64,000 nt of DNA, taken from assembly GCA_902615855.1 (NCBI GenBank), contig CACMQN010000001.1, positions 1 through 64,000 of the forward strand, read 5' to 3'. The stretch is from an uncultured Candidatus Actinomarina sp. GTDB taxonomy: Bacteria; Actinomycetota; Acidimicrobiia; Actinomarinales; Actinomarinaceae. Within the stretch, counting starts at the first letter, position 1; every line of letters starts with the position of its first letter. The position numbers and the translations under genes were made by a program. This document shows, one piece after another, positions 1-64,000 of the stretch. Under the pieces are notes generated by a model that was not told the origin of the DNA, searched no databases, and saw only the letters and a list, made by a program, of their open reading frames with translations.

Positions 1-50
1 ATTATATTGTTCAAGATGGAGACATAATGCACTTTCTTTTTAATAATTAA
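1..50 (+). CDS. 3-prime end of an RCK/TrkA-family protein (partial)
   Basis: The third frame from the left edge is open for 15 codons and stops at 48-50. The tail contains a Q-D-G-D-I-M-H segment, which resembles the last beta strands of a TrkA/RCK C-terminal domain (typically 'GD.vhv'). The next gene is also an RCK protein, and paired trkA genes are common in Actinobacteria, so context agrees. Only 15 residues are visible, so the family call is tentative. Confidence 0.45.
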   Translation, partial: YIVQDGDIMHFLFNN

Positions 51-151
51 AAAGGGAAAACTTAACTTTAAAAGTAAAAAACCTTGTGAAATAGGGCTTT
101 GTTGCTCAACAAGTTTTTAAAACTAGTCCTTTATCAAAATCAGATTTATAG

Positions 152-157
152 CATAAT
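152..157 (+). promoter_or_regulatory. -10-like hexamer abutting a GTG start (leaderless candidate)
   Basis: CATAAT lies six bases before the GTG at 164, and no Shine-Dalgarno sequence lies between them. This spacing would put the transcript start at or next to the start codon, as in the leaderless mRNAs common in Actinobacteria. No clear -35 box is seen. Confidence 0.35.
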
Positions 158-163
158 AAGCAC

Positions 164-1570
164 GTGAAAGTAATTATCGTAGGCGCTCATGGTGAGGCAC
201 GCCAACTCATTAATAGAATTAGCACAGGCTGGAATATCTCTGTTATTGATATGGATCAAGAAAAGCTGAGGAATTTTAATCCAAATAGGCAAATAGAAAA
301 ATATCAAGGAGATGGGACCTCAACCCTTGTTTTGAAAAAAGCAGGTATTGAAAATGCAAGCGCTTTAGTCACACTAACTAATGATGATGAAGTCAATTTG
401 GAAATTTTAAAGATTGCAAAAGAAAATAATATTTTCAGGTTATCTTCAATAGTTAACGAAGATAAAAATTCTCAGCAATACAAAGATTTAGATGTTGAGG
501 TTGTAGACCCAGACGTATTAATAGGAAGAAGATTAGAACATATTCTCGAACCAAGAAGAGTAGTCTCCCAGGCATTTGCAGGTGGTAGAGCGGAGGCGAT
601 TGAACTCGAAATTAACTCAGATAGTCCTGCTAGAGGAAAAAAACTGAAAGACATAGGTTCAGATTTCTTTATAGTTGGAGCACTATTAAGAAAAGGGAAT
701 GTTGTTATTCCTCATGGTGATACTGAGCTTGAGACAGGCGATCTTGTCACAATAGTTTTACAATCAGGTGCTTTCTCAAATGTTATAAATTTATTTTCTG
801 GTTCTGAATCAAGATTTCCACTTGAGTTTGGTAAAAATGTGGCTGTATTCCTCAAGAATGAAGATGAATTAAAGAATCTTTCTGAAGCAGAGTACTTTAT
901 TAGAAATACAAAAGCAGATAAATTAGAAATTCTAACTTCAGGTGATATATTTCCTGATCAAAAGGAAGACCAAACAGATACATATAAAGCGATCATGAAA
1001 GATCAAGATTTTGAATTATATAATGTTCAAAAATCTTTACTTAAAGAAATTGAAACGAACAAAGATTCATTCTCTATAGGAACTGTATTGATACCATTTG
1101 ATGAAAAAGAAATTACAAAATCAAAATTAAAAACTTATATTAATTTTTCAAATAAAAACAATATTCCTTTGTTGTTTTCTAGATCATCTTTCCCATATAA
1201 AAAAATAGGAATACTTGTCAGCGATGACTTCAGTGATAATAGTCCTGTCAACATAGCATTTGATTTGGCCTCAACTTTATCTGCAGATGTTACAGCTTTA
1301 AATATATCTCAGCCAAAGTTTCTTCAACCAGAACACGCTTCATTATCAAATAAAAACACTGAAAGAATACAAGATCTAGCATTATCTAATGAAGTACAGT
1401 GTGAGATAGTTAATGATGAAGGAAATGAAGCAAAAGTATTTTCTTCTTTCACAGATAAAATTGATCTTTCAATTGTTAGTCAAACTAGTCAGTCCAATTG
1501 GCAAGGTAAAAAGATTGCAGAATTTATTCTTAAGAATGCAAAATCTTCAGTTTTATACATACCTAATTAA
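164..1570 (+). CDS. RCK (TrkA-N/TrkA-C) protein with C-terminal Usp-like domain, antiporter regulator
   Basis: This is a predicted cytosolic regulatory subunit for cation transport. Residues 1-115 form a Rossmann-type RCK_N domain (G-A-H-G-E-A loop after the first strand, acidic residue at the end of strand 2), which in this family binds NAD(H) or nucleotides. Residues about 135-205 fit an RCK_C (TrkA_C) ligand domain with the 'G-D-L-V' pattern. Residues about 345-468 resemble a universal stress protein fold. It starts with GTG. Its stop overlaps by one base the ATG of a CPA2 antiporter, so the two are probably translationally coupled and the protein probably gates that antiporter. A role in a Trk/Ktr potassium channel is the alternative. 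Confidence 0.75.
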   Translation: MKVIIVGAHGEARQLINRISTGWNISVIDMDQEKLRNFNPNRQIEKYQGDGTSTLVLKKAGIENASALVTLTNDDEVNLEILKIAKENNIFRLSSIVNEDKNSQQYKDLDVEVVDPDVLIGRRLEHILEPRRVVSQAFAGGRAEAIELEINSDSPARGKKLKDIGSDFFIVGALLRKGNVVIPHGDTELETGDLVTIVLQSGAFSNVINLFSGSESRFPLEFGKNVAVFLKNEDELKNLSEAEYFIRNTKADKLEILTSGDIFPDQKEDQTDTYKAIMKDQDFELYNVQKSLLKEIETNKDSFSIGTVLIPFDEKEITKSKLKTYINFSNKNNIPLLFSRSSFPYKKIGILVSDDFSDNSPVNIAFDLASTLSADVTALNISQPKFLQPEHASLSNKNTERIQDLALSNEVQCEIVNDEGNEAKVFSSFTDKIDLSIVSQTSQSNWQGKKIAEFILKNAKSSVLYIPN

Positions 1571-2724
1571 TGGAAAACTTTGACGCTTTATCTCTTGTAA
1601 TTATTTCTTTAGGTGCTTTTTTATTGCCACTTATTGCACAAAGAATAAGTATTCCAAGTATTGTTTTAGAAATTGCATATGGAATACTAGTTGGACCAGT
1701 TTTAGGAATAGTAAAGATTTCAGAATTTATATCTGGCTTGGCAATATTTGGATTTATGTTGTTAATGTTCTTGTCTGGGTTTGAAATAGAACTAGACACA
1801 TTTAGAGAAAAAGGTTTGAAAACTTTATCAATTCCTCTTGCTATCTATATTGCAACTGTTGCGACATCTTTTTATCTGATTATTACTTTAGATTATCCAA
1901 TGTTTTTGGCACTTGTACTTTGTACTACAAGTGTTGATATTGTTATAACTGTTTTGAGAAGCGATGATACGATTAAAACTAATTATGGTCAGTCACTTTT
2001 TATGTCTGCTTTGATAGCCGACATATTTACTTTGATTGGAGTAACAGTTTTTGCATCTTTACAGCACTCTGAAGGTTTTTCTATATCTAACTTAAATGTT
2101 ATTTTGTATTTCTTAATTGTAATTTTAATTCTTAGAATTATTCGAAGAGTTGCTTGGTGGAATCCACAAATATTTTCCAGAATGTTTGATGGTAATGACC
2201 CAGAGGAAATGGGAATTAGAAGCTCAATAGCTTTAATGTTGACTTTAGTTGGTGTTGCTGTCCTATTCGATATTGAATATATTTTAGGGGCTTTCCTTGC
2301 AGGAACTTTATTTGCTTTTACTTTTCCAAATAGAGGAAGTTTAGAGAACAGCCTAAAAGGTTTTTCCTATGGATTTCTCATTCCAATATTTTTCATAAAT
2401 ATAGGTTTAAATTACGATATTGAAGTTTTTAAAAATACAGAATTTTATATTCAGGTGTTGAGTCTTTTAGGAATTGCACTCATTGTTAAAATTGTGCCCT
2501 CACTATTTCTTATATTTACAAAAATAAAATTTAGACAATTAGTTGCAGGCGGCTTTTTATTAGCTGCAAGATTTAGCTTAATTATTGCTATGGCTGAGAT
2601 TGGTGTAGAACTGGAACTTATTTCAAAAGCATTAGAGCAGCAGATTATATTGCTTGCTGTACTAACTGCAACAATTTCACCAATTTTCTATAGAATTTTT
2701 TCTCCAAAATCGACAGAGGCTTAA
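1570..2724 (+). CDS. CPA2-family cation:proton antiporter (KefB/GerN-like)
   Basis: This is a very hydrophobic 384-residue protein with about 11-12 membrane segments and no soluble tail. It fits the Na+(K+)/H+ exchanger domain of the monovalent cation:proton antiporter-2 family. An acidic residue in a central helix (the L-I-A-D-I-F segment, near residue 153) is where CPA2 members carry their ion-binding Asp. The regulatory RCK domains that many KefB proteins carry at the C-terminus are absent here and are supplied by the gene immediately upstream, which overlaps it by one base. The likely role is pH and K+/Na+ homeostasis at the cytoplasmic membrane. Ion specificity cannot be read from the sequence. 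Confidence 0.85.
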   Translation: MENFDALSLVIISLGAFLLPLIAQRISIPSIVLEIAYGILVGPVLGIVKISEFISGLAIFGFMLLMFLSGFEIELDTFREKGLKTLSIPLAIYIATVATSFYLIITLDYPMFLALVLCTTSVDIVITVLRSDDTIKTNYGQSLFMSALIADIFTLIGVTVFASLQHSEGFSISNLNVILYFLIVILILRIIRRVAWWNPQIFSRMFDGNDPEEMGIRSSIALMLTLVGVAVLFDIEYILGAFLAGTLFAFTFPNRGSLENSLKGFSYGFLIPIFFINIGLNYDIEVFKNTEFYIQVLSLLGIALIVKIVPSLFLIFTKIKFRQLVAGGFLLAARFSLIIAMAEIGVELELISKALEQQIILLAVLTATISPIFYRIFSPKSTEA

Positions 2725-2725
2725 A

Positions 2726-3637
2726 TTGAATCAAAGAGTTGGTCTTTTCTTTAAAGGTGTTGCGATGGGGGCTGCAGATATTGTTCCAGGTGTATCAGGA
2801 GGAACTATTGCACTTATCACAGGTATATATGAAGAGCTCATTGAATCAATTAAAAATATTAATTTATCTTTATTTCAGACATTATTTAAAACTGGATTTA
2901 AAGACTTTTGGAAGAAACTTAATGGTAATTTTCTCTTAACGATTTATCTTGGAATAACAGCAGCCGTCTTTTTATTAGCTAATTTAATTAGTTATTTACT
3001 TTCTAATCATGAATATAAGATTTGGGGATTATTTTTTGGATTAGTACTTGCATCAGCCTTTATGATCCTTAATCAAGTTGAAAAACTTACAAATAAAAAT
3101 TTTGTTTACCTATTTTTAGGGATAGTTGTTGCAGGACTTATTTCATTTCTTTCTCCAGCCACAACTCCAGAAACACCTATTTTTGTATTTTTATCAGGCT
3201 CTATAGCAATTACCGCAACTATTCTTCCAGGAATAAGTGGTTCGTTTATATTGTTACTTCTTTCAAAGTATGAATTTATTATTAATGCAATCAAAAGTTT
3301 TGATTTACAAGTTTTGTCAGTCTTTGCTCTTGGTTGTATCTTAGGCTTAATTATTTTTAGCAGGGTTTTATCATTTATGTTTGCAAATTTTAAGAATGAA
3401 ATATTATCTCTGCTTTCTGGATTTCTTATTGGCTCTCTTATCAAGATATGGCCATTTAGAAATGTTCTTGAATCAAGAGTAAACAGTGAAGGTGAATTGG
3501 AGGCGATTGTAACAAGACCCGTACTACCAAATGCTACCAATGTTGAAGAAATTATATTCTTTCTTGTTTTTACAATATTCGGATATGTAATAATCAATTT
3601 TTTACAAAAGAAATCTTTAGAAGATAATAAAGAATAG
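2726..3637 (+). CDS. DUF368 membrane protein, probable undecaprenyl-phosphate translocase (PopT family)
   Basis: A 303-residue polytopic membrane protein. The N-terminus carries the DUF368 hallmark G-A-A-D-I-V-P-G-V-S-G-G, repeated in degenerate form near residue 168 (I-L-P-G-I-S-G-S), which suggests an inverted-repeat transporter fold. DUF368 proteins have been linked to recycling of undecaprenyl phosphate, the lipid carrier of cell-wall synthesis, across the membrane; that is family knowledge. The start is TTG one base after the antiporter stop, so the three genes from 164 look like one operon. The substrate is not proven here. Confidence 0.85.
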   Translation: MNQRVGLFFKGVAMGAADIVPGVSGGTIALITGIYEELIESIKNINLSLFQTLFKTGFKDFWKKLNGNFLLTIYLGITAAVFLLANLISYLLSNHEYKIWGLFFGLVLASAFMILNQVEKLTNKNFVYLFLGIVVAGLISFLSPATTPETPIFVFLSGSIAITATILPGISGSFILLLLSKYEFIINAIKSFDLQVLSVFALGCILGLIIFSRVLSFMFANFKNEILSLLSGFLIGSLIKIWPFRNVLESRVNSEGELEAIVTRPVLPNATNVEEIIFFLVFTIFGYVIINFLQKKSLEDNKE

Positions 3638-3656
3638 ATTAAGTTAAAATTAAATT

Positions 3657-3794
3657 ATGAGATTAGGACTACCTGAATTACTTATAATTTTATCGATTTT
3701 ATTATTACTTTTTGGAGCAAAGCGACTCCCGGGTTTGGCAAGATCCTTAGGTAAATCAACTAGAGAGTTTAAAACTGGTCTAGAAGAAGAATAA
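3657..3794 (+). CDS. tatA: Sec-independent translocase protein TatA (45 aa)
   Basis: A very short reading frame of 45 residues. It has an N-terminal membrane helix (residues about 5-18), the F-G-A-K-R-L-P hinge typical of TatA/TatB, and a short charged amphipathic helix ending in three Glu. TatA forms the pore of the twin-arginine translocase that exports folded proteins. The usual TatA is 60-90 residues, so the C-terminal tail is nearly absent. It lies 19 bases after the DUF368 gene and two bases before the cytochrome c gene. tatC is not in the window. Confidence 0.85.
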   Translation: MRLGLPELLIILSILLLLFGAKRLPGLARSLGKSTREFKTGLEEE

Positions 3795-3796
3795 GC

Positions 3797-4084
3797 ATGA
3801 AAAAAGCAATCGCATTGTTTCTTTTTTTATTTATTGCATGCGGATCTCAAGAAACTGTAGAGCTCACAACTGGAAAAGAGATTTACACAGCTAGATGCTC
3901 TGCTTGTCACCAAGAAGATTTCTCCGGTAGGGTAGGACCGAGTCTTAAAATGGCAAGCGTACTCAACAAACCCGATTCATATTGGCTTCAAACTATTTTA
4001 AAAGGAAAAGGGTCAATGCCTGCAGTTCGTATTACAGAAGAACAAGCTCAAATCGTAATTGATTATATAAGAGAGAGTAACTAA
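3797..4084 (+). CDS. Small c-type cytochrome lipoprotein
   Basis: A 95-residue protein with a lipoprotein signal (hydrophobic residues 4-13, lipobox F-I-A-C with Cys15). It carries a single haem attachment motif C-S-A-C-H at residues 34-38 and a downstream Met (G-S-M-P-A, Met74) as the likely sixth haem ligand. This is a class I cytochrome c domain anchored on the outer face of the membrane, probably an electron carrier. The redox partner is unknown. Its last four bases overlap the end of the convergent malQ. Confidence 0.85.
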   Translation: MKKAIALFLFLFIACGSQETVELTTGKEIYTARCSACHQEDFSGRVGPSLKMASVLNKPDSYWLQTILKGKGSMPAVRITEEQAQIVIDYIRESN

Positions 4085-5619
4085 GTCCTGCTTGTTGATT
4101 TATTAAGTGTTTTAAGATCTTCCTTAACTGGCTCTAAATTTTTCAAATCTTCAAGTCTCCATACCCAGTTGTTTTCTGATGTTCCAGGAATATTAAAACG
4201 TGCTTTAGAATCTAGTTTTAATAAATCTTGAGTTGTTGTAATTGCTAATTGGGAATTAGACTCCCAAACTAAAGCAATGAAATCCCAAACATCATTGTTA
4301 AAAGAATTTTTAAGGGTTTTGGTATATTCTTTGTAATTTCTATATTTTGACTCATTAACTTCATCAAACCACTCTTGAGTTGTAGGACTATCATGAGTTC
4401 CTGTATAGGCTGCTAGATTATAATCCCATTCATTTGGATGAGTTTCCTCGAAATAATCGTCAGAAGCTTCCTCAAATAATGTTTCTTTATCTATGATTTC
4501 TGTATCTCCTTGAAATGGTAGGTCTTCAACATCATCAGGTATTCTTTGTTGAAGCACCTTCATGCCTGGTATGTTGTATTTAGTTAATATCTCTTTTGTT
4601 TCCTTGAGAATTACACCAAGATCTTCAGCTAGTAATTTAGTTAAATCAACATCTTGAGAAATAGATTCAAAAAAGTCATGACGAGGCCCCTCTCTCCAGT
4701 GTCCATTAAGTGCGGACTCTCCTGTCGGAATTGCCCAGAATTTAAAGAATCCCACGAAATGGTCAACTCTTAAATAATCGTAAAGATCTAGAGATTTGTT
4801 TAACTTTTCTTTCCAGTATTTAAAGTTGTTAGATTTATGGTTATCCCATTTATATAGAGCATTACCCCATACCTGTCCTTGTTGGTTAAAACTATCAGGA
4901 ACTGCACCAGAAATAAACTCCATCTCACCATTTTGGTCTAACTCAAAAATTTCTTTGTTTAACCATACATCTGCTGAATCATGGTTTACATAAATTGGAA
5001 TATCACCAAGAATATTTATTTTTTTATCATTGGCATATTTTTTTAAATCATTCCATTGTTTAAAGAATTCATATTGTGTAAAAATATGAAATTTCATTAA
5101 ATGAGATTGATCTTTTAATAATTTCTCAAATAATTTTTCACTATATTCTTTGTATTCGTTTTCCCAACTAGTCCATACTGTTTGGTTAAGATCTTTTAAT
5201 GCCAAGAAAGTAATGTGTTGTTTTATCAATTCTTCATTTAAAAAATTTGAATAAATTTCATCACCTGGATTTATAGTCTGAGATAACTCTTTAAACACTA
5301 AATCTTTAAAATCATATACTTTTTTATATTCAACGTATTTTTCTGAGAAATTCCCTACATCATAATTCTTGTTATCAAAGCCATCCAGTTGTTCAATATC
5401 AATTAAATATCTATTTCCCAAAATTGATGACGGACTTGAATATGGTGAAAACTCATCAAGGCTAGTTAGTCCTAATGGAAGTACCTGCCATACATTTGTA
5501 GATGTTTCGTCTAGAAAGTCTATAAACTCTTTCGATGTGTTACCAAAATCACCAATTCCATACTTTGAAGGCAAAGCAGTTGGGTGCATTATTAATCCAG
5601 ATGATTTTTTGATATCCAA
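4081..5619 (-). CDS. malQ: 4-alpha-glucanotransferase (amylomaltase)
   Basis: A GH77 enzyme that disproportionates maltodextrins in the cytosol. It has the family opening (S-S-G-L-I-M-H-P-T followed by Y-G-I-G-D), a nucleophile Asp in L-R-V-D-H, an acid/base Glu in A-E-D-L-G, and the third acidic residue in G-T-H-D-S-P. I place the start at the TTG at 5619 because an AAGGA lies five bases upstream and homology begins there; an ATG at 5670 in the same frame would add 17 unrelated residues and run into the divergent gene. It is divergent from the GH13 gene at 5673, with 53 bases between the two starts. Confidence 0.93.
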   Translation of the reverse strand: MDIKKSSGLIMHPTALPSKYGIGDFGNTSKEFIDFLDETSTNVWQVLPLGLTSLDEFSPYSSPSSILGNRYLIDIEQLDGFDNKNYDVGNFSEKYVEYKKVYDFKDLVFKELSQTINPGDEIYSNFLNEELIKQHITFLALKDLNQTVWTSWENEYKEYSEKLFEKLLKDQSHLMKFHIFTQYEFFKQWNDLKKYANDKKINILGDIPIYVNHDSADVWLNKEIFELDQNGEMEFISGAVPDSFNQQGQVWGNALYKWDNHKSNNFKYWKEKLNKSLDLYDYLRVDHFVGFFKFWAIPTGESALNGHWREGPRHDFFESISQDVDLTKLLAEDLGVILKETKEILTKYNIPGMKVLQQRIPDDVEDLPFQGDTEIIDKETLFEEASDDYFEETHPNEWDYNLAAYTGTHDSPTTQEWFDEVNESKYRNYKEYTKTLKNSFNNDVWDFIALVWESNSQLAITTTQDLLKLDSKARFNIPGTSENNWVWRLEDLKNLEPVKEDLKTLNKSTSRT

Positions 5620-5637
5620 TTCAATCCTTTCAACTAA

Positions 5638-5652
5638 AGTATATAGTACAAT
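5638..5652. promoter_or_regulatory. Candidate divergent promoter between malQ and the GH13 gene
   Basis: Within the 53-base gap, the minus strand has TATACT (5643-5638) placed for malQ and the plus strand has TACAAT (5647-5652) placed for the GH13 gene. Neither has a convincing -35 box, so this is a candidate based on -10 match and position only. Confidence 0.35.
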
Positions 5653-5672
5653 ACTTATTCGGAAATACATTT

Positions 5673-7604
5673 ATGGTTGAAAGACACTCAGTTGAATTTA
5701 CAGATAAAGATGAAGCACAAAAACTCGAATTTTTTGAAGGTGATGTACATCTAGGCCATTATGATTTTCGTTTTGATTTTAACGATAAAAAGTTTTTCTC
5801 TATTTCAGCAGACGGTACCGTAAACCTTAGAATCCACAGTGAGCCAAAGATAGCAAAGGTTTGGCTTTTAGTTGAGGATGATGACTTAAGACCATTAGAG
5901 CTTGAAATGTATGCTGAAACAGATAGATTTAAGTTTTGGAATTTAAATTTTAATTTTAGAACTCCAGTTTCAAAGTTTAGTTTTGCAGCTCAAACAGAAG
6001 ACGAGTTAAATATATATTTTGGAACAAGTGGTGTAGCTAATTTTATTTCTCCTTCTGAAAAATGGATTTATAACTTAGAGGTCTTTCCTCGACACACCAT
6101 CCCTGATTGGGTTTATGGAGGTGTCATGTATCAGATATTTCCTGAACGATTTAGGAATGGAAATGATGAAATTACTCCTGAGAATTCTATTCCTTGGGAA
6201 AGTACTCCAACTAGATTAGGTTTTCACGGTGGCGATCTTTACGGAGTTACAGAAAAAATAGATTACATTAAAGACTTAGGTGTAAATATAATCTATTTGA
6301 ATCCTATATTTTTATCATCAAGTACCCATAAATATGATGCTTGGGATCATTTTAAAGTTGATGACACTTTCGGGGGTGATGAGGCATTAAAGGATCTTAT
6401 CAAAGAAGCTCACAGTAGGGATATAAAAGTTGTATTAGATTGCTCTTTAAATCATGTTCATCCAAGACACTTTGCATTTCAAGATATAGTAGAAAAAGGG
6501 GAAAAATCAGAATATAAAGACTGGTTTACTGTATTTGATTATCCCGTTCGTTTTTTACATAGACCACACTTATACGCTAATACTTACAAAGTAGGATGGG
6601 ATGGTAATGCAGAAGAATATAAAACATACCTTGAAAAGACATTTAAAGAAACAAAAGTTCCAGTTGAAGTTGTTGATGATGATGGACCGATTATAGAACC
6701 AACATTTAAAGCATGGTGGGGTGTCCCTGACATGCCAAAAATAAACTTCAAAAATGATGGTGCTAGACAGTGGGCACTAGATGTTACAGAACATTGGATT
6801 AAAAATTTTGATATAGATGGTTGGCGAATGGATGTTGCAAAAGAACTAGATTTTTCATTTTGGAAAGATTTCAGAGATGTTGCTTATAGTGCAAAAAAAG
6901 ATATATTGCTTATTTCAGAAATATTTGGAGATACTTCACAATGGCTTCAAGGAGAGAGATTTGATGGAACAATGAATTATTCTTTTAGAGAGACTATGAC
7001 AGACTATTTTGCTACGAAACGAATTGACAACAAAGAGTTCGCAAATTCTCTCGCCAACTTATATTCGATGTACTCTTTTGAGGCCCTATCTTCATGTCAA
7101 AATCTACTAAGTTCACACGATGTGAAAAGATTCCTTAATCGTTGTGGAGCAAATACTGACGGCATGTTTGGAGCTGTATTCCTTCAAGCAACTTTCCCTG
7201 GTATAGCTGGAATTTACTATGGTGATGAAATTGGTTTAGGAGGAGCAGATGACCCATTTAATAGAGAGCCATTCCCTTGGGAATCGGAAGATAAATGGAA
7301 TAAAGACCTCTTAAAGTTTACAAGTGAGCTGATGAATATAAAAACAAGTCAACCAATTTTAAGATATGGCAACTTTGAAATGGTTACTTATGATGATAAC
7401 TATGTCATATTCAGAAGAGTTTTAAATGATGAGTCACTTTTGTGTATCGTAAATAGGGATCTTAACAACAAAGACATAGAATTAAATACAAATGCTCATA
7501 GTGTCGACATGGTTTATGGAGATTGCACTATTGAACTTGATTCAGGTAAATTGAAAATTACCGACATAGCAGATAATTTTGGGCTCATAATAAAAGAGAG
7601 CTAA
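5673..7604 (+). CDS. GH13 alpha-glucan hydrolase, neopullulanase/cyclomaltodextrinase-like
   Basis: A 643-residue enzyme. The first 120 residues are beta-rich and fit the N-terminal starch-binding domain (CBM34-like) of neopullulanase and maltogenic amylase. The catalytic barrel follows with all four GH13 regions: D-C-S-L-N-H (region I), G-W-R-M-D-V-A with the nucleophile Asp (II), I-S-E-I-F-G-D with the acid/base Glu (III) and L-S-S-H-D (IV). There is no signal peptide, so it should act in the cytosol on imported maltodextrins or cyclodextrins, next to malQ and a sugar ABC importer. Exact substrate preference (pullulan, cyclodextrin, maltotriose or trehalose-type) cannot be decided. Confidence 0.9.
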   Translation: MVERHSVEFTDKDEAQKLEFFEGDVHLGHYDFRFDFNDKKFFSISADGTVNLRIHSEPKIAKVWLLVEDDDLRPLELEMYAETDRFKFWNLNFNFRTPVSKFSFAAQTEDELNIYFGTSGVANFISPSEKWIYNLEVFPRHTIPDWVYGGVMYQIFPERFRNGNDEITPENSIPWESTPTRLGFHGGDLYGVTEKIDYIKDLGVNIIYLNPIFLSSSTHKYDAWDHFKVDDTFGGDEALKDLIKEAHSRDIKVVLDCSLNHVHPRHFAFQDIVEKGEKSEYKDWFTVFDYPVRFLHRPHLYANTYKVGWDGNAEEYKTYLEKTFKETKVPVEVVDDDGPIIEPTFKAWWGVPDMPKINFKNDGARQWALDVTEHWIKNFDIDGWRMDVAKELDFSFWKDFRDVAYSAKKDILLISEIFGDTSQWLQGERFDGTMNYSFRETMTDYFATKRIDNKEFANSLANLYSMYSFEALSSCQNLLSSHDVKRFLNRCGANTDGMFGAVFLQATFPGIAGIYYGDEIGLGGADDPFNREPFPWESEDKWNKDLLKFTSELMNIKTSQPILRYGNFEMVTYDDNYVIFRRVLNDESLLCIVNRDLNNKDIELNTNAHSVDMVYGDCTIELDSGKLKITDIADNFGLIIKES

Positions 7605-7615
7605 ATTTTTCAATC

Positions 7616-7635
7616 AATTAGAAATTTTTCTAATT
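7616..7635. repeat. Perfect 9-bp inverted repeat after the GH13 gene
   Basis: AATTAGAAA and its exact complement TTTCTAATT face each other across two bases, 11 bases after the GH13 stop. The stem is all A/T apart from one G:C pair per arm. It could be a weak terminator or part of a regulator site upstream of the binding-protein gene. Confidence 0.4.
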
Positions 7636-7666
7636 AAATCATATAATTCAAATAGTTCATTTTGTG

Positions 7667-7680
7667 AATATACGTATATT
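7667..7680. promoter_or_regulatory. 14-bp perfect palindrome, candidate operator or -10 region of the sugar ABC operon
   Basis: AATATACGTATATT is a perfect palindrome ending 14 bases before the ATG at 7695, with the ribosome-binding site AAGAAAGGGAG between them. Its position at the promoter fits an operator for a dimeric repressor, but its right half (TATATT) could equally serve as a -10 element. No regulator gene is present nearby. Confidence 0.4.
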
Positions 7681-7694
7681 AAGAAAGGGAGTGT

Positions 7695-8996
7695 ATGAAT
7701 AATACAAAATTGCGATTCGGTGCAATTTTATTAATTCTTTCACTGGTGTTAGTAGCCTGTGGTGGTTCAACTGAAGAAACAGTTGAAGAACCAGTAGTTG
7801 AAGAAGCACCAGCTGAAACACTTGCAGCCCCTGCTACAACTTCTCCACCACCGGAAAAGTTGTTAATTTGGGCTGAAGAAAAAATTGCCGTTGCTTTAGA
7901 TCCTCTCGTAGGTGCATATGAATCTGCAGCTGGAGTTGATGTTGAAGTGGTAATTTATGATTTTGGATCAATTAAGGATGATGTTCTTACAGCAGGACCT
8001 GCTGGTGAAGGACCAGACCTATTTATTGGACCACATGACATGGTTGGTGAAGTTGTCACTAATGGTGTTGTTGCTCCAATTGATCTTGGTTCAATTCAAT
8101 CAGATATTTTTGACGTTGGTATCTCAGCATTTAGTTATGGTGGCGAAGTTTATGGATTCCCATATGCAACAGAAGCCATTGCAATGTATTACAACGCTGA
8201 TCTAGTTGATGGTGTTCCAACTACATGGGATGAAGTCAAAGCAGCTTGTGATGCAGCTGGAACTGAAATCTGTGTGGGTGCACCAGGTGGTGGTGGAGGC
8301 GGAGACGCTTATCACAACCATCCATTTTTTGCATCTGATGGTGGTTACATTTTTAAATTTGATGGAGGATTTGATCCTTCAGATGTTGGTTTAGATAACG
8401 CAGGTGCGTTAGCTTCTGCAGAGTTTCTTGACTCACTAGTTAAAAATGGAACCGTAGCATCAACTGATTACGGTGCATCTATGTCTGCTTTCCAAGAGGG
8501 AAGATCCTTATTTTGGATGACAGGACCTTGGGCTAGAAATGATGCTGCTGCAGTTAATTATGGTGTAGGATTAATTCCTACATTTGGTGGTAATGCTGCT
8601 ACTCCATTTGTTGGAGTTAGAGGTATGTTTATATCAGCATTTAGTGAAAAGAAAGTTTTAGCACAAAGCTTCATACTTGACTTTTTTGCTACTGTTGATG
8701 TTCAAGCTGCTATGTATGCAGAAGATCCAAGACTACCTGCAACAAAATCATTGTTTGCAATAGTTGAAAGTGAAGATCCAATTGCAGCACAATTTGCAGC
8801 AAGTGCATCAAATGGAATCCCAATGCCTAACATTCCAGAAATGGGAAGCGTATGGGGACCAGTCGGAGATGCTCTTTTAATTATTAGAGATCAGAATTAT
8901 GGTACAAATGAAGATACAGGAGTAACTGTTGATTCAGCTGCTGACGCTATGAAATTAGCTGCTCAGCAAGTTAGAGATGCCATTGCTGGCGGATAA
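7695..8996 (+). CDS. malE: Maltose/maltodextrin-type ABC transporter substrate-binding lipoprotein
   Basis: A 433-residue family 1 solute-binding protein. It has a lipoprotein signal ending at Cys22 (V-A-C-G-G), then a Glu/Pro/Ala-rich linker (residues about 25-55), then the two-lobed binding domain. Motifs such as G-P-D-L-F-I-G-P-H-D and F-M-T-G-P-W-A match maltose/trehalose binding proteins. It should sit on the outer face of the membrane and deliver oligosaccharides to the permeases encoded next. A strong ribosome-binding site precedes the ATG and a strong terminator follows the stop. Maltodextrin as substrate is inferred from malQ and the GH13 gene; trehalose is also possible. Confidence 0.88.
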   Translation: MNNTKLRFGAILLILSLVLVACGGSTEETVEEPVVEEAPAETLAAPATTSPPPEKLLIWAEEKIAVALDPLVGAYESAAGVDVEVVIYDFGSIKDDVLTAGPAGEGPDLFIGPHDMVGEVVTNGVVAPIDLGSIQSDIFDVGISAFSYGGEVYGFPYATEAIAMYYNADLVDGVPTTWDEVKAACDAAGTEICVGAPGGGGGGDAYHNHPFFASDGGYIFKFDGGFDPSDVGLDNAGALASAEFLDSLVKNGTVASTDYGASMSAFQEGRSLFWMTGPWARNDAAAVNYGVGLIPTFGGNAATPFVGVRGMFISAFSEKKVLAQSFILDFFATVDVQAAMYAEDPRLPATKSLFAIVESEDPIAAQFAASASNGIPMPNIPEMGSVWGPVGDALLIIRDQNYGTNEDTGVTVDSAADAMKLAAQQVRDAIAGG

Positions 8997-9014
8997 TTAA
9001 CAAAATTATTACTT

Positions 9015-9047
9015 AAATCGGGGCTCATCTAGAGCCCCGATTTTTTT
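9015..9047 (+). terminator. Strong intrinsic terminator/attenuator between binding protein and permeases
   Basis: A 12-bp stem (AAATCGGGGCTC and its complement), a five-base loop and a run of seven T. It lies 18 bases after the malE stop and 20 bases before malF. In sugar ABC operons such a partial terminator raises binding protein over permease, since the permease genes downstream have little room for their own promoter. Confidence 0.9.
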
Positions 9048-9066
9048 GTGATATATTTATATATAC

Positions 9067-10659
9067 ATGAAAACTTCGACAATTTTGAAGTATATATTAC
9101 TTGGTATTTTCAATGCTTTAATGTTTTATGTTGTTCCTTTAGCAATAAGTTATGAGTCCTGGTTTTTTCTATTAATTATTGGGATCATCACTTTTCTAGT
9201 AAACATCACTTACATAACAAATAAATTAAAGCCTTTAAAGTGGATTACCCCTGGATTTATATTTCTGATTTCTTTTGTATTATTTCCTGCGGGTTACAAC
9301 TTTTATGTTTCATTTACAAATTGGCAAACTGGTCATATATTAACTAAAACTCAAGTCATAGAACGTCTAGAGGATTTAACTTATTCCACAGAAGAGCAAA
9401 AAGGTGTTGAATTTGATTTATATGTTATGCAAGATTCAAATTTAGATTTCTTCTTTCTCGCAGACTTCGATCAAGACAATCTATTGTTTGGAAGAGCTGT
9501 TACTTCTGATCAATTTGAAGATATTGAATACGCGACACATGAGCCATCTTTTAAAGACTCAAATAACAATATTACTATTCCTGAATCCTTTTATTTATTG
9601 TCAGGTAAAGAACAAATTGCTAACTCAAGTACATTACAGGATCTTTCACTATTAGTTGATAAAAATACAAGAATAAAACTTTACAATATTTCTGTATTCG
9701 GTGCTTCAAGCGGAAGAATATTTTCATCACAGCAAAAATATACATACGATAAAGATTCTGAAATTTTATACGACAACAGAAAAAATGTTGCCTGTACACT
9801 TGGAGATCGTGGAAATTTTATTTGTGGTGGTGAATCGGTAGATCCAGGCTGGAGAATTAATGTTGGTACAGAAAATTATCAAAGAATAGTTGATGACCAA
9901 CGATTTAGAGGACCTTTAAGTACAGTCGCAAAATGGACTTTCCAATTTGCTTTTTTCTCAGTTGTCCTTGCATTCATTGTTGGCCTTCTTTTAGCGATAA
10001 CTCTTAATAATGAAAAAGTAAGATTTCAGAAACTTTATAGATCTATATATATTATTCCTTATGCAATACCAGCTTTTATATCAATACTCGTTTTTAGGGG
10101 ATTACTAAATCCAGATTTTGGTCTTGTAAATGATTGGCTTGATCCTTTATACCAATTGTTTAATATTGAACCGATTAGATGGTTCAGAACGGAAGAAAGC
10201 TCTAAAGCAGCAGTTTTATTAGTCAACACATGGCTTGGATTTCCTTACATGTTTTTAATTGTTACAGGTGCTTTACAATCAATTCCAAATGAATTAATTG
10301 AAGCTTCTAAGGTTGACGGTGCTACTCCTAGACAATCTTTTTTTAAGATAACTTTTCCATTATTGCTAGTGTCAATATCGCCACTTTTGATAGGAGCGTT
10401 TGCATTTAATTTCAATAATTTCACATTAATATTTCTACTTACTGGTGGAGGTCCTCCTATTGTTGGAGCTGACGTTTCCGTTGGATATACTGATATACTC
10501 ATTTCTTTCACATATAACTTAGCTGTATCTGGTGGTAGGGGTGTACAATTTGGTCTTGCTGCAGCTGTAACAACATTAATATTTTTTCTTGTACTAATTA
10601 TTTCAGCTATTTCATTCAGATACTCAAAAAGACTAGAGCGTGTTTATGGAAACATATAA
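9067..10659 (+). CDS. malF: Sugar ABC transporter permease, MalF type
   Basis: A 530-residue inner-membrane subunit. Three N-terminal hydrophobic segments precede a large extracytoplasmic insertion (residues about 95-285), as in the P2 loop of MalF. The binding-protein-dependent transport domain follows, with the EAA loop E-A-S-K-V-D-G-A-T where the ATPase couples. The presence of the long loop argues for a maltose-type rather than a generic carbohydrate transporter. It overlaps malG. No ATPase subunit is encoded in the cluster. Confidence 0.9.
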   Translation: MKTSTILKYILLGIFNALMFYVVPLAISYESWFFLLIIGIITFLVNITYITNKLKPLKWITPGFIFLISFVLFPAGYNFYVSFTNWQTGHILTKTQVIERLEDLTYSTEEQKGVEFDLYVMQDSNLDFFFLADFDQDNLLFGRAVTSDQFEDIEYATHEPSFKDSNNNITIPESFYLLSGKEQIANSSTLQDLSLLVDKNTRIKLYNISVFGASSGRIFSSQQKYTYDKDSEILYDNRKNVACTLGDRGNFICGGESVDPGWRINVGTENYQRIVDDQRFRGPLSTVAKWTFQFAFFSVVLAFIVGLLLAITLNNEKVRFQKLYRSIYIIPYAIPAFISILVFRGLLNPDFGLVNDWLDPLYQLFNIEPIRWFRTEESSKAAVLLVNTWLGFPYMFLIVTGALQSIPNELIEASKVDGATPRQSFFKITFPLLLVSISPLLIGAFAFNFNNFTLIFLLTGGGPPIVGADVSVGYTDILISFTYNLAVSGGRGVQFGLAAAVTTLIFFLVLIISAISFRYSKRLERVYGNI

Positions 10660-11512
10660 ATTATCTACCTGGTTTAGAGAGTATGGATGGAGGCATTTAG
10701 TTGGTTTAACTTTTGTAGTATTTTCAATGTATCCAATACTTTATGTTCTATCTAATTCATTTGCAGATTTTCCGAATTTGGAAAACTCTAAGCTCATTCC
10801 AGATAGTTTTACTTTAAAGCATTATCAATCGTTGTATGGAGACCCACTTGTTCCATACTTTAAGTGGCTATTTAATACATATAAAATTGCTTCACTTGCA
10901 GGTTTTTTTAATGTTCTTTTAGGGACCTTTGCAGGATATGCATTTGCTAGGTTAAAATTTAGAGGGCGTAGGGTAGGACTAATTACCCTTGTACTTATTC
11001 AGATGTTTCCAGCATTTCTTGCATTTGTTGCGATTTATTTACTATTTTTTCAAATTAGTGATATTGCTCCGTTTATGGGCTTAGGAACTCATTTCGGACT
11101 TATTTGTGTTTATCTTGGTGGATCAATAGGTTTCAATTCTTGGTTAATTAAAGGGTTTATGGATACAATTCCTGAATCATTAGATGAAGCAGCTAAGGTC
11201 GATGGTGCTACAGATTCACAAATATTTTTCAGAATTGTAGCACCATTAGCAAGACCAATCATAGTCGTCCTATTTGTTCTTACGTTTATAGGTATATATT
11301 CAGACTATATACTCGCTGCTGTTTTTCTAAAGGACACAAACTTATACACCGTAGCATTAGGAATTAATGTGGTCTTCACGGATGATTTCAGTAACGAGTG
11401 GGGAAGTATTGCCGCAGCTTCTGTAATAGCAGCTACTCCAATAGCTGTATTATTTCTGTTTTTTCAAAAGCAAATAACTGGAGGTCTTACTGCAGGATCA
11501 ATAAAAGGATGA
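10646..11512 (+). CDS. malG: Sugar ABC transporter permease, MalG type
   Basis: About 288 residues with six membrane segments and the EAA loop E-A-A-K-V-D-G-A-T. The start is either the ATG at 10646, taken here, or a GTG two codons upstream at 10640; both overlap the end of malF, which implies translational coupling. With malF it forms the transmembrane channel for the sugar recognised by the lipoprotein. The last bases (ATGA) overlap the ThuA-like gene. Confidence 0.9.
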   Translation: METYKLSTWFREYGWRHLVGLTFVVFSMYPILYVLSNSFADFPNLENSKLIPDSFTLKHYQSLYGDPLVPYFKWLFNTYKIASLAGFFNVLLGTFAGYAFARLKFRGRRVGLITLVLIQMFPAFLAFVAIYLLFFQISDIAPFMGLGTHFGLICVYLGGSIGFNSWLIKGFMDTIPESLDEAAKVDGATDSQIFFRIVAPLARPIIVVLFVLTFIGIYSDYILAAVFLKDTNLYTVALGINVVFTDDFSNEWGSIAAASVIAATPIAVLFLFFQKQITGGLTAGSIKG

Positions 11513-12177
11513 CAAAAAAAGCACTTTTTATTTCTGGTGGATGGGATGGGCATGAACCTGTTGAAACTTCGGAATTTATAAGCGAACAGATCAAGATATA
11601 CAATATTGAGAGCAAAATAGTAAATGATCTTGATGTTATGACTGATCTTGAGTATTTAAAAAGTTTTGATGTGATACTTCCTGTTTGGACGATGGGGCAA
11701 ATAGATGATAACAATTGGGAAATTAAGAATTCAAAAATTGGAAATTTACAAGAAGCAGTCCATTCTGGTGTTGGACTTGCAGGTTGGCACGGTGGTATGA
11801 CCGATGCATTTAGAGATAATACAAACTATCAATTTCTTGTAGGGAGTCAGTTCGTTTGCCACCCAGGAGATTTTGTTGATTACGAAGTAAATATAATTGA
11901 TAAACATCATGAAATAGTAGATGGAATAAACAATTTTAAAGTTTTTTCTGAACAGTACTTTCTTCACATCGATCCATCTATAAATATCATTGCTTCAACA
12001 AAATTCACCAAAGAATATCATGAGTGGATAGATGATGTAGAAATGCCTGTAGCTTATACAAAATCATGGGGAAATGGAAAAGTATTTCACTGCTCTATCG
12101 GTCATTATTTAAAAGATTTTGAAAACGAAAATGTTGTAAAGCTTATAATTCAGGGAATAAATTGGACTACTAAATAA
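11509..12177 (+). CDS. ThuA-like domain protein (trehalose-utilisation family)
   Basis: A 222-residue protein with the ThuA fold, related to class I glutamine amidotransferases: S-G-G-W-D-G-H near the N-terminus, A-G-W-H-G-G in the middle and the C-terminal W-G-x-G-K-V-F-H-x-S-x-G-H. ThuA proteins occur in sugar-catabolism operons and are often paired with Gfo/Idh/MocA dehydrogenases, as here; their reaction is mostly unproven. The ATG at 11509 overlaps the malG stop as ATGA. An upstream in-frame start at 11398 would only add out-of-frame malG sequence. Confidence 0.85.
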   Translation: MTKKALFISGGWDGHEPVETSEFISEQIKIYNIESKIVNDLDVMTDLEYLKSFDVILPVWTMGQIDDNNWEIKNSKIGNLQEAVHSGVGLAGWHGGMTDAFRDNTNYQFLVGSQFVCHPGDFVDYEVNIIDKHHEIVDGINNFKVFSEQYFLHIDPSINIIASTKFTKEYHEWIDDVEMPVAYTKSWGNGKVFHCSIGHYLKDFENENVVKLIIQGINWTTK

Positions 12178-12178
12178 T

Positions 12179-13225
12179 ATGAATGTTGGAATAATCGGAT
12201 GCGGTGCAATTTCTAGCCAATACATGATTGGTCTTAAAAAAAATAAAAAAGAAATTAACCTACTAGCTTGTGCCGATAAAGATGAGAATAAATCAAAATT
12301 TTTTGCTAAAGAATATAATATAAATCCGTTATCTGTTGAGGCATTGCTGATGGATAAAGATATAGATATTATAGTCAATTTAACTCCTCCTTCATCACAC
12401 TTTGATATATCTCTGAAATCATTAGAAAATGGAAAGCATGTTTTTTCAGAAAAACCAGTTTCCTTAACAATTGAAGAAGGAAAAAAACTGTATTCTACAA
12501 TGAAAAAAAATAATGTTTATTTATTTTCTGCACCAGACACATATCTTGGACCGGCATTTAAGAAGGCTCAACAAATAATATCTTCAAATAAAATCGGAAA
12601 AATTATTGGAGGCTCTGCTAGTTTTACAAGTCATGGTGTTGAAGGTTGGCATCCTAATCCAAGTTTTTATTATAAACGAGGAGGAGGTCCATTATTTGAT
12701 ATGGGGCCATATTATTTAACATCTTTAATCAAGATATTTGGAAATGTGGAGAAAGTGATATCTTACTCACAAAAAACATTCGACACACGTAAAGTAGAAA
12801 ATCCAGATGTTGACTACAACGAGATTAAGGTTGATATTGATACCCATTATTTTGCTTTATTAAAGTTTGAGAGTGATATTGTTGTAGATTTTCAAGTAAG
12901 TTTTGATATATGGAAACCATATGATCCTAAATTAGAAATATATGGTGAAAACTCCTCTTTAAAACTTGCGGACCCAAACAATTATGATGGTGAAATTTCA
13001 ATATTTAATAAGGAAACTTATGAATGGGAAAGTATCTATACACCTGTTGATAACGAAAATAATTACTATAGGGGACTTGGTGTAGTTGAGATGGTTAAAT
13101 GCATAACTAAAAATAATATTTCGAGAGAAAATGTAAATTTACCCTTTCATGTATTAGATGTAATGTGTACATTAGATTCTTATCAAAATAATGGTATTTG
13201 GGTTAATGTTGAAGAACAATTTTAG
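12179..13225 (+). CDS. Gfo/Idh/MocA-family NAD(P)-dependent dehydrogenase
   Basis: A 348-residue oxidoreductase. The N-terminal Rossmann fold begins G-I-I-G-C-G-A-I-S, and the catalytic-region signature S-E-K-P-V-S is at about residue 95. The C-terminal half is the substrate-binding beta-sheet domain with the G-G-G-P-L-F-D-M-G-P helix typical of the family. It starts two bases after the ThuA-like gene, so it is the last gene of the sugar operon. It probably oxidises or epimerises a sugar or inositol derivative; the substrate is not determinable. Confidence 0.88.
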   Translation: MNVGIIGCGAISSQYMIGLKKNKKEINLLACADKDENKSKFFAKEYNINPLSVEALLMDKDIDIIVNLTPPSSHFDISLKSLENGKHVFSEKPVSLTIEEGKKLYSTMKKNNVYLFSAPDTYLGPAFKKAQQIISSNKIGKIIGGSASFTSHGVEGWHPNPSFYYKRGGGPLFDMGPYYLTSLIKIFGNVEKVISYSQKTFDTRKVENPDVDYNEIKVDIDTHYFALLKFESDIVVDFQVSFDIWKPYDPKLEIYGENSSLKLADPNNYDGEISIFNKETYEWESIYTPVDNENNYYRGLGVVEMVKCITKNNISRENVNLPFHVLDVMCTLDSYQNNGIWVNVEEQF

Positions 13226-13265
13226 ATATAGATTAGAGAATTTTTAATTTGATTATTAAAATTCA

Positions 13266-13286
13266 TATAATAAAGAGCGGAGTTAT
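13266..13286 (+). promoter_or_regulatory. -10 candidate and ribosome-binding site before the acyl-CoA synthetase
   Basis: A consensus TATAAT lies at 13266-13271, followed by GCGGAG about four bases before the ATG at 13287. The implied leader is very short. No good -35 box is spaced correctly. Confidence 0.4.
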
Positions 13287-15215
13287 ATGACAAATATTCA
13301 TGAATTCATGAAAAACAGGGAATCTTCAGTTACAAGCGTTGTAGATGGCAAAACAATAATTGACTTTTTTAATCAGAATGCTGATGATTATCCCGATTAT
13401 CCAGCATTAAATACCCCAATTAATGATGAATATTCTGGTTGGAACTCAACTTCATGGTCTGAATATAGGGAGATGGTCCATAATTTAGCGTCCGGCCTGA
13501 TCGATATTGGTTTTAGTGCAGGTGAGAATGGTTTTATTGTTAGTGATAATACAAAAGAACACTTCATATCTGATCTCGCAATTATGCACGCAGGAGGAAC
13601 ACCTTCAACTATCTATAAACAACTTAAATCCGGACAGATTGAGTATATTGCTAATTTACTTGATGCAAAGATAGCATTTGTTGGAAATGCCCAATTGTTT
13701 GATGAAGTTAATGCAGCAAAAAAGAATTCTCCAAACTTGAAGTACTTGATAATGATAGAAGATTTCGAAGACTATAAAGATCTCGATTATGTTCTAAGTT
13801 TTTCGGATTTAATTCAAAAAGGTAAGGATATTAATTCTTCAGATAGATCGAAACTAGATGAAGCAATTTCATCTGTCACCCCTGATTCATTGGCCTGTTT
13901 GATATTTACTTCTGGAACAACAGGAAATCCAAAGGGTGTGATGATAACTCACGAAAATGTATTATGGACTGCTCAAAGTCTCTTTGCTGAAACAGTACAG
14001 CTTTCAACTAATCCAAGAATTGTATCCTATTTACCCATGGCTCATATAGCTGCAAGACTTGGTGACCACTATCAGTCAATCTATAGAAGAGGTCAGATAT
14101 TTCCAGTCCCAGTATTAGAAGATATGGCAAAAGCATTACCTACAATTAAACCCTCTATCTTTTTAGCTGTACCTAGGGTTTGGGAAAGATTTCAATCTGG
14201 TTTACTAAACAAAATTAATGAATCTGATAAGAAAGATCTTGCATTAAAGGCAATTGATAACGGTTTAGAAAGAGTCGAATATGAGCAAAGAGGTGAAACA
14301 CCTCCTTTAGGAGTAAGAATTAAAGATGCAGTGTTCAAAAGACTTGTATTTGAGAGATCTTTCAAAGAAGGTTTGGGATTAAGTAATACTGAAATATTTG
14401 CAACTGCTGCAGCACCAATGAACCCTGAGGTACATAAATGGTTTCATGCAATACATATTGATGTTACAGAAATCTATGGAATGACAGAAGACACAGGACC
14501 TGCAACAATAGGAATTCCAAATCATGCTATCAATTATGTTGAGAGTATGTTTAAGTCTAATAATGTGGCTATTCCCGAGGTATTAAATCCAATAGGAAAG
14601 GTCGGAATACCCCTCGCAGGTACTGAAGTAAAAGTCCTTGATGATGGTGAACTTTGTATAAAGGGTAAACATGTTGCTAAGGGATACTACAAACTTGATG
14701 ATGAGACAAAAGAAACATTTGATTCAGATGGATGGTTACACACTGGTGATCTTGCAGAGATCGATGATAATGGATATGTCAAAATCGTTGGAAGAAAAAA
14801 AGAAATACTTATTACATCAGGTGGAAAAAATATAGCACCTGTTGAAATTGAAGATCATGTAAAGCCTCATACACTCGTAGGTCAAATTTGTGTTGTTGGA
14901 GATGGTAAAAAATTCTTATCAGCCTTAATTGTTCTTGATGGCGATGGTGGCGCTGAAAAATGGGCGGAAGAAAATGGAGTTGCATATAACATTAGTGATA
15001 TGTCAAAAAATTCTAAAGTTATCGATGCAATACAAGGACAGATTGATGAAGCAAATTCCAAAGTTGCTAGAGTTCAGCAAATAAAGAAGTTTACACTTCT
15101 TGAAAATGAATGGACAGACTCTAGTGGTGAATTAACACCAACTTTGAAATTAAAAAGAAATGTTATTGCTGAGAGATACAAAAACGAAATTGAATCAATG
15201 TATGAGGAGGCTTAA
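13287..15215 (+). CDS. AMP-forming long-chain acyl-CoA synthetase (FadD15-like)
   Basis: A 642-residue member of the ANL superfamily that activates fatty or other carboxylic acids to acyl-CoA using ATP. The P-loop-like motif T-S-G-T-T-G-N-P-K-G is near residue 215, the aromatic-gate motif Y-G-M-T-E-D near 395, and the hinge G-W-L-H-T-G-D followed by G-R-K-K-E-I near 485-515. The C-terminal K-L-K-R segment carries the catalytic Lys. Length and motif order match actinobacterial FadD15/FACL proteins. It is followed two bases later by a hydroxyacyl-CoA dehydrogenase and then an acyl-CoA dehydrogenase, so it opens a fatty-acid oxidation unit. Confidence 0.92.
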   Translation: MTNIHEFMKNRESSVTSVVDGKTIIDFFNQNADDYPDYPALNTPINDEYSGWNSTSWSEYREMVHNLASGLIDIGFSAGENGFIVSDNTKEHFISDLAIMHAGGTPSTIYKQLKSGQIEYIANLLDAKIAFVGNAQLFDEVNAAKKNSPNLKYLIMIEDFEDYKDLDYVLSFSDLIQKGKDINSSDRSKLDEAISSVTPDSLACLIFTSGTTGNPKGVMITHENVLWTAQSLFAETVQLSTNPRIVSYLPMAHIAARLGDHYQSIYRRGQIFPVPVLEDMAKALPTIKPSIFLAVPRVWERFQSGLLNKINESDKKDLALKAIDNGLERVEYEQRGETPPLGVRIKDAVFKRLVFERSFKEGLGLSNTEIFATAAAPMNPEVHKWFHAIHIDVTEIYGMTEDTGPATIGIPNHAINYVESMFKSNNVAIPEVLNPIGKVGIPLAGTEVKVLDDGELCIKGKHVAKGYYKLDDETKETFDSDGWLHTGDLAEIDDNGYVKIVGRKKEILITSGGKNIAPVEIEDHVKPHTLVGQICVVGDGKKFLSALIVLDGDGGAEKWAEENGVAYNISDMSKNSKVIDAIQGQIDEANSKVARVQQIKKFTLLENEWTDSSGELTPTLKLKRNVIAERYKNEIESMYEEA

Positions 15216-15217
15216 AT

Positions 15218-16132
15218 ATGTCAGATGTTAATTTTGAAAACAGAGTAGCAATTGTTACAGGTGCTGGCAATGGATTAGGTAAAGCATATGCGCTAGAGCT
15301 TGGCAAAAGAGGTGCAAAAGTTGTAGTAAATGACCTCGGAGGTGCTGTTGACGGTTCTGGTTCAGGTAGTTCCCCAGCTGACAATGTTGTTAATGAAATT
15401 ATTAAAAATGGTGGAGAAGCTGTTGCAAATTATGATTCTGTTGCTTCAAAAGATGGTGGAGAGTCAATAGTTCAAACTGCAGTAGATAATTTTGGGACTG
15501 TTGACGCTGTAATTAATAATGCCGGGATATTGAGAGATAGAAGTTTTGCAAATATGACAGAGGAAGAATTTTTGTTGATTATTGATGTACATTTAAAAGG
15601 AACATTTTATGTGACTCATCCTGCATTCAAAATAATGAAGGAAAACAACTATGGAAGAATTGTAAATGTTGCATCTCCATCAGGATTATTTGGAAATTTT
15701 GGTCAAGCAAATTATGGTGCAGCAAAAATGGGTATAGTTGGTCTCACTAATGTCTTGGCTATTGAGGGAGCTAAATACAATATTAAGGTTAATGTTATAG
15801 CTCCTACTGCTTACACAAGGATGACGGAAGGACTTATCCCTGAAGATGTTGGCAAATTCATGACCCCTGAGCTTGTCACACCATTAGTTACATATCTTGC
15901 ATCTGAAGCTTGTGAACCAACCCATGAAATATATGGGGTTGCTGCAGGTAGGTTTGCAAGAATTGGGATAATTACACATGAAGGCTATGTTAACCAACAA
16001 GCAACGGCAGAAGACATTGCCAATAACATAGATGAGATAAGAACTATTACAGATGGAACTTATCCTTTAAGTAATGATGATGAAAATATGTTGATAATGA
16101 AAGCCTTACAAGGAAATAGCTCTAACGAGTGA
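15218..16132 (+). CDS. SDR-family 3-hydroxyacyl-CoA dehydrogenase (HSD17B4/FOX2-like domain)
   Basis: A 304-residue short-chain dehydrogenase. It has the nucleotide motif T-G-A-G-N-G-L-G, the N-N-A-G strand-4 motif, catalytic Ser in N-V-A-S-P-S-G and the Y-G-A-A-K pair. The long insertion after strand 2 (N-D-L-G-G then a Gly/Ser-rich stretch) is typical of the dehydrogenase unit of peroxisomal multifunctional enzyme type 2 and its actinobacterial single-domain relatives, which act on (3R)-hydroxyacyl-CoA. It sits between an acyl-CoA synthetase and an acyl-CoA dehydrogenase, consistent with beta-oxidation of fatty or steroid side chains. Confidence 0.88.
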   Translation: MSDVNFENRVAIVTGAGNGLGKAYALELGKRGAKVVVNDLGGAVDGSGSGSSPADNVVNEIIKNGGEAVANYDSVASKDGGESIVQTAVDNFGTVDAVINNAGILRDRSFANMTEEEFLLIIDVHLKGTFYVTHPAFKIMKENNYGRIVNVASPSGLFGNFGQANYGAAKMGIVGLTNVLAIEGAKYNIKVNVIAPTAYTRMTEGLIPEDVGKFMTPELVTPLVTYLASEACEPTHEIYGVAAGRFARIGIITHEGYVNQQATAEDIANNIDEIRTITDGTYPLSNDDENMLIMKALQGNSSNE

Positions 16133-16149
16133 TCAGTGTATAATTTAAT

Positions 16150-17367
16150 ATGGCAAAAATTGAAACAAAACCAGCTGATGCAGAAGAGTTAGTTAAAGAT
16201 AGACTCAAAGAATTAATTTCATACAGAGAAGAAAATCAAGATATTAAGGATTTTTGGGGAAAACAATTTGATTTAGGTTTAGCTTGGGTTCATTTTCCAG
16301 AAGGCTCTGGTGGTTTAAACGTAAATCCAAAGTTTCAATTACTTGTGAATGAGACCCTTCGTAATGAAGGAATTTCAACCAGTAACCGGATAGCTAATTT
16401 ACTTGGTATTGGGATGGGCGCTCCAACAATTAAGGAATATGGAACTCAGGAGCAAATTGATAAATATCTAAGACCCATGTTCACTGCTGATGAAATATGG
16501 TGTCAATTATTTTCTGAGCCAGGATCTGGTTCAGATTTAGCAAGCCTTTCAACAAAAGCAGTAGATGACGGTGATGGTTACATAGTTAATGGTCAAAAAG
16601 TTTGGACTACATTAGGTCACTTATCAAAATGGGGCTTACTTGTTACAAGAACAGATCCGGATGTTCCAAAGCACCGTGGATTAACATTTTTTATAGTAGA
16701 TATGGAATCTGAGGGAGTCGAGGTAAGGCCATTAAGACAAATTACTGGAGAAGCAGAGTTCAATGAAGTTTATTTTACTGATGTAAAAATCCCAAAAGAG
16801 AACGTTTTAGGAGAAGTGGGTGATGGATGGAGAGTATCGCTAGCCATATTGATGAATGAAAGAGTTGCTATTGGTGGTAACGTAAGACAAAGAGGAAGTG
16901 GAGCCCCAGGGCACCTTGTACAACTTTGGAAAGATCGAAACTTAGATGATCCTGTTGTTAAGGACAAACTTGTAGAGTTATGGATTCAACAAGAAGCTGT
17001 TCGCCTTACGAACATGAGAGCTTCAGAATTGAGAGAGAAGGGAACACCTGGTCCTGAAGGGTCTACCAGTAAGCTTCACGAGGCTGAAATTAACAAATCT
17101 TCATATGAATTTGGTATGGAAATGTTAGGAAATGATGGATTGTTATTTCCTAGAGGATATGAGTTATCTCAACCTGAATTAAATTTTGATAATGATTCTT
17201 ATGGATTTACAGATACTCAAAGTTTATTTTTAAGATCTCGTGCGAACTCTATAGAAGGTGGTACATCTGAAATAATGAGAAATATCATTGCTGAAAGAGT
17301 TCTTGGTCTTCCTAGCGAACCTAAGCTAGATAAAGACAAGGCATGGAAAGATTTGCCTAGGTCCTAA
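16150..17367 (+). CDS. Acyl-CoA dehydrogenase
   Basis: A 405-residue flavoenzyme with the usual helical / beta-barrel / helical layout. The substrate/FAD-contact motif C-Q-L-F-S-E-P-G-S-G-S-D-L-A lies near residue 120, W-T-T near 155, and the C-terminal G-G-T-S-E-I-M-R-N contact loop near 372. The flavin should pass electrons to the EtfAB pair encoded at 49.6-51.3 kb. It resembles the FadE-type dehydrogenases of actinobacteria used on bulky acyl-CoAs, but the substrate cannot be set. Its stop overlaps the end of the convergent thiamine pyrophosphokinase gene by four bases. Confidence 0.9.
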   Translation: MAKIETKPADAEELVKDRLKELISYREENQDIKDFWGKQFDLGLAWVHFPEGSGGLNVNPKFQLLVNETLRNEGISTSNRIANLLGIGMGAPTIKEYGTQEQIDKYLRPMFTADEIWCQLFSEPGSGSDLASLSTKAVDDGDGYIVNGQKVWTTLGHLSKWGLLVTRTDPDVPKHRGLTFFIVDMESEGVEVRPLRQITGEAEFNEVYFTDVKIPKENVLGEVGDGWRVSLAILMNERVAIGGNVRQRGSGAPGHLVQLWKDRNLDDPVVKDKLVELWIQQEAVRLTNMRASELREKGTPGPEGSTSKLHEAEINKSSYEFGMEMLGNDGLLFPRGYELSQPELNFDNDSYGFTDTQSLFLRSRANSIEGGTSEIMRNIIAERVLGLPSEPKLDKDKAWKDLPRS

Positions 17368-17981
17368 CTATAAATAATTAAACAAAACTTTCCATCAGAA
17401 ACTGATATATTTATTTTTTCATTTCTTGCAATGTTTCGTAGGGTTTTAGATTGCCCAAACTCTATATTTTCATTTTCTAAATTCCATTCCGCTCCGGTAA
17501 TATTTAAGTTTATTAAATCTGAAAATGGTAAAACACTAAATTTATTGTTAATACCTATTTTTATGCTTTCAGATTTTGGAAATAGAATCTCCTGTTCTCC
17601 GTGAAGCCATAAAATATTTTGGTCTGTATGTAATTTAGCAATAGCAAACAATGATCCAAATAAGTGATCAATATCACCATACTCACCTCCGATTACAGTT
17701 ACATCTTTGATTTTTAAATCTATTATGTGGCTTAATGCAATTTCAAAATCTGTATAGTCTTTATTTTTTTCATACTCCAAAATGTCAATTCTATCTTTAT
17801 TTACTCTGTCATATGTTTTTGTACTTATGGAATCAAGATCGCCAATAATCAAATCAGGCTTTAAAAATAATTTGTAAGCATGTTCAGCTCCGGAATCAAC
17901 AGCGACAATATAGTCAAATTTCTCTATTTGATCTCTATTTGTCGTGTTATCACCACCATTAATGATTAATGCATTTTTCAT
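17364..17981 (-). CDS. thiN: Thiamine pyrophosphokinase
   Basis: A 205-residue enzyme that makes thiamine diphosphate from thiamine and ATP. Family marks are A-V-D-S-G (residues about 28-32), P-D-L-I-I-G-D-L-D-S with metal-binding acids (about 43-52) and K-D-Y-T-D-F-E (about 75-81); the C-terminal part is the thiamine-binding beta domain. It is downstream of an ATP-grasp gene on the same strand with 23 bases between them. Confidence 0.88.
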   Translation of the reverse strand: MKNALIINGGDNTTNRDQIEKFDYIVAVDSGAEHAYKLFLKPDLIIGDLDSISTKTYDRVNKDRIDILEYEKNKDYTDFEIALSHIIDLKIKDVTVIGGEYGDIDHLFGSLFAIAKLHTDQNILWLHGEQEILFPKSESIKIGINNKFSVLPFSDLINLNITGAEWNLENENIEFGQSKTLRNIARNEKINISVSDGKFCLIIYS

Positions 17982-18004
17982 ATTTTATTGAAGGTTATCA
18001 TACT

Positions 18005-19186
18005 TTATTTGATAATCGGATTGGCTAAATCCAAAGCTAAAGTTAGGGACTCCATTACTTTTTCTTTGCTATCTCCCTGTGAAAAAACAAAACCTAAATA
18101 TTTATCTCCAAAAGGTGGTTCTAAAAGATTTGAGTTTTCAGATACAGTAATCTCAACCCCAGAAACATTAGGTATACTTTCAAGTTCATTCTTATTGATC
18201 GAGATAAATTTTCCCGATATTGGTGTTGGTATCATTAGTACTCCTACAAAATTACTGAGTAGATCAATACTCTTTAATTCATTATTTAAGAATGCGTGAA
18301 GTGCAATTTCTTCAAGTGAAGTTTTAAACAAACCAAAACTTAAGCATCTTGAACATAAACCACCAATCATTCTTGGATTTATCTCAATTATGAATATTTC
18401 CTTATTATGTATTTTAAATTCAACATGTACTGGTCCATTTTCAAGACCTAATTTTTTACAAGCTTTTCCAATTAAATTAACTATTTCTTTTTGAGTTTTA
18501 TCTGGTATTTCTGTTGGAGCAATATATAAAGATTCTTCGAAGTAAGGCTCTTTATAATTAATTGGCTTGTCAAATATAACTATCTTATTTAATTCAGAAT
18601 TAATTAAATTTCCTTCTAATGCATACTCACTTCCATCGACAAATTCTTCGATAATTAAATCCTGATCTGAACAGTCTTGCATTAATTTTTCCACCTCAGC
18701 TTTGTTTTCTTGAAAACTTTGAACTTTTATAACACTTTTACTGGCTGTGCCATAAATAGGTTTTAATACAGAGGTTCCATTTTCATTTATAAATTTCTCT
18801 ATATCTTCAATTTTATTCACGATTGCATTTTGAATTTTTATTTCAGATATTGAATTAAATATGTTTCTTGATTCAAATTTGTTCATCGCAGAATTAATTG
18901 ATTTAGTGTTATTACCTTTAGCCTTCAGTAAATCTACGAGATATGCAGAAAATTTAAGAGCACTATGGTCTACTGGAAGTATATGAGTTACATCTTGAAG
19001 TTTTTCTTTTACATCATCCTCTAATTCCTCATCAAAACTATGAATTATTACTGTATCTGAGAATTGACCGGAAACCTGCTGGCTATCTGTAATTACTAAG
19101 AAATCAAGATCTAGTTTTTCAGCTGATGTAACAAAATCGTTTGATTTATAGCTATTTTCTGGAATAACAAGTAATAGTTTCTTCAT
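18005..19186 (-). CDS. ATP-grasp ligase (carbamoyl-phosphate synthase L-chain-like), substrate unknown
   Basis: A 393-residue protein with an N-terminal pre-ATP-grasp alpha/beta domain (residues 1-100), then an ATP-grasp fold: V-L-K-P-I-Y-G-T-A-S-K-S for the phosphate loop, I-E-E-F-V-D-G-S-E-Y-A for adenine binding, and the metal-binding I-I-E-I-N-P-R. This layout fits carboxylate-amine/thiol ligases that make amino-acid or peptide-like bonds. Neighbours (thiamine pyrophosphokinase downstream, Nfu divergent upstream) do not reveal a pathway. Confidence 0.8.
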   Translation of the reverse strand: MKKLLLVIPENSYKSNDFVTSAEKLDLDFLVITDSQQVSGQFSDTVIIHSFDEELEDDVKEKLQDVTHILPVDHSALKFSAYLVDLLKAKGNNTKSINSAMNKFESRNIFNSISEIKIQNAIVNKIEDIEKFINENGTSVLKPIYGTASKSVIKVQSFQENKAEVEKLMQDCSDQDLIIEEFVDGSEYALEGNLINSELNKIVIFDKPINYKEPYFEESLYIAPTEIPDKTQKEIVNLIGKACKKLGLENGPVHVEFKIHNKEIFIIEINPRMIGGLCSRCLSFGLFKTSLEEIALHAFLNNELKSIDLLSNFVGVLMIPTPISGKFISINKNELESIPNVSGVEITVSENSNLLEPPFGDKYLGFVFSQGDSKEKVMESLTLALDLANPIIK

Positions 19187-19226
19187 ATTTATTTACACAT
19201 ATCTTGAGCTTACTAATATTAAGTAT

Positions 19227-19859
19227 ATGACTGACGAATTTAAATTCAATATTGGTGATACCGCCGTTTCTAAAATTCTTGAATTGAGAGAGCAAGAGCC
19301 AGGTGAAAAAGATTATGCCTTATTTCTGCAAATAGATGGTGTCCAAGGAAATCAATATACTTACGACTTAAGTTTCCTTGACTTAGATCAGGCAAGACCA
19401 GATGATAAAAGAATAGAATTTGGTGAACTTTCCGTAGTTATTGCCAGTAAAGATGTTGATAATTTTAACGGAGCAAGCCTTGACATGTCAGACGATCCAG
19501 ACGCTCCTGGATTGACAATGGATAATCCAAACACTCCAAGCCCAGCAATGTTTGGCAATCCTGAAGACATGCCTGAACTTACAGGTGAGCTAGCAGAGAA
19601 AGTACAGACAGTTTTAGAGAGTCAGATAAATCCTGCAATAGCCTCTCACGGTGGTCAAGCAAGCCTTGTAGGAGTAGAAGGCCAAGATGTTTATCTTAGA
19701 CTTGGTGGTGGTTGTCAAGGATGCGGTATGGCACAAGTAACTCTTACACAAGGTATTGAAAAGGCATTAAGAGATGCAGTACCAGAGATAGGTAATATTA
19801 TTGATGCAACTGATCACGCATCTGGATCAAATCCTTATTTTGAATCTTCAAAGAAGTAA
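19227..19859 (+). CDS. nfuA: NfuA-like Fe-S cluster carrier
   Basis: A 210-residue protein. The C-terminal third is a NifU-C/Nfu domain with the cluster-binding C-Q-G-C near residue 165 within G-G-G-C-Q-G-C-G-M-A. The N-terminal 100 residues look like a degenerate A-type (IscA/HesB) domain without its cysteines, the arrangement known for NfuA. It would deliver 4Fe-4S clusters to client enzymes; candidates in the window are CofG, CofH and the AbfD homologue. The ATG at 19227 follows an AT-rich TATTAAG stretch with no clear ribosome-binding site. Confidence 0.85.
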   Translation: MTDEFKFNIGDTAVSKILELREQEPGEKDYALFLQIDGVQGNQYTYDLSFLDLDQARPDDKRIEFGELSVVIASKDVDNFNGASLDMSDDPDAPGLTMDNPNTPSPAMFGNPEDMPELTGELAEKVQTVLESQINPAIASHGGQASLVGVEGQDVYLRLGGGCQGCGMAQVTLTQGIEKALRDAVPEIGNIIDATDHASGSNPYFESSKK

Positions 19860-20831
19860 TTAAAAGCTAATAACTGTTTTTCCTATATTTTTACGAGATA
19901 AGAAATTTTCTAATGCAAGGGGAGTTTCTTCAATTGTGTGAATATTTTTTGGCTCAATATTTAATTCACCTTTTTCAATAAAACTTAAGAGTTCCCCAAA
20001 ATCTTCTGCCGTTTCTTCCGGTGAAGTTGTTGTCCATCGTCCCCACCACACTCCAACTATCGAAACACCTTTTACCAAAGTTAGATTAAGAGGTATCTTT
20101 GGAATGTTTCCATCTGTAAAACCAATTACAAGTAGCCTCCCATTCCAAGCTGTAGCCCTCAAAGCTTGCTCAGTCACATTACCACCAACTGGGTCCATGA
20201 CCACATCAACACCATTTCCATTAGTTAGCTCTTTTGTTGTTTCCTTTAAATCGACTTGGTCATATCGTATAATTTGATCTGCACCCAATGATTTTACGTA
20301 TTCTTCTTTTTCATCACTTCCAACTGCACATATTGTCTTTACACCCATAACTTTTGCCAATTGGATAGTTGCAGTTCCAATTCCACCTGCAGCACCAAGA
20401 ACAAGTAAACTTTCACCCTTCTGTATATTTGCCCTTCTTTTTAATGCGTAATAACAAGTTCCGTAGTTTATTGGTAAGCTTGCTCCAGCATAGGAATCTA
20501 CTGCTTCAGATACCGGTATAACTAAACTTTTATGAACACTTACATATTCTGCAAAACCACCCATTGGAGGTAAAGCTATAACTTTTGTACCAATCTTAAT
20601 TTCAACATCTTCTCCAATTCCTTCTACAATCCCACAAACTTCTGTTCCAGGCGTAAATGGTGGGTCCATAACAATCTGATATTTTCCTTGTACCATCAGT
20701 GCATCCGGAAAATTTACACCTGCAGCTTCAACTTTTATTAATACTTCATTTTTTTGGGGTTCTGGGATAGGATTATCTTTAATTTCAAGGAGATTAGGTT
20801 CACCAAGTGTTGTACAAACTACAGCTTTCAT
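19860..20831 (-). CDS. Zinc-independent MDR oxidoreductase (NADPH:quinone reductase/enoyl reductase-like)
   Basis: A 323-residue medium-chain dehydrogenase/reductase. The GroES-like domain holds the G-V-N-F-P-D-A motif and the Rossmann domain has G-A-A-G-G-I-G-T-A (about residue 145). The Cys/His set of zinc alcohol dehydrogenases is missing, which places it with QOR, acryloyl-CoA and enoyl reductases. Its first bases overlap the end of the upstream 4-hydroxybutyryl-CoA dehydratase homologue, so it closes that acyl-CoA operon and might reduce an enoyl-CoA or quinone made there. The specific reaction is unknown. Confidence 0.82.
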   Translation of the reverse strand: MKAVVCTTLGEPNLLEIKDNPIPEPQKNEVLIKVEAAGVNFPDALMVQGKYQIVMDPPFTPGTEVCGIVEGIGEDVEIKIGTKVIALPPMGGFAEYVSVHKSLVIPVSEAVDSYAGASLPINYGTCYYALKRRANIQKGESLLVLGAAGGIGTATIQLAKVMGVKTICAVGSDEKEEYVKSLGADQIIRYDQVDLKETTKELTNGNGVDVVMDPVGGNVTEQALRATAWNGRLLVIGFTDGNIPKIPLNLTLVKGVSIVGVWWGRWTTTSPEETAEDFGELLSFIEKGELNIEPKNIHTIEETPLALENFLSRKNIGKTVISF

Positions 20832-22285
20832 TACTCTTCTCTTTTAATGATTCCAGACAACTTTTTTGCAAAGTTCTTCTTTTCTTCAATATCAACTTTT
20901 CTTGAAATTTGGATTCTTTGTGCTTGAGGGGATCCAGCTCCATGCATAGACTCAGTTAAATAAGCTACAGCATTTCTTCCTAAAGTCATATTTTCTATTA
21001 GTCTCAACATTTTGACACGATCTTCAGTATTTATATCTTCTTTACCTTTTAAGTATTTTTTGAGATTTGGGGACATGTCACTTTCGTGAATGTCAATTCC
21101 TGAGGGCATTGAAGCAACCAATCCTCCCGCAAGATCTTGTGCTAATCTTCCAATTTCATATGTTTCTTTTGTTACATGTTGCTTACAAACATTTGCCAGT
21201 AAATCGTCATTGATAAAGTTTCCACTTTTAGTTTCTTTTCCTTGTAATGATGAAGCAATTCCCGTCGCGTAAATTGTTTCATTCAATTTATTCATCTCAA
21301 CTAATTTTTCTTTGATATGTGATTTGTTTTCGACTCCATTGTATTCAGCAATGGTTGCAGCTGCTCCAATCATTACATCTCCTACTCCAGCTTTACAAAC
21401 ATAAGATCTTCTGTGATAGCATGTAAATCGTTCAACCAACATTGCTGCAAAATCGTATTCACCATCCATAAATATGTATTCATTCGGTATAAACACATTG
21501 TCAAAAATTACCATTGCTTCCTGGCCAGCAAAGTACTTATTGCCAACATCGTACTCACCAGGCTCCATACTTCTTGTGTCACATGATTGACGCCCATATA
21601 TGTAAGTTATTCCTTCAGATTCGATTGGTAGCGCTCCAACTATTGCATAATCTTTATCATCTTCTGTGAGTCTTAAAGTTGGCATGATGACCATCCAATG
21701 GGAATTTAAACAACCTGTCTGGTGAGCTTTTGCTCCAGAAACGTACACACCTTTTTTGTCTCGTTTCACAACTCTGAGATATAAATCTTGGTCTGCCTGT
21801 TGATGTGGTGGTTTTGATCTATCACCTTTGACATCAGTCATTGCGCCACCAATAACCAGATTGGATTCATGCATTTTTGTTAAGAAGCTTATAAATTTTT
21901 TGTGATAATCAGTCTTATATTTCTCATCAATTTCGTAGGTTACTGAATGAAGAGCATTAAATGCATCCATACCAACACATCTTTGAAAACAAGTCCCAGT
22001 TAATTGTCCCAACTTTCTTTGCATTTCGTTTTGTAGATATAAATCTTGATTATTTTCAGCAATATGTAAAAACCTATTAATTGGCTCATTGGTATAAGGA
22101 GATATTGCAGATGCTAATTCAGGTTCTTTCTCAGCAAGAGCATAGGTCTCAGCCATTGCTTCTATGCTTGGCTTTATTATCGGATGTGTCAATGGATCTA
22201 CTACAAGCTCACCCATTAAGTAGATTGTTAGGTCTCTGTTTTTAAGAGATTCTAGATAGTCAGCTTTTGTATGAATTTTTTCCAT
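20831..22285 (-). CDS. abfD: 4-hydroxybutyryl-CoA dehydratase / vinylacetyl-CoA isomerase homologue
   Basis: A 484-residue flavin and Fe-S enzyme of the 4-hydroxyphenylacetate hydroxylase superfamily. It closely matches the AbfD subgroup from memory: C-F-Q-R-C-V-G-M-D-A puts Cys99 and Cys103 at the cluster positions, G-A-K-A-H-Q-T-G and Y-G-R-Q-S-C-D-T-R are kept, and H-R-R-S-Y-V-C supplies His291 and Cys297. Known AbfD converts 4-hydroxybutyryl-CoA to crotonyl-CoA. The spacing between the last His and Cys is one residue shorter than in the clostridial enzyme as I remember it. Thiolase, MaoC and acyl-CoA genes upstream support an acyl-CoA role. A flavin-only hydroxylase is unlikely because the Cys ligands are present. 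Confidence 0.88.
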   Translation of the reverse strand: MEKIHTKADYLESLKNRDLTIYLMGELVVDPLTHPIIKPSIEAMAETYALAEKEPELASAISPYTNEPINRFLHIAENNQDLYLQNEMQRKLGQLTGTCFQRCVGMDAFNALHSVTYEIDEKYKTDYHKKFISFLTKMHESNLVIGGAMTDVKGDRSKPPHQQADQDLYLRVVKRDKKGVYVSGAKAHQTGCLNSHWMVIMPTLRLTEDDKDYAIVGALPIESEGITYIYGRQSCDTRSMEPGEYDVGNKYFAGQEAMVIFDNVFIPNEYIFMDGEYDFAAMLVERFTCYHRRSYVCKAGVGDVMIGAAATIAEYNGVENKSHIKEKLVEMNKLNETIYATGIASSLQGKETKSGNFINDDLLANVCKQHVTKETYEIGRLAQDLAGGLVASMPSGIDIHESDMSPNLKKYLKGKEDINTEDRVKMLRLIENMTLGRNAVAYLTESMHGAGSPQAQRIQISRKVDIEEKKNFAKKLSGIIKREE

Positions 22286-22296
22286 ACAACATTATA
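22286..22296 (-). promoter_or_regulatory. -10 element directly before abfD (leaderless candidate)
   Basis: On the minus strand a consensus TATAAT (22296-22291) is followed by five bases and then the ATG. The 54-base gap to the thiolase gene makes an internal promoter plausible, and the spacing predicts a transcript that starts at the ATG. Confidence 0.45.
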
Positions 22297-22339
22297 AATT
22301 GTAAGATTGTGATTTAAAATTTAGTTAGAAATTTAAAAT

Positions 22340-23518
22340 TTAGATAACTTCAAATAAACCAGCTGCACCCATACCACCACCGACACACATAGTTACAACT
22401 ACGAATTTTGCGTTTCTTCTTTTACCCTCTATTAATGCATGCATCGTCATTCTTGCACCAGTCATTCCATAGGGATGGCCTATTGATATTGAACCACCAT
22501 TAACGTTATATATGCTGTTGTCAATACCAAGCTCGTCTCTACAATATAAAGTTTGAACAGCAAACGCTTCATTTAGTTCCCAGAGGTCTATATCTTCAAT
22601 TTTTAAGTTGAATTTGTTTAGTAAATCTGGAACTGCGTATACAGGACCTATTCCCATTTCCTCTGGAGCTAATGCTGATACAGTCATGCCTCGATAATAT
22701 CCAAGCGGTTCCAGGTTTCTTTTTTCTGCTTCACTTGCTTCCATTAAAACAACAGAAGCTGAACCATCTGATAATTGTGAAGCATTTCCAGCTGTAATGA
22801 ACTTTCCTTCTCCATAAACTGGAGGAAGAGAGGATAGACCCTCTAAATTGGTCTCTGGTCTATTTCCCTCATCTTTTGTTAATTCAACCTCTTCATCAGA
22901 AACTTCACCGGTTTCTTTATTTTTGACACTTTTTGTTGTAGTTGTTGAAATAATCTCGTCATCAAACTTGTTATCCTCTTGAGCAGCTGCAGTTCTTTGT
23001 TGACTTTGTAATGAATATTCATCCTGATATTCTCTTGTAATATTATATTTTTCAGCAACAAAATCAGCAGTTTCGATCATAGGCATATAAGCGTTATCAG
23101 CAAGTTTTACGACGTTTGGATCTGGAGCAAATCGCAATTCAGCAGTTTGAACCAACGATATAGATTCAACACCGCCTGCAACAACAACATTCATATTGTC
23201 TGTCATTATTTGTTTTGCACCAGTAGCAATGGCCATTAGGCCAGAAGAACATTGTCTATCTATTGTCATTCCTGGAACAGTAATTGGTAATCCTGCTGCG
23301 ATTCCACTTAGTCTTCCAATGTTCAATGCTTGTGAACCTTGTTGTTGAGCACAACCCATAATGACATCTTCTATTTCATTTGGATCAACATTTGCTCTTT
23401 CAACAGCTTCTTTGATTGAATAAGAACCTAATGTAGGAGCATCTGTTTTGTTGTATGCTCCACGATAAGCTTTTCCAATAGGTGTTCTTGCTGCTGATAC
23501 TATTACTGCTTCTCTCAT
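22340..23518 (-). CDS. Thiolase (acetyl-CoA acyltransferase, FadA-type)
   Basis: A 392-residue thiolase. The acyl-carrying Cys is in D-R-Q-C-S-S-G (about residue 89), the second motif [12 protein letters not shown] holds the catalytic His, and the C-terminal [10 protein letters not shown] carries the second Cys. It would cleave 3-ketoacyl-CoA (for example acetoacetyl-CoA to two acetyl-CoA). It lies between the MaoC gene upstream and the AbfD homologue downstream on the same strand, which fits 4-hydroxybutyrate to acetyl-CoA flow. A lysine- and acid-rich segment (about residues 155-215) is somewhat enlarged. Confidence 0.92.
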
Positions 23519-23535
23519 CTTTAGTCTTCTTTCTT

Positions 23536-23997
23536 CTATTCTGTAATTATAAATAAAGTTAAAGGCTCAACAATAGCTGCTGGTTTATCTTTACCCTCTA
23601 TTTCAATTGTAGCAGTATGCTTTACCAACCATCTACCAGCTTTTTTGTACTGGACATCTGACAAAACAAATCTCCCTCTAATCTTGCTATTTACTGGCAC
23701 AGCTTCCATGAAACGAACTTTATCAAGTCCGTAATTAATTGCCATTTGAACATTTTCTGGCATGACAGTGTTGTCGGCAGATAAGTAAGTTATCATACTC
23801 AATGTCAGGAATCCATGAGCTATTGTAGTTCCCCACGGAGTGCTTTTAGCCATTTCTTCATCAACATGAATAAATTGATGATCGTTTGTACCTTCTGCAA
23901 ATTGATTTATCCTATCTTGATTTATTTCGAACCAGTCTGAAACACCAACCTCTTGACCAATATATTTTTCCATTTCCTCTGCAGGTACAATCATCAT
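23536..23997 (-). CDS. MaoC-like (R)-enoyl-CoA hydratase
   Basis: A 153-residue hot-dog fold protein. The hydratase signature is clear: the active-site Asp in F-A-E-G-T-N-D-H and the His in I-A-H-G-F-L-T-L-S. It would add water to 2-enoyl-CoA such as crotonyl-CoA. Two consecutive ATG codons open the gene, the first overlapping the phosphotransferase stop (ATGA). Neighbouring thiolase and AbfD genes match this role. Confidence 0.88.
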
Positions 23998-25010
23998 GTT
24001 ATCTCCTCTAATAAATTTTTATTCGCAGCTTTATTTGCAAACTTTATTGTACTGTCCTTAAATGATTCTATTTCATTTTCATTTGTTTTTCCATATGATC
24101 CCATGGAATATCTTATGTAAACCCCTTCCATTATCATTGCATGTTTCCAATAAGATAACCTTGTGTAAAATTCAATATCTTTTAAATCTAGATTTGATTC
24201 ATTTAGATATAATTTAATTACATCCTCACGTGTAGGAAATCCACCAGACAGGGTAGGAGAGTAAATAAACGGTGAATCTTTTTCTTTCTTTGTATTCCAA
24301 GATGCTATAACTGTTCCCATATCTGCAAGCGGATCTCCTAAAGTACAAAGTTCCCAATCCAGTACGGCTGTTACTTTATTATCCTTTACTCGAACATTAT
24401 CTAATCTGTAATCTCCATGAACTATTCCAACAGTTTGTTGAGGAGGAATATAATCAAGAAGTAAATTAGTCGCACTTTCTAGTTCTTTTATTTCTCTAAC
24501 TTTTTGAGATTGGAATTGTTTGTTCCATCTGTTTATTTGTCTTACTACGTAATCCTCATGTTTACCTAAATTACTTAATTCTGAATTTATAACATTAAAA
24601 TTGTGTATTTCTGTAAGAGCTTTAATGAATGATTCAGTAATTGTTTTTTTCTGTGATTGGTCATAGCGTTCTGCTACTTGGTCGTTAGCTATCGTATCAC
24701 CATCGATAAATTCCATAATATAAAAATCATCTGTAGATAGCTCCTTATTGTTGTATAGATAGTATGGTTTTGGAACCCTTAAACCATTTTCATTTAAAAC
24801 TTTTAATATTTTATATTCCCGACCCATATTGTGTGCAGATTCTAATTTGAGTCCAAATGGAGGCCGTCTTAATACAAATGTATTTGAATCATCAAAAATT
24901 TTAAATGTAATATTTGATCTTCCTACTTTAAATTGTTCAAAGTTGAAATCTTCTGAAATATCTACAACCGTAGAAATATATTTCTTTAGTTTGTCGCTAA
25001 AAAAGTCCAT
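23994..25010 (-). CDS. APH-family phosphotransferase (ACAD10/11- and LvaA-like acyl-CoA-associated kinase)
   Basis: About 338 residues with the aminoglycoside-phosphotransferase/choline-kinase fold: catalytic loop H-G-D-Y-R-L-D-N (about residue 197) and metal-binding V-L-D-W-E. This subfamily is not an antibiotic kinase. In animals it is fused to acyl-CoA dehydrogenases (ACAD10/11), and in Pseudomonas LvaA it phosphorylates 4-hydroxyacyl-CoA so that the hydroxyl can be eliminated. Here an acyl-CoA dehydrogenase is divergently encoded 57 bases away. I take the ATG at 25010; a TTG one codon upstream is possible. Confidence 0.82.
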   Translation of the reverse strand: MDFFSDKLKKYISTVVDISEDFNFEQFKVGRSNITFKIFDDSNTFVLRRPPFGLKLESAHNMGREYKILKVLNENGLRVPKPYYLYNNKELSTDDFYIMEFIDGDTIANDQVAERYDQSQKKTITESFIKALTEIHNFNVINSELSNLGKHEDYVVRQINRWNKQFQSQKVREIKELESATNLLLDYIPPQQTVGIVHGDYRLDNVRVKDNKVTAVLDWELCTLGDPLADMGTVIASWNTKKEKDSPFIYSPTLSGGFPTREDVIKLYLNESNLDLKDIEFYTRLSYWKHAMIMEGVYIRYSMGSYGKTNENEIESFKDSTIKFANKAANKNLLEEIT

Positions 25011-25035
25011 CAAACAACATATTAATGAAAGTTTT

Positions 25036-25063
25036 TTGGTTCAGAAGTTTAAATTGATACAAT
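25036..25063 (+). promoter_or_regulatory. Candidate promoter of the ACAD/HADH operon
   Basis: TTGGTT at 25036-25041 and TACAAT at 25058-25063 are 16 bases apart, and the first ATG follows four bases after the -10, so the transcript would be leaderless. The same short gap must also hold the promoter for the divergent phosphotransferase operon. Confidence 0.4.
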
Positions 25064-25067
25064 AAGA

Positions 25068-26276
25068 ATGATGGATTTTAATTTCTCTAAAAAATCACTT
25101 GAATTACAAGAAAAGCTAAAAACCTTTTTTGCTGACCATATTTACCCAAATGAGGAGCTCTATGAGAAGGCAATTATTGATTCAGGAGATCCATTGCATA
25201 TTCCAGAAATATTAAATGAGCTTAAATCAAAAGCTAAAAGTGAAAATTTGTGGAATTTATTTCTCCCTGACAAGGAATATGGATATGGATTATCAAATGT
25301 TGACTATGCACCATTAGCTGAGATAACAGGTCATAATTGGTGGGCTCCTGAAGTATTTAATTGCTCTGCCCCTGATACAGGAAATATGGAAATTTTAGCC
25401 GAGTTTGGAACAGCAGAACAAAAAAAACAATGGCTTGAACCACTTCTTGAAGGAGAAATAAGATCATGCTTTGCAATGACTGAGCCAAATGTAGCTTCCT
25501 CAGATGCTACAAACATAGGAAGTTCAATTGTCAGTGACGGTGACAATTATGTAATTAATGGTCGTAAATGGTGGACTTCAAATGCAATAAATCCAAATGC
25601 AAAAATATGTATTTTTATGGGTGTGACGAACCCGGATAGTCCTCCATACCAAAGGCAGAGCCAAGTATTAGTTCCTATGGATAGCGAGGGACTATCGATA
25701 ATCAGACCAATGCAAGTATTTGGATATGATGATGGATACACAGGGCATCCAGAGCTTTTATTTGAAAATGTCGTTGTTCCAAAATCTAACATCATTGGGG
25801 GAGAAGGAATGGGTTTTAAAATAGCTCAAGCTAGGCTTGGGCCTGGAAGAATACATCATTGTATGAGGGCTATCGGAATGGCAGAGAGAGCATTATCTCT
25901 TATGATCGACCGATCACTTGAAAGAGAAACATTTGGTCAAAAATTAGCTGAACAAGGTGTTATTCAAGATTGGATTGCTCGCTCAAGAATAAAAATAGAG
26001 GAAGCAAGATTATTAACTTTGAAAACTGCATGGCTAATCGATACAGTTGGTAAAGAAGAAGCAAAAATAGAAATCTCATCTATAAAAGTATCTGTTGTTG
26101 AGGCTGCTTCTTACGTCATCGACAAAGCTATACAAACGTTTGGTGCAATGGGGTTATCCCAAGACACTCCACTAGCTAGGATGTCTGCTGGAGCTCGTGT
26201 ATTAAGAATTGCAGATGGACCAGATGAAGTTCATTTAAGATCAATAGCAAGAAGAGAAATTAATAAACATAGATAA
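25068..26276 (+). CDS. Acyl-CoA dehydrogenase, ACAD10/11-like
   Basis: A 402-residue flavoenzyme with F-A-M-T-E-P-N-V-A-S-S-D-A for FAD/substrate contact (about residue 135), K-W-W-T-S and the R-E-T-F-G-Q motif, plus a C-terminal F-G-A-M-G-L-S segment. The N-A-S-S-D-A-type spacing and pairing with an APH-family kinase match the ACAD11/LvaC group, whose members can eliminate phosphate from 4-phosphoacyl-CoA to give an enoyl-CoA. A conventional dehydrogenase role remains possible. It starts with ATGATG and is followed two bases later by a 3-hydroxyacyl-CoA dehydrogenase. Confidence 0.88.
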   Translation: MMDFNFSKKSLELQEKLKTFFADHIYPNEELYEKAIIDSGDPLHIPEILNELKSKAKSENLWNLFLPDKEYGYGLSNVDYAPLAEITGHNWWAPEVFNCSAPDTGNMEILAEFGTAEQKKQWLEPLLEGEIRSCFAMTEPNVASSDATNIGSSIVSDGDNYVINGRKWWTSNAINPNAKICIFMGVTNPDSPPYQRQSQVLVPMDSEGLSIIRPMQVFGYDDGYTGHPELLFENVVVPKSNIIGGEGMGFKIAQARLGPGRIHHCMRAIGMAERALSLMIDRSLERETFGQKLAEQGVIQDWIARSRIKIEEARLLTLKTAWLIDTVGKEEAKIEISSIKVSVVEAASYVIDKAIQTFGAMGLSQDTPLARMSAGARVLRIADGPDEVHLRSIARREINKHR

Positions 26277-26278
26277 TT

Positions 26279-27145
26279 ATGGAAAAAGTTGCAGTTATCG
26301 GTGGTGGACAAATGGGAAGTCAGATTGCGGCTTTATCAGCAATGTCAGGTCATGAAACAAGTATCTTTGATAGCAATAAAGAATATTTAGATAGCAAATT
26401 AGTTTTTACCAAAGAGAATATAGAAAATTTAGTTTCTAAAGACTTGATAAAAAAAGAAAGCCTGGATAATTTTAACCAAAATCTTAAAGTTTATGATTCA
26501 CTTGAAACGGTGGTAGATGATAAAACATTTGTAATTGAAGCTGTAGTTGAAAGATTTGACGTAAAAAAAGAAATTTTTTCAACGATTTCAAAAATACTCG
26601 ATGAGGATGTTGTTCTTGCAACAAACAGTTCATTTATAGCTGCATCAGAAATTGCGCAACATTGTAAACATCCCGAGAGATTTATAAATATGCACTTCTT
26701 TTACCCTCCATTAAGAATGGATCTCATTGAAATTTCATTTCCAGAATCCACTAGCAAAGAAATAGTTGATAGGACTAAAGAACTGAGCAAATTGATGGGA
26801 AGAACAGTTGTAACTTTAAATAAAGAAACACCAGGCTTTATTGTAAACAGGATGTTAGGTGCGTTAGTTGATGAGGCCTACGAATTATATGACGAAGGAA
26901 TAGCCGACTTCAAAGATATAGACCTAGCAATTAAGAAAGGATTGAACCATCCACTAGGACCATTTGAATTGACTGATTACTCAGGCTTGGATATTAGTTA
27001 TTATTCAAAACTTAAAATTTATAATGAAACAAAAAACCCAAAAGATAAACCCAAAAAATTTCTAGAAGAAAAAGTTAAAGATGGGAAATTGGGTGTAAAA
27101 ACAGGAGAAGGTTTTTACAACTATGACAAACCTTCAAAGTCTTGA
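26279..27145 (+). CDS. 3-hydroxyacyl-CoA (3-hydroxybutyryl-CoA) dehydrogenase
   Basis: A 288-residue single-domain enzyme of the Hbd/PaaH type. It has the NAD motif G-G-G-Q-M-G-S-Q-I-A, the catalytic His in M-H-F-F-Y-P-P (family form N-x-H-F-F-x-P), and F-I-V-N-R-M-L at the domain boundary. It oxidises 3-hydroxyacyl-CoA to 3-ketoacyl-CoA, giving the thiolase substrate. Co-transcribed with the acyl-CoA dehydrogenase. Its end overlaps the convergent PPOX gene by 25 bases. Confidence 0.92.
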   Translation: MEKVAVIGGGQMGSQIAALSAMSGHETSIFDSNKEYLDSKLVFTKENIENLVSKDLIKKESLDNFNQNLKVYDSLETVVDDKTFVIEAVVERFDVKKEIFSTISKILDEDVVLATNSSFIAASEIAQHCKHPERFINMHFFYPPLRMDLIEISFPESTSKEIVDRTKELSKLMGRTVVTLNKETPGFIVNRMLGALVDEAYELYDEGIADFKDIDLAIKKGLNHPLGPFELTDYSGLDISYYSKLKIYNETKNPKDKPKKFLEEKVKDGKLGVKTGEGFYNYDKPSKS

Positions 27146-27540
27146 TCTTTAAGATTAAAAAAGAATTCTCTTTCGGCTTTTATTTTTAAAATTATTCTTT
27201 CAGATTGAATTTCAAAAGGGTATGGTTTGTTCCAATATTTTTGAGATAGATCATTAATATTTTTTAAAGCATCTTCACCTGTAATTTCACCCACTACCTC
27301 TCCTCTAATTTCCACAAATTTAAACTCATTGTCATGCTTCCAGATCATAACATTGACTCTTGGGTCATCTTTTACATTTAAATATTTTCTACGGTGGATT
27401 TCTGTATTTATTAAAATATTTTCACCATCTGTATCAACCCACATTACGTGTGTTTGAGGGGCACCACTTTTAAAAAGCGTCGTTAAAGTTGCATAATTAG
27501 GCTCTTTTGCCATTGCAATCGTTTTTTTATCTAATCCCAT
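27121..27540 (-). CDS. PPOX-class F420-dependent oxidoreductase (Rv1155-like)
   Basis: A 139-residue split-barrel protein of the pyridoxamine-5-phosphate oxidase superfamily. The N-terminal A-T-L-T-T-L, the H-V-M-W-V-D strand and the R-R-K-Y-L-N-V-K-D-D-P-R-V segment match actinobacterial 'PPOX class F420-dependent' proteins. F420 synthesis genes are present at 58-61 kb, so F420 is the likely cofactor, but FMN cannot be excluded. The substrate is unknown. It is divergent from dtd with 19 bases between the starts. Confidence 0.78.
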   Translation of the reverse strand: MGLDKKTIAMAKEPNYATLTTLFKSGAPQTHVMWVDTDGENILINTEIHRRKYLNVKDDPRVNVMIWKHDNEFKFVEIRGEVVGEITGEDALKNINDLSQKYWNKPYPFEIQSERIILKIKAEREFFFNLKDQDFEGLS

Positions 27541-27559
27541 ATAATTATCATAGAATATT

Positions 27560-28015
27560 ATGAAAGTTGTTTTGCAAAGAGTTAAATCAGCATCAGTGAA
27601 AGTTGATAACTCTTTAATTTCAGAAATTAGCAGTGGCTATCTTCTTTTATGGTGTATTGAAAAAGGTGATACTCCAGAAGATATTGAAACTCTAACAAAC
27701 AAGATTATTAATTTGAGAATATTTCCTGACGAACAAGGAAAAATGAATAAATCAATAATTGATGCTAATGGAGAAATACTTTTAGTAAGCCAATTTACAT
27801 TAAGTGGAAATATTCAAAAAGGAAATAGACCATCATTTATAAATTCTCAAGATCCAGAGATTGCAAAAAAAATGATTGATGATGTTGCTGAGATATTTTC
27901 TGACCGATTAACCGTTAAACAAGGTATCTTTGGAGCTTTAATGGAAGTTTCACTTATTAACGATGGTCCTTTAACAATGTTTATTGAATCAAGAGATGGA
28001 AAAATTCAAAGTTAA
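27560..28015 (+). CDS. dtd: D-aminoacyl-tRNA deacylase
   Basis: A 151-residue enzyme that hydrolyses D-amino acids mischarged on tRNA. It shows the DTD marks: M-K-V-V-L-Q-R-V at the N-terminus, S-Q-F-T-L in the middle, G-N-R-P-S-F, and near the end G-A-L-M-E-V-S with N-D-G-P, which corresponds to the cross-subunit Gly-cisPro-type active site region. Length is typical. Its stop overlaps the end of the convergent Rad52-like gene by four bases. Confidence 0.93.
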   Translation: MKVVLQRVKSASVKVDNSLISEISSGYLLLWCIEKGDTPEDIETLTNKIINLRIFPDEQGKMNKSIIDANGEILLVSQFTLSGNIQKGNRPSFINSQDPEIAKKMIDDVAEIFSDRLTVKQGIFGALMEVSLINDGPLTMFIESRDGKIQS

Positions 28016-28440
28016 GCAGATTGTAACTTTATATTTTTCTTTCCTTCAGCTTCACTAAGTTTTTTATCCAAATAATATTCTTCACCAGCCCAAAGATGTA
28101 ATCCAAGACCAACTTTCATAGCACATCTTTTGAATGCATCTGATTCAGCATGCTTAGCATTCATGCCGTCACTTCCTTGATCGTGTTCAACATCTCCAAT
28201 TGATGTTATGGTTACTGATTTGCCATCAATTTGTGTTGTTAGTTTGCCAAAGCAACCAACTACTTTTCCACTATTATCTTGTCTAATTAATTGAACAACT
28301 TCCCAATTAAAAGGACCACATACCTCTAAAAGTCTTTGAGTAATGACAGAATGAGGAATATAGTTTCCAAATTTACCTTTTGGAGCGGGCTTAATCCACT
28401 CATCTGGAAATTGTCTTGATAGTTCATATAATTGATTCAT
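28012..28440 (-). CDS. Rad52-like single-strand annealing protein
   Basis: A 142-residue protein. The segment I-P-H-S-V-I-T-Q-R-L followed by a W-E-V strand, and the helix S-D-A-F-K-R-C-A-M-K-V-G-L-G-L-H-L-W, match the Rad52/Rad22 annealing fold as found in bacterial and phage recombination proteins. Such proteins anneal complementary single strands. It lacks an ATPase. It overlaps the stop of an unknown gene upstream on the same strand. No phage genes are nearby, so it looks like a resident chromosomal gene. A RecB-family nuclease gene lies 2 kb away. Confidence 0.75.
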   Translation of the reverse strand: MNQLYELSRQFPDEWIKPAPKGKFGNYIPHSVITQRLLEVCGPFNWEVVQLIRQDNSGKVVGCFGKLTTQIDGKSVTITSIGDVEHDQGSDGMNAKHAESDAFKRCAMKVGLGLHLWAGEEYYLDKKLSEAEGKKNIKLQSA

Positions 28441-29000
28441 TATTTCCTTTCTTTATGACCTAGCTCTTTTGCCCACTTTGGGGCTGTACTGTTGTTTGTA
28501 TTTATACTTTTTAAGTCAGCTTTTTCTTTCCATTCTTTATATAAAAAAGTATCACGAATCATTTCGGGATTAATATTCTTAGAATTTGAAAAAGCATCAA
28601 GACCCTTTAGTTTAGGAACAAAGGTTTGTCCAAGTATTGCAAGTAGAGATTCAACTAGCTCTTCATTGTTATCTGATTTTTCAATAATCCACTCAATAAA
28701 TTTTCTTAAATCTTGAACTTTCCAACTATAAGATTTGTTAAATATAAATACTTCATCACCAAGCCTTACAGGTCCGTTTTCTTCGACATTTTTTGCAATA
28801 TTTTGATCATTAAAAGACTTAATATTTGTACTTGCTTTTTTTACAGTTGAACTAGTATTTCTAGCTATCCAAAGGAACTCAATATCTTTTGTTTTGGAAA
28901 GTTCCTCGCCATATTCAGTAACAGTAATATCAAAGTCATCACCATCCTGATATGTTATCTCTTTTGTTAAAGATAATATTTCATCTAAATTATTACTCAT
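28440..29000 (-). CDS. Hypothetical protein, probable partner of the Rad52-like protein
   Basis: A 186-residue protein I do not recognise. It is soluble and acidic in the N-terminal half (E-L-S-K-T-K-D-I-E-F-L-W strand), with a predicted helical middle (residues about 95-130) and a Lys/Asn-rich tail. The ATG at 29000 is chosen because AGGAG sits five bases upstream; an in-frame codon at 29075 lacks one. Its stop overlaps the start of the Rad52-like gene, so the two are co-translated and it may act in the same DNA transaction. Confidence 0.75.
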   Translation of the reverse strand: MSNNLDEILSLTKEITYQDGDDFDITVTEYGEELSKTKDIEFLWIARNTSSTVKKASTNIKSFNDQNIAKNVEENGPVRLGDEVFIFNKSYSWKVQDLRKFIEWIIEKSDNNEELVESLLAILGQTFVPKLKGLDAFSNSKNINPEMIRDTFLYKEWKEKADLKSINTNNSTAPKWAKELGHKERK

Positions 29001-29013
29001 ATGTACTCCTAAA

Positions 29014-29130
29014 CTAAGCGGCTTTTCTATAGTCTTCATGACATCTACAGTTGTCACTATGTTGGTAGCAAACAATCACTGCTTCCAACCCGCATGATTT
29101 AAGAATATCTTCAATTTTGTTATTTTTCAT
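29014..29130 (-). CDS. Possible 38-aa Cys-rich small protein
   Basis: The ATG at 29130 opens 38 codons with four Cys (one at residue 12, one at about 20, then a C-R-C pair at about 26-28) followed by His, a pattern that could bind metal. It ends 13 bases before the unknown gene and would head that operon. There is no good ribosome-binding site, so it may be leaderless or not real. Confidence 0.35.
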   Translation of the reverse strand: MKNNKIEDILKSCGLEAVIVCYQHSDNCRCHEDYRKAA

Positions 29131-29213
29131 AAAAGAAATAATAGAAAACGGATACGACAAAAAATATAAAAAAACATACAACAAGTAATTTTTTAGAATA
29201 AGATAGCCATGTA

Positions 29214-30476
29214 ATGAGTAATTCAGACCTTTTTGAGTCAAACATGTATAAAGAGGTCATTAAGCAATATGATGAAGTAACTGAATTCATTAATCTTGAT
29301 TCGAATATTAGAGAAAGATTAAAACTCCCTCAAAGAGCACTAACGGTGACATTTCCATTCAGAAGAGATGAGTATGATGAGGTAGAAACTGTAATTGGAT
29401 ACCGAGTACAACACGTCTTATCAATGGGACCAACTAAAGGAGGTATCAGATATGCTTCGAATGTAAATTTAGGAGAAGTTACAGCACTAGCAATTTTGAT
29501 GTCATGGAAGTCCGCAATTGTTGGATTACCATACGGTGGAGCAAAGGGTGGTGTTGCAATTGATCCAACCCCTCTTTCAAAACAAGAGAAACAAAGGGTT
29601 ACAAGAAGATACACAGCTGAGTTGTTGCCAGTAATTGGTGTTGACAAGGACATCCCAGGTCCAGATCTTGGAACAGATGAACAAACTATGGCATGGATCA
29701 TGGATACCTACAGTAATTTCGTTGGCTCACCACAACCAGGAATTGTAACTGGTAAACCAGCTTCACTTGGAGGCTCTATCACAAGAAGAGAAGCAACCGG
29801 TAGAGGAGTTGTAGCTATTGCAAATGCTGCTTTAGATAAATTAAATTTAAAATATGAAAACTCAACAGTTGTTATCCAGGGATTTGGAAATGTTGGGCGG
29901 TATGCGGCTCTTGACTCGTATGAAAGAGGAGCAAAAGTAATTGCTGTAAATGATTTAGGTGGTGCTATTTATAATAAGAATGGAATTAATATTCCTGAAC
30001 TCTTTAAGCACATAGCTAAAAACAAATCTGTAAAAGATTTTGATGGTGCAGATAATTTTGACGATGAAATATTGGAAATTGAATGTGATATTTTAATTCC
30101 TGCTGCTGTTGGAGGTGTTATCAAATCAAATAACGCAGACAATATCAAAGCAAAAATTATTGTTGAGGGAGCAAATTCACCAACAACCCTTAATGCAGAT
30201 AAAATATTAAGAGACAATGGAGTTTTACTAATACCTGATATTCTTGCAAATGCAGGCGGTGTTACTGCCAGTTATTTTGAATGGGTCCAAAATACACAGA
30301 ACTATTTATGGAAAGAAAAAGAATTACACGATCGATTGATCGATGTTCTGACCTCAGCCTTTGAAGAGGTATGGATTATTTCCGAAAAGAATAAAGTTGA
30401 CTTAAGAACAGCTGCTTTAATTAAAGGAATTAAAAAAGTGGCTGCTGCAAAATTAACTAGAGGATTATTTCCGTAA
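29214..30476 (+). CDS. gdhA: Glutamate dehydrogenase
   Basis: A 420-residue Glu/Leu/Phe/Val dehydrogenase that interconverts glutamate and 2-oxoglutarate plus ammonia. The catalytic Lys region G-G-A-K-G-G-V is near residue 105, with G-P-T-K-G-G-I-R for glutamate binding, G-P-D-L-G-T, and the dinucleotide motif G-F-G-N-V-G in the C-terminal domain. The size matches the hexameric small GDH class. Coenzyme preference is not clear. Its end overlaps the convergent nuclease gene by 12 bases. Confidence 0.94.
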   Translation: MSNSDLFESNMYKEVIKQYDEVTEFINLDSNIRERLKLPQRALTVTFPFRRDEYDEVETVIGYRVQHVLSMGPTKGGIRYASNVNLGEVTALAILMSWKSAIVGLPYGGAKGGVAIDPTPLSKQEKQRVTRRYTAELLPVIGVDKDIPGPDLGTDEQTMAWIMDTYSNFVGSPQPGIVTGKPASLGGSITRREATGRGVVAIANAALDKLNLKYENSTVVIQGFGNVGRYAALDSYERGAKVIAVNDLGGAIYNKNGINIPELFKHIAKNKSVKDFDGADNFDDEILEIECDILIPAAVGGVIKSNNADNIKAKIIVEGANSPTTLNADKILRDNGVLLIPDILANAGGVTASYFEWVQNTQNYLWKEKELHDRLIDVLTSAFEEVWIISEKNKVDLRTAALIKGIKKVAAAKLTRGLFP

Positions 30477-31436
30477 AAATTCTTCTATATCTTTAACTAT
30501 TTTATTTTTTGTAATATTCAATTCTTCCAAATTTTTATTGATTTCATCTAGATTTGTATTTTTCAACGGACTGTTATCAGGAAGATTATCTAAACCTCCA
30601 ACTAAATTTATAGCTTCTAATGTTTCATTAATTTCATCTATTTTTTCATTGCAATTTTCCAGCTCAACTGTACTTGGTGCGTTTTTATTAAACTCTGGGC
30701 AAATTGGCTTGTAGTAACACCAATCACATAATGTATTTTTGATTGTTGGAAAATTGTTACTTTCAAATGCAGCTTTAATATTATTCCATATCTCTAAAAT
30801 CTCTTTTTCAGCATTCCTTAGCATTTCTTCATCTACTTTCATTGTGTGAATTGTTGAGTTTTGTAAATAAATTAATTTTAATTCAGCTGGTGTTTCACCA
30901 ATTTCGTTTTTGATCAATAATGCATACAACTTTAATGCAAAAAATCTTGGTTCTTTGTATTTAGCATTTGGAGCTTTTCCTGATTTGTAATCTACAATAA
31001 TTAATTCACCTTTATCATTTCTATCCATCCGGTCCAATATTCCACGTAAATTTAAATCCTCTATAGAGCCTCTAACCCATCTTTCTCTTTCTAAAGGATC
31101 AAATAACGCAGGATTTTCAAGAGTTAAGTAATTAGAAAGAAGCTTTAACCCATCCAATCCCCATTCCCTTTCTTCAGATTGATCATTAAAAAGGTGAACA
31201 TGTTCATCACTTGCTCGTACATCTGTCCATACTTTCCTGAATAAGTTATGAAGATTTTCTAGATTTCTTTCTTCTTTAGGTAAATCAAATATTTTTTCTA
31301 GAGCTTCGTGTACAGTTGTTCCTTTGGCTTGTACTTCATTAGTTGGCTCTTTAATTTTGTCAATATTCGCAAACTTAAATTGTTTAGGGCAGGTTTTAAA
31401 CTGAGATGCTCTTGATGGTGACAAATTTTTAATCAT
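30465..31436 (-). CDS. RecB/AddB-family PD-(D/E)XK exonuclease with Fe-S cysteines
   Basis: A 323-residue stand-alone nuclease domain. The N-terminal L-S-P-S-R-A-S-Q-F-K-T-C-P supplies one Cys, the active site is G-I-L-D-R-M-D ... I-I-V-D-Y-K-S-G (Asp, Asp and Lys of the PD-(D/E)XK core), and the C-terminal C-D-W-C-Y-Y-K-P-I-C-P supplies three more Cys, as in Cas4/AddB-type 4Fe-4S nucleases. Such proteins resect DNA ends. A coiled-coil-like Asn/Glu/Leu tail (residues about 265-323) is extra. No Cas genes or CRISPR repeats are nearby. Confidence 0.85.
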   Translation of the reverse strand: MIKNLSPSRASQFKTCPKQFKFANIDKIKEPTNEVQAKGTTVHEALEKIFDLPKEERNLENLHNLFRKVWTDVRASDEHVHLFNDQSEEREWGLDGLKLLSNYLTLENPALFDPLERERWVRGSIEDLNLRGILDRMDRNDKGELIIVDYKSGKAPNAKYKEPRFFALKLYALLIKNEIGETPAELKLIYLQNSTIHTMKVDEEMLRNAEKEILEIWNNIKAAFESNNFPTIKNTLCDWCYYKPICPEFNKNAPSTVELENCNEKIDEINETLEAINLVGGLDNLPDNSPLKNTNLDEINKNLEELNITKNKIVKDIEEFLRK

Positions 31437-31488
31437 ATTTAAATCTTAACTATTTAATGTTTATTTTATTGTCAAGTAGTCTTTGTCT

Positions 31489-31605
31489 GTGGATAAGTTT
31501 TTAAAAATTTTACAAATACTTGGAGTTCTGTCATTTATCTTGTACTTCATTGTTGCTATTTTATACAATTCTGCCAGCTGGTATAACTACATATTTGGTG
31601 GTTAA
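31489..31605 (+). CDS. Possible 38-aa single-pass membrane protein
   Basis: A GTG at 31489 opens 38 codons: a short basic start (D-K-F-L-K), a hydrophobic helix (residues about 8-27) and an aromatic tail ending in Y-I-F-G-G. It lies in the otherwise empty 216-base gap before ino1, on the same strand. The composition looks protein-like rather than random, but there is no clear ribosome-binding site. Confidence 0.4.
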   Translation: MDKFLKILQILGVLSFILYFIVAILYNSASWYNYIFGG

Positions 31606-31652
31606 ATATAGATGTTATTTTTGTTATATCCCATATCAGTTAAAGTAATTTC

Positions 31653-32726
31653 ATGGCCGATTCAAAAATAAATGTTGCAATTTTAGGTGTAGGTAACTGT
31701 GCCAGCTCTTTTGTACAGGGACTTGAATATTATAAAAGTGAACAAGATGAAAATGGTTTAATTTCAGATGTAATTGGTGGCTATCGTGTTTCAGATATAG
31801 AAGTTGTTTGTGCATTTGACATAAATAAATCAAAAGTAGGAAAAGACTTATCGGAAGCAATATTTGAAGAACCAAACAATACTATAAAGTTCGCCGAAGT
31901 ACCTAATTTAGGTGTAAACGTAAAACCAGGAAAAGTTCTTGATGGTATAGGTAAATTTGTAGAAGACATTATTGACCCCACTGAAGATTCAGAAAATGTC
32001 ATTAAAGATTTAAAAGAATCTGGTGCGGAAATATTAATAAATTTACTTCCGGTCGGTTCTGATGAGGCAGTCAAATTTTATGCTGATTGTGCGATTGCTG
32101 CAAATGTTGGATTTATAAATTGTATCCCTGTTTTTATTGCTCGAGATGATGAATGGTATAAAAAGTTTAAAGACAATAATGTCCCTCTTATTGGAGACGA
32201 CATTAAAAGCCAAGTCGGTGCAACAATTGTTCATAGAGTTTTAGCTCAATTATTTTCTGATAGGGGAGTTAATTTAAAAAGATCTTATCAGTTGAATGTG
32301 GGTGGAAATATGGATTTTCTTAATATGCTTGAAGAGGATCGTCTTGAAACAAAAAGAACAAGTAAAACATCTTCAGTTACATCTGTTGCAAACAAAGGTA
32401 AAGGAATGGATCCAAAAAATGTTAGAATCGGTCCATCAGATTATGTCGAATGGCTTGAAGATAGAAAAAAAGCATTTATTCGGTTAGAAGGAGAATCATT
32501 TGGAGGAGTGCCTCTTAATATAGAAGTTCAGTTAGAAGTATGGGATTCACCAAACAGTGCAGGTGTAGTAATTGATGCTGTTAGATATATGAAATTTTTC
32601 AAAGATGCAGATGACTTAGAATCTCTTGATTTAGTATCAGCTTGGTTAATGAAGGCTCCTGCTAAAGCTGCAAAAGATTCTGATACTTTGCAAAAGTTAC
32701 ATGAACTTACACATCAAGAAGATTAA
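31653..32726 (+). CDS. ino1: Inositol-3-phosphate synthase
   Basis: A 357-residue NAD-dependent enzyme that turns glucose 6-phosphate into myo-inositol 3-phosphate. The N-terminal G-V-G-N-C-A-S-S-F-V-Q-G motif, the L-P-V-G-S-D strand and the central G-D-D-I-K-S-Q-V-G-A-T with L-N-V-G-G-N-M-D-F are family signatures. It has the short actinobacterial/archaeal length rather than the 500-residue eukaryotic form. In Actinobacteria the product feeds phosphatidylinositol and mycothiol synthesis, which supports the taxonomic inference. It overlaps the end of the convergent aminotransferase gene. Confidence 0.94.
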   Translation: MADSKINVAILGVGNCASSFVQGLEYYKSEQDENGLISDVIGGYRVSDIEVVCAFDINKSKVGKDLSEAIFEEPNNTIKFAEVPNLGVNVKPGKVLDGIGKFVEDIIDPTEDSENVIKDLKESGAEILINLLPVGSDEAVKFYADCAIAANVGFINCIPVFIARDDEWYKKFKDNNVPLIGDDIKSQVGATIVHRVLAQLFSDRGVNLKRSYQLNVGGNMDFLNMLEEDRLETKRTSKTSSVTSVANKGKGMDPKNVRIGPSDYVEWLEDRKKAFIRLEGESFGGVPLNIEVQLEVWDSPNSAGVVIDAVRYMKFFKDADDLESLDLVSAWLMKAPAKAAKDSDTLQKLHELTHQED

Positions 32727-34027
32727 ATTTTCTCCAAAGCGTTATTAAACATTTCCATTGCTTCTCTTACTTGATTTAATGGTGTAGTTAAAGGACCCAT
32801 AAACCTTATAACGTTTCCTTCTTTTCCACAGTTCACAAGTAGCAGGCCGTTCTTTTTTGAATTACTTATAATTTTCGTCGCCAATTCTTTAGATGCTGTT
32901 TTGTCTTCTTTATTTTCGACAATTTCTACACCCTTCATTATTCCATAACCCCTGACATCTCCAACAAACTCAAAATTTTCTTTCATGGTTTCAAGAGATT
33001 TCTCCATTATTAATTCTTGCTTATTTACTTTTTGTAGGAGATTGTCTTTATCAAAAACATCCAGTACTCCAAGAGCAGCAGCGCATGAAATAGGTGAAGC
33101 GCCAAATGTACTACCAATTCCCGCATCATGAACAGAGTCCATAATTTTAGATTTGCCAACAACAGCTGCAAGGGGAAAGCCCCCACCAATACCTTTAGCT
33201 AAAGTAACCATATCAGGCTCAACATTTACTTTTGTTGCACCAAACATTTCACCAGTTCTTCCAAATCCTGTTTGAACTTCATCAAAAATTAACAAAATGT
33301 TGTGTTTTTTGGTTATCTCTCTGAGTTTTTTAAGAAATCCATTAGACGCAGGTATGTATCCTCCTTCACCTAATTGAATTTCAACGACTATTGCAGCAAT
33401 ATCATTAGGGTCAATTTTTTTTGAAATTAAGTTTTGAAGTTGTTTTATAACTTTATCATCAGATATACCTCTGTAATCATATGGAAAATCAATATGGCTT
33501 ATAAATTTTGGAAAAGGTCCAAATCCTTCTTTATATGGTTTTTCTTTGCCTGTTAAACCCATAGCCAAGTAAGTTCTTCCATGAAACCCGCCTTTGAATG
33601 CAATTATTTTTTCTCTTCCGGTTGCATACCTTGCTATTTTTATTGCATTTTCTACCGCTTCAGCTCCACTATTTACAAGGAAGGTTTTCGTTTTTTGATT
33701 TATTGGATATCTTTTATTTATTTGGTCACATAGTTCAACGGCATTTTCATGTGGTGCAAATGCAAAGCATGAATGTGAGTAGTCATTTAATTGTTTTTTA
33801 ACTCTTCTCACAACTCTTGGGTTTAAATGTCCAGTATTAAGGACGGCATATCCGCCTACAAAATCTAGGTAACGGTTATTATTTTTATCCCAAATTTCAG
33901 CATTTTTACCTTTAGCTATAAATGAATCCATTGTTGGATACCATGCTGAAGGAACATTTTTTTTAATTGAACTCATATTCTGGGAAGGCATAGATTTTAC
34001 TGTAACTGAAATAGGATAAATACTCAA
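32723..34027 (-). CDS. gabT: Class III aminotransferase, 4-aminobutyrate aminotransferase-like
   Basis: A 434-residue PLP enzyme. It has N-S-G-A-E-A-V-E-N-A-I-K at the cofactor phosphate site, F-K-G-G-F-H-G-R-T, the F-D-E-V-Q-T-G-F-G-R-T-G strand with the ring-N Asp, and the Schiff-base Lys in L-A-K-G-I-G-G-G. Best fit is GabT, but ornithine or other omega-amino acid transaminases look similar. If GabT, it turns GABA into succinic semialdehyde, upstream of 4-hydroxybutyrate and the AbfD homologue at 21 kb. The start is a TTG at 34027, or an ATG 12 codons later. Confidence 0.82.
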   Translation of the reverse strand: MSIYPISVTVKSMPSQNMSSIKKNVPSAWYPTMDSFIAKGKNAEIWDKNNNRYLDFVGGYAVLNTGHLNPRVVRRVKKQLNDYSHSCFAFAPHENAVELCDQINKRYPINQKTKTFLVNSGAEAVENAIKIARYATGREKIIAFKGGFHGRTYLAMGLTGKEKPYKEGFGPFPKFISHIDFPYDYRGISDDKVIKQLQNLISKKIDPNDIAAIVVEIQLGEGGYIPASNGFLKKLREITKKHNILLIFDEVQTGFGRTGEMFGATKVNVEPDMVTLAKGIGGGFPLAAVVGKSKIMDSVHDAGIGSTFGASPISCAAALGVLDVFDKDNLLQKVNKQELIMEKSLETMKENFEFVGDVRGYGIMKGVEIVENKEDKTASKELATKIISNSKKNGLLLVNCGKEGNVIRFMGPLTTPLNQVREAMEMFNNALEKI

Positions 34028-34039
34028 TTTAATAGCTAT

Positions 34040-34045
34040 TAAAAT
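34040..34045 (+). promoter_or_regulatory. -10-like hexamer before the envelope module (leaderless candidate)
   Basis: TAAAAT ends six bases before the ATG at 34052, with no ribosome-binding site between them. The position is right for a leaderless transcript of the 34052-38371 operon. Confidence 0.35.
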
Positions 34046-34051
34046 GATTTA

Positions 34052-34423
34052 ATGGAAACAAGTACCTTAAATTTTATAGGAACCGTCAGTGCTACAATTT
34101 GTGGAATAAGTGGATTAATGATGCTGACAATGAATTTCATAAAAAAATATCAAAGTAAAAAAATTGGAAATACTTTAATATTTATATCAGTCATTTCATT
34201 GATAATTCAATCGTTGCTTGTTTCATATACTTATACAATAAATGAAAATATTGGATCTTTTTATTTGTTTTATGCAGTAGTTGTGCTGTTTACACTTACA
34301 TTTTTGTACGTTTATAGATTTCAAATGAATGAAAAATATTATCTTTATTGGGGTATTGCTCTACTTTATCTTATGGGTCTTGAAATGAGAACAATAGATA
34401 CAATAGGAGAATATCTAAACTAA
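34052..34423 (+). CDS. Small polytopic membrane protein, unknown function
   Basis: A 123-residue protein with four predicted membrane helices (about residues 7-27, 38-58, 67-88 and 98-116) and short Lys-rich loops. I do not recognise a family. Its stop overlaps by one base the ATG of the alpha/beta hydrolase, and it heads a run of envelope-related genes, so it may help anchor or support them. Confidence 0.75.
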   Translation: METSTLNFIGTVSATICGISGLMMLTMNFIKKYQSKKIGNTLIFISVISLIIQSLLVSYTYTINENIGSFYLFYAVVVLFTLTFLYVYRFQMNEKYYLYWGIALLYLMGLEMRTIDTIGEYLN

Positions 34424-35130
34424 TGATCGCTAAAATTCTTTCTGATAATTTAACTTATGCTCAAGTAAATTCAGAGAATCCAAACATTTGTTTTCTACAT
34501 GGTTGGGGTGGAGAAAGTAATAACTGGAAAAATATCTCAAAAGAATTTGAAAGCATTGCTATTGACATTCCAGGATTTGGAAAATCGGTGCCATTTGAGC
34601 AAAGCGGACCACCTGAGTTTTATGCAGAATATTTAATTGAATTAATTCCAGATTCTGTAGAAGTAATTGTTGGTCACTCTTTTGGTGGAACGGTTGCTGT
34701 ACATTTATCTCAATTAAAAAATTATAAAAAAATAGTTGTAATTGGATCTCCACTTATAAGGTCACCTATTCAACCAAACCCTTTTTCCTTGTTTAAATTA
34801 TTTAAATTTTTAAATAAATTAAATATTATTGGTGATCAAAGAATGGAAAAGATTAAAAAAAATTATGGTTCTGACGATTATAAAAACGCCAATAAGGACT
34901 TGAGAGATACGTTAGTTCAGGCTGTAAATCATAATATGTCTGAAATTCTTCCAAAAATAAATACACATGTACAACTTGTGTATGGAGAGTATGATTTAAT
35001 TGCTCCACTTGAAAATGGAAAAATTGCTGACAGTCTAATTCCTGATTCAGAATTAACAGTATTGCTAAAAGAAAATCATTTTTGTTTGGATACCTCAAAA
35101 GATCAGATTATTGAGATAATTAAAAGATGA
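34423..35130 (+). CDS. Alpha/beta hydrolase (BioH/MenH-like fold)
   Basis: A 235-residue hydrolase. The oxyanion-hole region is H-G-W-G-G-E, the nucleophile elbow G-H-S-F-G-G (about residue 87), the acid Asp in Y-G-E-Y-D-L-I-A and the His in K-E-N-H-F near the end. There is no signal peptide. It overlaps both neighbours and precedes a membrane-bound Mur ligase, which suggests a role in a cell-wall or lipid-ester step. The substrate is unknown. Confidence 0.82.
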   Translation: MIAKILSDNLTYAQVNSENPNICFLHGWGGESNNWKNISKEFESIAIDIPGFGKSVPFEQSGPPEFYAEYLIELIPDSVEVIVGHSFGGTVAVHLSQLKNYKKIVVIGSPLIRSPIQPNPFSLFKLFKFLNKLNIIGDQRMEKIKKNYGSDDYKNANKDLRDTLVQAVNHNMSEILPKINTHVQLVYGEYDLIAPLENGKIADSLIPDSELTVLLKENHFCLDTSKDQIIEIIKR

Positions 35131-36653
35131 ATTTAATCTCTATCGCCACATTAGTGATAATAACTATTGGAACATGTTTCAATGCAATTAGATGGCAGAG
35201 AATTGCTCAAAGAGAGCATTACATACCAGGTTATATAACCAAATTTTATTTTAGATGGGTGAGGTCAAGGGGATTAAATAGGTTCATTCTATTTATTACA
35301 TTAATTCTTTGTATCATCTCTCTTTTCTTTGCTTATATTCCAATAATCATTTCAGTTATCAATATTTACACACCAGTTGGATTGTCATTAAAGTCAAGAA
35401 CTAGCAAAGTTGATAAAACAGAAAGACTTAATAGGGTCACATATTGTTATTACTTTCTTGTAGTTTTAGTGTCTATTTTTTCATACACCTTAGGGTATGG
35501 CTATTTTCTTGCATTAGCTGCAAATATGTTCTCTTACTTTATTTTTGATCAAGCACTTAGGCTTATGTTTAATTATGAAAAAAATAAATCCAGACCGTTC
35601 ATTAATGATGCTTCAAAAAAACTGAACTCTAACGCAATTCCTGTAATAGGAATCACAGGTTCATATTCAAAAACAACAACAAAAAATGTTCTTGCCAAGA
35701 TTCTTGATGAATCAAATAATGTTTTTGTAACTCCAGAAAGTTATAACAATCGCTTAGGAATAGCAAAAGCAATAAATGAAGGATTTAATGACGATCATGA
35801 ACTAGCAATTATTGAAATGGGAACATATTCAAATGGGGAAATACGTGAAATTTGTTCATGGGTTAGGCCACATGTATCCGTTATAACCGGAATTGCTCCA
35901 GTTCATTTGGAGAGAATGAAATCTTTAGAAAATATTCTTGATGCTAAGTCTGAAATAGTAGAACTTGCCGGTTCGGTGGTAATCAATGGTGATGACGAAA
36001 TGCTATTGAATGAAGCAAGGCTTTGGACAAATCAGAAAAATGTTTACGATTGCTCAATTACTTCCAGAGAAGCAACTGTCTGCGTAGAGTATCAAAATGG
36101 TAAGCACGATATTTATGTTGCAAATAATCTACTGGGTTCTGTTAACGGTCCTAAGCTTTTACAACTATCAATATCCCTCTCTATAGGGGTCATGCTCGCA
36201 TTAGATTTGGATGTGAGAAAGTACTTAAATAAATTAGATTCTCTTGATAAATCTAAACATCGTCAAAACATTTTGAAAAGTGACTTGGGCCACACAATTA
36301 TTGATAATTCATTTAACTCCAATCCTATGGGAATTGAATATAGTTTAGAGACTCTACAGGAGCTTGGATCAGAAGAATCTGTACGTTATCTTGTCACCCC
36401 TGGCATGGTCGAACTTGGTAGTGATCAGTATGCTATAAATTATGCTTTTGCGTTAGAGGCTAGTCAAGTAGTTGATAAGGCACTCATTGTTGGTAAAACA
36501 AATAAAAATTCATTGAAAGCGGGATTTCAAGAAAATGATGTTGATTACGAAATATTTCAAAACAGGGACGAAGCTGTAAATTATCTTAATTCTGTTGTAA
36601 AATCAGAAGATATTGTTTTATATGAGAATGATCTTCCAGACCACTATCCTTAA
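35127..36653 (+). CDS. Membrane-anchored Mur ligase (MurF-like)
   Basis: A 508-residue protein. The first 150 residues hold about four membrane helices. A Mur ligase unit follows: P-loop G-S-Y-S-K-T-T-T-K (about residue 178; canonical G-x-x-G-K-T), then N-N-R-L-G and I-E-M-G-T-Y-S for the central domain, and D-N-S-F-N-S-N-P in the C-terminal domain, the last matching MurF's D-x-Y-N-A-N-P. It should couple an amino acid or dipeptide to a nucleotide- or lipid-linked acceptor at the membrane. The next gene is a D-Ala-D-Ala ligase homologue. A conventional soluble MurF has no such anchor, so the exact acceptor is open. Confidence 0.82.
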   Translation: MNLISIATLVIITIGTCFNAIRWQRIAQREHYIPGYITKFYFRWVRSRGLNRFILFITLILCIISLFFAYIPIIISVINIYTPVGLSLKSRTSKVDKTERLNRVTYCYYFLVVLVSIFSYTLGYGYFLALAANMFSYFIFDQALRLMFNYEKNKSRPFINDASKKLNSNAIPVIGITGSYSKTTTKNVLAKILDESNNVFVTPESYNNRLGIAKAINEGFNDDHELAIIEMGTYSNGEIREICSWVRPHVSVITGIAPVHLERMKSLENILDAKSEIVELAGSVVINGDDEMLLNEARLWTNQKNVYDCSITSREATVCVEYQNGKHDIYVANNLLGSVNGPKLLQLSISLSIGVMLALDLDVRKYLNKLDSLDKSKHRQNILKSDLGHTIIDNSFNSNPMGIEYSLETLQELGSEESVRYLVTPGMVELGSDQYAINYAFALEASQVVDKALIVGKTNKNSLKAGFQENDVDYEIFQNRDEAVNYLNSVVKSEDIVLYENDLPDHYP

Positions 36654-36658
36654 ATTAA

Positions 36659-37735
36659 ATGAGTAAAACAATTGGAGTAGTATTCGGAGGGCCTTCTCCC
36701 GAACATGATATATCAATACTCACCGGTTTACAAAGCGTTCGAATCTTATCAAAAAAGTATGATGTAATCGCTTTATATTGGTCAAAAAATAATGAATGGT
36801 ATTTAGTTGATAATGAATACGAATCTGTAGATTTTTTGACTAATAAAAAAATATATAAAAACAAACTTGAGATGAAATTTAACGATGATCCAGGATTTTA
36901 TCAAAAAAGAAAAAAATTACACTTTGATGTCCTAATCAATGCTTGTCATGGAGGGCCTGGAGAGGATGGCTCACTTCAGTCATTACTAAACATATTTCGA
37001 ATTAAATATACTGGCCCAGATCAGATTTCTGCTCAAATTTGCATGGATAAGTATGCTTTTTATACCGTAATGAAAGAAAATGGGTTGCCTGTTATAGAAA
37101 AAAAGTTAGTGAATACTGAAGAAATGAATATTGATGGAAATTATGTATTAAAACCACGATTTGGAGGATCTTCTATTGGAGTTGAGTTAATAAATGATGC
37201 ACCAACCGTTCAAAAACTAATAACGAATTCTGATTTATATTCACAAGGGGCTGTTATTGAAAAGTATTTAGAAAATTCAATAGATTTACTTATAGGAGTT
37301 AGAAGTTTTCCAGATTTTGATGTATCTGAGATTGAAAAACCACTTAAAAACGAAACACTCTTTTCGTATACTGACAAATATTTGGAAAACGGGGGACTGG
37401 AAGGTTCAAAAAGAGAATTACCAGCAAATCTAAACGAACAAATAGAAAAAAAATTGATTGAGATGGTCAATAAAATAAATCAAATAATTCCTACCCGAGG
37501 GATATACAGATATGATTTTCTATTGCATGAAAATGAATTGTATATAAATGAAATAAATACAATTCCTGGAAGCCATGCGCTTTATTTATGGAAGAATTTA
37601 AATAGTTCAAAATTTGAACTTTTAGACTCCATGATTGACGAAGCATTGTCTAGACAAGTTGATAATTGGTCACTTACTGGTTCCGATGGGATTGCATTAA
37701 AAAGTGCAAAAGATATTGCATCAAAGCTTGGATAA
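36659..37735 (+). CDS. ddl: D-alanine-D-alanine ligase family enzyme
   Basis: A 358-residue ATP-grasp ligase. The N-terminus G-G-P-S-P-E-H-D-I-S corresponds to the Ddl G-G-x-S-x-E-H-x-V-S. The ATP-grasp body shows H-G-G-P-G-E-D-G, K-P-R-F-G-G-S-S-I-G-V, Y-R-Y-D-F and I-N-E-I-N-T-I-P-G. It should make D-Ala-D-Ala, or a D-Ala-D-X variant, for the Mur ligase encoded just upstream. There is a five-base gap between the two genes. Confidence 0.85.
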   Translation: MSKTIGVVFGGPSPEHDISILTGLQSVRILSKKYDVIALYWSKNNEWYLVDNEYESVDFLTNKKIYKNKLEMKFNDDPGFYQKRKKLHFDVLINACHGGPGEDGSLQSLLNIFRIKYTGPDQISAQICMDKYAFYTVMKENGLPVIEKKLVNTEEMNIDGNYVLKPRFGGSSIGVELINDAPTVQKLITNSDLYSQGAVIEKYLENSIDLLIGVRSFPDFDVSEIEKPLKNETLFSYTDKYLENGGLEGSKRELPANLNEQIEKKLIEMVNKINQIIPTRGIYRYDFLLHENELYINEINTIPGSHALYLWKNLNSSKFELLDSMIDEALSRQVDNWSLTGSDGIALKSAKDIASKLG

Positions 37736-37738
37736 ATC

Positions 37739-38371
37739 ATGTACGGAATTTACTGGGATTGTGATGGAACAATTATGGATACGGAAAAATCATATGCTTA
37801 TGCATGGAAAGATTTTTTATCTAGTAAAGGATTAGATTTACCGATTGAAGAGTTTGATAAATTCGTTGGGATAGATGACAGAATCGTACATTCTGAATTC
37901 TCTCAGATTGTTGAACTTGATAATTTCGATTCGACTATGGATGAGCTTCATAAAATTATGAGAGTAGAGTTTTCTGAAAAGATACTCTTTAAGGATTCCT
38001 TGCAATGCTTGAAAGAATTCCATGGAGATGTCTTGCAAGCTTGTGTATCAGCATCTCCAAAAGAGGTTCTAAACTTTAAATTACAAGATGCAAAAATTAT
38101 TAACTATTTCGATCATGTCATAGGTGGAAATGAAGTTTCGAACAACAAGCCTAGCCCTGACATATATTTAAAAGCTATCGATGAATTAGGTACTACAAAA
38201 AATATTATCGTTGAAGATAGCCCAACTGGTATTTTGTCTGGAAAAGAATCGAATAATTTTGTTATCGCTGTAGATAGAGGTATGTTTCCCAAAGATCAAC
38301 TTTCTAACGCTGATTTAATAGTCAATGAATTAGATCCAATTAATATTAGATCATTACTTCAAACCCTTTAA
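37739..38371 (+). CDS. HAD-superfamily phosphatase/phosphomutase (subfamily IA)
   Basis: A 210-residue protein with HAD motif I W-D-C-D-G-T-I-M-D-T-E, motif II S-A-S-P-K, a Lys in N-N-K-P-S-P-D and motif IV V-E-D-S-P-T-G-I-L-S-G. The D-T-E cap start and V-E-D-S resemble beta-phosphoglucomutase and related sugar phosphatases. It starts three bases after the Ddl gene. The substrate is unknown. Confidence 0.85.
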   Translation: MYGIYWDCDGTIMDTEKSYAYAWKDFLSSKGLDLPIEEFDKFVGIDDRIVHSEFSQIVELDNFDSTMDELHKIMRVEFSEKILFKDSLQCLKEFHGDVLQACVSASPKEVLNFKLQDAKIINYFDHVIGGNEVSNNKPSPDIYLKAIDELGTTKNIIVEDSPTGILSGKESNNFVIAVDRGMFPKDQLSNADLIVNELDPINIRSLLQTL

Positions 38372-38424
38372 TAATTGACTTTTTTAAAAATAAATTACAA
38401 AACTGACTTAGGCGCAATATGTGA

Positions 38425-38847
38425 CTAAGTTATTTCTAATAACATTACTGGAATTTTTCTACTTGTTCTGTTTTGGTACTGTTCATATACCCCATTATTC
38501 ATAAAGTCCATTTTTTTCCACCATTCAGTTCTTTCAAGATCAAAAATTTCTCTAGCAACCACATTAAATCTTTCTCTACCTATTTGAATTTTTGCTTCCG
38601 GATTGTTTTTAAGATTGTGGTACCAACCTGGATTTTTAGGATTACCACCTTTAGAAGCTACTATACAAATTAAATTATCCTCTTTTAAATACACAAGGAC
38701 GTTTTTACGCAATTTTCCGGTTTTCCCTCCTATACTTTCAAGAATTAAACAAGGTCTGTCAGATATTGTTTTCCCAAATCTTCCGTTTGAATAGATATAA
38801 ATATAGTTATGTAAAAACAGTACAAAAAATATAATTTTTCTTCTCAT
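38425..38847 (-). CDS. Deazaflavin (F420)-dependent nitroreductase-family protein (DDN/DUF385)
   Basis: About 140 residues. After a hydrophobic N-terminal segment the body has the DDN pattern R-P-C-L-I-L-E-S-I-G-G-K-T-G-K-L-R, I-V-A-S-K-G-G-N-P-K-N-P-G-W-Y-H-N-L and E-A-K-I-Q-I-G. These small split-barrel proteins bind F420H2 in mycobacteria and reduce quinones or nitro compounds. The ATG at 38847 overlaps the stop of the photolyase-like gene (ATGA); an in-frame codon at 38874 would lie inside that gene. Confidence 0.82.
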   Translation of the reverse strand: MRRKIIFFVLFLHNYIYIYSNGRFGKTISDRPCLILESIGGKTGKLRKNVLVYLKEDNLICIVASKGGNPKNPGWYHNLKNNPEAKIQIGRERFNVVAREIFDLERTEWWKKMDFMNNGVYEQYQNRTSRKIPVMLLEIT

Positions 38848-40040
38848 TGAGCTAATTTTGTTTTTTTTCTCCACGAAGAGAAACTTCTTGGATAAAAATT
38901 GATTGGATCAACTAATCTATTTGCCGGAAACTCCATGGAGGGTTTTATTTGTTGGGTAATCCTTTTATATTTTGGTACTGGTGCAAATGTAGATGCGTAA
39001 TTTATTCCAGATAATACATCTAGTGGATTGTCTAGATAAACTTTAAGCTCTCTTTTTTCATTAATCTCCTTCAAAGTATCCAGTAAAAAAATAATTCTCT
39101 TTGTTGATAAATCTAAACTTTTTAACAACTTTATATCGAATATAAACACTACTGGAAGGTCTAAAAGATTATTTAAAGCAGGATCTTCATCACCAAGTGA
39201 TTCTCCATTAATCCATACAAAATCAGGTTTTTGGTCAGAAGTTAATACTGTTTTTGGTCCAAAATTTTTTTCTATGTTTAAATCTACCTTGATATCTTTA
39301 CTAGAGATACTCATTATTTCTGGCCAATTTTCAATAGGACAATTATTTATCAATTCACATTCTTTACATATTTTTGGTGCTCTTTTATTGACTTGGAATT
39401 TTGAAAACCCATATATCTTCCCTGTTTGAGAACCCATTACCCAGTGCCAACCTAATCTATTTGCAAATCTAGAGCCATCTACAAGATGCTTGTACATGTA
39501 ATTTTCACTTTCTAGCCAGTACTGATTTGTTCTAAACATCTGATGTGATGAGTACCACATTCTGGTTTGATTTACCATATAACCTGTTGATTCGAGTTCT
39601 TGTTCTACCGTTGAAATACAGTTCATTTTGTCGTTTTCAACTACTTCGTTAGGATCATTTTGAACATAAAAATTTAGAAATTCCCTGTTCTGGCTTCCAA
39701 CAATGGCATATAGATGCCTAGAAAATTCTTGCCATAAAAGCTCATCTCTAAATTTAGTTTTGTCTTGGTATTCAAACGAATCTACGTGTTTCCATACTTC
39801 TTTAAGACTCAAAAGACCATGTCTTATATATGGTGATAAGTATGAAGACCCCCTTTTTTCAGTTGGATATACATTGTTTCTCTTTTTTGCATAACCATTA
39901 ATGTCCAAATTGTTAAGGGCTTTATCTGCAAATGACTGTCCACCTTTGAATATAGACTCCTGGTAATCATCACAAGTAATATCTTTAAAGAATGTATTTA
40001 CTATTTCTTCGTTACTTGATTTTAAATTAATTTCAGGCAT
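38844..40040 (-). CDS. Photolyase/cryptochrome-family protein with permuted domain order
   Basis: A 398-residue protein. Residues about 60-225 carry the FAD-binding helical domain of photolyases: S-S-Y-L-S-P-Y-I-R-H-G-L-L-S, E-L-L-W-Q-E-F-S-R, G-Y-M-V-N-Q-T-R-M and S-R-F-A-N-R-L-G-W-H-W-V-M-G. A C-x-x-C-x5-C cluster (225, 228, 234) follows. Residues about 272-345 then look like the alpha/beta domain that normally opens photolyases (V-W-I-N-G-E-S-L-G-D-E-D-P-A-L, then V-F-I-F-D and R-I-I-F-L-L-D-T-L). Light-driven DNA repair or light sensing is plausible. It is co-transcribed with an F420-type reductase. Confidence 0.78.
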   Translation of the reverse strand: MPEINLKSSNEEIVNTFFKDITCDDYQESIFKGGQSFADKALNNLDINGYAKKRNNVYPTEKRGSSYLSPYIRHGLLSLKEVWKHVDSFEYQDKTKFRDELLWQEFSRHLYAIVGSQNREFLNFYVQNDPNEVVENDKMNCISTVEQELESTGYMVNQTRMWYSSHQMFRTNQYWLESENYMYKHLVDGSRFANRLGWHWVMGSQTGKIYGFSKFQVNKRAPKICKECELINNCPIENWPEIMSISSKDIKVDLNIEKNFGPKTVLTSDQKPDFVWINGESLGDEDPALNNLLDLPVVFIFDIKLLKSLDLSTKRIIFLLDTLKEINEKRELKVYLDNPLDVLSGINYASTFAPVPKYKRITQQIKPSMEFPANRLVDPINFYPRSFSSWRKKTKLAQ

Positions 40041-40047
40041 CTAAAAA

Positions 40048-40263
40048 TTAATAGTCACCTTGACCAATTTTGACGTTTGAAATGATTTTGATATCCTCTT
40101 CTTCCACGATATCGAAATTTATTCTTTGTCCTTGTCTTAAAGTTCTAAATATAGAACCTTTTAGCGAACCGGCTTTTAAATAAACTTCTGATTTATCACT
40201 GTCTAGAACTACAATACCGTTTCCTGAATTAGGATCGTACGACTTTACAACCCCCTGAGCCAT
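40048..40263 (-). CDS. Cold-shock-domain-like small protein
   Basis: A 71-residue protein fitting a single OB-fold cold-shock domain: G-V-V-K-S-Y-D ... G-N-G-I-V-V-L-D in place of the usual G-x-V-K-W-F ... K-G-F-G-F-I. The aromatic RNA-binding residues are mostly lost, so nucleic-acid binding may be weak or different. The ATG overlaps the L28 stop by one base, so it is coupled to ribosomal protein synthesis. Confidence 0.7.
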   Translation of the reverse strand: MAQGVVKSYDPNSGNGIVVLDSDKSEVYLKAGSLKGSIFRTLRQGQRINFDIVEEEDIKIISNVKIGQGDY

Positions 40264-40499
40264 TAAACTTTTTCGCCTCTTTGTCTAATATCTCTTACAA
40301 CAGATTCAATACCACGCTTGTCGATGATTTTATTTCCTTTTGTACTAACTTTTAACTTTATCCATCTTTTTTCGCTAGGTAGCCAATATTTTTTAGTTTG
40401 AATATTTGGTTTAAACCATCGTGGGTTTCTTTTATGAGAAAAGGAAACATGTTTTCCTGACCTCGGCACTCTACCTGTAACTTGACATCTGTTAGCCAT
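40263..40499 (-). CDS. rpmB: 50S ribosomal protein L28
   Basis: A 78-residue ribosomal protein: M-A-N-R-C-Q-V-T-G at the start, S-H-K-R-N-P-R-W-F-K-P-N-I-Q in the middle and V-S-T-K-G-N-K-I-I-D-K-R-G towards the end. Only one Cys is present, so the zinc-ribbon form is lacking. The ATG at 40499 has GAGGG upstream; an in-frame codon at 40520 lacks support. Divergent from recG. Confidence 0.92.
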   Translation of the reverse strand: MANRCQVTGRVPRSGKHVSFSHKRNPRWFKPNIQTKKYWLPSEKRWIKLKVSTKGNKIIDKRGIESVVRDIRQRGEKV

Positions 40500-40592
40500 A
40501 TAATTCCCTCTAAAATACAAGTATAACTATAACTTGTCTAATAATTATTAGGTACTTTGATTTTAAATCTTTTTAGGTATTGTTTGATTGTG

Positions 40593-42683
40593 ATGGAGAG
40601 AAGTTTAAGTTATTTAAGTAAAATTTCAGTTTCTGAATTGAAAGGCTTCGGTGAAAAAAGAATTAATTCTCTGAAGAAGCATGGAATAAATTCAGTTACA
40701 GATCTGATAAGAATCTTTCCGAGAAAACATTACGACCGATCAAAAATTATGAACTTGAGCGAAGTTCCGCCAAATATTGAAAAAGAGATAACTATATTTG
40801 GCAAAATTACTGATATTTCAGTTTTTACAACAAAGACAAGACTCAGAATTACTACTTTAACTATTAATGACGAAACCGGAATTGCAAGAGCAAAATGGTT
40901 TGGTCCTCAATACATAGAAAGTAGATTTAAAAAAGATGATATTGTTGCGGTTGCAGGTGTTCCTGATGTTAAAAAAACAGGAACTGTAGAATTTAAGAAT
41001 CCAGTTATTGAGTCTTTTTCATCCGAGCAAGACCTTTCAGAGACAGGTTCATTCATATCTTTTTATCCAAAAATTGATGGTGTACCAAACAAAGTATTAA
41101 GAAGTGGTATTAAACAAGCTTTGGAAAGAATTCCAGAATTAAAGGATATTATCCCAGATAAAGATAGAAACAAATTTTCTCTTTATACAAGATTAGACAG
41201 TTATCAGAAAATCCATTTCCCTGAAAGTTTTGAGGAATATAAATTAGCAAAAAAACGACTTGCTTTTGATGAATTCATATATTTACAAAGCTTATTTAGT
41301 CATTCAAAAGACATTTATAAAACAGAACAAAAATCTTATTTAATGAAAATAGATTCCTCATTATTAAGGAGTTTTGAATCAAAAATACCATTTTCACTAA
41401 CCAATTCGCAAAAAAGTTGTATTAAGGAAATTTTTGAAGATCTTAGTAGCAATTACCCAATGAAAAGATTGCTTCAAGGCGATGTTGGATCTGGTAAAAC
41501 TATTGTTGCTGCAGCTGGTGTCTATGCAGCTATTGAGAATGGAAAGCAAGTTGCATTAATGGCCCCAACGGAAGTTTTAGCAGAACAGCATTTAAATTCT
41601 TTTGAAAAGTATCTGAATTTTTTTGATATAGATATGCATATTTTGACATCATCTGTAAAAGATAGAAAAAGCGTTATGAAAGTAATCGAAAACGGTGACC
41701 CAGCATTGACAATTGGGACACACGCATTAATTCAGGAAAACGTAAAATTTAATAATTTAGGATTGGCAATTATTGATGAACAACAACGGTTCGGAGTAGA
41801 GCAAAGAAAAAAATTAATGATAAGTGATGATTTAACACCGCATCAGTTAGTAATGACTGCAACTCCAATTCCAAGAACAACTGCTCTTGCAATATATGGA
41901 GATCTAGAGCTCTCAATTATTAATGAAATGCCTCCAGGAAGAAAAAAAATTAATTCGAAAGTTCTTGCTGGAGGAAAACGTGAAAGTAATGAAGTTTTTA
42001 ACATTGCACGTGAGCATTTGGAAAAAAAATCACAAATTTTTGTTGTTTGCCCATACATTGAAGAAAGTGAAAATAGTGATATTAAAGCTGCTGAAAAAGT
42101 ATATGAGTTATATAAGTCAGAATTCAACAAATATAATGTCGAGTTACTTCATGGAAAAATGAAAGCCGATGAAAAAGAAAATAAAATGCTAAAAATGAAG
42201 AACGGTGAAATTGACATCATGGTATCAACAGTTGTCATTGAAGTTGGTATTGATATCACAAACGCAACATTGATGATAATTGAAAGTGCCGAAAGATTTG
42301 GTTTAAACCAATTACATCAACTCAGAGGAAGAGTTGGTAGAGGAGATAAACAATCTGAATGTATATTTCATATCACAGAAGGAAAAAGTTTTTCAAAGAT
42401 AACTAAAGATGGGCAGGAAAGGTTAAATGCAATAGAACAAAACGATGATGGTTTTAAATTATCTGAGTTAGATTTACAAATACGTGGAGAAGGTAAAGTT
42501 ACTGGTACATCTCAGTCTGGATTATCAGATCTCAAGATTGCTAATTTACGAACGGATTATGAAATACTTGAAACATCAAAAGAATATTTTTTAAGTATGG
42601 AAGATGAGGAAATTAAATCAGAAATTTTTCTAGAAGCTAACTTGTTGTTTCCCAACTTTGGTAAGACAAAAGATTCTACATGA
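40593..42683 (+). CDS. recG: ATP-dependent DNA helicase RecG
   Basis: About 696 residues. The wedge/OB domain is at about 50-165, followed by superfamily 2 helicase motifs: G-D-V-G-S-G-K-T (Walker A), I-I-D-E-Q-Q-R-F-G (Walker B; RecG usually has DEQH), T-A-T-P-I-P-R-T, and Q-L-R-G-R-V-G-R-G (motif VI). RecG remodels stalled replication forks and Holliday junctions. The ATG at 40593 gives the usual distance to the L-K-G-F-G helix-hairpin motif; an in-frame TTG at 40557 would add 12 residues. It overlaps rsmD by four bases. Confidence 0.95.
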   Translation: MERSLSYLSKISVSELKGFGEKRINSLKKHGINSVTDLIRIFPRKHYDRSKIMNLSEVPPNIEKEITIFGKITDISVFTTKTRLRITTLTINDETGIARAKWFGPQYIESRFKKDDIVAVAGVPDVKKTGTVEFKNPVIESFSSEQDLSETGSFISFYPKIDGVPNKVLRSGIKQALERIPELKDIIPDKDRNKFSLYTRLDSYQKIHFPESFEEYKLAKKRLAFDEFIYLQSLFSHSKDIYKTEQKSYLMKIDSSLLRSFESKIPFSLTNSQKSCIKEIFEDLSSNYPMKRLLQGDVGSGKTIVAAAGVYAAIENGKQVALMAPTEVLAEQHLNSFEKYLNFFDIDMHILTSSVKDRKSVMKVIENGDPALTIGTHALIQENVKFNNLGLAIIDEQQRFGVEQRKKLMISDDLTPHQLVMTATPIPRTTALAIYGDLELSIINEMPPGRKKINSKVLAGGKRESNEVFNIAREHLEKKSQIFVVCPYIEESENSDIKAAEKVYELYKSEFNKYNVELLHGKMKADEKENKMLKMKNGEIDIMVSTVVIEVGIDITNATLMIIESAERFGLNQLHQLRGRVGRGDKQSECIFHITEGKSFSKITKDGQERLNAIEQNDDGFKLSELDLQIRGEGKVTGTSQSGLSDLKIANLRTDYEILETSKEYFLSMEDEEIKSEIFLEANLLFPNFGKTKDST

Positions 42684-43213
42684 GAATTATTGCTGGAAAA
42701 TTTAAGGGGTTGAACATTAAAACTATTAATGATCCATCAACACGACCAATGATGAGTAGGGCTCGGGAAGGCATATTCAATTCACTTCAAAATGACTTTA
42801 ACAATTCTTTGGTACTTGATTTATTTGCGGGTTCTGGATCACTTGGTATTGAAGCGTTAAGCCGAGGTGCAAGCTTTGTTACTTTTGTAGATTCATCGGT
42901 AGATTGTAAAAAAATTATAGATAAAAATTTATCCGATATTGATCAAAATTTTACCGTTCTTGTTTTAAGCGTCCACGATTACATTACTCAATCTGAGAAA
43001 AAATTTGATATTATTTTTTATGATCCACCATTTTCTTTTTTTGTTAATGAGATAAATTCGGACTTAAACACTATACAAAATTTAATGGGAAAAAACTCAA
43101 AACTAATTATCCATAGACATAAAAGTTCAGAGCAATTTGTTTATCCAGAAGGACTAGAATTATATAAGGAAAAAAAATATGGCCAAAGTAATATAACAAT
43201 ATTGAAAAAATGA
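42680..43213 (+). CDS. rsmD: 16S rRNA (guanine966-N2)-methyltransferase
   Basis: A 177-residue class I methyltransferase. It shows R-I-I-A-G-K-F-K-G at the N-terminus, T-R-P-M-M-S-R-A-R-E for substrate positioning, D-L-F-A-G-S-G-S-L-G-I-E-A for SAM, and D-P-P-F as the catalytic motif of N2-guanine methylation. Placement between recG and coaD is the standard actinobacterial order, with four-base overlaps on both sides. Confidence 0.93.
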   Translation: MRIIAGKFKGLNIKTINDPSTRPMMSRAREGIFNSLQNDFNNSLVLDLFAGSGSLGIEALSRGASFVTFVDSSVDCKKIIDKNLSDIDQNFTVLVLSVHDYITQSEKKFDIIFYDPPFSFFVNEINSDLNTIQNLMGKNSKLIIHRHKSSEQFVYPEGLELYKEKKYGQSNITILKK

Positions 43214-43674
43214 AAATTTTAATACCAGGATCATTTGACCCACCAACAAATGGACATATCGATGTCATTAAACGATCATCTAGTGTTTTTGACGAGGTGA
43301 TTGTTGGAGTTGTTGTAAATCCACAAAAAGAGTCAATGTTTGATGTAAGTCAAAGGGAAAATATGTTGATTGAAATTCTAAAAGATTACAAAAATGTGGA
43401 AATTAAAAGTTTTGAAGGATTATTGGTGGATTTTGCTAAACAGATGAATGTAAGTGCAATTGTAAAAGGTTTAAGAGCGATGACAGATTTTGATTATGAA
43501 TTTCAAATGGCTCAAATGAATTTCAATTTGGCAGATTTTGAAACAATATTTATTCCAGCTTCTCCAGAATATGGATATGTTTCAAGCTCAATGGTAAAAG
43601 AAATATTTTCATATGGTGGCGATGTAAATGCACTAGTTCCATCAATTGTCGTTGAGAGACTAAAAGATGTCTAA
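43210..43674 (+). CDS. coaD: Phosphopantetheine adenylyltransferase
   Basis: A 154-residue nucleotidyltransferase catalysing the penultimate step of coenzyme A synthesis. The N-terminal P-G-S-F-D-P-P-T-N-G-H motif includes the ATP-binding T/H-x-G-H, V-K-G-L-R-A lies near residue 85, and the C-terminal S-S-S-M-V-K-E-I is the second signature. Length is normal. Overlaps rsmD by four bases and the next gene by eight. Confidence 0.95.
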   Translation: MKILIPGSFDPPTNGHIDVIKRSSSVFDEVIVGVVVNPQKESMFDVSQRENMLIEILKDYKNVEIKSFEGLLVDFAKQMNVSAIVKGLRAMTDFDYEFQMAQMNFNLADFETIFIPASPEYGYVSSSMVKEIFSYGGDVNALVPSIVVERLKDV

Positions 43675-44170
43675 AGAGGAAATATCTATTGAAGATGTCG
43701 TAAGTGGACAAGTAAAAATGGAATATGTTGATCAACTAGAATTACTAAGAGAAAATTTGTCTTCAAACTCTTTTTTAAACAATAAATCTAATAAAAAAGA
43801 ACTACTTAAGCTTGTTGAAAACTTAATTGATTTAATGCCTGTCGAACTTCGAACTGCAAGATTTATTGTCCGAGAGCAAGAACTCTATTTAAAAAAAGCA
43901 AAGGATGAAGCTGAGGAAATACTTGCTAATGCTGACAAAGAGTCATCAAGATTAATATCAGAATCCTTTGTTTTACAAGAAGCAGTTGTAGAAGCTAATG
44001 CCCTTGTAAAACAAGCTCAACAAGAAGCAATTTTAAATAGAGCTAATGTTGAAGATAAACTTGACACTAAGCTTCAAGAAATTCAATTAAAATTTGATGA
44101 ATTGAATGAAATTATTGAACGCGAGAAATCAAACTTAAGACAACCTAGAAAAATTTCTGATCCTGAATAA
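43667..44170 (+). CDS. Coiled-coil protein of the coaD-DUF177 interval (DivIVA-like)
   Basis: A 167-residue soluble protein. After a short N-terminal region it becomes a long helical coiled coil (about residues 55-158) rich in Glu, Lys, Ala and Gln (A-K-D-E-A-E-E-I-L-A-N-A-D-K-E-S). Actinobacteria carry an equivalent, poorly characterised DivIVA- or AtpF-like gene in this neighbourhood. It may scaffold cell-envelope or division proteins; the function is not known. Confidence 0.75.
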   Translation: MSKEEISIEDVVSGQVKMEYVDQLELLRENLSSNSFLNNKSNKKELLKLVENLIDLMPVELRTARFIVREQELYLKKAKDEAEEILANADKESSRLISESFVLQEAVVEANALVKQAQQEAILNRANVEDKLDTKLQEIQLKFDELNEIIEREKSNLRQPRKISDPE

Positions 44171-44175
44171 TCTAA

Positions 44176-44676
44176 ATGAATAAGCTTCAAACTCAATTTG
44201 ATGTAAGTTCACTTTTACTAAGCGATAACAGTATTCATTTTGATGTACATGGTGTTTTTGATGTCAAATATGCTGGAAATGAAACCTTAAAAGACAAAAC
44301 AATAAATCTAAAATTAGAAATTAGTAGTTTGTATGAAAAATTTTGGATAATTATGGATTTAGATTTTGATTTTAAGTCAGAGTGCTCAAGGTGTCTTGAT
44401 GCAAATAATATTAATAAGCAAAGTACTTTGAAATTAGATTTTTATAAGAATCAGGAAAATGACTATGAGATTGACTTTAATTTAGAAAAAATTGATTTGT
44501 CACCAGTTATTTCTGAAGCGATTTTAAACGAAATGAAAATTCAATATATATGTAAATCAAGCTGTAAAGGCTTATGTTCAGATTGTGGTAAAAACCAAAA
44601 TTTATTTGAATGCAAACATCCGAAAAAAAATATAAAAGAAAGTCCATTTTCTTCTCTAAGTGAGCTAGATTTGTAA
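44176..44676 (+). CDS. yceD: DUF177/YceD-family protein, rRNA-accumulation factor
   Basis: A 166-residue protein immediately before rpmF, the position conserved across bacteria. It contains the DUF177 features C-S-R-C-L-D in the middle and a second Cys group C-K-x-x-C-K-G-L-C-x-x-C-G near residue 135, probably a metal site. YceD homologues are linked to 23S rRNA accumulation and ribosome assembly. Confidence 0.88.
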   Translation: MNKLQTQFDVSSLLLSDNSIHFDVHGVFDVKYAGNETLKDKTINLKLEISSLYEKFWIIMDLDFDFKSECSRCLDANNINKQSTLKLDFYKNQENDYEIDFNLEKIDLSPVISEAILNEMKIQYICKSSCKGLCSDCGKNQNLFECKHPKKNIKESPFSSLSELDL

Positions 44677-44693
44677 GTTGAAAGGAAATAATT

Positions 44694-44876
44694 ATGGCAG
44701 TACCTAAGAAGAAAATGTCAAAATCTAGGACAAGAAGGCGTAAAGCTCAACATAAAGTAGCAAAACCGCATTATATAATTGATCCTGAAACTGGTGTTGC
44801 GAAACAATCTCATAGGGTTAATCCTGTTGATGGGACTTATAATGGTCGCCAAGTTAAAGACCCTGAATCAAATTAA
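44694..44876 (+). CDS. rpmF: 50S ribosomal protein L32, cysteine-free form
   Basis: A 60-residue basic protein opening M-A-V-P-K-K-K-M-S-K-S, typical of L32, and ending in G-T-Y-N-G-R-Q-V. The four Cys of the zinc-binding form are all absent, so this is the zinc-independent (C-minus) type. An AAAGGA ribosome-binding site lies before the ATG. Confidence 0.93.
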   Translation: MAVPKKKMSKSRTRRRKAQHKVAKPHYIIDPETGVAKQSHRVNPVDGTYNGRQVKDPESN

Positions 44877-44882
44877 TTAATC

Positions 44883-45854
44883 ATGAGTACGATTGCTGTT
44901 GATGCAATGGGTGGTGACTCTGCTCCTGAAGAAGTTGTAAAAGGAGCTATTCTTGCAAAAAAAGAAGGAGTCGATGTAATTCTTTCAGGTGACGAAAATC
45001 TTATTAAAAGCTATCTTGGTAATGAAAAAATACCCGTTATAAATTATCCACAAGTTATATCAATGGATGATGATCCTGCAAAAGCCATAAGATCAAATAA
45101 AGATTCCTCAATTATTGGAGCATTAAATTTAGTAAAGGAAAAAAAAGCTGACGCGGTATTTTCTGCAGGCTCAACAGGTGCAACACTTATTGGTGCAATT
45201 TCAGTATTAGGAAAAATTAAAGGTGTAACAAGACCTACTATTGCATCTGTATTACCAGGTAAAGAAAAAGAGGTAATATTGGTTGATTCAGGGGCAAACT
45301 TAGAAGTAAAGCCAAAAGTTCTATATCAATTTGCAATCATGGGTTCAAAATTATCAGAACTTTTATTCGATATCGAAAATCCAAGAATTGGACTTATCAA
45401 CAACGGTGAAGAAAGTTCAAAAGGAAGAGAATTAGAAAAAGCTACATTTAAACTTCTCAAATCATCACAATTAAATTTTATTGGAAATGTTGAAGGTAAA
45501 GATTTTGCAAATTCAAAAGTTGATGTTTTTGTTACAGATGGTTTTACAGGGAATGTTGTACTAAAAACTTTGCAAGGAGTTGCAAAATTACAGCAAGATC
45601 TTATTTCAAAATCTTTAAAAGAAAATTTATTCAAACCTCTGTTAATACCTGTAAAAAATGCAATATCACCTGTAAAAAGTATGCTTAATCCAAATTCAAC
45701 GAATGGATCTTATTTACTTGGTGTTAATGGACTTGTAATTATTGGCCATGGTTCTTCAAACTCTGAAGCTATTAAGAACGCATTATTGTTTACAAGTAGA
45801 GCTGTAGAAAAGCGATTCATCAACAAATTTACAGAAGTTTCAAGTGAATTATGA
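44883..45854 (+). CDS. plsX: Phosphate acyltransferase PlsX
   Basis: A 323-residue enzyme that converts acyl-ACP to acyl-phosphate for phospholipid synthesis. It has the N-terminal V-D-A-M-G-G-D-S-A-P, S-A-G-S-T-G-A, V-D-S-G-A-N and D-G-F-T-G-N-V signatures. The rpmF-plsX-rnc order is standard. Its stop overlaps the rnc ATG. Confidence 0.95.
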   Translation: MSTIAVDAMGGDSAPEEVVKGAILAKKEGVDVILSGDENLIKSYLGNEKIPVINYPQVISMDDDPAKAIRSNKDSSIIGALNLVKEKKADAVFSAGSTGATLIGAISVLGKIKGVTRPTIASVLPGKEKEVILVDSGANLEVKPKVLYQFAIMGSKLSELLFDIENPRIGLINNGEESSKGRELEKATFKLLKSSQLNFIGNVEGKDFANSKVDVFVTDGFTGNVVLKTLQGVAKLQQDLISKSLKENLFKPLLIPVKNAISPVKSMLNPNSTNGSYLLGVNGLVIIGHGSSNSEAIKNALLFTSRAVEKRFINKFTEVSSEL

Positions 45855-46534
45855 ATGTAAAGGATTTAAAAAAATTTGAACAAAATATTGGATACTCATT
45901 TAAAGATATTGAACATTTAAAAATAGCTCTTACTCATAAGTCTTATATTGATGAAGATCCAACTTCAAAAACCAATCAAAGATATGAATTCATCGGTGAT
46001 ACCATACTTGATTTCGATTTATCAATATTTCTATTTAACAATTATCCAAACTTAGATGAAGGCAGTCTTACAAAAATAAGATCTGGTGCTGTAGATCAAA
46101 ATGCTCTTGTTGAACTTGGGAAGAAGATTCAGATAGGTGATTACTTATTGTTAAGCAAAGCAGAAGATAGCACCGGTGGAAGAGATAAAAGTTCAATCAT
46201 TGAGGATGCTGTTGAAGCGTTAATTGCTGCAATTTATTTTGATGGGGGACTTAAAGAAGTAAATAATTTTGTTTCAAAATATATATATCCATTGATTGAA
46301 AATTTATCAAAAAATCCGGGAGAAAAAGACTACAAAACACGTCTTCAAGAATATTTTGCTAAAAAAGGTAAAAAAGTAAATTATGAAACTTTATCGAAGG
46401 GTCCAGATCATAACAAAGAATTTGAAGCTTCTGTTTTTCTTGAAAATAAAGTTATAGGAAAAGGTACTGGAAAATCGAAGAAAAATGCAGAACAAATGGC
46501 TGCAAAGAATGCATTTTCTGATATTAAGGAATAA
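45851..46534 (+). CDS. rnc: Ribonuclease III
   Basis: A 227-residue double-strand RNA endonuclease. The catalytic signature is R-Y-E-F-I-G-D-T-I-L-D (Glu and Asp metal ligands; Tyr replaces the usual Leu), with E-D-A-V-E-A-L-I-A-A-I-Y-F-D-G-G as the second acidic motif. A C-terminal dsRNA-binding domain (residues about 158-225) ends with the K-K-N-A-E-Q-M-A-A helix. It processes rRNA precursors. Confidence 0.94.
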   Translation: MNVKDLKKFEQNIGYSFKDIEHLKIALTHKSYIDEDPTSKTNQRYEFIGDTILDFDLSIFLFNNYPNLDEGSLTKIRSGAVDQNALVELGKKIQIGDYLLLSKAEDSTGGRDKSSIIEDAVEALIAAIYFDGGLKEVNNFVSKYIYPLIENLSKNPGEKDYKTRLQEYFAKKGKKVNYETLSKGPDHNKEFEASVFLENKVIGKGTGKSKKNAEQMAAKNAFSDIKE

Positions 46535-46601
46535 ATCTTTTTTTAATTAAAGCAAAAATATAAATATTTAGTATCCTTAAGGTAACAACAGGGTTAAATA
46601 T

Positions 46602-49250
46602 ATGCACTTAAAATCAATAGTTGCAAGTGGATTCAAGTCATTTGCTGAAAAAACTACAATAAATTTATCTGAATACACCAACGTAATTGTGGGTCCTAAT
46701 GGATCTGGAAAATCAAATATAGTTGACGCTATTTCATGGGTATTAGGTAATCAAAGTCCGGGTTCTCTAAGAACGAACAAAATGGAAGATGTAATTTTTG
46801 CAGGTACAGAGAAACTTGGAGAAAAAGGTTTTGCTGAAGTATATTTAGTCTTTGACCTAGGCGATAATAACAATTTCAATTCAAGTGAAGTATCTATTGG
46901 AAGAAAATTATACAGAGATGGTACTTCTGAATATTTCATGAATGGTCTAACTTGTAGGCTGCTTGATATTCAAGAATTTTTAAATGATGTGGGTATAGGA
47001 AAACAACAGCACATAATTATCTCTCAAGGACAAATTACAGAAATTCTGAATGCTAAGCCTGAAGACCATAGAATTACTATTGAAGAAGCATCTGGGATAC
47101 TTCCATATAAGTTAAAAAAAGACAAAGCATTAAAAAGAATAGAATCTGGGGAAAAAGAAATTAAAAGAGCAAAAGATGTTCTTCGTGAGATAAAAAAACA
47201 GATTGATCCATTAAGAAAACAGGCTGAACAAGCTCAGCTTCATAAGGAATTGTCTGAAGTTTTAAAATTTAACAAAACAAAACTTAATATTCTCCAATAT
47301 AGAAATTTCAATAAAAAGTATGATGATATCAAATCACAACTAGAAGAAGTAAACCGATTTATTAATGAACTTGAGTCTAAACTTGAAGATTTCAAATTAA
47401 GCAAGAACAAACTTAGAAAAGATTTTGGAGAAAATGTTTCTGTAAAATCTTTTCTTTCAAATGCAATTACTGAAGTAAACAAATACAGTGAAGAATTTAA
47501 GTCTATTTATCAAATTTCAACTGAAAGGCAATTGTCATTAGAAAGAATAAAAGAACAATCTACTAGCGAATTAAAAAGATACACAAATCAGATTTATCAA
47601 AACAACAACCAAATTTCACAATTGTCCAAACTGATAATTGATAAAAAAGAAATTGCTACAGTTAACTCAAAAAAGATTGAAAGTTTGAATCTTGAAATTG
47701 AAGATGTAAAAAGTAAACAATCATCTAGTTTGGAAGTAAATGAAGCTTTACTTAAAAATGAGATTAAGTTCTTAAAGAATGATCTATTATCAAAAACCGA
47801 CATACTTGATAAATTTACAGACAATTTAAATAATTGGATCAAAGATGAAAAAATTATTAATAAACACCTAATGAAGCATGATAAATTCCTTAATAGAAAA
47901 AAATTAAATTCTAGATCCTTTAATAAAGTAAAGATTCATACAGATAGTTTGTTACATAGAGAGATTACAGATCTAAGTATTCAACATGAAAATGCATTAC
48001 TTAATAAAAATGAAATACAAAAAAGTCTTGATGAGAAACTTTCTTTAATTAGTGAATATAGCAATTCTGATAAATTTAAACAGACTTTAAAAGATAGGGA
48101 GGATTCATTACTTACCGAAAAAGAATATTTAGAAAATGAAACTTCATCAATAAATGAACAACTTATTTCATCTACTGAAAAGATTAAATATCTTACAGAT
48201 GAAAATAAAAACCTTTCTAACAAGGTCAAAGAATTAAATTCAAATGAAAATTCTGAGGAGATAAATAATTATGAAGTTATAAATTCAAAAGCTTCACAAG
48301 CTTATAAGATTTTAAATGAACTCTCTTCTAATTTATCAGAGAGAAATCAAAAACTAGATGAAAACTATAGTGACAATGATGAGCAAATAAATGAAATTGA
48401 AGAAAATCTTGAAGATGTTTCAAATAGTTTATTTAATTACAAAGATAAAAAAAGTGACTTAATGGTTAAAGAATCAGAATATATGTCACAAAGAGCTCTT
48501 TATTACTCAAATTTAACAAACATAAGTGGTTTAAGTATTGATCAAATCAATGAATATGAAACTGGAAATGAGTCAATAAATGATATTGATAATATTATTT
48601 CAAAAACTGAAAACCAACTGGACGAACTTGGTACTGTAAATTACTTAGCCTCCGAAGATTTTGAATCTTTAAACACTAGATATGAAGATATATCAACAAA
48701 CATAGAGGAATTGAATACAACTAAAAAAGAACTTTTAAAATATATAAGCGAAATCGAAGAAGAAATTAAATTTAGAATTGAAAACTCATTCAACACTATT
48801 TCTGTAAATTTTGAAGAAGTTTTTGAAAAGCTTTTCCCTGGTGGTAAGGGATCTTTAACATTAACAAACCCTGAAAACTTACTTGAATCAGGCATAGAAA
48901 TAAGTGTTCAACCTAGAGGTAAGAAAGTGAAAAAATTGAGTTTACTTTCTGGAGGAGAACGATCATTAGCTGCAATTGCATTTTTATTCTCTGTATTTAA
49001 ATCTTTTCCAAGTCCATTTTACATACTAGATGAGGTTGAAGCTGCTTTAGATGACGCTAATTTACATAGAATGCTTAATTTACTTGAGTTCGTAAAGGAA
49101 GATGCACAGTTTTTAATTGTTACTCATCAACAGCAAACTATGCAGGCAGGTGATGTTCTTTATGGAGTAACTATGCAACCAGGATCTGGCTCAAGAGTAT
49201 TTACAAAAACTAAAAAAGATTTTGAAACTTTGATTACGAAAGGGGAGTAA
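46602..49250 (+). CDS. smc: Chromosome segregation SMC protein, apparently without hinge domain
   Basis: An 882-residue SMC ATPase, against about 1,150-1,200 normally. The N-terminal head has Walker A G-P-N-G-S-G-K-S (31-38) and the Q-loop (I-S-Q-G-Q). The C-terminal head has L-S-G-G-E (about 782-786), Walker B Y-I-L-D-E-V-E-A-A-L-D-D and the T-H-Q-Q-Q H-loop. The L-G-T-V-N motif before the C-head is kept. Between them lie about 560 residues of Lys/Glu/Asn/Ser-rich helix. There is no glycine from residue 277 to 642, where the Gly-rich globular hinge (dimerisation domain) should sit. The reading frame is continuous. The position after rnc is the usual one. Confidence 0.93.
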   Translation: MHLKSIVASGFKSFAEKTTINLSEYTNVIVGPNGSGKSNIVDAISWVLGNQSPGSLRTNKMEDVIFAGTEKLGEKGFAEVYLVFDLGDNNNFNSSEVSIGRKLYRDGTSEYFMNGLTCRLLDIQEFLNDVGIGKQQHIIISQGQITEILNAKPEDHRITIEEASGILPYKLKKDKALKRIESGEKEIKRAKDVLREIKKQIDPLRKQAEQAQLHKELSEVLKFNKTKLNILQYRNFNKKYDDIKSQLEEVNRFINELESKLEDFKLSKNKLRKDFGENVSVKSFLSNAITEVNKYSEEFKSIYQISTERQLSLERIKEQSTSELKRYTNQIYQNNNQISQLSKLIIDKKEIATVNSKKIESLNLEIEDVKSKQSSSLEVNEALLKNEIKFLKNDLLSKTDILDKFTDNLNNWIKDEKIINKHLMKHDKFLNRKKLNSRSFNKVKIHTDSLLHREITDLSIQHENALLNKNEIQKSLDEKLSLISEYSNSDKFKQTLKDREDSLLTEKEYLENETSSINEQLISSTEKIKYLTDENKNLSNKVKELNSNENSEEINNYEVINSKASQAYKILNELSSNLSERNQKLDENYSDNDEQINEIEENLEDVSNSLFNYKDKKSDLMVKESEYMSQRALYYSNLTNISGLSIDQINEYETGNESINDIDNIISKTENQLDELGTVNYLASEDFESLNTRYEDISTNIEELNTTKKELLKYISEIEEEIKFRIENSFNTISVNFEEVFEKLFPGGKGSLTLTNPENLLESGIEISVQPRGKKVKKLSLLSGGERSLAAIAFLFSVFKSFPSPFYILDEVEAALDDANLHRMLNLLEFVKEDAQFLIVTHQQQTMQAGDVLYGVTMQPGSGSRVFTKTKKDFETLITKGE

Positions 49251-49640
49251 TTGTCTTCTAACGATCAAAAATTAGCAGACTTAGCAAAAGAGATCGCTAA
49301 AAAAGCCTATGCACCATATTCTAATTTTCGGGTAGGCGCGGCTTTAATAACTGACTCTGGAAACATTTATACAGGTTGTAATATTGAAAATGCTTCATAT
49401 CCTGCAACAGTATGTGGTGAAGATGTAGCAATCTTAAAAGCTATTTCAGAAGGTGAGACAAAGATTGATACAATCGCAGTTGCATGTATTGATGCAAAAA
49501 GTGAGACAGCAATATTTCCTTGTGGAATTTCAAGACAAAGGATGTCAGAATTCAATACTGAACATGTAATCGTTGTAAATGATAACGACTTTCAAAAATA
49601 TAAGTTTGAAGAGGTATTACCTTTTGACTTTAAGTTTTAA
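49251..49640 (+). CDS. cdd: Cytidine deaminase
   Basis: A 129-residue CDA-family protein. It has the N-terminal A-Y-A-P-Y-S-N-F-R-V-G-A-A, the N-I-E-N-A-S-Y substrate loop, and the zinc/catalytic V-C-G-E-D-V-A (usual C-A-E). The second zinc motif reads P-C-G-I-S-R-Q, where the family has P-C-G-x-C-R-Q, so one zinc-ligand Cys is Ser. The TTG start directly follows the smc stop and is supported by AAAGGGGAG nine bases upstream. It would deaminate cytidine or deoxycytidine for salvage with upp, deoB and punA nearby. Confidence 0.85.
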   Translation: MSSNDQKLADLAKEIAKKAYAPYSNFRVGAALITDSGNIYTGCNIENASYPATVCGEDVAILKAISEGETKIDTIAVACIDAKSETAIFPCGISRQRMSEFNTEHVIVVNDNDFQKYKFEEVLPFDFKF

Positions 49641-49641
49641 A

Positions 49642-50562
49642 TTATAAATTTTCAGTAATTTTTGGAACTATAGATAAAGTATCAGCAACCAATCCAAGAT
49701 CGGCAATTTGGAATATAGGGGCTTCTTCATCTTTATTTATTGCAATAATATATTTTGAATCTTTCATTCCAACTTGATGCTGGGTAGCTCCTGAAATACC
49801 TAATGCTATATAAACATCAGGTTTCACAGTTTTACCAGTTTGACCAACTTGCTGTGAATAAGGCATCCAACCTGCATCAACTATGGCCCTGGTGCCACCA
49901 ATTGCAGCGTTAAGTTTATTTGCAAGATCTTCTACTAAAGTTAAGTTTGAACTATCAACCATTCCTCGACCAGCAGACACAACTATTTTTGAATCCTCTA
50001 ACTGTGGTCCAGATTTCTCTTCAATAAATATATCAAATACCTCTGGCTCTTCAGAACTTATTTCAACTGTTTCATAATTTGTACTATTTAGTTCAACTTG
50101 AACTTCTTCAAAAGATTTAGGTCTTATTAAAAGAAGCTTTTTATCAGAAGTAATTTTTGAATTATATTCACTTTCTCCACCATTTATTGAATTAGAAGTT
50201 ATCACATTTTCACCATCAACGGAGAAATTGATAACATTTGAGACTTGACTAGAACCAAAATCTACAGACAAGAATGCAATTAAATCTCTACCAACATACG
50301 TTGATGGAGCCATAACAAGTGAAATTGATTGTTCGTCCACCATTGTTTTAAGAGTATTTGCAACTGAACCAAGACTTAGCTGGTTTTCATTGCATTTTAA
50401 ATATGTATTTTTGAAACTATCAGAGCCTATATTTGGTGAATCCACTGTTCCCACTGTTGCGACTTCAAACTCTAGTCCTAATTCTTTTGATTTTGCAATT
50501 ATTTCCAAAGCTCCACTTGAAAGCTTACCTTCTACAACTTCACCAATAATTAATGTTTTCAT
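49642..50562 (-). CDS. etfA: Electron transfer flavoprotein alpha subunit
   Basis: A 306-residue FAD-binding subunit. The C-terminal domain shows S-A-G-R-G-M, G-A-T-R-A-I-V-D-A-G-W, the Q-V-G-Q-T-G-K-T-V FAD loop, and G-I-S-G-A-T-Q-H-Q-V-G-M followed by A-I-N-K-D. With EtfB it accepts electrons from the acyl-CoA dehydrogenases encoded at 16 and 25 kb. It overlaps the end of etfB by four bases. Confidence 0.94.
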   Translation of the reverse strand: MKTLIIGEVVEGKLSSGALEIIAKSKELGLEFEVATVGTVDSPNIGSDSFKNTYLKCNENQLSLGSVANTLKTMVDEQSISLVMAPSTYVGRDLIAFLSVDFGSSQVSNVINFSVDGENVITSNSINGGESEYNSKITSDKKLLLIRPKSFEEVQVELNSTNYETVEISSEEPEVFDIFIEEKSGPQLEDSKIVVSAGRGMVDSSNLTLVEDLANKLNAAIGGTRAIVDAGWMPYSQQVGQTGKTVKPDVYIALGISGATQHQVGMKDSKYIIAINKDEEAPIFQIADLGLVADTLSIVPKITENL

Positions 50563-51308
50563 ATAGCTTTTAATTCCTTCAGTTTGTCAATTATTACTTG
50601 AAAGCCATCGCCCTCATCTACTATTTTTTCACCTTGTTTTGTTGTTGAGACATCTTTAATGTCTATAAATTCTATATTCTGAATAGCACTAAATTCGATA
50701 TCACTCAGAGATATTTTTTCAACTGGTTTAGATTTTGCCGCCATGATGTCTTTAAAGTTTGGATATCTTGGCTCTACACCTCCAGCTGTAACAGATAGTA
50801 CACAATTTGAAGGCATTTGAACTTTTTCTGAACCTGTAGAAGTCTGCCTAGTAAGAGAAACAGTGTCAGCTATCTCTACTGCTTTTATATAGGAAATACA
50901 AGGAAGCCCAAGCATTCTTGATACTTGTTGAGGAATAACACCTGAATATCCATCTGTTGATTCAGTACCGAAAATTGTAATATCAGCTCCAACTTTTTTG
51001 GAAAGTTCGCTTAGGACATTTGCTGTCATCAATGAATTTGATCCAGAAAGAGAATCATCCTCTAAAACCAGTGCTTTGTCTGGGCCCATTTGTAAAGCTT
51101 GCTGTATACCTTTTTCTGTGCCCATTTTCCCCATAGAAATGACAGTTACTTCTGCATCAAATTTTTCTTTTAACTGTAACGCGACTTCTATTCCGTATCT
51201 GTCTGTATCATCTAAAACTTGTTCATCTGGCCTACTTACAAGACCTTCCGAATATGTAATATCTAAAGCTGGATCTGGAATTTGTTTTGCACAGACTGCT
51301 ATTTTCAT
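50559..51308 (-). CDS. etfB: Electron transfer flavoprotein beta subunit
   Basis: A 249-residue subunit with the opening A-V-C-A-K-Q-I-P-D, the AMP-binding region F-G-T-E-S-T-D-G-Y-S-G-V and P-R-Y-P-N-F-K near residue 182. It partners EtfA. On the minus strand a TAAAAT hexamer (51321-51316) lies seven bases before the ATG, possibly an internal leaderless promoter in the 24-base gap after punA. Confidence 0.94.
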   Translation of the reverse strand: MKIAVCAKQIPDPALDITYSEGLVSRPDEQVLDDTDRYGIEVALQLKEKFDAEVTVISMGKMGTEKGIQQALQMGPDKALVLEDDSLSGSNSLMTANVLSELSKKVGADITIFGTESTDGYSGVIPQQVSRMLGLPCISYIKAVEIADTVSLTRQTSTGSEKVQMPSNCVLSVTAGGVEPRYPNFKDIMAAKSKPVEKISLSDIEFSAIQNIEFIDIKDVSTTKQGEKIVDEGDGFQVIIDKLKELKAI

Positions 51309-51332
51309 GTTTTCTATTTTAATATTACAAAT

Positions 51333-52172
51333 TTAAATAGCTAAATTAATTTGACCTAAAAAACTTCTCATAAAATTTTGAAATGTTTTTGATGTTTTGT
51401 CAGCAATTTCTATTACTTCTTCATGTGATAATGGTGAATCAGAAATACCGGCTGCTAAGTTGGTAACCAATGAAAATGCAGTTACATCAATTCCAGAATG
51501 CTTCGCAACTATTGCTTCTGGAACTGTGGACATTCCAACCAAATCAGCACCAATAGTTTTTGCAAAATTGACTTCTGATGGAGTTTCATAAGTTGGTCCT
51601 GTAAACCAAGCGTAAACACCTTCCTTGTATTCAAAATATTCATTAGAAACTTCTTTTGCTAAATCTCTAAACTTCAAGCAGTAAACTTCTGACATATCAG
51701 GAAATCTTGGACCAAATTCATCTAAATTTTTACCTATTAATGGATTATTACCCGTTAAATTTATATGATCTTTAATTGCAACTATGTCTCCTGGCGAGTA
51801 ATTATCGTTTATACCACCAGCAGCATTAGTTACAATTAGGTTTTTAATTCCTAAAGTAGCTAAGACCCTAGTGGGTAATACAAGGTCATGAATATCATAG
51901 CCCTCGTAATAATGTGCCCTACCTGATAATATTGCGGTAATTTTACCTTCAACTTCAACAAAGGTTAAAGTACCAGTATGCCCCTGTACGGCTGGTTTTA
52001 TAAAGTTTGGTATTTCCGAATAATCAAAAGTTGCAATTGGATTGAAGCTATTCTCAAAGCCTCCCATGCCTGAGCCTAAAATTATTGCAGACGAAACCTC
52101 TGAATTAAAATTCTCTTTTAAATAATTACTTGCTTCATTAATTTTATCTAGCATTCTGTCCCTATCAGTCAT
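51333..52172 (-). CDS. punA: Purine nucleoside phosphorylase
   Basis: A 279-residue trimeric-type PNP that splits purine nucleosides with phosphate. Motifs are G-S-G-M-G-G-F at the phosphate site, H-Y-Y-E-G-Y, V-T-N-A-A-G-G-I-N, F-T-G-P-T-Y-E-T-P and G-A-D-L-V-G-M-S-T. Its start overlaps the deoB stop by four bases. The product ribose 1-phosphate is the substrate of that phosphopentomutase. Confidence 0.93.
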   Translation of the reverse strand: MTDRDRMLDKINEASNYLKENFNSEVSSAIILGSGMGGFENSFNPIATFDYSEIPNFIKPAVQGHTGTLTFVEVEGKITAILSGRAHYYEGYDIHDLVLPTRVLATLGIKNLIVTNAAGGINDNYSPGDIVAIKDHINLTGNNPLIGKNLDEFGPRFPDMSEVYCLKFRDLAKEVSNEYFEYKEGVYAWFTGPTYETPSEVNFAKTIGADLVGMSTVPEAIVAKHSGIDVTAFSLVTNLAAGISDSPLSHEEVIEIADKTSKTFQNFMRSFLGQINLAI

Positions 52173-53326
52173 GATAAATGATTGGCCCTGCTTTTACCTG
52201 GAAATATATTTTCGATTTCATAAATATCTGAAATAGTTGCAGCAATATCTGAAAAAGTATCACCTTCACCAATATATTTAGGTTTTAGGTTATTTTTGTA
52301 AATAATAAATGGTACATATTCTCTAGAGTGATCAGTCTTACCATCAGTTGGGTCAGTACCATGATCACCAGTAATAATAATTATATCGTCATCATTTAAG
52401 ACACTGATTAGCTCATCTAAGCCATTATCAATAATTTTTAAACCATCATAATATCCTGCTGGATCTTCTCTGTGACCGTAAAGCATGTCTAGGTCAACTA
52501 AGTTAATAAAATAAAAATCATAATGGTTGTCTTCATATTCACTAATCAATATTTCCAATCCATTTTTATCACCTTCTGTGTGAATTGAATTACTGAGAAA
52601 CTCATCACCAAATAAATCAGAAATTTTTCCAATTCCCAGAGAATTCTTCCCGTTTTTAAATAATTGGCTAAGAATAGTTTCTCCTGGGGGTGTAATTCCA
52701 AAATCTTTTCTATCGTAAGTTCTTTGAAAATTTCCTTTATCACCAATAAATGGTCTAGCGATTACTCTGCCAATATTGTATTCGTTGCAATATTCTCTTG
52801 ATATTTTACAAATTTTGTAAAGATCATCTATTGAGAGAATATTTTCATGAGCTGCTATTTGAAAAACTGAATCACCTGACGTGTAAAGTATTAATTTACC
52901 ACTACTTAGATGTTCTTCACCAAGTTCATTTATTATTTCTGTTCCAGACGCATGATAATTTCCAATAAATTCGTAACCTGTTTCTGAAGATATTTTATCA
53001 ATTAGTTCGCTTGGAAAACCTTTTGGAAATACTGAAAAATCTCTTTGTGTTATTAATCCACCGATTTCCCAATGTCCAGTAGTTGAATCGTTTCCTTTTG
53101 ATGACTCTGCAAGTTTTCCTACTAGAGAGCAAGTAACCTCATCTTTGAGTCCGTTTATATTTGTAATTGCTCCAAAACCAAGCTTTTCAAAAGTAGGTAG
53201 ATTAAGCTGCCCATTTGCTTTTGCTACATTACCAAAAGTATTTGCACCTATGTCACCATAACTTTCAGCATCAGGAGCTTCACCAACACCTAGGGAATCT
53301 ATCACAATCAAAATGCATTTAGACAT
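52169..53326 (-). CDS. deoB: Phosphopentomutase
   Basis: A 385-residue alkaline-phosphatase-superfamily mutase that interconverts (deoxy)ribose 1- and 5-phosphate. The N-terminal metal/phosphate site is V-I-D-S-L-G-V-G-E-A-P-D-A with G-A-N-T-F-G-N-V-A, H-W-E follows, and the C-terminal metal ligands are T-G-D-H-G-T-D-P-T and D-H-S-R-E. It sits between upp and punA in a salvage operon. Confidence 0.94.
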   Translation of the reverse strand: MSKCILIVIDSLGVGEAPDAESYGDIGANTFGNVAKANGQLNLPTFEKLGFGAITNINGLKDEVTCSLVGKLAESSKGNDSTTGHWEIGGLITQRDFSVFPKGFPSELIDKISSETGYEFIGNYHASGTEIINELGEEHLSSGKLILYTSGDSVFQIAAHENILSIDDLYKICKISREYCNEYNIGRVIARPFIGDKGNFQRTYDRKDFGITPPGETILSQLFKNGKNSLGIGKISDLFGDEFLSNSIHTEGDKNGLEILISEYEDNHYDFYFINLVDLDMLYGHREDPAGYYDGLKIIDNGLDELISVLNDDDIIIITGDHGTDPTDGKTDHSREYVPFIIYKNNLKPKYIGEGDTFSDIAATISDIYEIENIFPGKSRANHLS

Positions 53327-53331
53327 TACTT

Positions 53332-53952
53332 TTAAGTTGTTCCAAATAGCCTATCGCCCATGTCCCCAAGGCCAGGAACAATGTACCAGTTATCATCTAA
53401 TTTTTCATCAATTGAAGCAGTTACTAGGGTAATGTCAGGATGGTTTTCCTTGATTCTATTTATGCCTTCTGGCGCTGAGATTACTGTTAACGCATGAATA
53501 TTTTTCGGATTATATTTTTTTACAGTTTCAATGGCGAACGATAATGAACCTCCAGTTGCTAACATTGGCTCTAAGATAAATACATTTTTATCAACTAAAT
53601 CAGGAAGCTTTTCATAATAATTTTCTGGTTGAGCTGTTTCTTCATTTCTTTGAACTCCGATATAACCAAATGAGATATTTGGTATTAATTGTTGCACGCC
53701 ATCCATGAGTCCAAGACCAGCTCTTAAAACAGAAATCGCAACCGAATTATTTTCGATTTGTACACCTTTAGTCTTTGTAAGTGGTGTATCTATTTCTTTT
53801 GAAAGGGTAGTGAGATGTTTTGTAGCTTCAACAACTAAAAAATAAGATAGTTTTGATGCAGAATCTCGAAATGTATCAAAATCAGTATTTTTGTCTCTTA
53901 AATTAGTTAGGTAATGATCTTTAAGAGGATGTGAAATTTCTATTAATTCCAT
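53332..53952 (-). CDS. upp: Uracil phosphoribosyltransferase
   Basis: A 206-residue enzyme making UMP from uracil and PRPP. It has V-L-R-A-G-L-G-L, the PRPP loop L-E-P-M-L-A-T-G-G-S and the uracil site G-D-M-G-D-R-L-F-G-T near the end. First gene of the minus-strand run upp-deoB-punA-etfB-etfA. There is only a five-base gap to deoB. Confidence 0.94.
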   Translation of the reverse strand: MELIEISHPLKDHYLTNLRDKNTDFDTFRDSASKLSYFLVVEATKHLTTLSKEIDTPLTKTKGVQIENNSVAISVLRAGLGLMDGVQQLIPNISFGYIGVQRNEETAQPENYYEKLPDLVDKNVFILEPMLATGGSLSFAIETVKKYNPKNIHALTVISAPEGINRIKENHPDITLVTASIDEKLDDNWYIVPGLGDMGDRLFGTT

Positions 53953-54036
53953 ATTTCTTAGGGTACATTAAATAATTTATCTTTACTAGCACTAATTATT
54001 TATAGTAAATATAATTCATAAGTCATTAAGTTAAAT

Positions 54037-54055
54037 ATTAACTAATATAGTTAAT
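54037..54055. repeat. 8-bp inverted repeat in the rpsP upstream region
   Basis: ATTAACTA and its complement TAGTTAAT are separated by three bases, 21 bases before the rpsP ATG, in the 124-base gap between upp and rpsP. The gap must hold divergent promoters; the repeat might be a regulatory or leader structure, or chance in AT-rich DNA. I see no other gene there. Confidence 0.3.
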
Positions 54056-54076
54056 TGCTAATAGATAAGGATTTAA

Positions 54077-54478
54077 ATGCCAGTAAAAATAAGGCTAGCC
54101 CAAAGAGGTAAAAAAAAGAATAGAACTTTTAGAGTTATTGTTGCTGATTCAAGGTCTCCGAGAGATGGAAAATTCATAGAAGATCTCGGATTTTATAATC
54201 CACAAGATAATCCCTCATCAGTTGAAATTGATGTTGAAAAAGCTGTGTCATGGTTAGAAAAAGGTGCTCAACCTTCAGAAAGAGCACAGAAGATATTGGA
54301 GATTTCGGGAGCATGGGCCCAGTGGAGATCCTCAAAGGGTGAAGTTGTATCCATTCCTACACCTCCGGAACCAAAAATAAAAAGCAGCTCAAAAGCGCAC
54401 AACAAGAAAAATGAAGATCAAGCTGAAGACACTAATGAAGAATCCGCTGATGAAGGAAATAAAGGCGAAGAAGAATGA
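54077..54478 (+). CDS. rpsP: 30S ribosomal protein S16 with acidic tail
   Basis: A 133-residue protein. Residues 1-80 are classic S16 (V-K-I-R-L-A-Q-R-G-K-K-K, V-A-D-S-R-S-P-R-D-G, G-F-Y-N-P, A-Q-P-S-E-R). Residues about 95-133 form a Lys then Glu/Asp-rich low-complexity tail, which is common in actinobacterial S16. Start of the rpsP-khpA-rimM unit; AAGGAT lies four bases before the ATG. Confidence 0.95.
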   Translation: MPVKIRLAQRGKKKNRTFRVIVADSRSPRDGKFIEDLGFYNPQDNPSSVEIDVEKAVSWLEKGAQPSERAQKILEISGAWAQWRSSKGEVVSIPTPPEPKIKSSSKAHNKKNEDQAEDTNEESADEGNKGEEE

Positions 54479-54729
54479 GTGATACTGGAAAAATTGTCAG
54501 AAATGTTGTTGAATATATAATTTCACAAATTGTAGAAGATGAAAAATCTGTGAAAGTAGATATCTCATCTTCTGATGATGAGAATGTTGCCATTGAAGTA
54601 AGAACTGCTCCAAGTGACATGGGAAGAGTCATTGGAAAACGTGGAAGAGTTGCCCGAGCAATCAGAACTGTAGCACAAGCTGCTGCAGACGAAGAGGGTC
54701 TTCAATCAACTGTTGAATTTATTGACTGA
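54475..54729 (+). CDS. khpA: KH-domain RNA-binding protein KhpA
   Basis: An 84-residue single KH domain: the G-R-V-I-G-K-R-G-R-V-A-R-A-I-R motif is the RNA-binding GxxG loop with its flanking helix. KhpA works with a Jag/KhpB partner in RNA-level regulation of cell division in Gram-positive bacteria; the partner is not in this window. It overlaps rpsP by four bases and rimM by 17. Confidence 0.92.
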   Translation: MSDTGKIVRNVVEYIISQIVEDEKSVKVDISSSDDENVAIEVRTAPSDMGRVIGKRGRVARAIRTVAQAAADEEGLQSTVEFID

Positions 54730-55189
54730 AAATAGTTCATACTTAATCGGAAAATTAGGTAAACCTCACGGTCTTCAAGGATATCAGTATATAAATATTG
54801 ACAAATATTTTAGAGATATAAATATGAAGGATGTTTCTGTAGTTGTAGATAATCGTCCCTTTCAAATCGAAGACTTTAAATCACACCTGAAAGATAGAAA
54901 TTTAATTAAATTTAAACATGTCAACTCAATTGATGATGCTGAAAATAATAGAAACTTCGACGTCTACATAAGTGATAATTATAGATCTTTAAAAAATAAA
55001 GAACTCTTACCATGGCCAGGATTTTTTATTAATTATGAATTATCAGATGAAGTAATAATGTTAGATTACTTTTATTCGTCAAAATTAATTCTTTGTAATC
55101 TTCAAAAAAAAGATGAAGTATTTGTTGTATCTTATGATAAAGATAATTTTTTTTACAAAGACGATAGTCTTTATCTAACTGTTAATTAA
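54713..55189 (+). CDS. rimM: Ribosome maturation factor RimM
   Basis: A 158-residue 16S rRNA maturation factor. The N-terminal barrel starts L-I-G-K-L-G-K-P-H-G-L-Q-G-Y (family form G-x-I-x-x-x-H-G-L-x-G), and the C-terminal PRC-barrel region is divergent and slightly short (L-P-W-P-G-F-F-I-N-Y-E-L). It starts with TTG inside khpA. The gene normally next, trmD, is 6 kb away beyond an inserted block. Confidence 0.88.
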   Translation: MNLLTENSSYLIGKLGKPHGLQGYQYINIDKYFRDINMKDVSVVVDNRPFQIEDFKSHLKDRNLIKFKHVNSIDDAENNRNFDVYISDNYRSLKNKELLPWPGFFINYELSDEVIMLDYFYSSKLILCNLQKKDEVFVVSYDKDNFFYKDDSLYLTVN

Positions 55190-55879
55190 CCAGTCATATA
55201 TTTTACTTGTTGGTTCATCATCTAAATATTCAGGATGCCACTGTATTCCAATTGCGTCCCAGCCATTTGTTATTTCAATTCCTTCGATAACATCATCTTC
55301 AGATCTTGCAGAAATAATTAAATCATCTCCTAATTTATCGATACCTTGATGATGTATACTATTAACTTCAAAATTTTTTTCTTGGACAATGCCTTCTAAT
55401 TTTGTTTCTTTTTCAATGTTTATTCTATGAACATATCTTCTCGCCTCATCATAAGGTTTTTGATGTTCAATTTCATTAAAACCACTTTTTTTTAGATCTT
55501 GATGCAGTGTTCCACCCTTGTAAACATTTAATAGTTGATGGCCTCTACATATAGCCAATGTTCTAATATTTTTATTCTCAGCCTCTTTCAGTAGGTTTAA
55601 TTCTGTTAAGTCACGTAAATCATCTACTCTTTCTATCGTATCATCTTGGTTTTGGTCATACATTTTTGGATTTATATCACCTCCACCAGTAACAATGAGT
55701 GCGTTTATTCCAGATAAATTAATTGATTCCCTATTTTGTTGCGGGATAATATTAACTTGTGCACCATGATTGTTACATTGTTTTATAAAATCAAAATTTA
55801 AAACTGAGCATTCAATTTCACCGGCAGACATTTTTACATCTTTATTCCCTGTACTAATTCCTACTATAAAATTATTCAT
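55175..55879 (-). CDS. Class I glutamine-amidotransferase-like hydrolase (peptidase C26, PuuD-like)
   Basis: A 234-residue gamma-glutamyl hydrolase. The catalytic Cys is in L-A-I-C-R-G-H-Q-L-L-N-V (about residue 110), with I-V-T-G-G-G-D-I-N-P before it, N-S-I-H-H-Q-G and the catalytic His/Glu in I-Q-W-H-P-E-Y. This matches gamma-glutamyl-GABA hydrolase and related enzymes; a GABA source would suit the gabT and abfD genes elsewhere in the window, but that link is inference. It overlaps rimM by 15 bases at convergent ends. Confidence 0.85.
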   Translation of the reverse strand: MNNFIVGISTGNKDVKMSAGEIECSVLNFDFIKQCNNHGAQVNIIPQQNRESINLSGINALIVTGGGDINPKMYDQNQDDTIERVDDLRDLTELNLLKEAENKNIRTLAICRGHQLLNVYKGGTLHQDLKKSGFNEIEHQKPYDEARRYVHRINIEKETKLEGIVQEKNFEVNSIHHQGIDKLGDDLIISARSEDDVIEGIEITNGWDAIGIQWHPEYLDDEPTSKIYDWLINS

Positions 55880-56291
55880 TTATATAAAACACAGATTGAA
55901 CTTCAACACAGACATTAAGTGGCAAACTTGAAACTCCCACCGCAGACCTTGTTGGTTTTTCCGAAAAGAATTCATCTAATTTATCAGTAAAGCCATTTAA
56001 TACTTTAGGTTGATCTGTAAAGTCCGATGTACAATTTACAAATCCTAGTACATTTACAGGAATCAATTTTTTTATATCTGAAATTGTTAAAAGTGAAGCA
56101 ATAGTAAGTTCCGCACATAATGACGCTGCATCATACCCTTCTTCTATAGAAATTTCATTAGGGATTTTGCCTATAATTTTCTTTTCGTCAGTGATTGGAA
56201 CATGTCCTGAAGTATATATAAAGTCACCAATCTTTTTCACTGTAACATAGTTGCCAGCTGCTTTTGGTGCCTCAGGCAATTTATCATTCAT
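55872..56291 (-). CDS. RidA-family protein (YjgF/YER057c/UK114)
   Basis: About 139 residues. The N-terminal P-x-A-x-G-N-Y-V-T-V and I-Y-T-S-G-H-V-P strand, and the C-terminal P-T-R-S-A-V-G-V-S-S-L-P with the anion-binding Arg, fit RidA relatives that remove reactive enamines/imines. Residue order suggests the subgroup close to Rid2/Rid3 types, which is uncertain. The ATG at 56291 overlaps the gap stop; a codon six residues upstream is less likely. Confidence 0.85.
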   Translation of the reverse strand: MNDKLPEAPKAAGNYVTVKKIGDFIYTSGHVPITDEKKIIGKIPNEISIEEGYDAASLCAELTIASLLTISDIKKLIPVNVLGFVNCTSDFTDQPKVLNGFTDKLDEFFSEKPTRSAVGVSSLPLNVCVEVQSVFYINE

Positions 56292-57288
56292 CTTTTGATA
56301 ATTTTTCAAGTAAATCTACAACACGATTTGAATAACCCCATTCGTTGTCATACCAGCAAACTACTTTGACATGGTTGTTATTTAATATTTGTGTTGATGA
56401 AGCATCATAAATACTTGAATGAGGATTTTTGAGAATATCTGTAGAAACAAGTGGAATATCTGAGTAATCTAAAATTCCTTTAAGTTCATTTTCAGAGGCT
56501 TTTTTTACTGCATTATTTATGTCATCAATAGTTACATCTTTCTCTACCTCAACAACAAGGTCTACAACACTACCATTCGGGACAGGAACTCTCATTGCCA
56601 TTCCATCAAGTTTTCCATTTAATTCAGGAAGAACCATACCAACAGCCTTTGCAGCACCAGTAGATGTTGGAATTATATTTTGTGTTGCATTCCTTCCTCT
56701 TCTGAAATCACTGTGAGTCGTCTCTGCTAACGCTTGATCATTTGTATAAGCATGAACAGTTGTCATCAATCCTGATTTAATTTTAAAGTTGTCATTTAAT
56801 ACCTTTGCTATTGGAGCTAAACAATTAGTCGTACAAGATGCATTAGAAATCAACTTATCGTCTGGATTTAAGGAATTGTCGTTTACACCTAAAACTACTG
56901 TTGCATCTATTTCATCTTTAGGGGGTACTGTTAGGACAACTTTTTTTGCACCTGAGGAGATATGTTTATCTAACGAGTCTTTATCTCTAAAAAAGCCAGT
57001 TGATTCTACTACCAAGTCAACACCTAAATCACTCCAAGGAATCTCTGCAGGATCACTGTGGGATATTAATTTAATTTTTCTGTCTCCAACAATTAAGGAA
57101 TCATCCTCTAATTCAACATTCATGTTTAAAATTCCCATTATTGAATCATGTTTAAATAAATATGATAATGTTTCCTTATCACCTAGGTCATTAATTGCAA
57201 TTACATTTAAATCTGAATTTGATTCAACAATTATTCTTAAAATAGACCTACCTATTCTTCCAAAGCCATTTATTCCAATATTATTCAA
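56284..57288 (-). CDS. gap: Glyceraldehyde-3-phosphate dehydrogenase
   Basis: A 334-residue glycolytic enzyme with all key residues: N-G-F-G-R-I-G-R at the NAD site, catalytic Cys in S-N-A-S-C-T-T-N-C-L-A-P, His in T-V-H-A-Y-T-N-D-Q, and the C-terminal W-Y-D-N-E-W-G-Y-S. It is preceded by a second GAPDH-like gene that overlaps it by eight bases on the same strand. Confidence 0.96.
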   Translation of the reverse strand: MNNIGINGFGRIGRSILRIIVESNSDLNVIAINDLGDKETLSYLFKHDSIMGILNMNVELEDDSLIVGDRKIKLISHSDPAEIPWSDLGVDLVVESTGFFRDKDSLDKHISSGAKKVVLTVPPKDEIDATVVLGVNDNSLNPDDKLISNASCTTNCLAPIAKVLNDNFKIKSGLMTTVHAYTNDQALAETTHSDFRRGRNATQNIIPTSTGAAKAVGMVLPELNGKLDGMAMRVPVPNGSVVDLVVEVEKDVTIDDINNAVKKASENELKGILDYSDIPLVSTDILKNPHSSIYDASSTQILNNNHVKVVCWYDNEWGYSNRVVDLLEKLSKDE

Positions 57289-58291
57289 ATTGTACCTCCG
57301 ATGATTTCACGGCTTCAATGATCCTTGAGGCATAACCCCATCCATTATCAAACCAAATTATTAGTTTTAATTTATCTTCATCAATACACATAGTTGATAA
57401 TCCATCAATTAACCCAGAAAGAGAATTTCCAACCACATCTGAAGAAACTATTGGATCATATGTAAATCCAATAATATTTTTCAATGAATTATTTGCGGTT
57501 ACTTTCTCAAGGTAACTATTTACCTCATCTTTAGATGTTTTAGTTTTTAAATTCAAAGTCAAATCGATCGTACTTCCATCTGGCACGGGTACTGTCATTG
57601 AAAACGAAGCTATTTTATCTTTAAGCATTGGTAATGCACTCTCAATAACTTTTGATGAATTAGTAACTGATGGAATGATATTTTCTCCAGCTGCTCGATT
57701 TTTTCTAAATCCTGCACCCGCAACATCAGCAAGACGATTCGAATTTGAATATCCATGAACCGTTGTTAAAAATACTTCATTAATTCCATACTCAGACTCA
57801 ATAACTTTAAGAATGGGACCAACCGCATTTGCAGTATTTGAGCCAAAAGAAATAATGTCTGATTCCAAACTGATAGATTCATCGTTACATCCAGAAACGA
57901 GCAATGGAATATTTGAAAAATCAACTGGAGTTGAAGCTATAAATACTTTCTTTGCACCTTTAGAGATATGATTTTGCGCTTCATCTAAATTTTGAGGTTT
58001 ACCAGTAGCTAATATGACAATATCTGTATTTAGACTCATCCAATCAGATTCATCTGCATTTTTCCAGGAATTAAAGATAGTTTCTTTTCCATTAACCGTT
58101 ATTACGTCATCAGAGATATTTACTTCATGACTCAATTTTCCATAAATTGAATCGTATTTAAGTAAGTAAATTAAATTATCTTTATCTGCAGTATCAGATA
58201 CAGATACGATATTTATATTGTCTTCTTCCAGAGTTTGTCTATAGATGTCCCTACCAACTCTTCCGAAACCAACTAAAGATACGTTAACCAA
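57281..58291 (-). CDS. GAPDH paralogue lacking the catalytic cysteine (probable pseudoenzyme)
   Basis: A 336-residue protein homologous to GAPDH along its length: G-F-G-R-V-G-R-D at the NAD site, T-V-H-G-Y-S-N with the catalytic-region His, P-V-P-D-G-S-T-I-D-L and a C-terminal W-F-D-N-G-W-G-Y-A. At the active site the S-C-T-T-N motif reads S-N-T-A-N, so the nucleophilic Cys is Asn. It cannot form the thioester and should be inactive as a GAPDH. The frame is intact, so it is not a decayed gene; it may regulate or assemble with the intact enzyme. The start is a TTG with AGGA seven bases upstream. Confidence 0.88.
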   Translation of the reverse strand: MVNVSLVGFGRVGRDIYRQTLEEDNINIVSVSDTADKDNLIYLLKYDSIYGKLSHEVNISDDVITVNGKETIFNSWKNADESDWMSLNTDIVILATGKPQNLDEAQNHISKGAKKVFIASTPVDFSNIPLLVSGCNDESISLESDIISFGSNTANAVGPILKVIESEYGINEVFLTTVHGYSNSNRLADVAGAGFRKNRAAGENIIPSVTNSSKVIESALPMLKDKIASFSMTVPVPDGSTIDLTLNLKTKTSKDEVNSYLEKVTANNSLKNIIGFTYDPIVSSDVVGNSLSGLIDGLSTMCIDEDKLKLIIWFDNGWGYASRIIEAVKSSEVQFE

Positions 58292-58369
58292 CTGTCATTC
58301 CTCACTTCTGTTTTTTTTACAAAAATATTGGTACAATCAAATCATAATATTATCGAATTGTTGAAAATT

Positions 58370-59494
58370 ATGTCTACTTTAGATAAAAAAATTGAAAATT
58401 ATATATTTGGAAATATTCCAACTTCAGAATTACTCGATAAGGCCTATGATATAAAAGTTCAAAATTTTGGTAAAACAATTACTTATAGTCCTAAAGTATT
58501 CATCCCTTTAACAACATTATGTCAGGACGCTTGTGCTTATTGCACTTTTGTAAAAACACCTAAAGATGGAGGTACATATCTTACATTTGAAGAAGTTGAT
58601 GCTATTGCAAATGTGGGAGACAAATCAGGATGTTTTGAAGCTCTTTTTACACTCGGGGATAAGCCAGAAATTAAATGGTCTTTTGCAAAAGAGGAGCTAG
58701 AACGATTAGGTTTTAGTACAACTTTTGATTACTTGATTGAAAATGCAAAAAGAGTAAATGAAAAATACCATTTATTTCCCCACATTAATCCTGGTTTAAT
58801 GTCAAGAAAGGAAATTAAAGAATACAGGCAACATTCACCATCTGGGGGCTTAATGCTTGAATCCTTTTCAAAAAACTTATCTCAAAAAGGTAAAGCACAT
58901 TATGGGGCAAAAACTAAAGATATAAACTTAAGATTAGAAACTCTTGAAAATGCAATGAGTGAAAAATATCCAATGACCACTGGTCTATTGTTAGGAATTA
59001 CTGATACCAAAAATGAAATCATTCAAGACATATATCAACTTATTCAAACCTGTAAAATAAATACATCCATTCAGGAAGTGATACTTCAAAATTTCAGAGC
59101 AAAGCAAAATACATTAATGAAGAACCATTCAGAAATTGTAAACGACTTATTTATGAGAATTATTGCAACAACACGGTTATTTTTACCAAATCACATTTCT
59201 TTACAGATACCACCAAATTTAGCAAGCAATATTGAATTATTTTTAAAATCTGGAATAAATGATCTTGGAGGGATATCTCCAAAAACAATTGATTGGGTTA
59301 ATCCAGATCATAATTGGCCAAATCTAATCGAACTTAAAAATGTAATTAAACAAACAGATCAAAATCTTATCCCTCGTTTACCTGTCTATCCTTCGTATAT
59401 AAATAAAGACTGGTTAAGTCCAAGTATTTATGAAAAAGTAAGTAGTGTAGTTAATGAAAATGGATACCCAAAAGAACATGAATTTACAAAATAA
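58370..59494 (+). CDS. cofG: 7,8-didemethyl-8-hydroxy-5-deazariboflavin synthase subunit 1
   Basis: About 374 residues, radical SAM. The cluster motif C-Q-D-A-C-A-Y-C (C-x3-C-x2-C) lies near residue 50, followed by F-T-L-G-D-K-P-E typical of CofG. With CofH it makes the F0 chromophore of coenzyme F420; in many actinobacteria both are fused as FbiC, here they are separate. I prefer the ATG at 58370; in-frame TTG codons upstream (58328) would fall on or before a TACAAT -10 candidate at 58332-58337. Its end overlaps cofH by 41 bases. Confidence 0.9.
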   Translation: MSTLDKKIENYIFGNIPTSELLDKAYDIKVQNFGKTITYSPKVFIPLTTLCQDACAYCTFVKTPKDGGTYLTFEEVDAIANVGDKSGCFEALFTLGDKPEIKWSFAKEELERLGFSTTFDYLIENAKRVNEKYHLFPHINPGLMSRKEIKEYRQHSPSGGLMLESFSKNLSQKGKAHYGAKTKDINLRLETLENAMSEKYPMTTGLLLGITDTKNEIIQDIYQLIQTCKINTSIQEVILQNFRAKQNTLMKNHSEIVNDLFMRIIATTRLFLPNHISLQIPPNLASNIELFLKSGINDLGGISPKTIDWVNPDHNWPNLIELKNVIKQTDQNLIPRLPVYPSYINKDWLSPSIYEKVSSVVNENGYPKEHEFTK

Positions 59495-61325
59495 CATATC
59501 TTTTCTGAGGATTCGTCCGTGTGATTCAGATAATGAAATTTATTTAAATTCAAGAAAAAAAGAGGGAACTTCATCTTTTTACATAGACAAATCAGTTGAT
59601 CTTGAAAAAATTCATAAAAAAGATTTCCAAACGATTTCAGACAGTAAACTTGATGAATCATTTCAGTGGTTTGTAACCTACAAAAGTTGGAAAGAATTTG
59701 AAGATGTTGATTCCCACAGGATAGTTTATAGATCCTCTAATAATTTAGAAAATGACATGGAAGTAATTACAAGATTAAATCCATCCTATGTACTTCTGAC
59801 AGATTTAGAAAACATAAAATTTCTAAAGAGTATTCAACCTTCACTTAATTTTAAAATATCAAAATATGTTAACTCCATAGAGGAGGCAAAGGAATCTATA
59901 GCAAAAGGAGTTCAAGATCTTTGGCTAAGAGACTGGAGTTATAGAGAGATAAAAGAATTAAAAAATACTTCAAACTTCGAATTATTCGAGAGAACACTAT
60001 TTTCTTTAGTTGATGTAAATAAAGCTCGGAAATTATTATCAAAAATTCAATTTACTAATTTTTTACAATTACGAGATGTAAGAGGGTACAAACGATTTCC
60101 TGCAAATTGGTCTCCAGGCTCTGGAAAGGAAATTCCTAAACTAAATGGATTAACATATAATGTTTCATCATCCTTCAAATCAACTAATTTTGAAAAAATC
60201 TTATCTAAAGCCCAAGAGGGAAATGAGATAAATAATGATGAATTAGAAGAACTTTTTAAAACGTCTGGTATGCACATAAACAAAATCGCAGAAGTTGCAG
60301 ATAATTTAAATCGTTCAATTAACAAAGATGATGTAACTTTTGTCAAAAATCGTAATATTAATTACACAAACCAATGCTATTTTAAGTGTGGCTTTTGTGG
60401 ATTCTCAAAAGGACCAAAAAGTCTTAACCTGAAAGAAAAACCATACAACTTAGAGCCACAAGAAGTTGTGAAACGAAGTGTTGAAGCATTTAACGACGGA
60501 GCTTCTGAAGTATGCTTGCAAGGGGGTATTCATCCTGAGTACACGGGTAAATTTTATCTAGAACTTGTAAAACAGATAAAAAAAGAAGTACCTGATTTAC
60601 ATATACATGGATTTACTCCTTTAGAAATTTGGCAGGGTGCTGAGACTATAAATTTAAGTATCGAAGATTATTTAATCTTACTTAAGGATGCAGGATTAAA
60701 TACACTACCAGGTACAGCTGCTGAAATACTTGATAACAGAATTAGAAAATATTTATGTCCAGATAAAATTACATCTGAACAATGGGGATATGTTATGGAA
60801 GTGGCCCATTCTTTAGAAATTAAATCTACAGCAACAATTATGTTTGGTCACATTGATGATATAAAATCTTGGGTCAATCATTTTGATTTAATTAAAAGGA
60901 TTCAAAAGAGAACTAAGGGCTTTACTGAAATAGTTCCATTGCCTTTTGTTCACATGGGTTCGCCAATTTTTCTTCAGGGAAAAAGCATGCCAGGACCTAC
61001 TTGGGATGAAGTAACTTTAATCCATGCTCTTGCAAGAATTTATTTTCATGGTTCAATCGATAATATTCAGGCAAGCTGGGTAAAACTGGGACACGATGGT
61101 GCCTCTAAACTACTTCATGCAGGTGTAAATGACCTTGGTGGAACACTAATCAATGAAAATATTAGTAGAGCTTCAGGTGCTGATCACGGTCAGCACACAA
61201 CCGATATAGAATTTGTTGAACTTATTGAGAAAAGTAATAAGAAGCCTTTTTTAAGAAATACTCTTTATACAGAAAAAAAGAGCTTGTCTGCAATTTCAAA
61301 TTTAGAGAATGTTATCAAACTTTAA
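59454..61325 (+). CDS. cofH: CofH (F0 synthase subunit 2) with unknown N-terminal domain
   Basis: A 623-residue protein. Residues about 245-623 are CofH: the radical SAM motif C-Y-F-K-C-G-F-C (308-315), C-L-Q-G-G-I-H-P, L-P-G-T-A-A-E-I-L and the C-terminal N-D-L-G-G-T-L-I-N-E-N-I-S-R. CofH joins a tyrosine-derived fragment to a ribityl-uracil to prepare the F0 ring. The first roughly 240 residues match nothing I recognise; they alternate strands and helices. The alternative is that part of this region is the remnant of a FbiC linker, but FbiC linkers are shorter. Overlaps trmD by 17 bases. Confidence 0.88.
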   Translation: MKMDTQKNMNLQNNISFLRIRPCDSDNEIYLNSRKKEGTSSFYIDKSVDLEKIHKKDFQTISDSKLDESFQWFVTYKSWKEFEDVDSHRIVYRSSNNLENDMEVITRLNPSYVLLTDLENIKFLKSIQPSLNFKISKYVNSIEEAKESIAKGVQDLWLRDWSYREIKELKNTSNFELFERTLFSLVDVNKARKLLSKIQFTNFLQLRDVRGYKRFPANWSPGSGKEIPKLNGLTYNVSSSFKSTNFEKILSKAQEGNEINNDELEELFKTSGMHINKIAEVADNLNRSINKDDVTFVKNRNINYTNQCYFKCGFCGFSKGPKSLNLKEKPYNLEPQEVVKRSVEAFNDGASEVCLQGGIHPEYTGKFYLELVKQIKKEVPDLHIHGFTPLEIWQGAETINLSIEDYLILLKDAGLNTLPGTAAEILDNRIRKYLCPDKITSEQWGYVMEVAHSLEIKSTATIMFGHIDDIKSWVNHFDLIKRIQKRTKGFTEIVPLPFVHMGSPIFLQGKSMPGPTWDEVTLIHALARIYFHGSIDNIQASWVKLGHDGASKLLHAGVNDLGGTLINENISRASGADHGQHTTDIEFVELIEKSNKKPFLRNTLYTEKKSLSAISNLENVIKL

Positions 61326-61947
61326 CGTTATTACTTTATTCCCTGAGATATTTCAAAAGTGGATTAATGTTGGCGTTCTTTCACATGGTATTGAAGAAAA
61401 ATTATTTGAATTTAGCAGTACAAATTTAAGAGATTATGGCATTGGTAGTTATAAACAAGTGGATGACGCTCCATACGGTGGAGGACCAGGTATGGTATTA
61501 ATGGTTGAGCCTTTAGATAATGCAATTAAGGAATCTAAAAAAGATATCAACATATTTTTAACACCAAGCGGACAGCAGTTAAATGAAGATTTGATACAAG
61601 ATCTTCACGGATATGAATCAGCGAATATTATTTGTGGAAGATATGAAGGCTTTGATCAAAGAATAATCGAAATGCATAGCGATTATGAAATTGCGATCGG
61701 ACAGACTGTTGTATCTGGTGGAGAGGTTCCTGCAATGTTTTTAATTGAAGCTCTAGTAAGAAAAATTCCAGGAATTCTTGGGAATTCAGAATCTTTAACA
61801 AATGAATCATTTACAAACAACAAATCTGATTTTCCTGTGTATACAAGACCTGAAATTTATGGAAATCTTAATGTTCCTGAAGTTTTGCTTTCTGGCGATC
61901 ATAAAAGAATTGAAGAATGGAAAAAGAATAATTTAAAAGACATTTAA
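61309..61947 (+). CDS. trmD: tRNA (guanine37-N1)-methyltransferase TrmD, divergent active site
   Basis: A 212-residue SPOUT methyltransferase, against about 240-255 in typical TrmD. The family is clear: L-F-P-E-I-F, D-D-A-P-Y-G-G-G-P-G-M, C-G-R-Y-E-G-F-D and Y-T-R-P-E. The SAM-knot motif G-D-Y-V-L-S-G-G-E is G-Q-T-V-V-S-G-G-E. The catalytic Asp of the D-S-F motif (Asp169 of the E. coli enzyme) is Glu. Arg equivalent to E. coli Arg154 is kept. The C-terminal helix bundle is cut short after E-E-W-K-K. As no other TrmD is visible it may still work. Confidence 0.9.
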   Translation: MLSNFNVITLFPEIFQKWINVGVLSHGIEEKLFEFSSTNLRDYGIGSYKQVDDAPYGGGPGMVLMVEPLDNAIKESKKDINIFLTPSGQQLNEDLIQDLHGYESANIICGRYEGFDQRIIEMHSDYEIAIGQTVVSGGEVPAMFLIEALVRKIPGILGNSESLTNESFTNNKSDFPVYTRPEIYGNLNVPEVLLSGDHKRIEEWKKNNLKDI

Positions 61948-61983
61948 ACTCTTTTTATATCTATAATTTCAATCTGAGGGAAC

Positions 61984-62331
61984 ATGAATTTAATACAAGA
62001 AATTGAAAACAACCAACTGAAATCAGATTTACCGGATATCAAAGCTGGTGATACTGTAAAAGTTAATGTCAAAGTTTCAGAGGGCAATAGAGAGAGAATT
62101 CAAACCTATGAGGGTGTTGTTATCTCTTTAAAAGGTGTTTCTGTCAACAAAACGATAACAGTTCGTAAACTTTCCTTTGGAGTTGGTGTTGAAAGAATAT
62201 TTCCAATACATGCGCCAATTATTGATTCAATAGAGGTTACTCGTAAAGGTAAAGTAAGAAGATCAAAACTTTATTATCTAAGAGATAGAATCGGAAAATC
62301 TGCAAAAATCAAAGAAGACAGAACTACCTAA
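61984..62331 (+). CDS. rplS: 50S ribosomal protein L19
   Basis: A 115-residue ribosomal protein with the signatures [20 protein letters not shown], and the C-terminal [11 protein letters not shown] and [10 protein letters not shown]. The trmD-rplS-lepB-rnhB order is a common bacterial arrangement. A GAGGGAAC ribosome-binding region precedes the ATG. Confidence 0.96.
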
Positions 62332-62348
62332 AGTAAAATAAAATTATT

Positions 62349-62933
62349 ATTAAATTTCTTAAAAATTTCACAACTATATTAGCTGCCTTTGTACTAGCTA
62401 CTGTTTTAAGAACATTTTTATTTCAAATATATTTCATTCCAAGTTTGTCAATGTTCCCAAATATAAATATTGACGATAGAGTTTTAGTTGTAAAAGATGA
62501 GATTATTGATTACGAATATAATTTAGGTGATATTGTGGTATTTTACGCTCCACAGTCCTCAATTCCATTAAACACCGACCTTTTGATTAGTAATTTAAAA
62601 ATATGGAATTTAATAACTCAAAATGAAGTTAATGATCAAGCCACGGTATATATTAAGCGAATAGTAGGTACACCTGGTGATCAAATAAATATAGAAAGTA
62701 ATGGATCAATTTTTGTTAATGACATGGAGTTAAAAATCAAAAATATAAATAATACCTACAGCGGAGATTCATTTAACATTAAATTATCTGAAAATGAATA
62801 TTTTCTTGTAGGAGACAACAGAGAGAACAGTTTTGATTCGAGAATGTTTGGTCCTATCTCAAGGGATAGAATAATTGGTAAAGCCTATTTAAAAATATAT
62901 CCGTTCAGTGAATTCAAGAATTTAAATGATTGA
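62349..62933 (+). CDS. lepB: Signal peptidase I
   Basis: About 194 residues. The N-terminal membrane anchor runs A-A-F-V-L-A-T-V-L-R-T-F-L-F-Q, then the catalytic Ser box I-P-S-L-S-M, the catalytic Lys box Y-I-K-R-I-V-G-T-P-G-D, and the G-D-N-R-x-N-S-x-D-S-R box. The frame is open only from 62337, and no ATG, GTG or TTG lies between there and the TTG at 62445, which is after the catalytic region's first residues and would delete the anchor. I therefore place the start at one of the ATT codons (62343, 62346, 62349), with ATT at 62349 giving I-K-F-L-K-N. The start is uncertain. Confidence 0.85.
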   Translation: MKFLKNFTTILAAFVLATVLRTFLFQIYFIPSLSMFPNINIDDRVLVVKDEIIDYEYNLGDIVVFYAPQSSIPLNTDLLISNLKIWNLITQNEVNDQATVYIKRIVGTPGDQINIESNGSIFVNDMELKIKNINNTYSGDSFNIKLSENEYFLVGDNRENSFDSRMFGPISRDRIIGKAYLKIYPFSEFKNLND

Positions 62934-63528
62934 AGATCAAAATTGGGCCAAAAATAAAAATCAAAGAATTATCGGCGCTGACGAAGTTGGTCGTGGTTCG
63001 TTAGCTGGGCCTATTGTTGGAGCTGCCGTAAAGCTTGAATTTCAACATTTAGATTTGTTAAAGGATGTAAAAGATTCTAAAAAATTATCTCCAAAAAAAA
63101 GAGAAGAAATTTATGAAAGGGTAAAAGCTAATAAGATCGAATATTCTATTTCAGAATGTTCAAATTTACATATTGACCAAAATGGCATATCCGTCTCAAA
63201 CAAAGAAGTGTTGTTTAATTCCATCAATAAGTTGTATCAAAAATCAGACAAAGTATATGTTGATCATTTCAAAATAGACAAATTTGGTTCAATATCTTTA
63301 GTTAGGGGAGAAGATAATAGTTACTCCATTGCACTGGCAAGTATTATTGCAAAGGTCTATAGAGATAATTTAATGGTAGATTTTGGATCAAAATATCCTC
63401 AATATTTTTTTGAAAAAAATAAAGGTTACGGAACAAGAGAACATTTAAATATGATTCAAAAATATGGAGTTTGTGATATTCATAGACTTTCTTTTAACTT
63501 AGGGCCCACGCAACAACCGCCAGGGTGA
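62926..63528 (+). CDS. rnhB: Ribonuclease HII
   Basis: A 200-residue endonuclease removing ribonucleotides from DNA-RNA hybrids. The catalytic G-A-D-E-V-G-R-G-S-L-A-G-P motif holds the first Asp and Glu; the Asp in Y-V-D-H-F and the Asp after Y-R-D-N complete the site, and K-G-Y-G-T-R-E-H and D-I-H-R-L-S-F are conserved. Its ATG is inside the end of lepB. Confidence 0.94.
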   Translation: MIEDQNWAKNKNQRIIGADEVGRGSLAGPIVGAAVKLEFQHLDLLKDVKDSKKLSPKKREEIYERVKANKIEYSISECSNLHIDQNGISVSNKEVLFNSINKLYQKSDKVYVDHFKIDKFGSISLVRGEDNSYSIALASIIAKVYRDNLMVDFGSKYPQYFFEKNKGYGTREHLNMIQKYGVCDIHRLSFNLGPTQQPPG

Positions 63529-63601
63529 TGATTAACGCAAATATGATATTTGCATAATCTATTCTGTTAGCTTTATATGGTTTATTTGGATCAAAACCCA
63601 T
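63494..63601 (-). CDS. Possible 35-aa membrane protein overlapping rnhB on the opposite strand
   Basis: The ATG at 63601 opens 35 codons: a polar N-terminus (F-D-P-N-K-P-Y-K-A-N-R-I-D-Y) followed by a hydrophobic helix ending V-V-A-W-A-L-S. The last 35 bases overlap the 3-prime end of rnhB. The polar-then-membrane layout with a Pro-x-Lys/Arg-Pro start looks like a real small actinobacterial membrane protein rather than chance, but no ribosome-binding site supports it. Confidence 0.4.
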   Translation of the reverse strand: MGFDPNKPYKANRIDYANIIFALIITLAVVAWALS

Positions 63602-63639
63602 GTCTACATTCTATATAAAAACTGATTAATATTTGTATT

Positions 63640-64000
63640 ATGGTTTTAGAAAGTAACGTAACAAATAATTGCTTGGTTATTTCTTTTAATAGTCCAAAAA
63701 CCTCAAATTCTATATCTGCTGATGATTGGAAAGAATTAAAAGAGAAAATTAAAGAATTTGAAAAAAGTGAGACAAAATATTTGGTTTTAAACAGAGTTAA
63801 TGACAATTTCTCTTCCGGTGCTCAATTAGCTGAAAATCTAAATGCATCTATGGAAGATGTATCAGAAGCTTCAAAAATATTATGGGAATGTAAAAAACCT
63901 GTGATCGCTGTTGTAGATGGTGTCTGTGCGGGTGCTGCTTCAAATATGATCTTACTTAGTGATTTCATTATTGCTACACCTGAAACTAGATTTATCGAAG
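63640..64000 (+). CDS. Enoyl-CoA hydratase/isomerase family protein (partial)
   Basis: The first 120 residues of a crotonase-fold protein, cut by the window edge. It shows V-L-E-S-N-V at the start, F-S-S-G-A-Q-L at the first oxyanion-hole loop and P-V-I-A-V-V-D-G-V-C-A-G-A-A-S-N at the second. It would hydrate enoyl-CoA and could complete the crotonyl-CoA to 3-hydroxybutyryl-CoA step for the 20-27 kb island. The catalytic Glu residues lie beyond or near the visible end, so activity cannot be checked. Confidence 0.85.
   Translation, partial: MVLESNVTNNCLVISFNSPKTSNSISADDWKELKEKIKEFEKSETKYLVLNRVNDNFSSGAQLAENLNASMEDVSEASKILWECKKPVIAVVDGVCAGAASNMILLSDFIIATPETRFIE

Follow-up and report, generated by a model that had tools for sequence, protein, structure and literature searches.

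The locus and its genes

The window (the whole stretch of 64,000 nucleotides analysed here, from an uncultured Candidatus Actinomarina sp., contig CACMQN010000001.1) carries on its reverse strand a gene for a photolyase-like protein, flanked by two small genes on the same strand. The features discussed below are the following.

38425..38847, reverse strand: F420H2-dependent quinone reductase-like gene, 140 aa (PF04075, E 2.9e-38; TIGR00026; ATGA overlap with the photolyase gene)
38844..40040, reverse strand: inverted-order photolyase-like coding sequence, 398 aa (Pfam, NCBIfam and PDB matches, full-length relatives)
39321..40040, reverse strand: N-terminal FAD/catalytic domain, residues 1-240 (PF03441, PDB photolyase matches, almost all-helical AlphaFold2 model)
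39441..39743, reverse strand: active-site stretch E100-W200, with E100, W103, N157, M161, W175, N194, W198 and W200 (alignment to the A. nidulans enzyme)
39618..39620, reverse strand: Cys141, equivalent to PhrB Cys350 and predicted to be the first [4Fe-4S] ligand (invariant in 41 sequences)
39339..39368, reverse strand: C225-x2-C228-x5-C234, predicted remaining [4Fe-4S] ligands (invariant in 41 sequences; CxxC...CP[FI] motif as in FeS-BCP)
39225..39320, reverse strand: interdomain linker, residues 241-272 (AlphaFold2 secondary structure; poorly conserved in the alignment)
38847..39224, reverse strand: C-terminal alpha/beta domain, residues 273-398, antenna-domain homologue (profile and structure matches)
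40048..40263, reverse strand: small protein with a cold-shock domain, 71 aa, encoded just upstream of the photolyase (PF00313, E 8.5e-7)

The FAD domain comes first

FAD_binding_7 (PF03441), at residues 147-232, is the sole Pfam match above cut-off in the 398 residues. The NCBIfam photolyase models align through their C-terminal FAD parts (model positions from about 205) to residues 34-250, and residues 27-233 align to positions 181-416 of photolyase chains in the PDB. Since it is the C-terminal parts of photolyases that match the early residues of this protein, its catalytic half must stand at the N-terminus. In the AlphaFold2 model (built with 41 related sequences; pLDDT 90.6, pTM 0.91) residues 1-240 are almost all helical, strands and helices alternate from 274 to about 393, and a Foldseek search with the whole model leads to photolyases. 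Residues 1-60, in which a conventional N-terminal alpha/beta domain might have been hidden, are modelled as helices with one isolated bridge residue, and contain no such domain. The order given in the original prediction, FAD domain first and alpha/beta domain last, is therefore confirmed by these matches, by the model and by the profile homology described below; the two domains were rightly recognised but drawn too short, the FAD module (placed at 60-225) extending over about 1-240 and the alpha/beta segment (placed at 272-345) over about 273-398.

The C-terminal domain is a displaced antenna domain

The C-terminal domain and the antenna domain with which ordinary photolyases begin are homologous. 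Comparison by hhalign with conventional N-terminal photolyase domains gives P values of 3.5e-6 (Acidimicrobiia), 2.7e-12 (Deinococcus) and 4.4e-10 (joint), against at least 0.08 for all ten control families, which were taken from neighbouring genes and include the HUP-fold protein CoaD. With a wider sequence set the profile matches class I over 119 columns (P 1.1e-9), in a nearly end-to-end alignment that takes in the helix following the domain (SFSSWRK in the window protein, FTPFWR in conventional photolyases), and it matches the DPRP domain (8e-4) and class II (0.02) far more poorly. Searched against the PDB, the same profile finds its best matches in residues 18-115 of photolyases and cryptochromes. 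Among 397 Actinomycetota genomes it gives 26 strong matches; when both domain profiles are placed on the proteins, FAD precedes alpha/beta in those with strong matches and alpha/beta precedes FAD in the weakly matched conventional photolyases of the same phylum.

It could be argued that we are dealing with an unrelated Rossmann-like cap that merely resembles the antenna domain. Pfam, at its curated cut-off, does not recognise the C-terminal domain of the window protein (hence the public name of such proteins, only "FAD-binding domain-containing protein"), and other HUP-fold proteins (PPAT, USP) are among the Foldseek matches when the last 130 residues are modelled alone. These come after the photolyases, which take the first three places among the PDB matches (5zcw_B, probability 1.00, TM 0.61), no match in this search having an E value below 0.001; the structural resemblance to the photolyase alpha/beta domain that had been expected around residues 260-360 is thus there, together with the profile homology. 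An unrelated cap is difficult to reconcile with homology over 113-119 columns when the control families, HUP-fold CoaD included, are negative, or with a C-terminal profile that retrieves the N-terminal domains of conventional photolyases. It also sits badly with PF00875, which, albeit below its curated cut-off in both cases, matches a Deinococcus AJ005 protein at residues 300-395 (E 7e-4) and, in Deinococcus QL22, the separate alpha/beta ORF (E 2e-4). The idea of a cap is already disfavoured, and we regard it as extremely improbable.

In the alphaproteobacterial and Persicobacter relatives introduced below, the C-terminal profile matches class I weakly (P 0.0018 and 0.0033, respectively), and the Persicobacter domain matches the set of permuted C-terminal domains with a P of 0.00056. 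Judging from these profiles, homology of their C-terminal domains to the antenna domain is likely.

Four cysteines and a predicted iron-sulphur cluster

A C-x-x-C-x5-C cluster at the domain junction, possibly a metal site, had also been proposed. The cluster is real (C225, C228, C234) and has a fourth member, C141, that had been missed; all four are invariant in 41 sequences. The idea of a metal site gains strength, as the four occupy the positions of the FeS-BCP [4Fe-4S] ligands. Relative to the leading His of the His-His pair in the active site, the cysteines of FeS-BCP photolyases from this phylum lie at -15, +73, +76 and +89; relative to V156, those of the window protein lie at -15, +69, +72 and +78. 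In PhrB, which has been studied experimentally, the ligands are C350, C438, C441 and C454 (PMC3204975), and the Fe-S cysteines of RS9916 Phr4 are C169, C254, C257 and C263 (PMC9426592), i.e. steps of 85/3/6 compared with 84/3/6 here. Among 72 aligned proteins the full set is found in 14/14 actinobacterial inverted proteins, 4/4 from Deinococcus and 13/15 of the DPRP type (for the fourth cysteine of Deinococcus and FeS-BCP, which is shifted in the alignment, the printed motif was used), and it is absent from 6/6 alphaproteobacterial and 2/2 Persicobacter proteins, 26 class I-like and five class II ones. Such an all-or-none distribution speaks for a [4Fe-4S] cluster, which we predict for the window protein.

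The same genome encodes a DPRP-type photolyase (locus L128, 676-2352; also L187) that is devoid of the Fe-S cysteines, the inverted protein having kept them. Marine Synechococcus likewise shows a split in these cysteines between Phr2 and Phr4 (PMC9426592).

Trees built from the FAD domain separate the inverted proteins, together with FeS-BCP, from class I and class II with support of 100/95 (87/84 for the FeS-BCP grouping once the cysteine columns are removed), a result to be read with care given the long FeS-BCP branch. FeS-BCP is placed among the inverted proteins, and a topology with one clade of inverted proteins survives the AU test (p-AU 0.457).

Active site and probable lesion

Residues E283, W286, N349 and M353 of the A. 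nidulans enzyme align with E100, W103, N157 and M161, the catalytic Glu, Trp, Asn and Met of the class I CPD type, and W367, N386, W390 and W392 with W175, N194, W198 and W200, N194 being the Asn that faces N5; all eight are invariant in the 41 sequences. At the FAD contacts R287 and D382 of the A. nidulans enzyme, the same set has invariant Q104 and S190 instead. No third Trp is conserved, and where (6-4) enzymes have their His-His pair there is an equally invariant V156-N157. The presence of V-N instead of His-His, with the CPD-type residues kept, favours CPD repair, and the protein is most likely an FAD/[4Fe-4S] CPD photolyase.

In such an enzyme, blue or UV-A light would excite FADH-, which would pass an electron to a pyrimidine dimer (most likely a CPD) bound in the E100/W103/N157/M161/W200 pocket; the dimer would split and the electron would then return. 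Photoreduction of FAD could proceed via W198 and W175, the [4Fe-4S] cluster may have a structural or redox-tuning role, and the C-terminal domain would pack on the FAD domain, with or without an antenna pigment.

This conclusion runs against a published proposal, since (6-4) activity has been predicted from the Fe-S cysteines for the cyanobacterial Phr4 and Phr6 (PMC9426592, mBio 2022), and the window protein could by the same reasoning be an inverted-order (6-4) photolyase. It does have the four FeS-BCP-type cysteines, its FAD domain groups with FeS-BCP (100/95, with the long branch just mentioned), and loss of phr4 affects UV-C survival more than UV-B survival (PMC9426592). The residues at the active site nevertheless argue for CPD: His-His has given way to invariant V156-N157, and the CPD-type E, W, N and M are kept. 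Moreover, SPL is cited as CPD-repairing in PMC9649867, and the genome already has a DPRP-type gene of the prokaryotic (6-4) group. We therefore consider a (6-4) specificity unlikely; the argument against it for the Phr4/Phr6 type may itself be new, and the homology of the displaced antenna domain, like the CPD-type active site, bears on the activity predicted for those proteins.

Besides the DPRP-type photolyase, the genome encodes a class II-like one (TIGR00591, E 1.8e-109, below the cut-off of that model), and the association of the inverted gene with the cold-shock and F420 reductase genes is conserved, so that a cryptochrome-like light sensor with little repair activity, signalling together with these two proteins, could be imagined. 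Every CPD catalytic residue that we tested is invariant, however, no signalling extension is present and the operon is not kept outside Actinomarina. This makes a sensor very unlikely in our opinion, and we retain a CPD photolyase as the most likely function.

Comparison with known inverted photolyases

The original prediction started from the premise that known photolyases always have the antenna domain first. This no longer holds, inverted kinds (NewPHL, SPL, Phr4/Phr5, Phr6) having been published between 2020 and 2022: the likeness to a circular permutation is correct as far as the reversed domain order is concerned, but not as a novelty. A literature search for "circular permutation" or "circularly permuted" photolyases gave nothing relevant, the known cases being worded as "inverted" or "reverse domain order".

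For Phr4/Phr5 of marine Synechococcus and Phr6 of Cyanobium, four Fe-S cysteines are described together with a "reverse domain order" (PMC9426592, mBio 2022); loss of phr4 lowers UV-C survival 20-30 fold, and phr4/phr5 confers UV-C protection on E. coli (PMC9426592). By this description they resemble the window protein in having the FAD domain first, the DNA photolyase domain last and the four cysteines. They differ in phylum, and Phr4/Phr5 in being two ORFs instead of one.

SPL are said to be without an N-terminal alpha/beta domain, and the characterised one, from R. fascians, is reportedly actinobacterial. The window protein differs from this picture in having its alpha/beta domain at the C-terminus. 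Otherwise the two are alike, as far as description goes: SPL (Xu et al. 2021) is cited in PMC9649867 with CPD activity and an FeS cluster (and also in PMC9498864, PMC9178010 and PMC13274461), and from these citations it is a short protein close to CPD photolyases, some members having the cluster.

NewPHL (Emmerich et al. 2020; cited in PMC13274461 and PMC9426592) is credited, together with SPL, with "an inverted domain topology" in PMC13274461, and PMC12083526 gives it an N-terminal catalytic domain, a second, C-terminal domain and an N5-facing Asn. Phr7, which is of the NewPHL type, is without the four-cysteine set, and its "Z-domain" is short (PMC9426592). With NewPHL the window protein shares the inverted order and the N5-facing Asn, but it keeps the four cysteines, and its alpha/beta domain, aligning nearly end to end with class I, is no short Z-domain.

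Two further groups have the conventional order. Like FeS-BCP (PhrB, CryB), the window protein has cysteines equivalent to 350/438/441/454 and a FAD domain that groups with theirs; unlike them, it has no N-terminal DPRP domain (no PF04244 in the Pfam search) and no His-His. With the class I CPD photolyases of E. coli and A. nidulans it shares the catalytic residues, Trp1, Trp2 and an antenna-type alpha/beta domain; it departs from them in its reverse domain order, its Fe-S cysteines and its missing third Trp. The bifunctional PhrSph98 photolyases were set aside, because PMC9649867 presents them as a sister group to class II and their catalytic residues come late in the sequence.

Altogether, we believe (with a probability of about 0.85) that the window protein represents the inverted-topology photolyases in Ca. 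Actinomarina, being of the Fe-S-bearing SPL/Phr4-Phr5/Phr6 type and related to NewPHL, a placement that rests on sequence and model comparison and, for the cyanobacterial and SPL proteins, on their description.

Distribution and evolution

Relatives over the full length are found across Ca. Actinomarina (55-99% identity) and in other Acidimicrobiia (41-45%), including the complete genome of Aquihabitans, and the profile search of the 397 genomes extends the inverted proteins to other Actinomycetota. They are also carried by Deinococcus plasmids, the FAD-first order being kept across Actinomycetota and Deinococcus. The inverted Fe-S photolyase is thus no cyanobacterial curiosity: this spread, which is possibly new, includes some of the smallest free-living marine cells. 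FAD-first proteins that continue for some 170-190 residues beyond the FAD domain and lack the set of four cysteines are found in Persicobacter and in Alphaproteobacteria (Asticcacaulis, Novosphingobium, Niveispirillum, Peteryoungia, Ruegeria); those of Asticcacaulis and Ruegeria fit the description of the NewPHL-type Phr7.

On a plasmid of Deinococcus sp. QL22 (locus L118, 2896-4187) the FAD half and the alpha/beta half are two genes overlapping by four bases. This parallels phr4/phr5 of Synechococcus and is a second case of a split gene, possibly a new one. Another match that looked like a separate C-terminal gene, in genome G058, was rejected because the contig ends there. A Persicobacter plasmid (locus L119, 2758-5524 onward) has a FAD-first gene, a conventional one and a DPRP-type one without Fe-S cysteines in a row.

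The profile proof of alpha/beta homology, possibly new as well, and a CPD-type site beside an FeS-BCP-type cluster bear on the ancestry of the photolyase family that has been claimed for SPL. One may tentatively imagine, although we would not bet on it, that the permuted Fe-S proteins form an evolutionary bridge, combining an FeS-BCP-like catalytic domain, a CPD-type active site and a class I-type antenna domain in reverse order. SPL would then in fact carry the alpha/beta domain at their C-terminus, and the "short" photolyases would be variants in domain order and not an ancestral single-domain form.

Gene neighbourhood and the deazaflavin question

The TGA of the photolyase gene and the ATG of the reductase gene overlap as ATGA (38844-38847), an arrangement shared by 33 of the 35 Actinomarina loci (in the remaining two the start of the reductase was not recovered); the translational coupling to an F420-type reductase that had been proposed is therefore exact and well conserved. 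Nearly all these loci have the order cold-shock protein, photolyase, F420 reductase, each neighbour being found in 34. The hint of a deazaflavin link that had been drawn from this coupling is weak, since the reductase neighbour is confined to Ca. Actinomarina and absent beside the homologues of other Acidimicrobiia, which looks like a local feature. F420 synthesis is present in the genome (CofD was found) and is backed by PMC7771536. The correspondence of F299 and R315 with A. nidulans F35 and R51 was considered as a sign of a deazaflavin antenna and given up, because similar residues seem to occur across several types of antenna domain and do not discriminate between them.

No Rfam element was detected within 36000-44000, and 38300-40700 has no promoter-like excess and no terminator-like site. 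The cold-shock-domain protein is divergent, and its gene sits between a ribosomal protein L28-like gene and the photolyase gene. The homologues in the other Acidimicrobiia are instead accompanied by genes for DUF2256-DUF3253 proteins, an amine-oxidase-like flavoprotein and a flavin monooxygenase; in several of these bacteria the gene immediately upstream of the inverted photolyase encodes the DUF2256-DUF3253 protein, whose function is not assigned (locus L089, 2867-3244, and related loci).

Follow-up and report, generated by a model that had tools for sequence, protein, structure and literature searches.

A hinge-less SMC protein accompanied by ScpAB, ParB and parS in Candidatus Actinomarina

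Hinge-less and hinge-substituted SMC proteins

In most models of SMC function, the hinge is an essential dimerisation and DNA-contact domain, as well as a candidate DNA gate. RecN combines an SMC-like head with a hinge-less coil, while Rad50/SbcC proteins consist of heads and a coil without an SMC hinge and bear a CXXC zinc hook at the apex. The hinge of Bacillus subtilis Smc can be replaced by the unrelated Rad50 zinc hook, with the engineered hinge-free chimera remaining functional, and B. subtilis Smc mutants that are unable to dimerise at the hinge are non-functional (PMC5344682).

Hinge-less SMC proteins forming an abundant clade in marine Actinobacteria have been reported from metagenomes by Sussfeld et al. 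(2025; PMC12153180), and hinge loss as such was therefore already known. In that report's account of the clade, the proteins are represented by AlphaFold models, contain no CXXC motif and do not co-occur with a normal SMC; they are annotated only to the class Actinomycetes and considered a possible unknown lineage or paralog. The string "Actinomarin" does not occur in the main text of the report, and its section on the hinge-less clade leaves ScpAB, ParB/parS and the gene neighbourhood aside (PMC12153180). SMC is likewise not mentioned in the literature searched on Actinomarinales and its sister order. Set against the published description, the Actinomarina proteins analysed here agree with the clade in their SMC heads, antiparallel coil, absence of hinge and CXXC motif, marine and actinobacterial origin, abundance and lack of an accompanying normal SMC (PMC12153180). 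Matched by description rather than by sequence, they almost certainly belong to the same clade. New are the identity of the lineage, the fixation of the hinge-less form across its order, its single-copy orthology, the set of partner genes and the anatomy of the apex. With Candidatus Actinomarina as the lineage behind the published orphan clade, a gene set for reconstitution becomes available.

The smc gene and its encoded protein

The tiny bacteria of the lineage Candidatus Actinomarina are very abundant in the ocean. The window, namely the whole stretch of 64,000 nucleotides of contig CACMQN010000001.1 that was analysed, harbors an smc gene downstream of plsX and rnc, with the following features:

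44883..45854, + strand: plsX, ancestral neighbour of smc
45851..46534, + strand: rnc (ribonuclease III), ancestral neighbour upstream of smc
46602..49250, + strand: smc, hinge-less chromosomal SMC of 882 aa (open reading frame; TIGR02168; orthologs throughout the order)
46602..47096, + strand: N-terminal ATPase half, residues 1-165 (invariant columns; Walker A GPNGSGKS at 31-38)
47100..47900, + strand: outgoing arm helix, residues 167-433 (AlphaFold2 helices 167-375 and 377-433; conservation)
47901..47912, + strand: predicted apex turn replacing the hinge, residues 434-437 (both AlphaFold2 models)
47913..48767, + strand: returning arm, residues 438-722 (AlphaFold2 helices 438-487, 490-545, 549-641, 659-676 and 683-744; hydrophobic period ~3.5)
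48768..49247, + strand: C-terminal ATPase half, residues 723-882 (LSGGE signature motif at 782-786; Walker B YILDE at 807-811)

The smc reading frame is single and uninterrupted, and both head halves align over their full length with solved bacterial SMC heads. The Walker A, signature and Walker B motifs of this ABC-type head are invariant in the alignment of the Actinomarina orthologs. Two readings in an earlier note on this DNA, made from the letters alone, are thereby borne out, namely that both ATPase heads are complete and that the frame is continuous over 882 residues. The protein exceeds the cut-off of the chromosomal SMC equivalog model TIGR02168 (629 bits; cut-off 567), while its score against the NCBIfam recN model falls far below the cut-off (49 bits versus 408). 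It further differs from RecN in its much longer coil and in the ScpAB partners encoded alongside it. Its head also scores far better as an SMC than as Rad50/SbcC, and a zinc hook was rejected, as the arms are devoid of cysteine in all 30 orthologs examined.

The plsX-rnc-smc neighbourhood also occurs in Acidimicrobiia with a hinge-bearing SMC and at least partly in Firmicutes. Furthermore, in a tree including two hinge-bearing Acidimicrobiia, the Actinomarina SMC heads branch with the Acidimicrobiia SMCs with a support of 100/100, and both lines of evidence point to vertical orthology. Each Actinomarina genome encodes one SMC. The other SMC_N matches listed for the 42 genomes of the order are short ABC ATPases (~230-330 aa), with no RecN- or SbcC-sized relative among the matches listed. 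Judged on these sequence comparisons, smc is the sole chromosomal SMC of Candidatus Actinomarina and a vertical ortholog of bacterial Smc. The dN/dS ratio is 0.01-0.02 in the heads and ~0.1 in the arms for the best-resolved pair (the window gene and L057), showing that the whole protein is under purifying selection. As a side observation, RecN, SbcC and RecF all seem to be absent from the order, as judged among the matches listed.

Absence of a hinge and anatomy of the apex

The Pfam hinge model (PF06470) has no match in the window SMC or anywhere in its own genome, nor in any of the order's 42 genomes; run on 14 control genomes, the search was positive in 10. A bespoke profile, built from the hinges of 12 Acidimicrobiia relatives, found nothing in the order at E-values up to 1 in a search that contained no positive-control genome, and profile-profile comparison of this profile with the Actinomarina SMCs returned a probability of 0.2%. 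A split or stand-alone hinge gene, which the earlier note had proposed to look for, was rejected on the same grounds, as neither PF06470 nor the Acidimicrobiia profile detects one in the 42 genomes. With no PF06470-type globular hinge at its apex, the protein is classified as an SMC ortholog that has lost its hinge rather than as a canonical SMC. It shares orthologous heads, neck and neighbourhood, as well as ScpA, ScpB, ParB and parS, with the bacterial Smc of Smc-ScpAB (B. subtilis; TIGR02168), but lacks the hinge and has arms that are on average ~70 residues shorter each. Relative to hinge-bearing SMCs, the protein lacks a hinge of ~170 residues and, in addition, ~140 residues of the two arms taken together. 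It differs from the engineered B. subtilis chimera in that the latter retains a dimerisation domain, whereas none is recognisable in the Actinomarina SMC.

The earlier note had proposed the loss of the hinge on account of a glycine-free run at residues 277-642. The run itself is exact (366 residues, flanked by Gly 276 and Gly 643), and Pro and Cys are both absent from the stretch between residues 216 and 660. Lack of glycine alone is, however, not diagnostic: the longest glycine-free runs in related Actinomarina SMCs vary from 113 to 366 residues, their arms containing scattered glycines, and in a normal SMC with a hinge, one arm can lack glycine over 288 residues. The exact length of the run is particular to the species group of the window. 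The loss of the hinge, upheld here, therefore rests on protein length, HMM searches and predicted structure.

Two AlphaFold2 predictions were made, one from an alignment of 36 Actinomarina sequences and one from an alignment of 52 sequences including hinge-bearing SMCs. Both single-chain models, which provide the structural check suggested in the earlier note, place a long helix up to residue 432/433, a turn at ~434-437 and a further helix from residue 438, with no globular domain at the apex. The pLDDT at the hairpin apex is ~80 or above. Overall confidence is middling (pTM 0.36 and 0.43), such that the path of the arms cannot be relied upon in detail. Foldseek comparison of the model returned SMC heads and arms as matches. 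The arm segments tested show a hydrophobic period of 3.5-3.6, with heptads persisting right up to the apex, and together with the models this indicates long antiparallel coiled-coil arms. With the boundaries set in this analysis, each arm comprises ~265-280 residues. As B. subtilis Smc is functional with arms of 253-267 and then again of ~321-373 residues (PMC5344682), the Actinomarina arm is close to a permitted length, but cannot be placed within one with certainty.

Conservation is highest in the heads and outgoing neck (0.83-0.89; heads 0.87-0.89), with neck residues 166-215 highly conserved, and drops to 0.40-0.44 in the arms and 0.29 at the apex. Conservation reaches its minimum at residues 421-460, a finding that speaks against a new conserved domain at the apex. 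Some orthologs carry a proline at the apex, at position 436, 441, 442 or 444. A conserved positive charge, as might be expected of a DNA-binding tip, was considered and rejected, as the net charge of the tip varies by species from -5 to +7. Near the tip, the ortholog alignment reveals two conspicuously conserved residues, R453 and E454. Their derivation from the hinge-exit motif of clostridial SMCs was also considered and dropped; the resemblance is suggestive only, and the motif is absent from the Acidimicrobiia relatives.

Distribution in the order and class

All 42 genomes of the order that were analysed, which belong to the one genus Candidatus Actinomarina, carry smc and none carries a hinge; the loss of the hinge is fixed in the order. 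An intact frame of ~880 aa is present in 37/42 genomes, while in the other genomes the gene is truncated by the end of a contig or, in the case of G025, probably split by a frameshift. The named relatives are uncultured Candidatus Actinomarina/OCS155, represented by single-cell and metagenome genomes. Thirty-six of the Actinomarina SMCs, with identities down to 50%, align with the window protein without insertions, the alignment having exactly 882 columns. The earlier note had dismissed a frameshift as the explanation for the short protein and had recommended comparison with related genomes; the single open frame and the equal protein length in assemblies obtained independently from single cells and metagenomes support that view, and as the short SMC is common across the order, no segment is missing from the assembly of the window.

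Two genomes call for separate mention. The smc gene of the single-cell genome G025 (L087; G025:C5:4796-7436) consists of two overlapping frames of 595 and 287 residues, probably due to a sequencing frameshift. The TMED189 metagenome bin G001 contains two different Actinomarina smc copies on contigs C3 and C24 (L086 and L077), as well as two parS/parB sites on separate contigs, and is probably a mixed bin.

Elsewhere in the class, PF06470 identified a hinge in 149 of the other 156 genomes. In six of the seven exceptions, the SMC genes are broken by contig ends or were not recovered. The seventh (G053) encodes an SMC frame of 1115 aa with an unaligned, glycine-rich middle region of the right size, which is most simply a divergent hinge. 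With these exceptions accounted for, the loss does not extend more widely in the class sample.

ScpAB, ParB and parS

The genes scpA and scpB, for which the earlier note had advised a search, are both present in the order and adjoin one another; of the 42 genomes, which are incomplete, 30 encode ScpA and 32 encode ScpB. Both partners of Smc are thus encoded in the same genome, with a divergent N-terminal segment in ScpA: the first ~29 positions of PF02616 are not recognisable in the Actinomarina ScpA proteins (L043-L054, with L046 being that of the window's own genome, G000:C3). The N-terminal sequence has been rewritten, yet is similar within the genus. The ScpA helix known from solved structures to bind to the neck of SMC is recognisable. 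The unrecognisable N-terminal segment suggests that binding of the kleisin to the neck may also be altered, and it is possible that this segment changed together with the loss of the hinge.

ParB is encoded in 40/42 genomes of the order. A pattern search allowing at most one mismatch located parS in 39/42 genomes, nearly always as one site, while the reversed pattern, used as a control, gave none. In the window's own genome the site is perfect (G000:C6:12959-12974) and lies ~0.9 kb from the parB match. Nearly every Actinomarina genome thus contains a single near-perfect parS in the vicinity of parB, representing a minimal ParB-parS system.

Possible mode of action without a hinge

We consider it fairly probable that the Actinomarina protein is part of a working Smc-ScpAB loader, in which ATP-engaged heads, ScpAB and contacts between the arms maintain the dimer. 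The ancestor of the order would have lost the hinge together with part of each arm, with the arm helices now joined by what is predicted to be a plain hairpin turn. The complex would still work as Smc-ScpAB, and ATP-dependent engagement of the heads would recruit it at the single ParB/parS site. Three weaker contacts may then hold the hinge-free dimer: the engaged heads, ScpAB as a bridge from the neck of one subunit to the other's head cap, and the arms packing side by side as a rod. A hinge gate would be impossible in such a complex, and the compartment between heads and arms would either be closed on top by arm contact only or form an open clamp. The exchange of the hinge for a zinc hook in B. 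subtilis (PMC5344682) lends this reading plausibility. Given that B. subtilis Smc loses its function when mutated such that it is unable to dimerise at the hinge (PMC5344682), Actinomarina must have compensated for the loss, or its complex works differently.

The main rival to this explanation, which we judge unlikely, is that the hairpin tip has itself become a new dimerisation site, with tips or tip-proximal coils pairing as a four-helix bundle or antiparallel coiled coil in the manner of the Rad50 zinc hook. That an unrelated dimeriser can stand in for the B. subtilis hinge (PMC5344682), that heptad periodicity reaches the apex, and that R453 and E454 are conserved near the tip are all consistent with such pairing, but the surrounding residues are the least conserved of the protein, the tip charge changes sign among species and the arms contain neither Cys nor CXXC. 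The absence of any conserved apex element, hinge or hook might point to an open, head-engaging clamp with ScpAB, resembling RecN in outline, with no dimer contact replacing the hinge and no closed SMC ring. Tiny genomes with a single parS may have little need of loop translocation over long distances. Retention of ScpA, ScpB, ParB and parS, and of long coiled arms under selection, nevertheless suggests that the whole loader is in use; we judge the clamp still less likely than tip pairing.

Dimerisation of the apex in trans by a separate protein appears very improbable. An unrelated, unrecognised partner could exist, but the 42 genomes contain no hinge-like sequence by Pfam or bespoke profile, and no evident candidate was seen beside smc or scpAB. 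The chance of an artefact is negligible: frameshift and assembly deletion are excluded by the single open frame and the order-wide equal length of independently assembled genes, and a paralog beside a normal SMC by the single-copy SMC and the lack of RecN- or SbcC-sized relatives among the matches listed.

Returning to the favoured reading of a loader held by heads, ScpAB and arms, we rate at somewhat below even the stronger proposition that a complete, selected Smc-ScpAB/ParB-parS system works in an abundant ocean bacterium with neither a hinge nor a dedicated apex dimeriser. If true, ParB-loaded SMC function would require neither a hinge gate nor a ring closed at the apex. The natural loss of the hinge, with ScpAB, ParB and parS retained, makes it testable whether the hinge is needed for loading and translocation or serves only as a convenient tether.

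Arm length

The constant length of the Actinomarina arms is not exceptional. An unusually frozen arm length was considered and rejected, as pairwise indels are equally low in hinge-bearing SMCs (median of one event versus two), and since hinge-bearing arms are about as free of indels, the constraint on length in Actinomarina is an ordinary one. Short arms also occur together with a hinge in the class: members of family f14 (e.g. L033, L039 and L042) encode SMC frames of only ~990-1020 aa with a clear hinge, and as such represent a naturally short-armed Smc.
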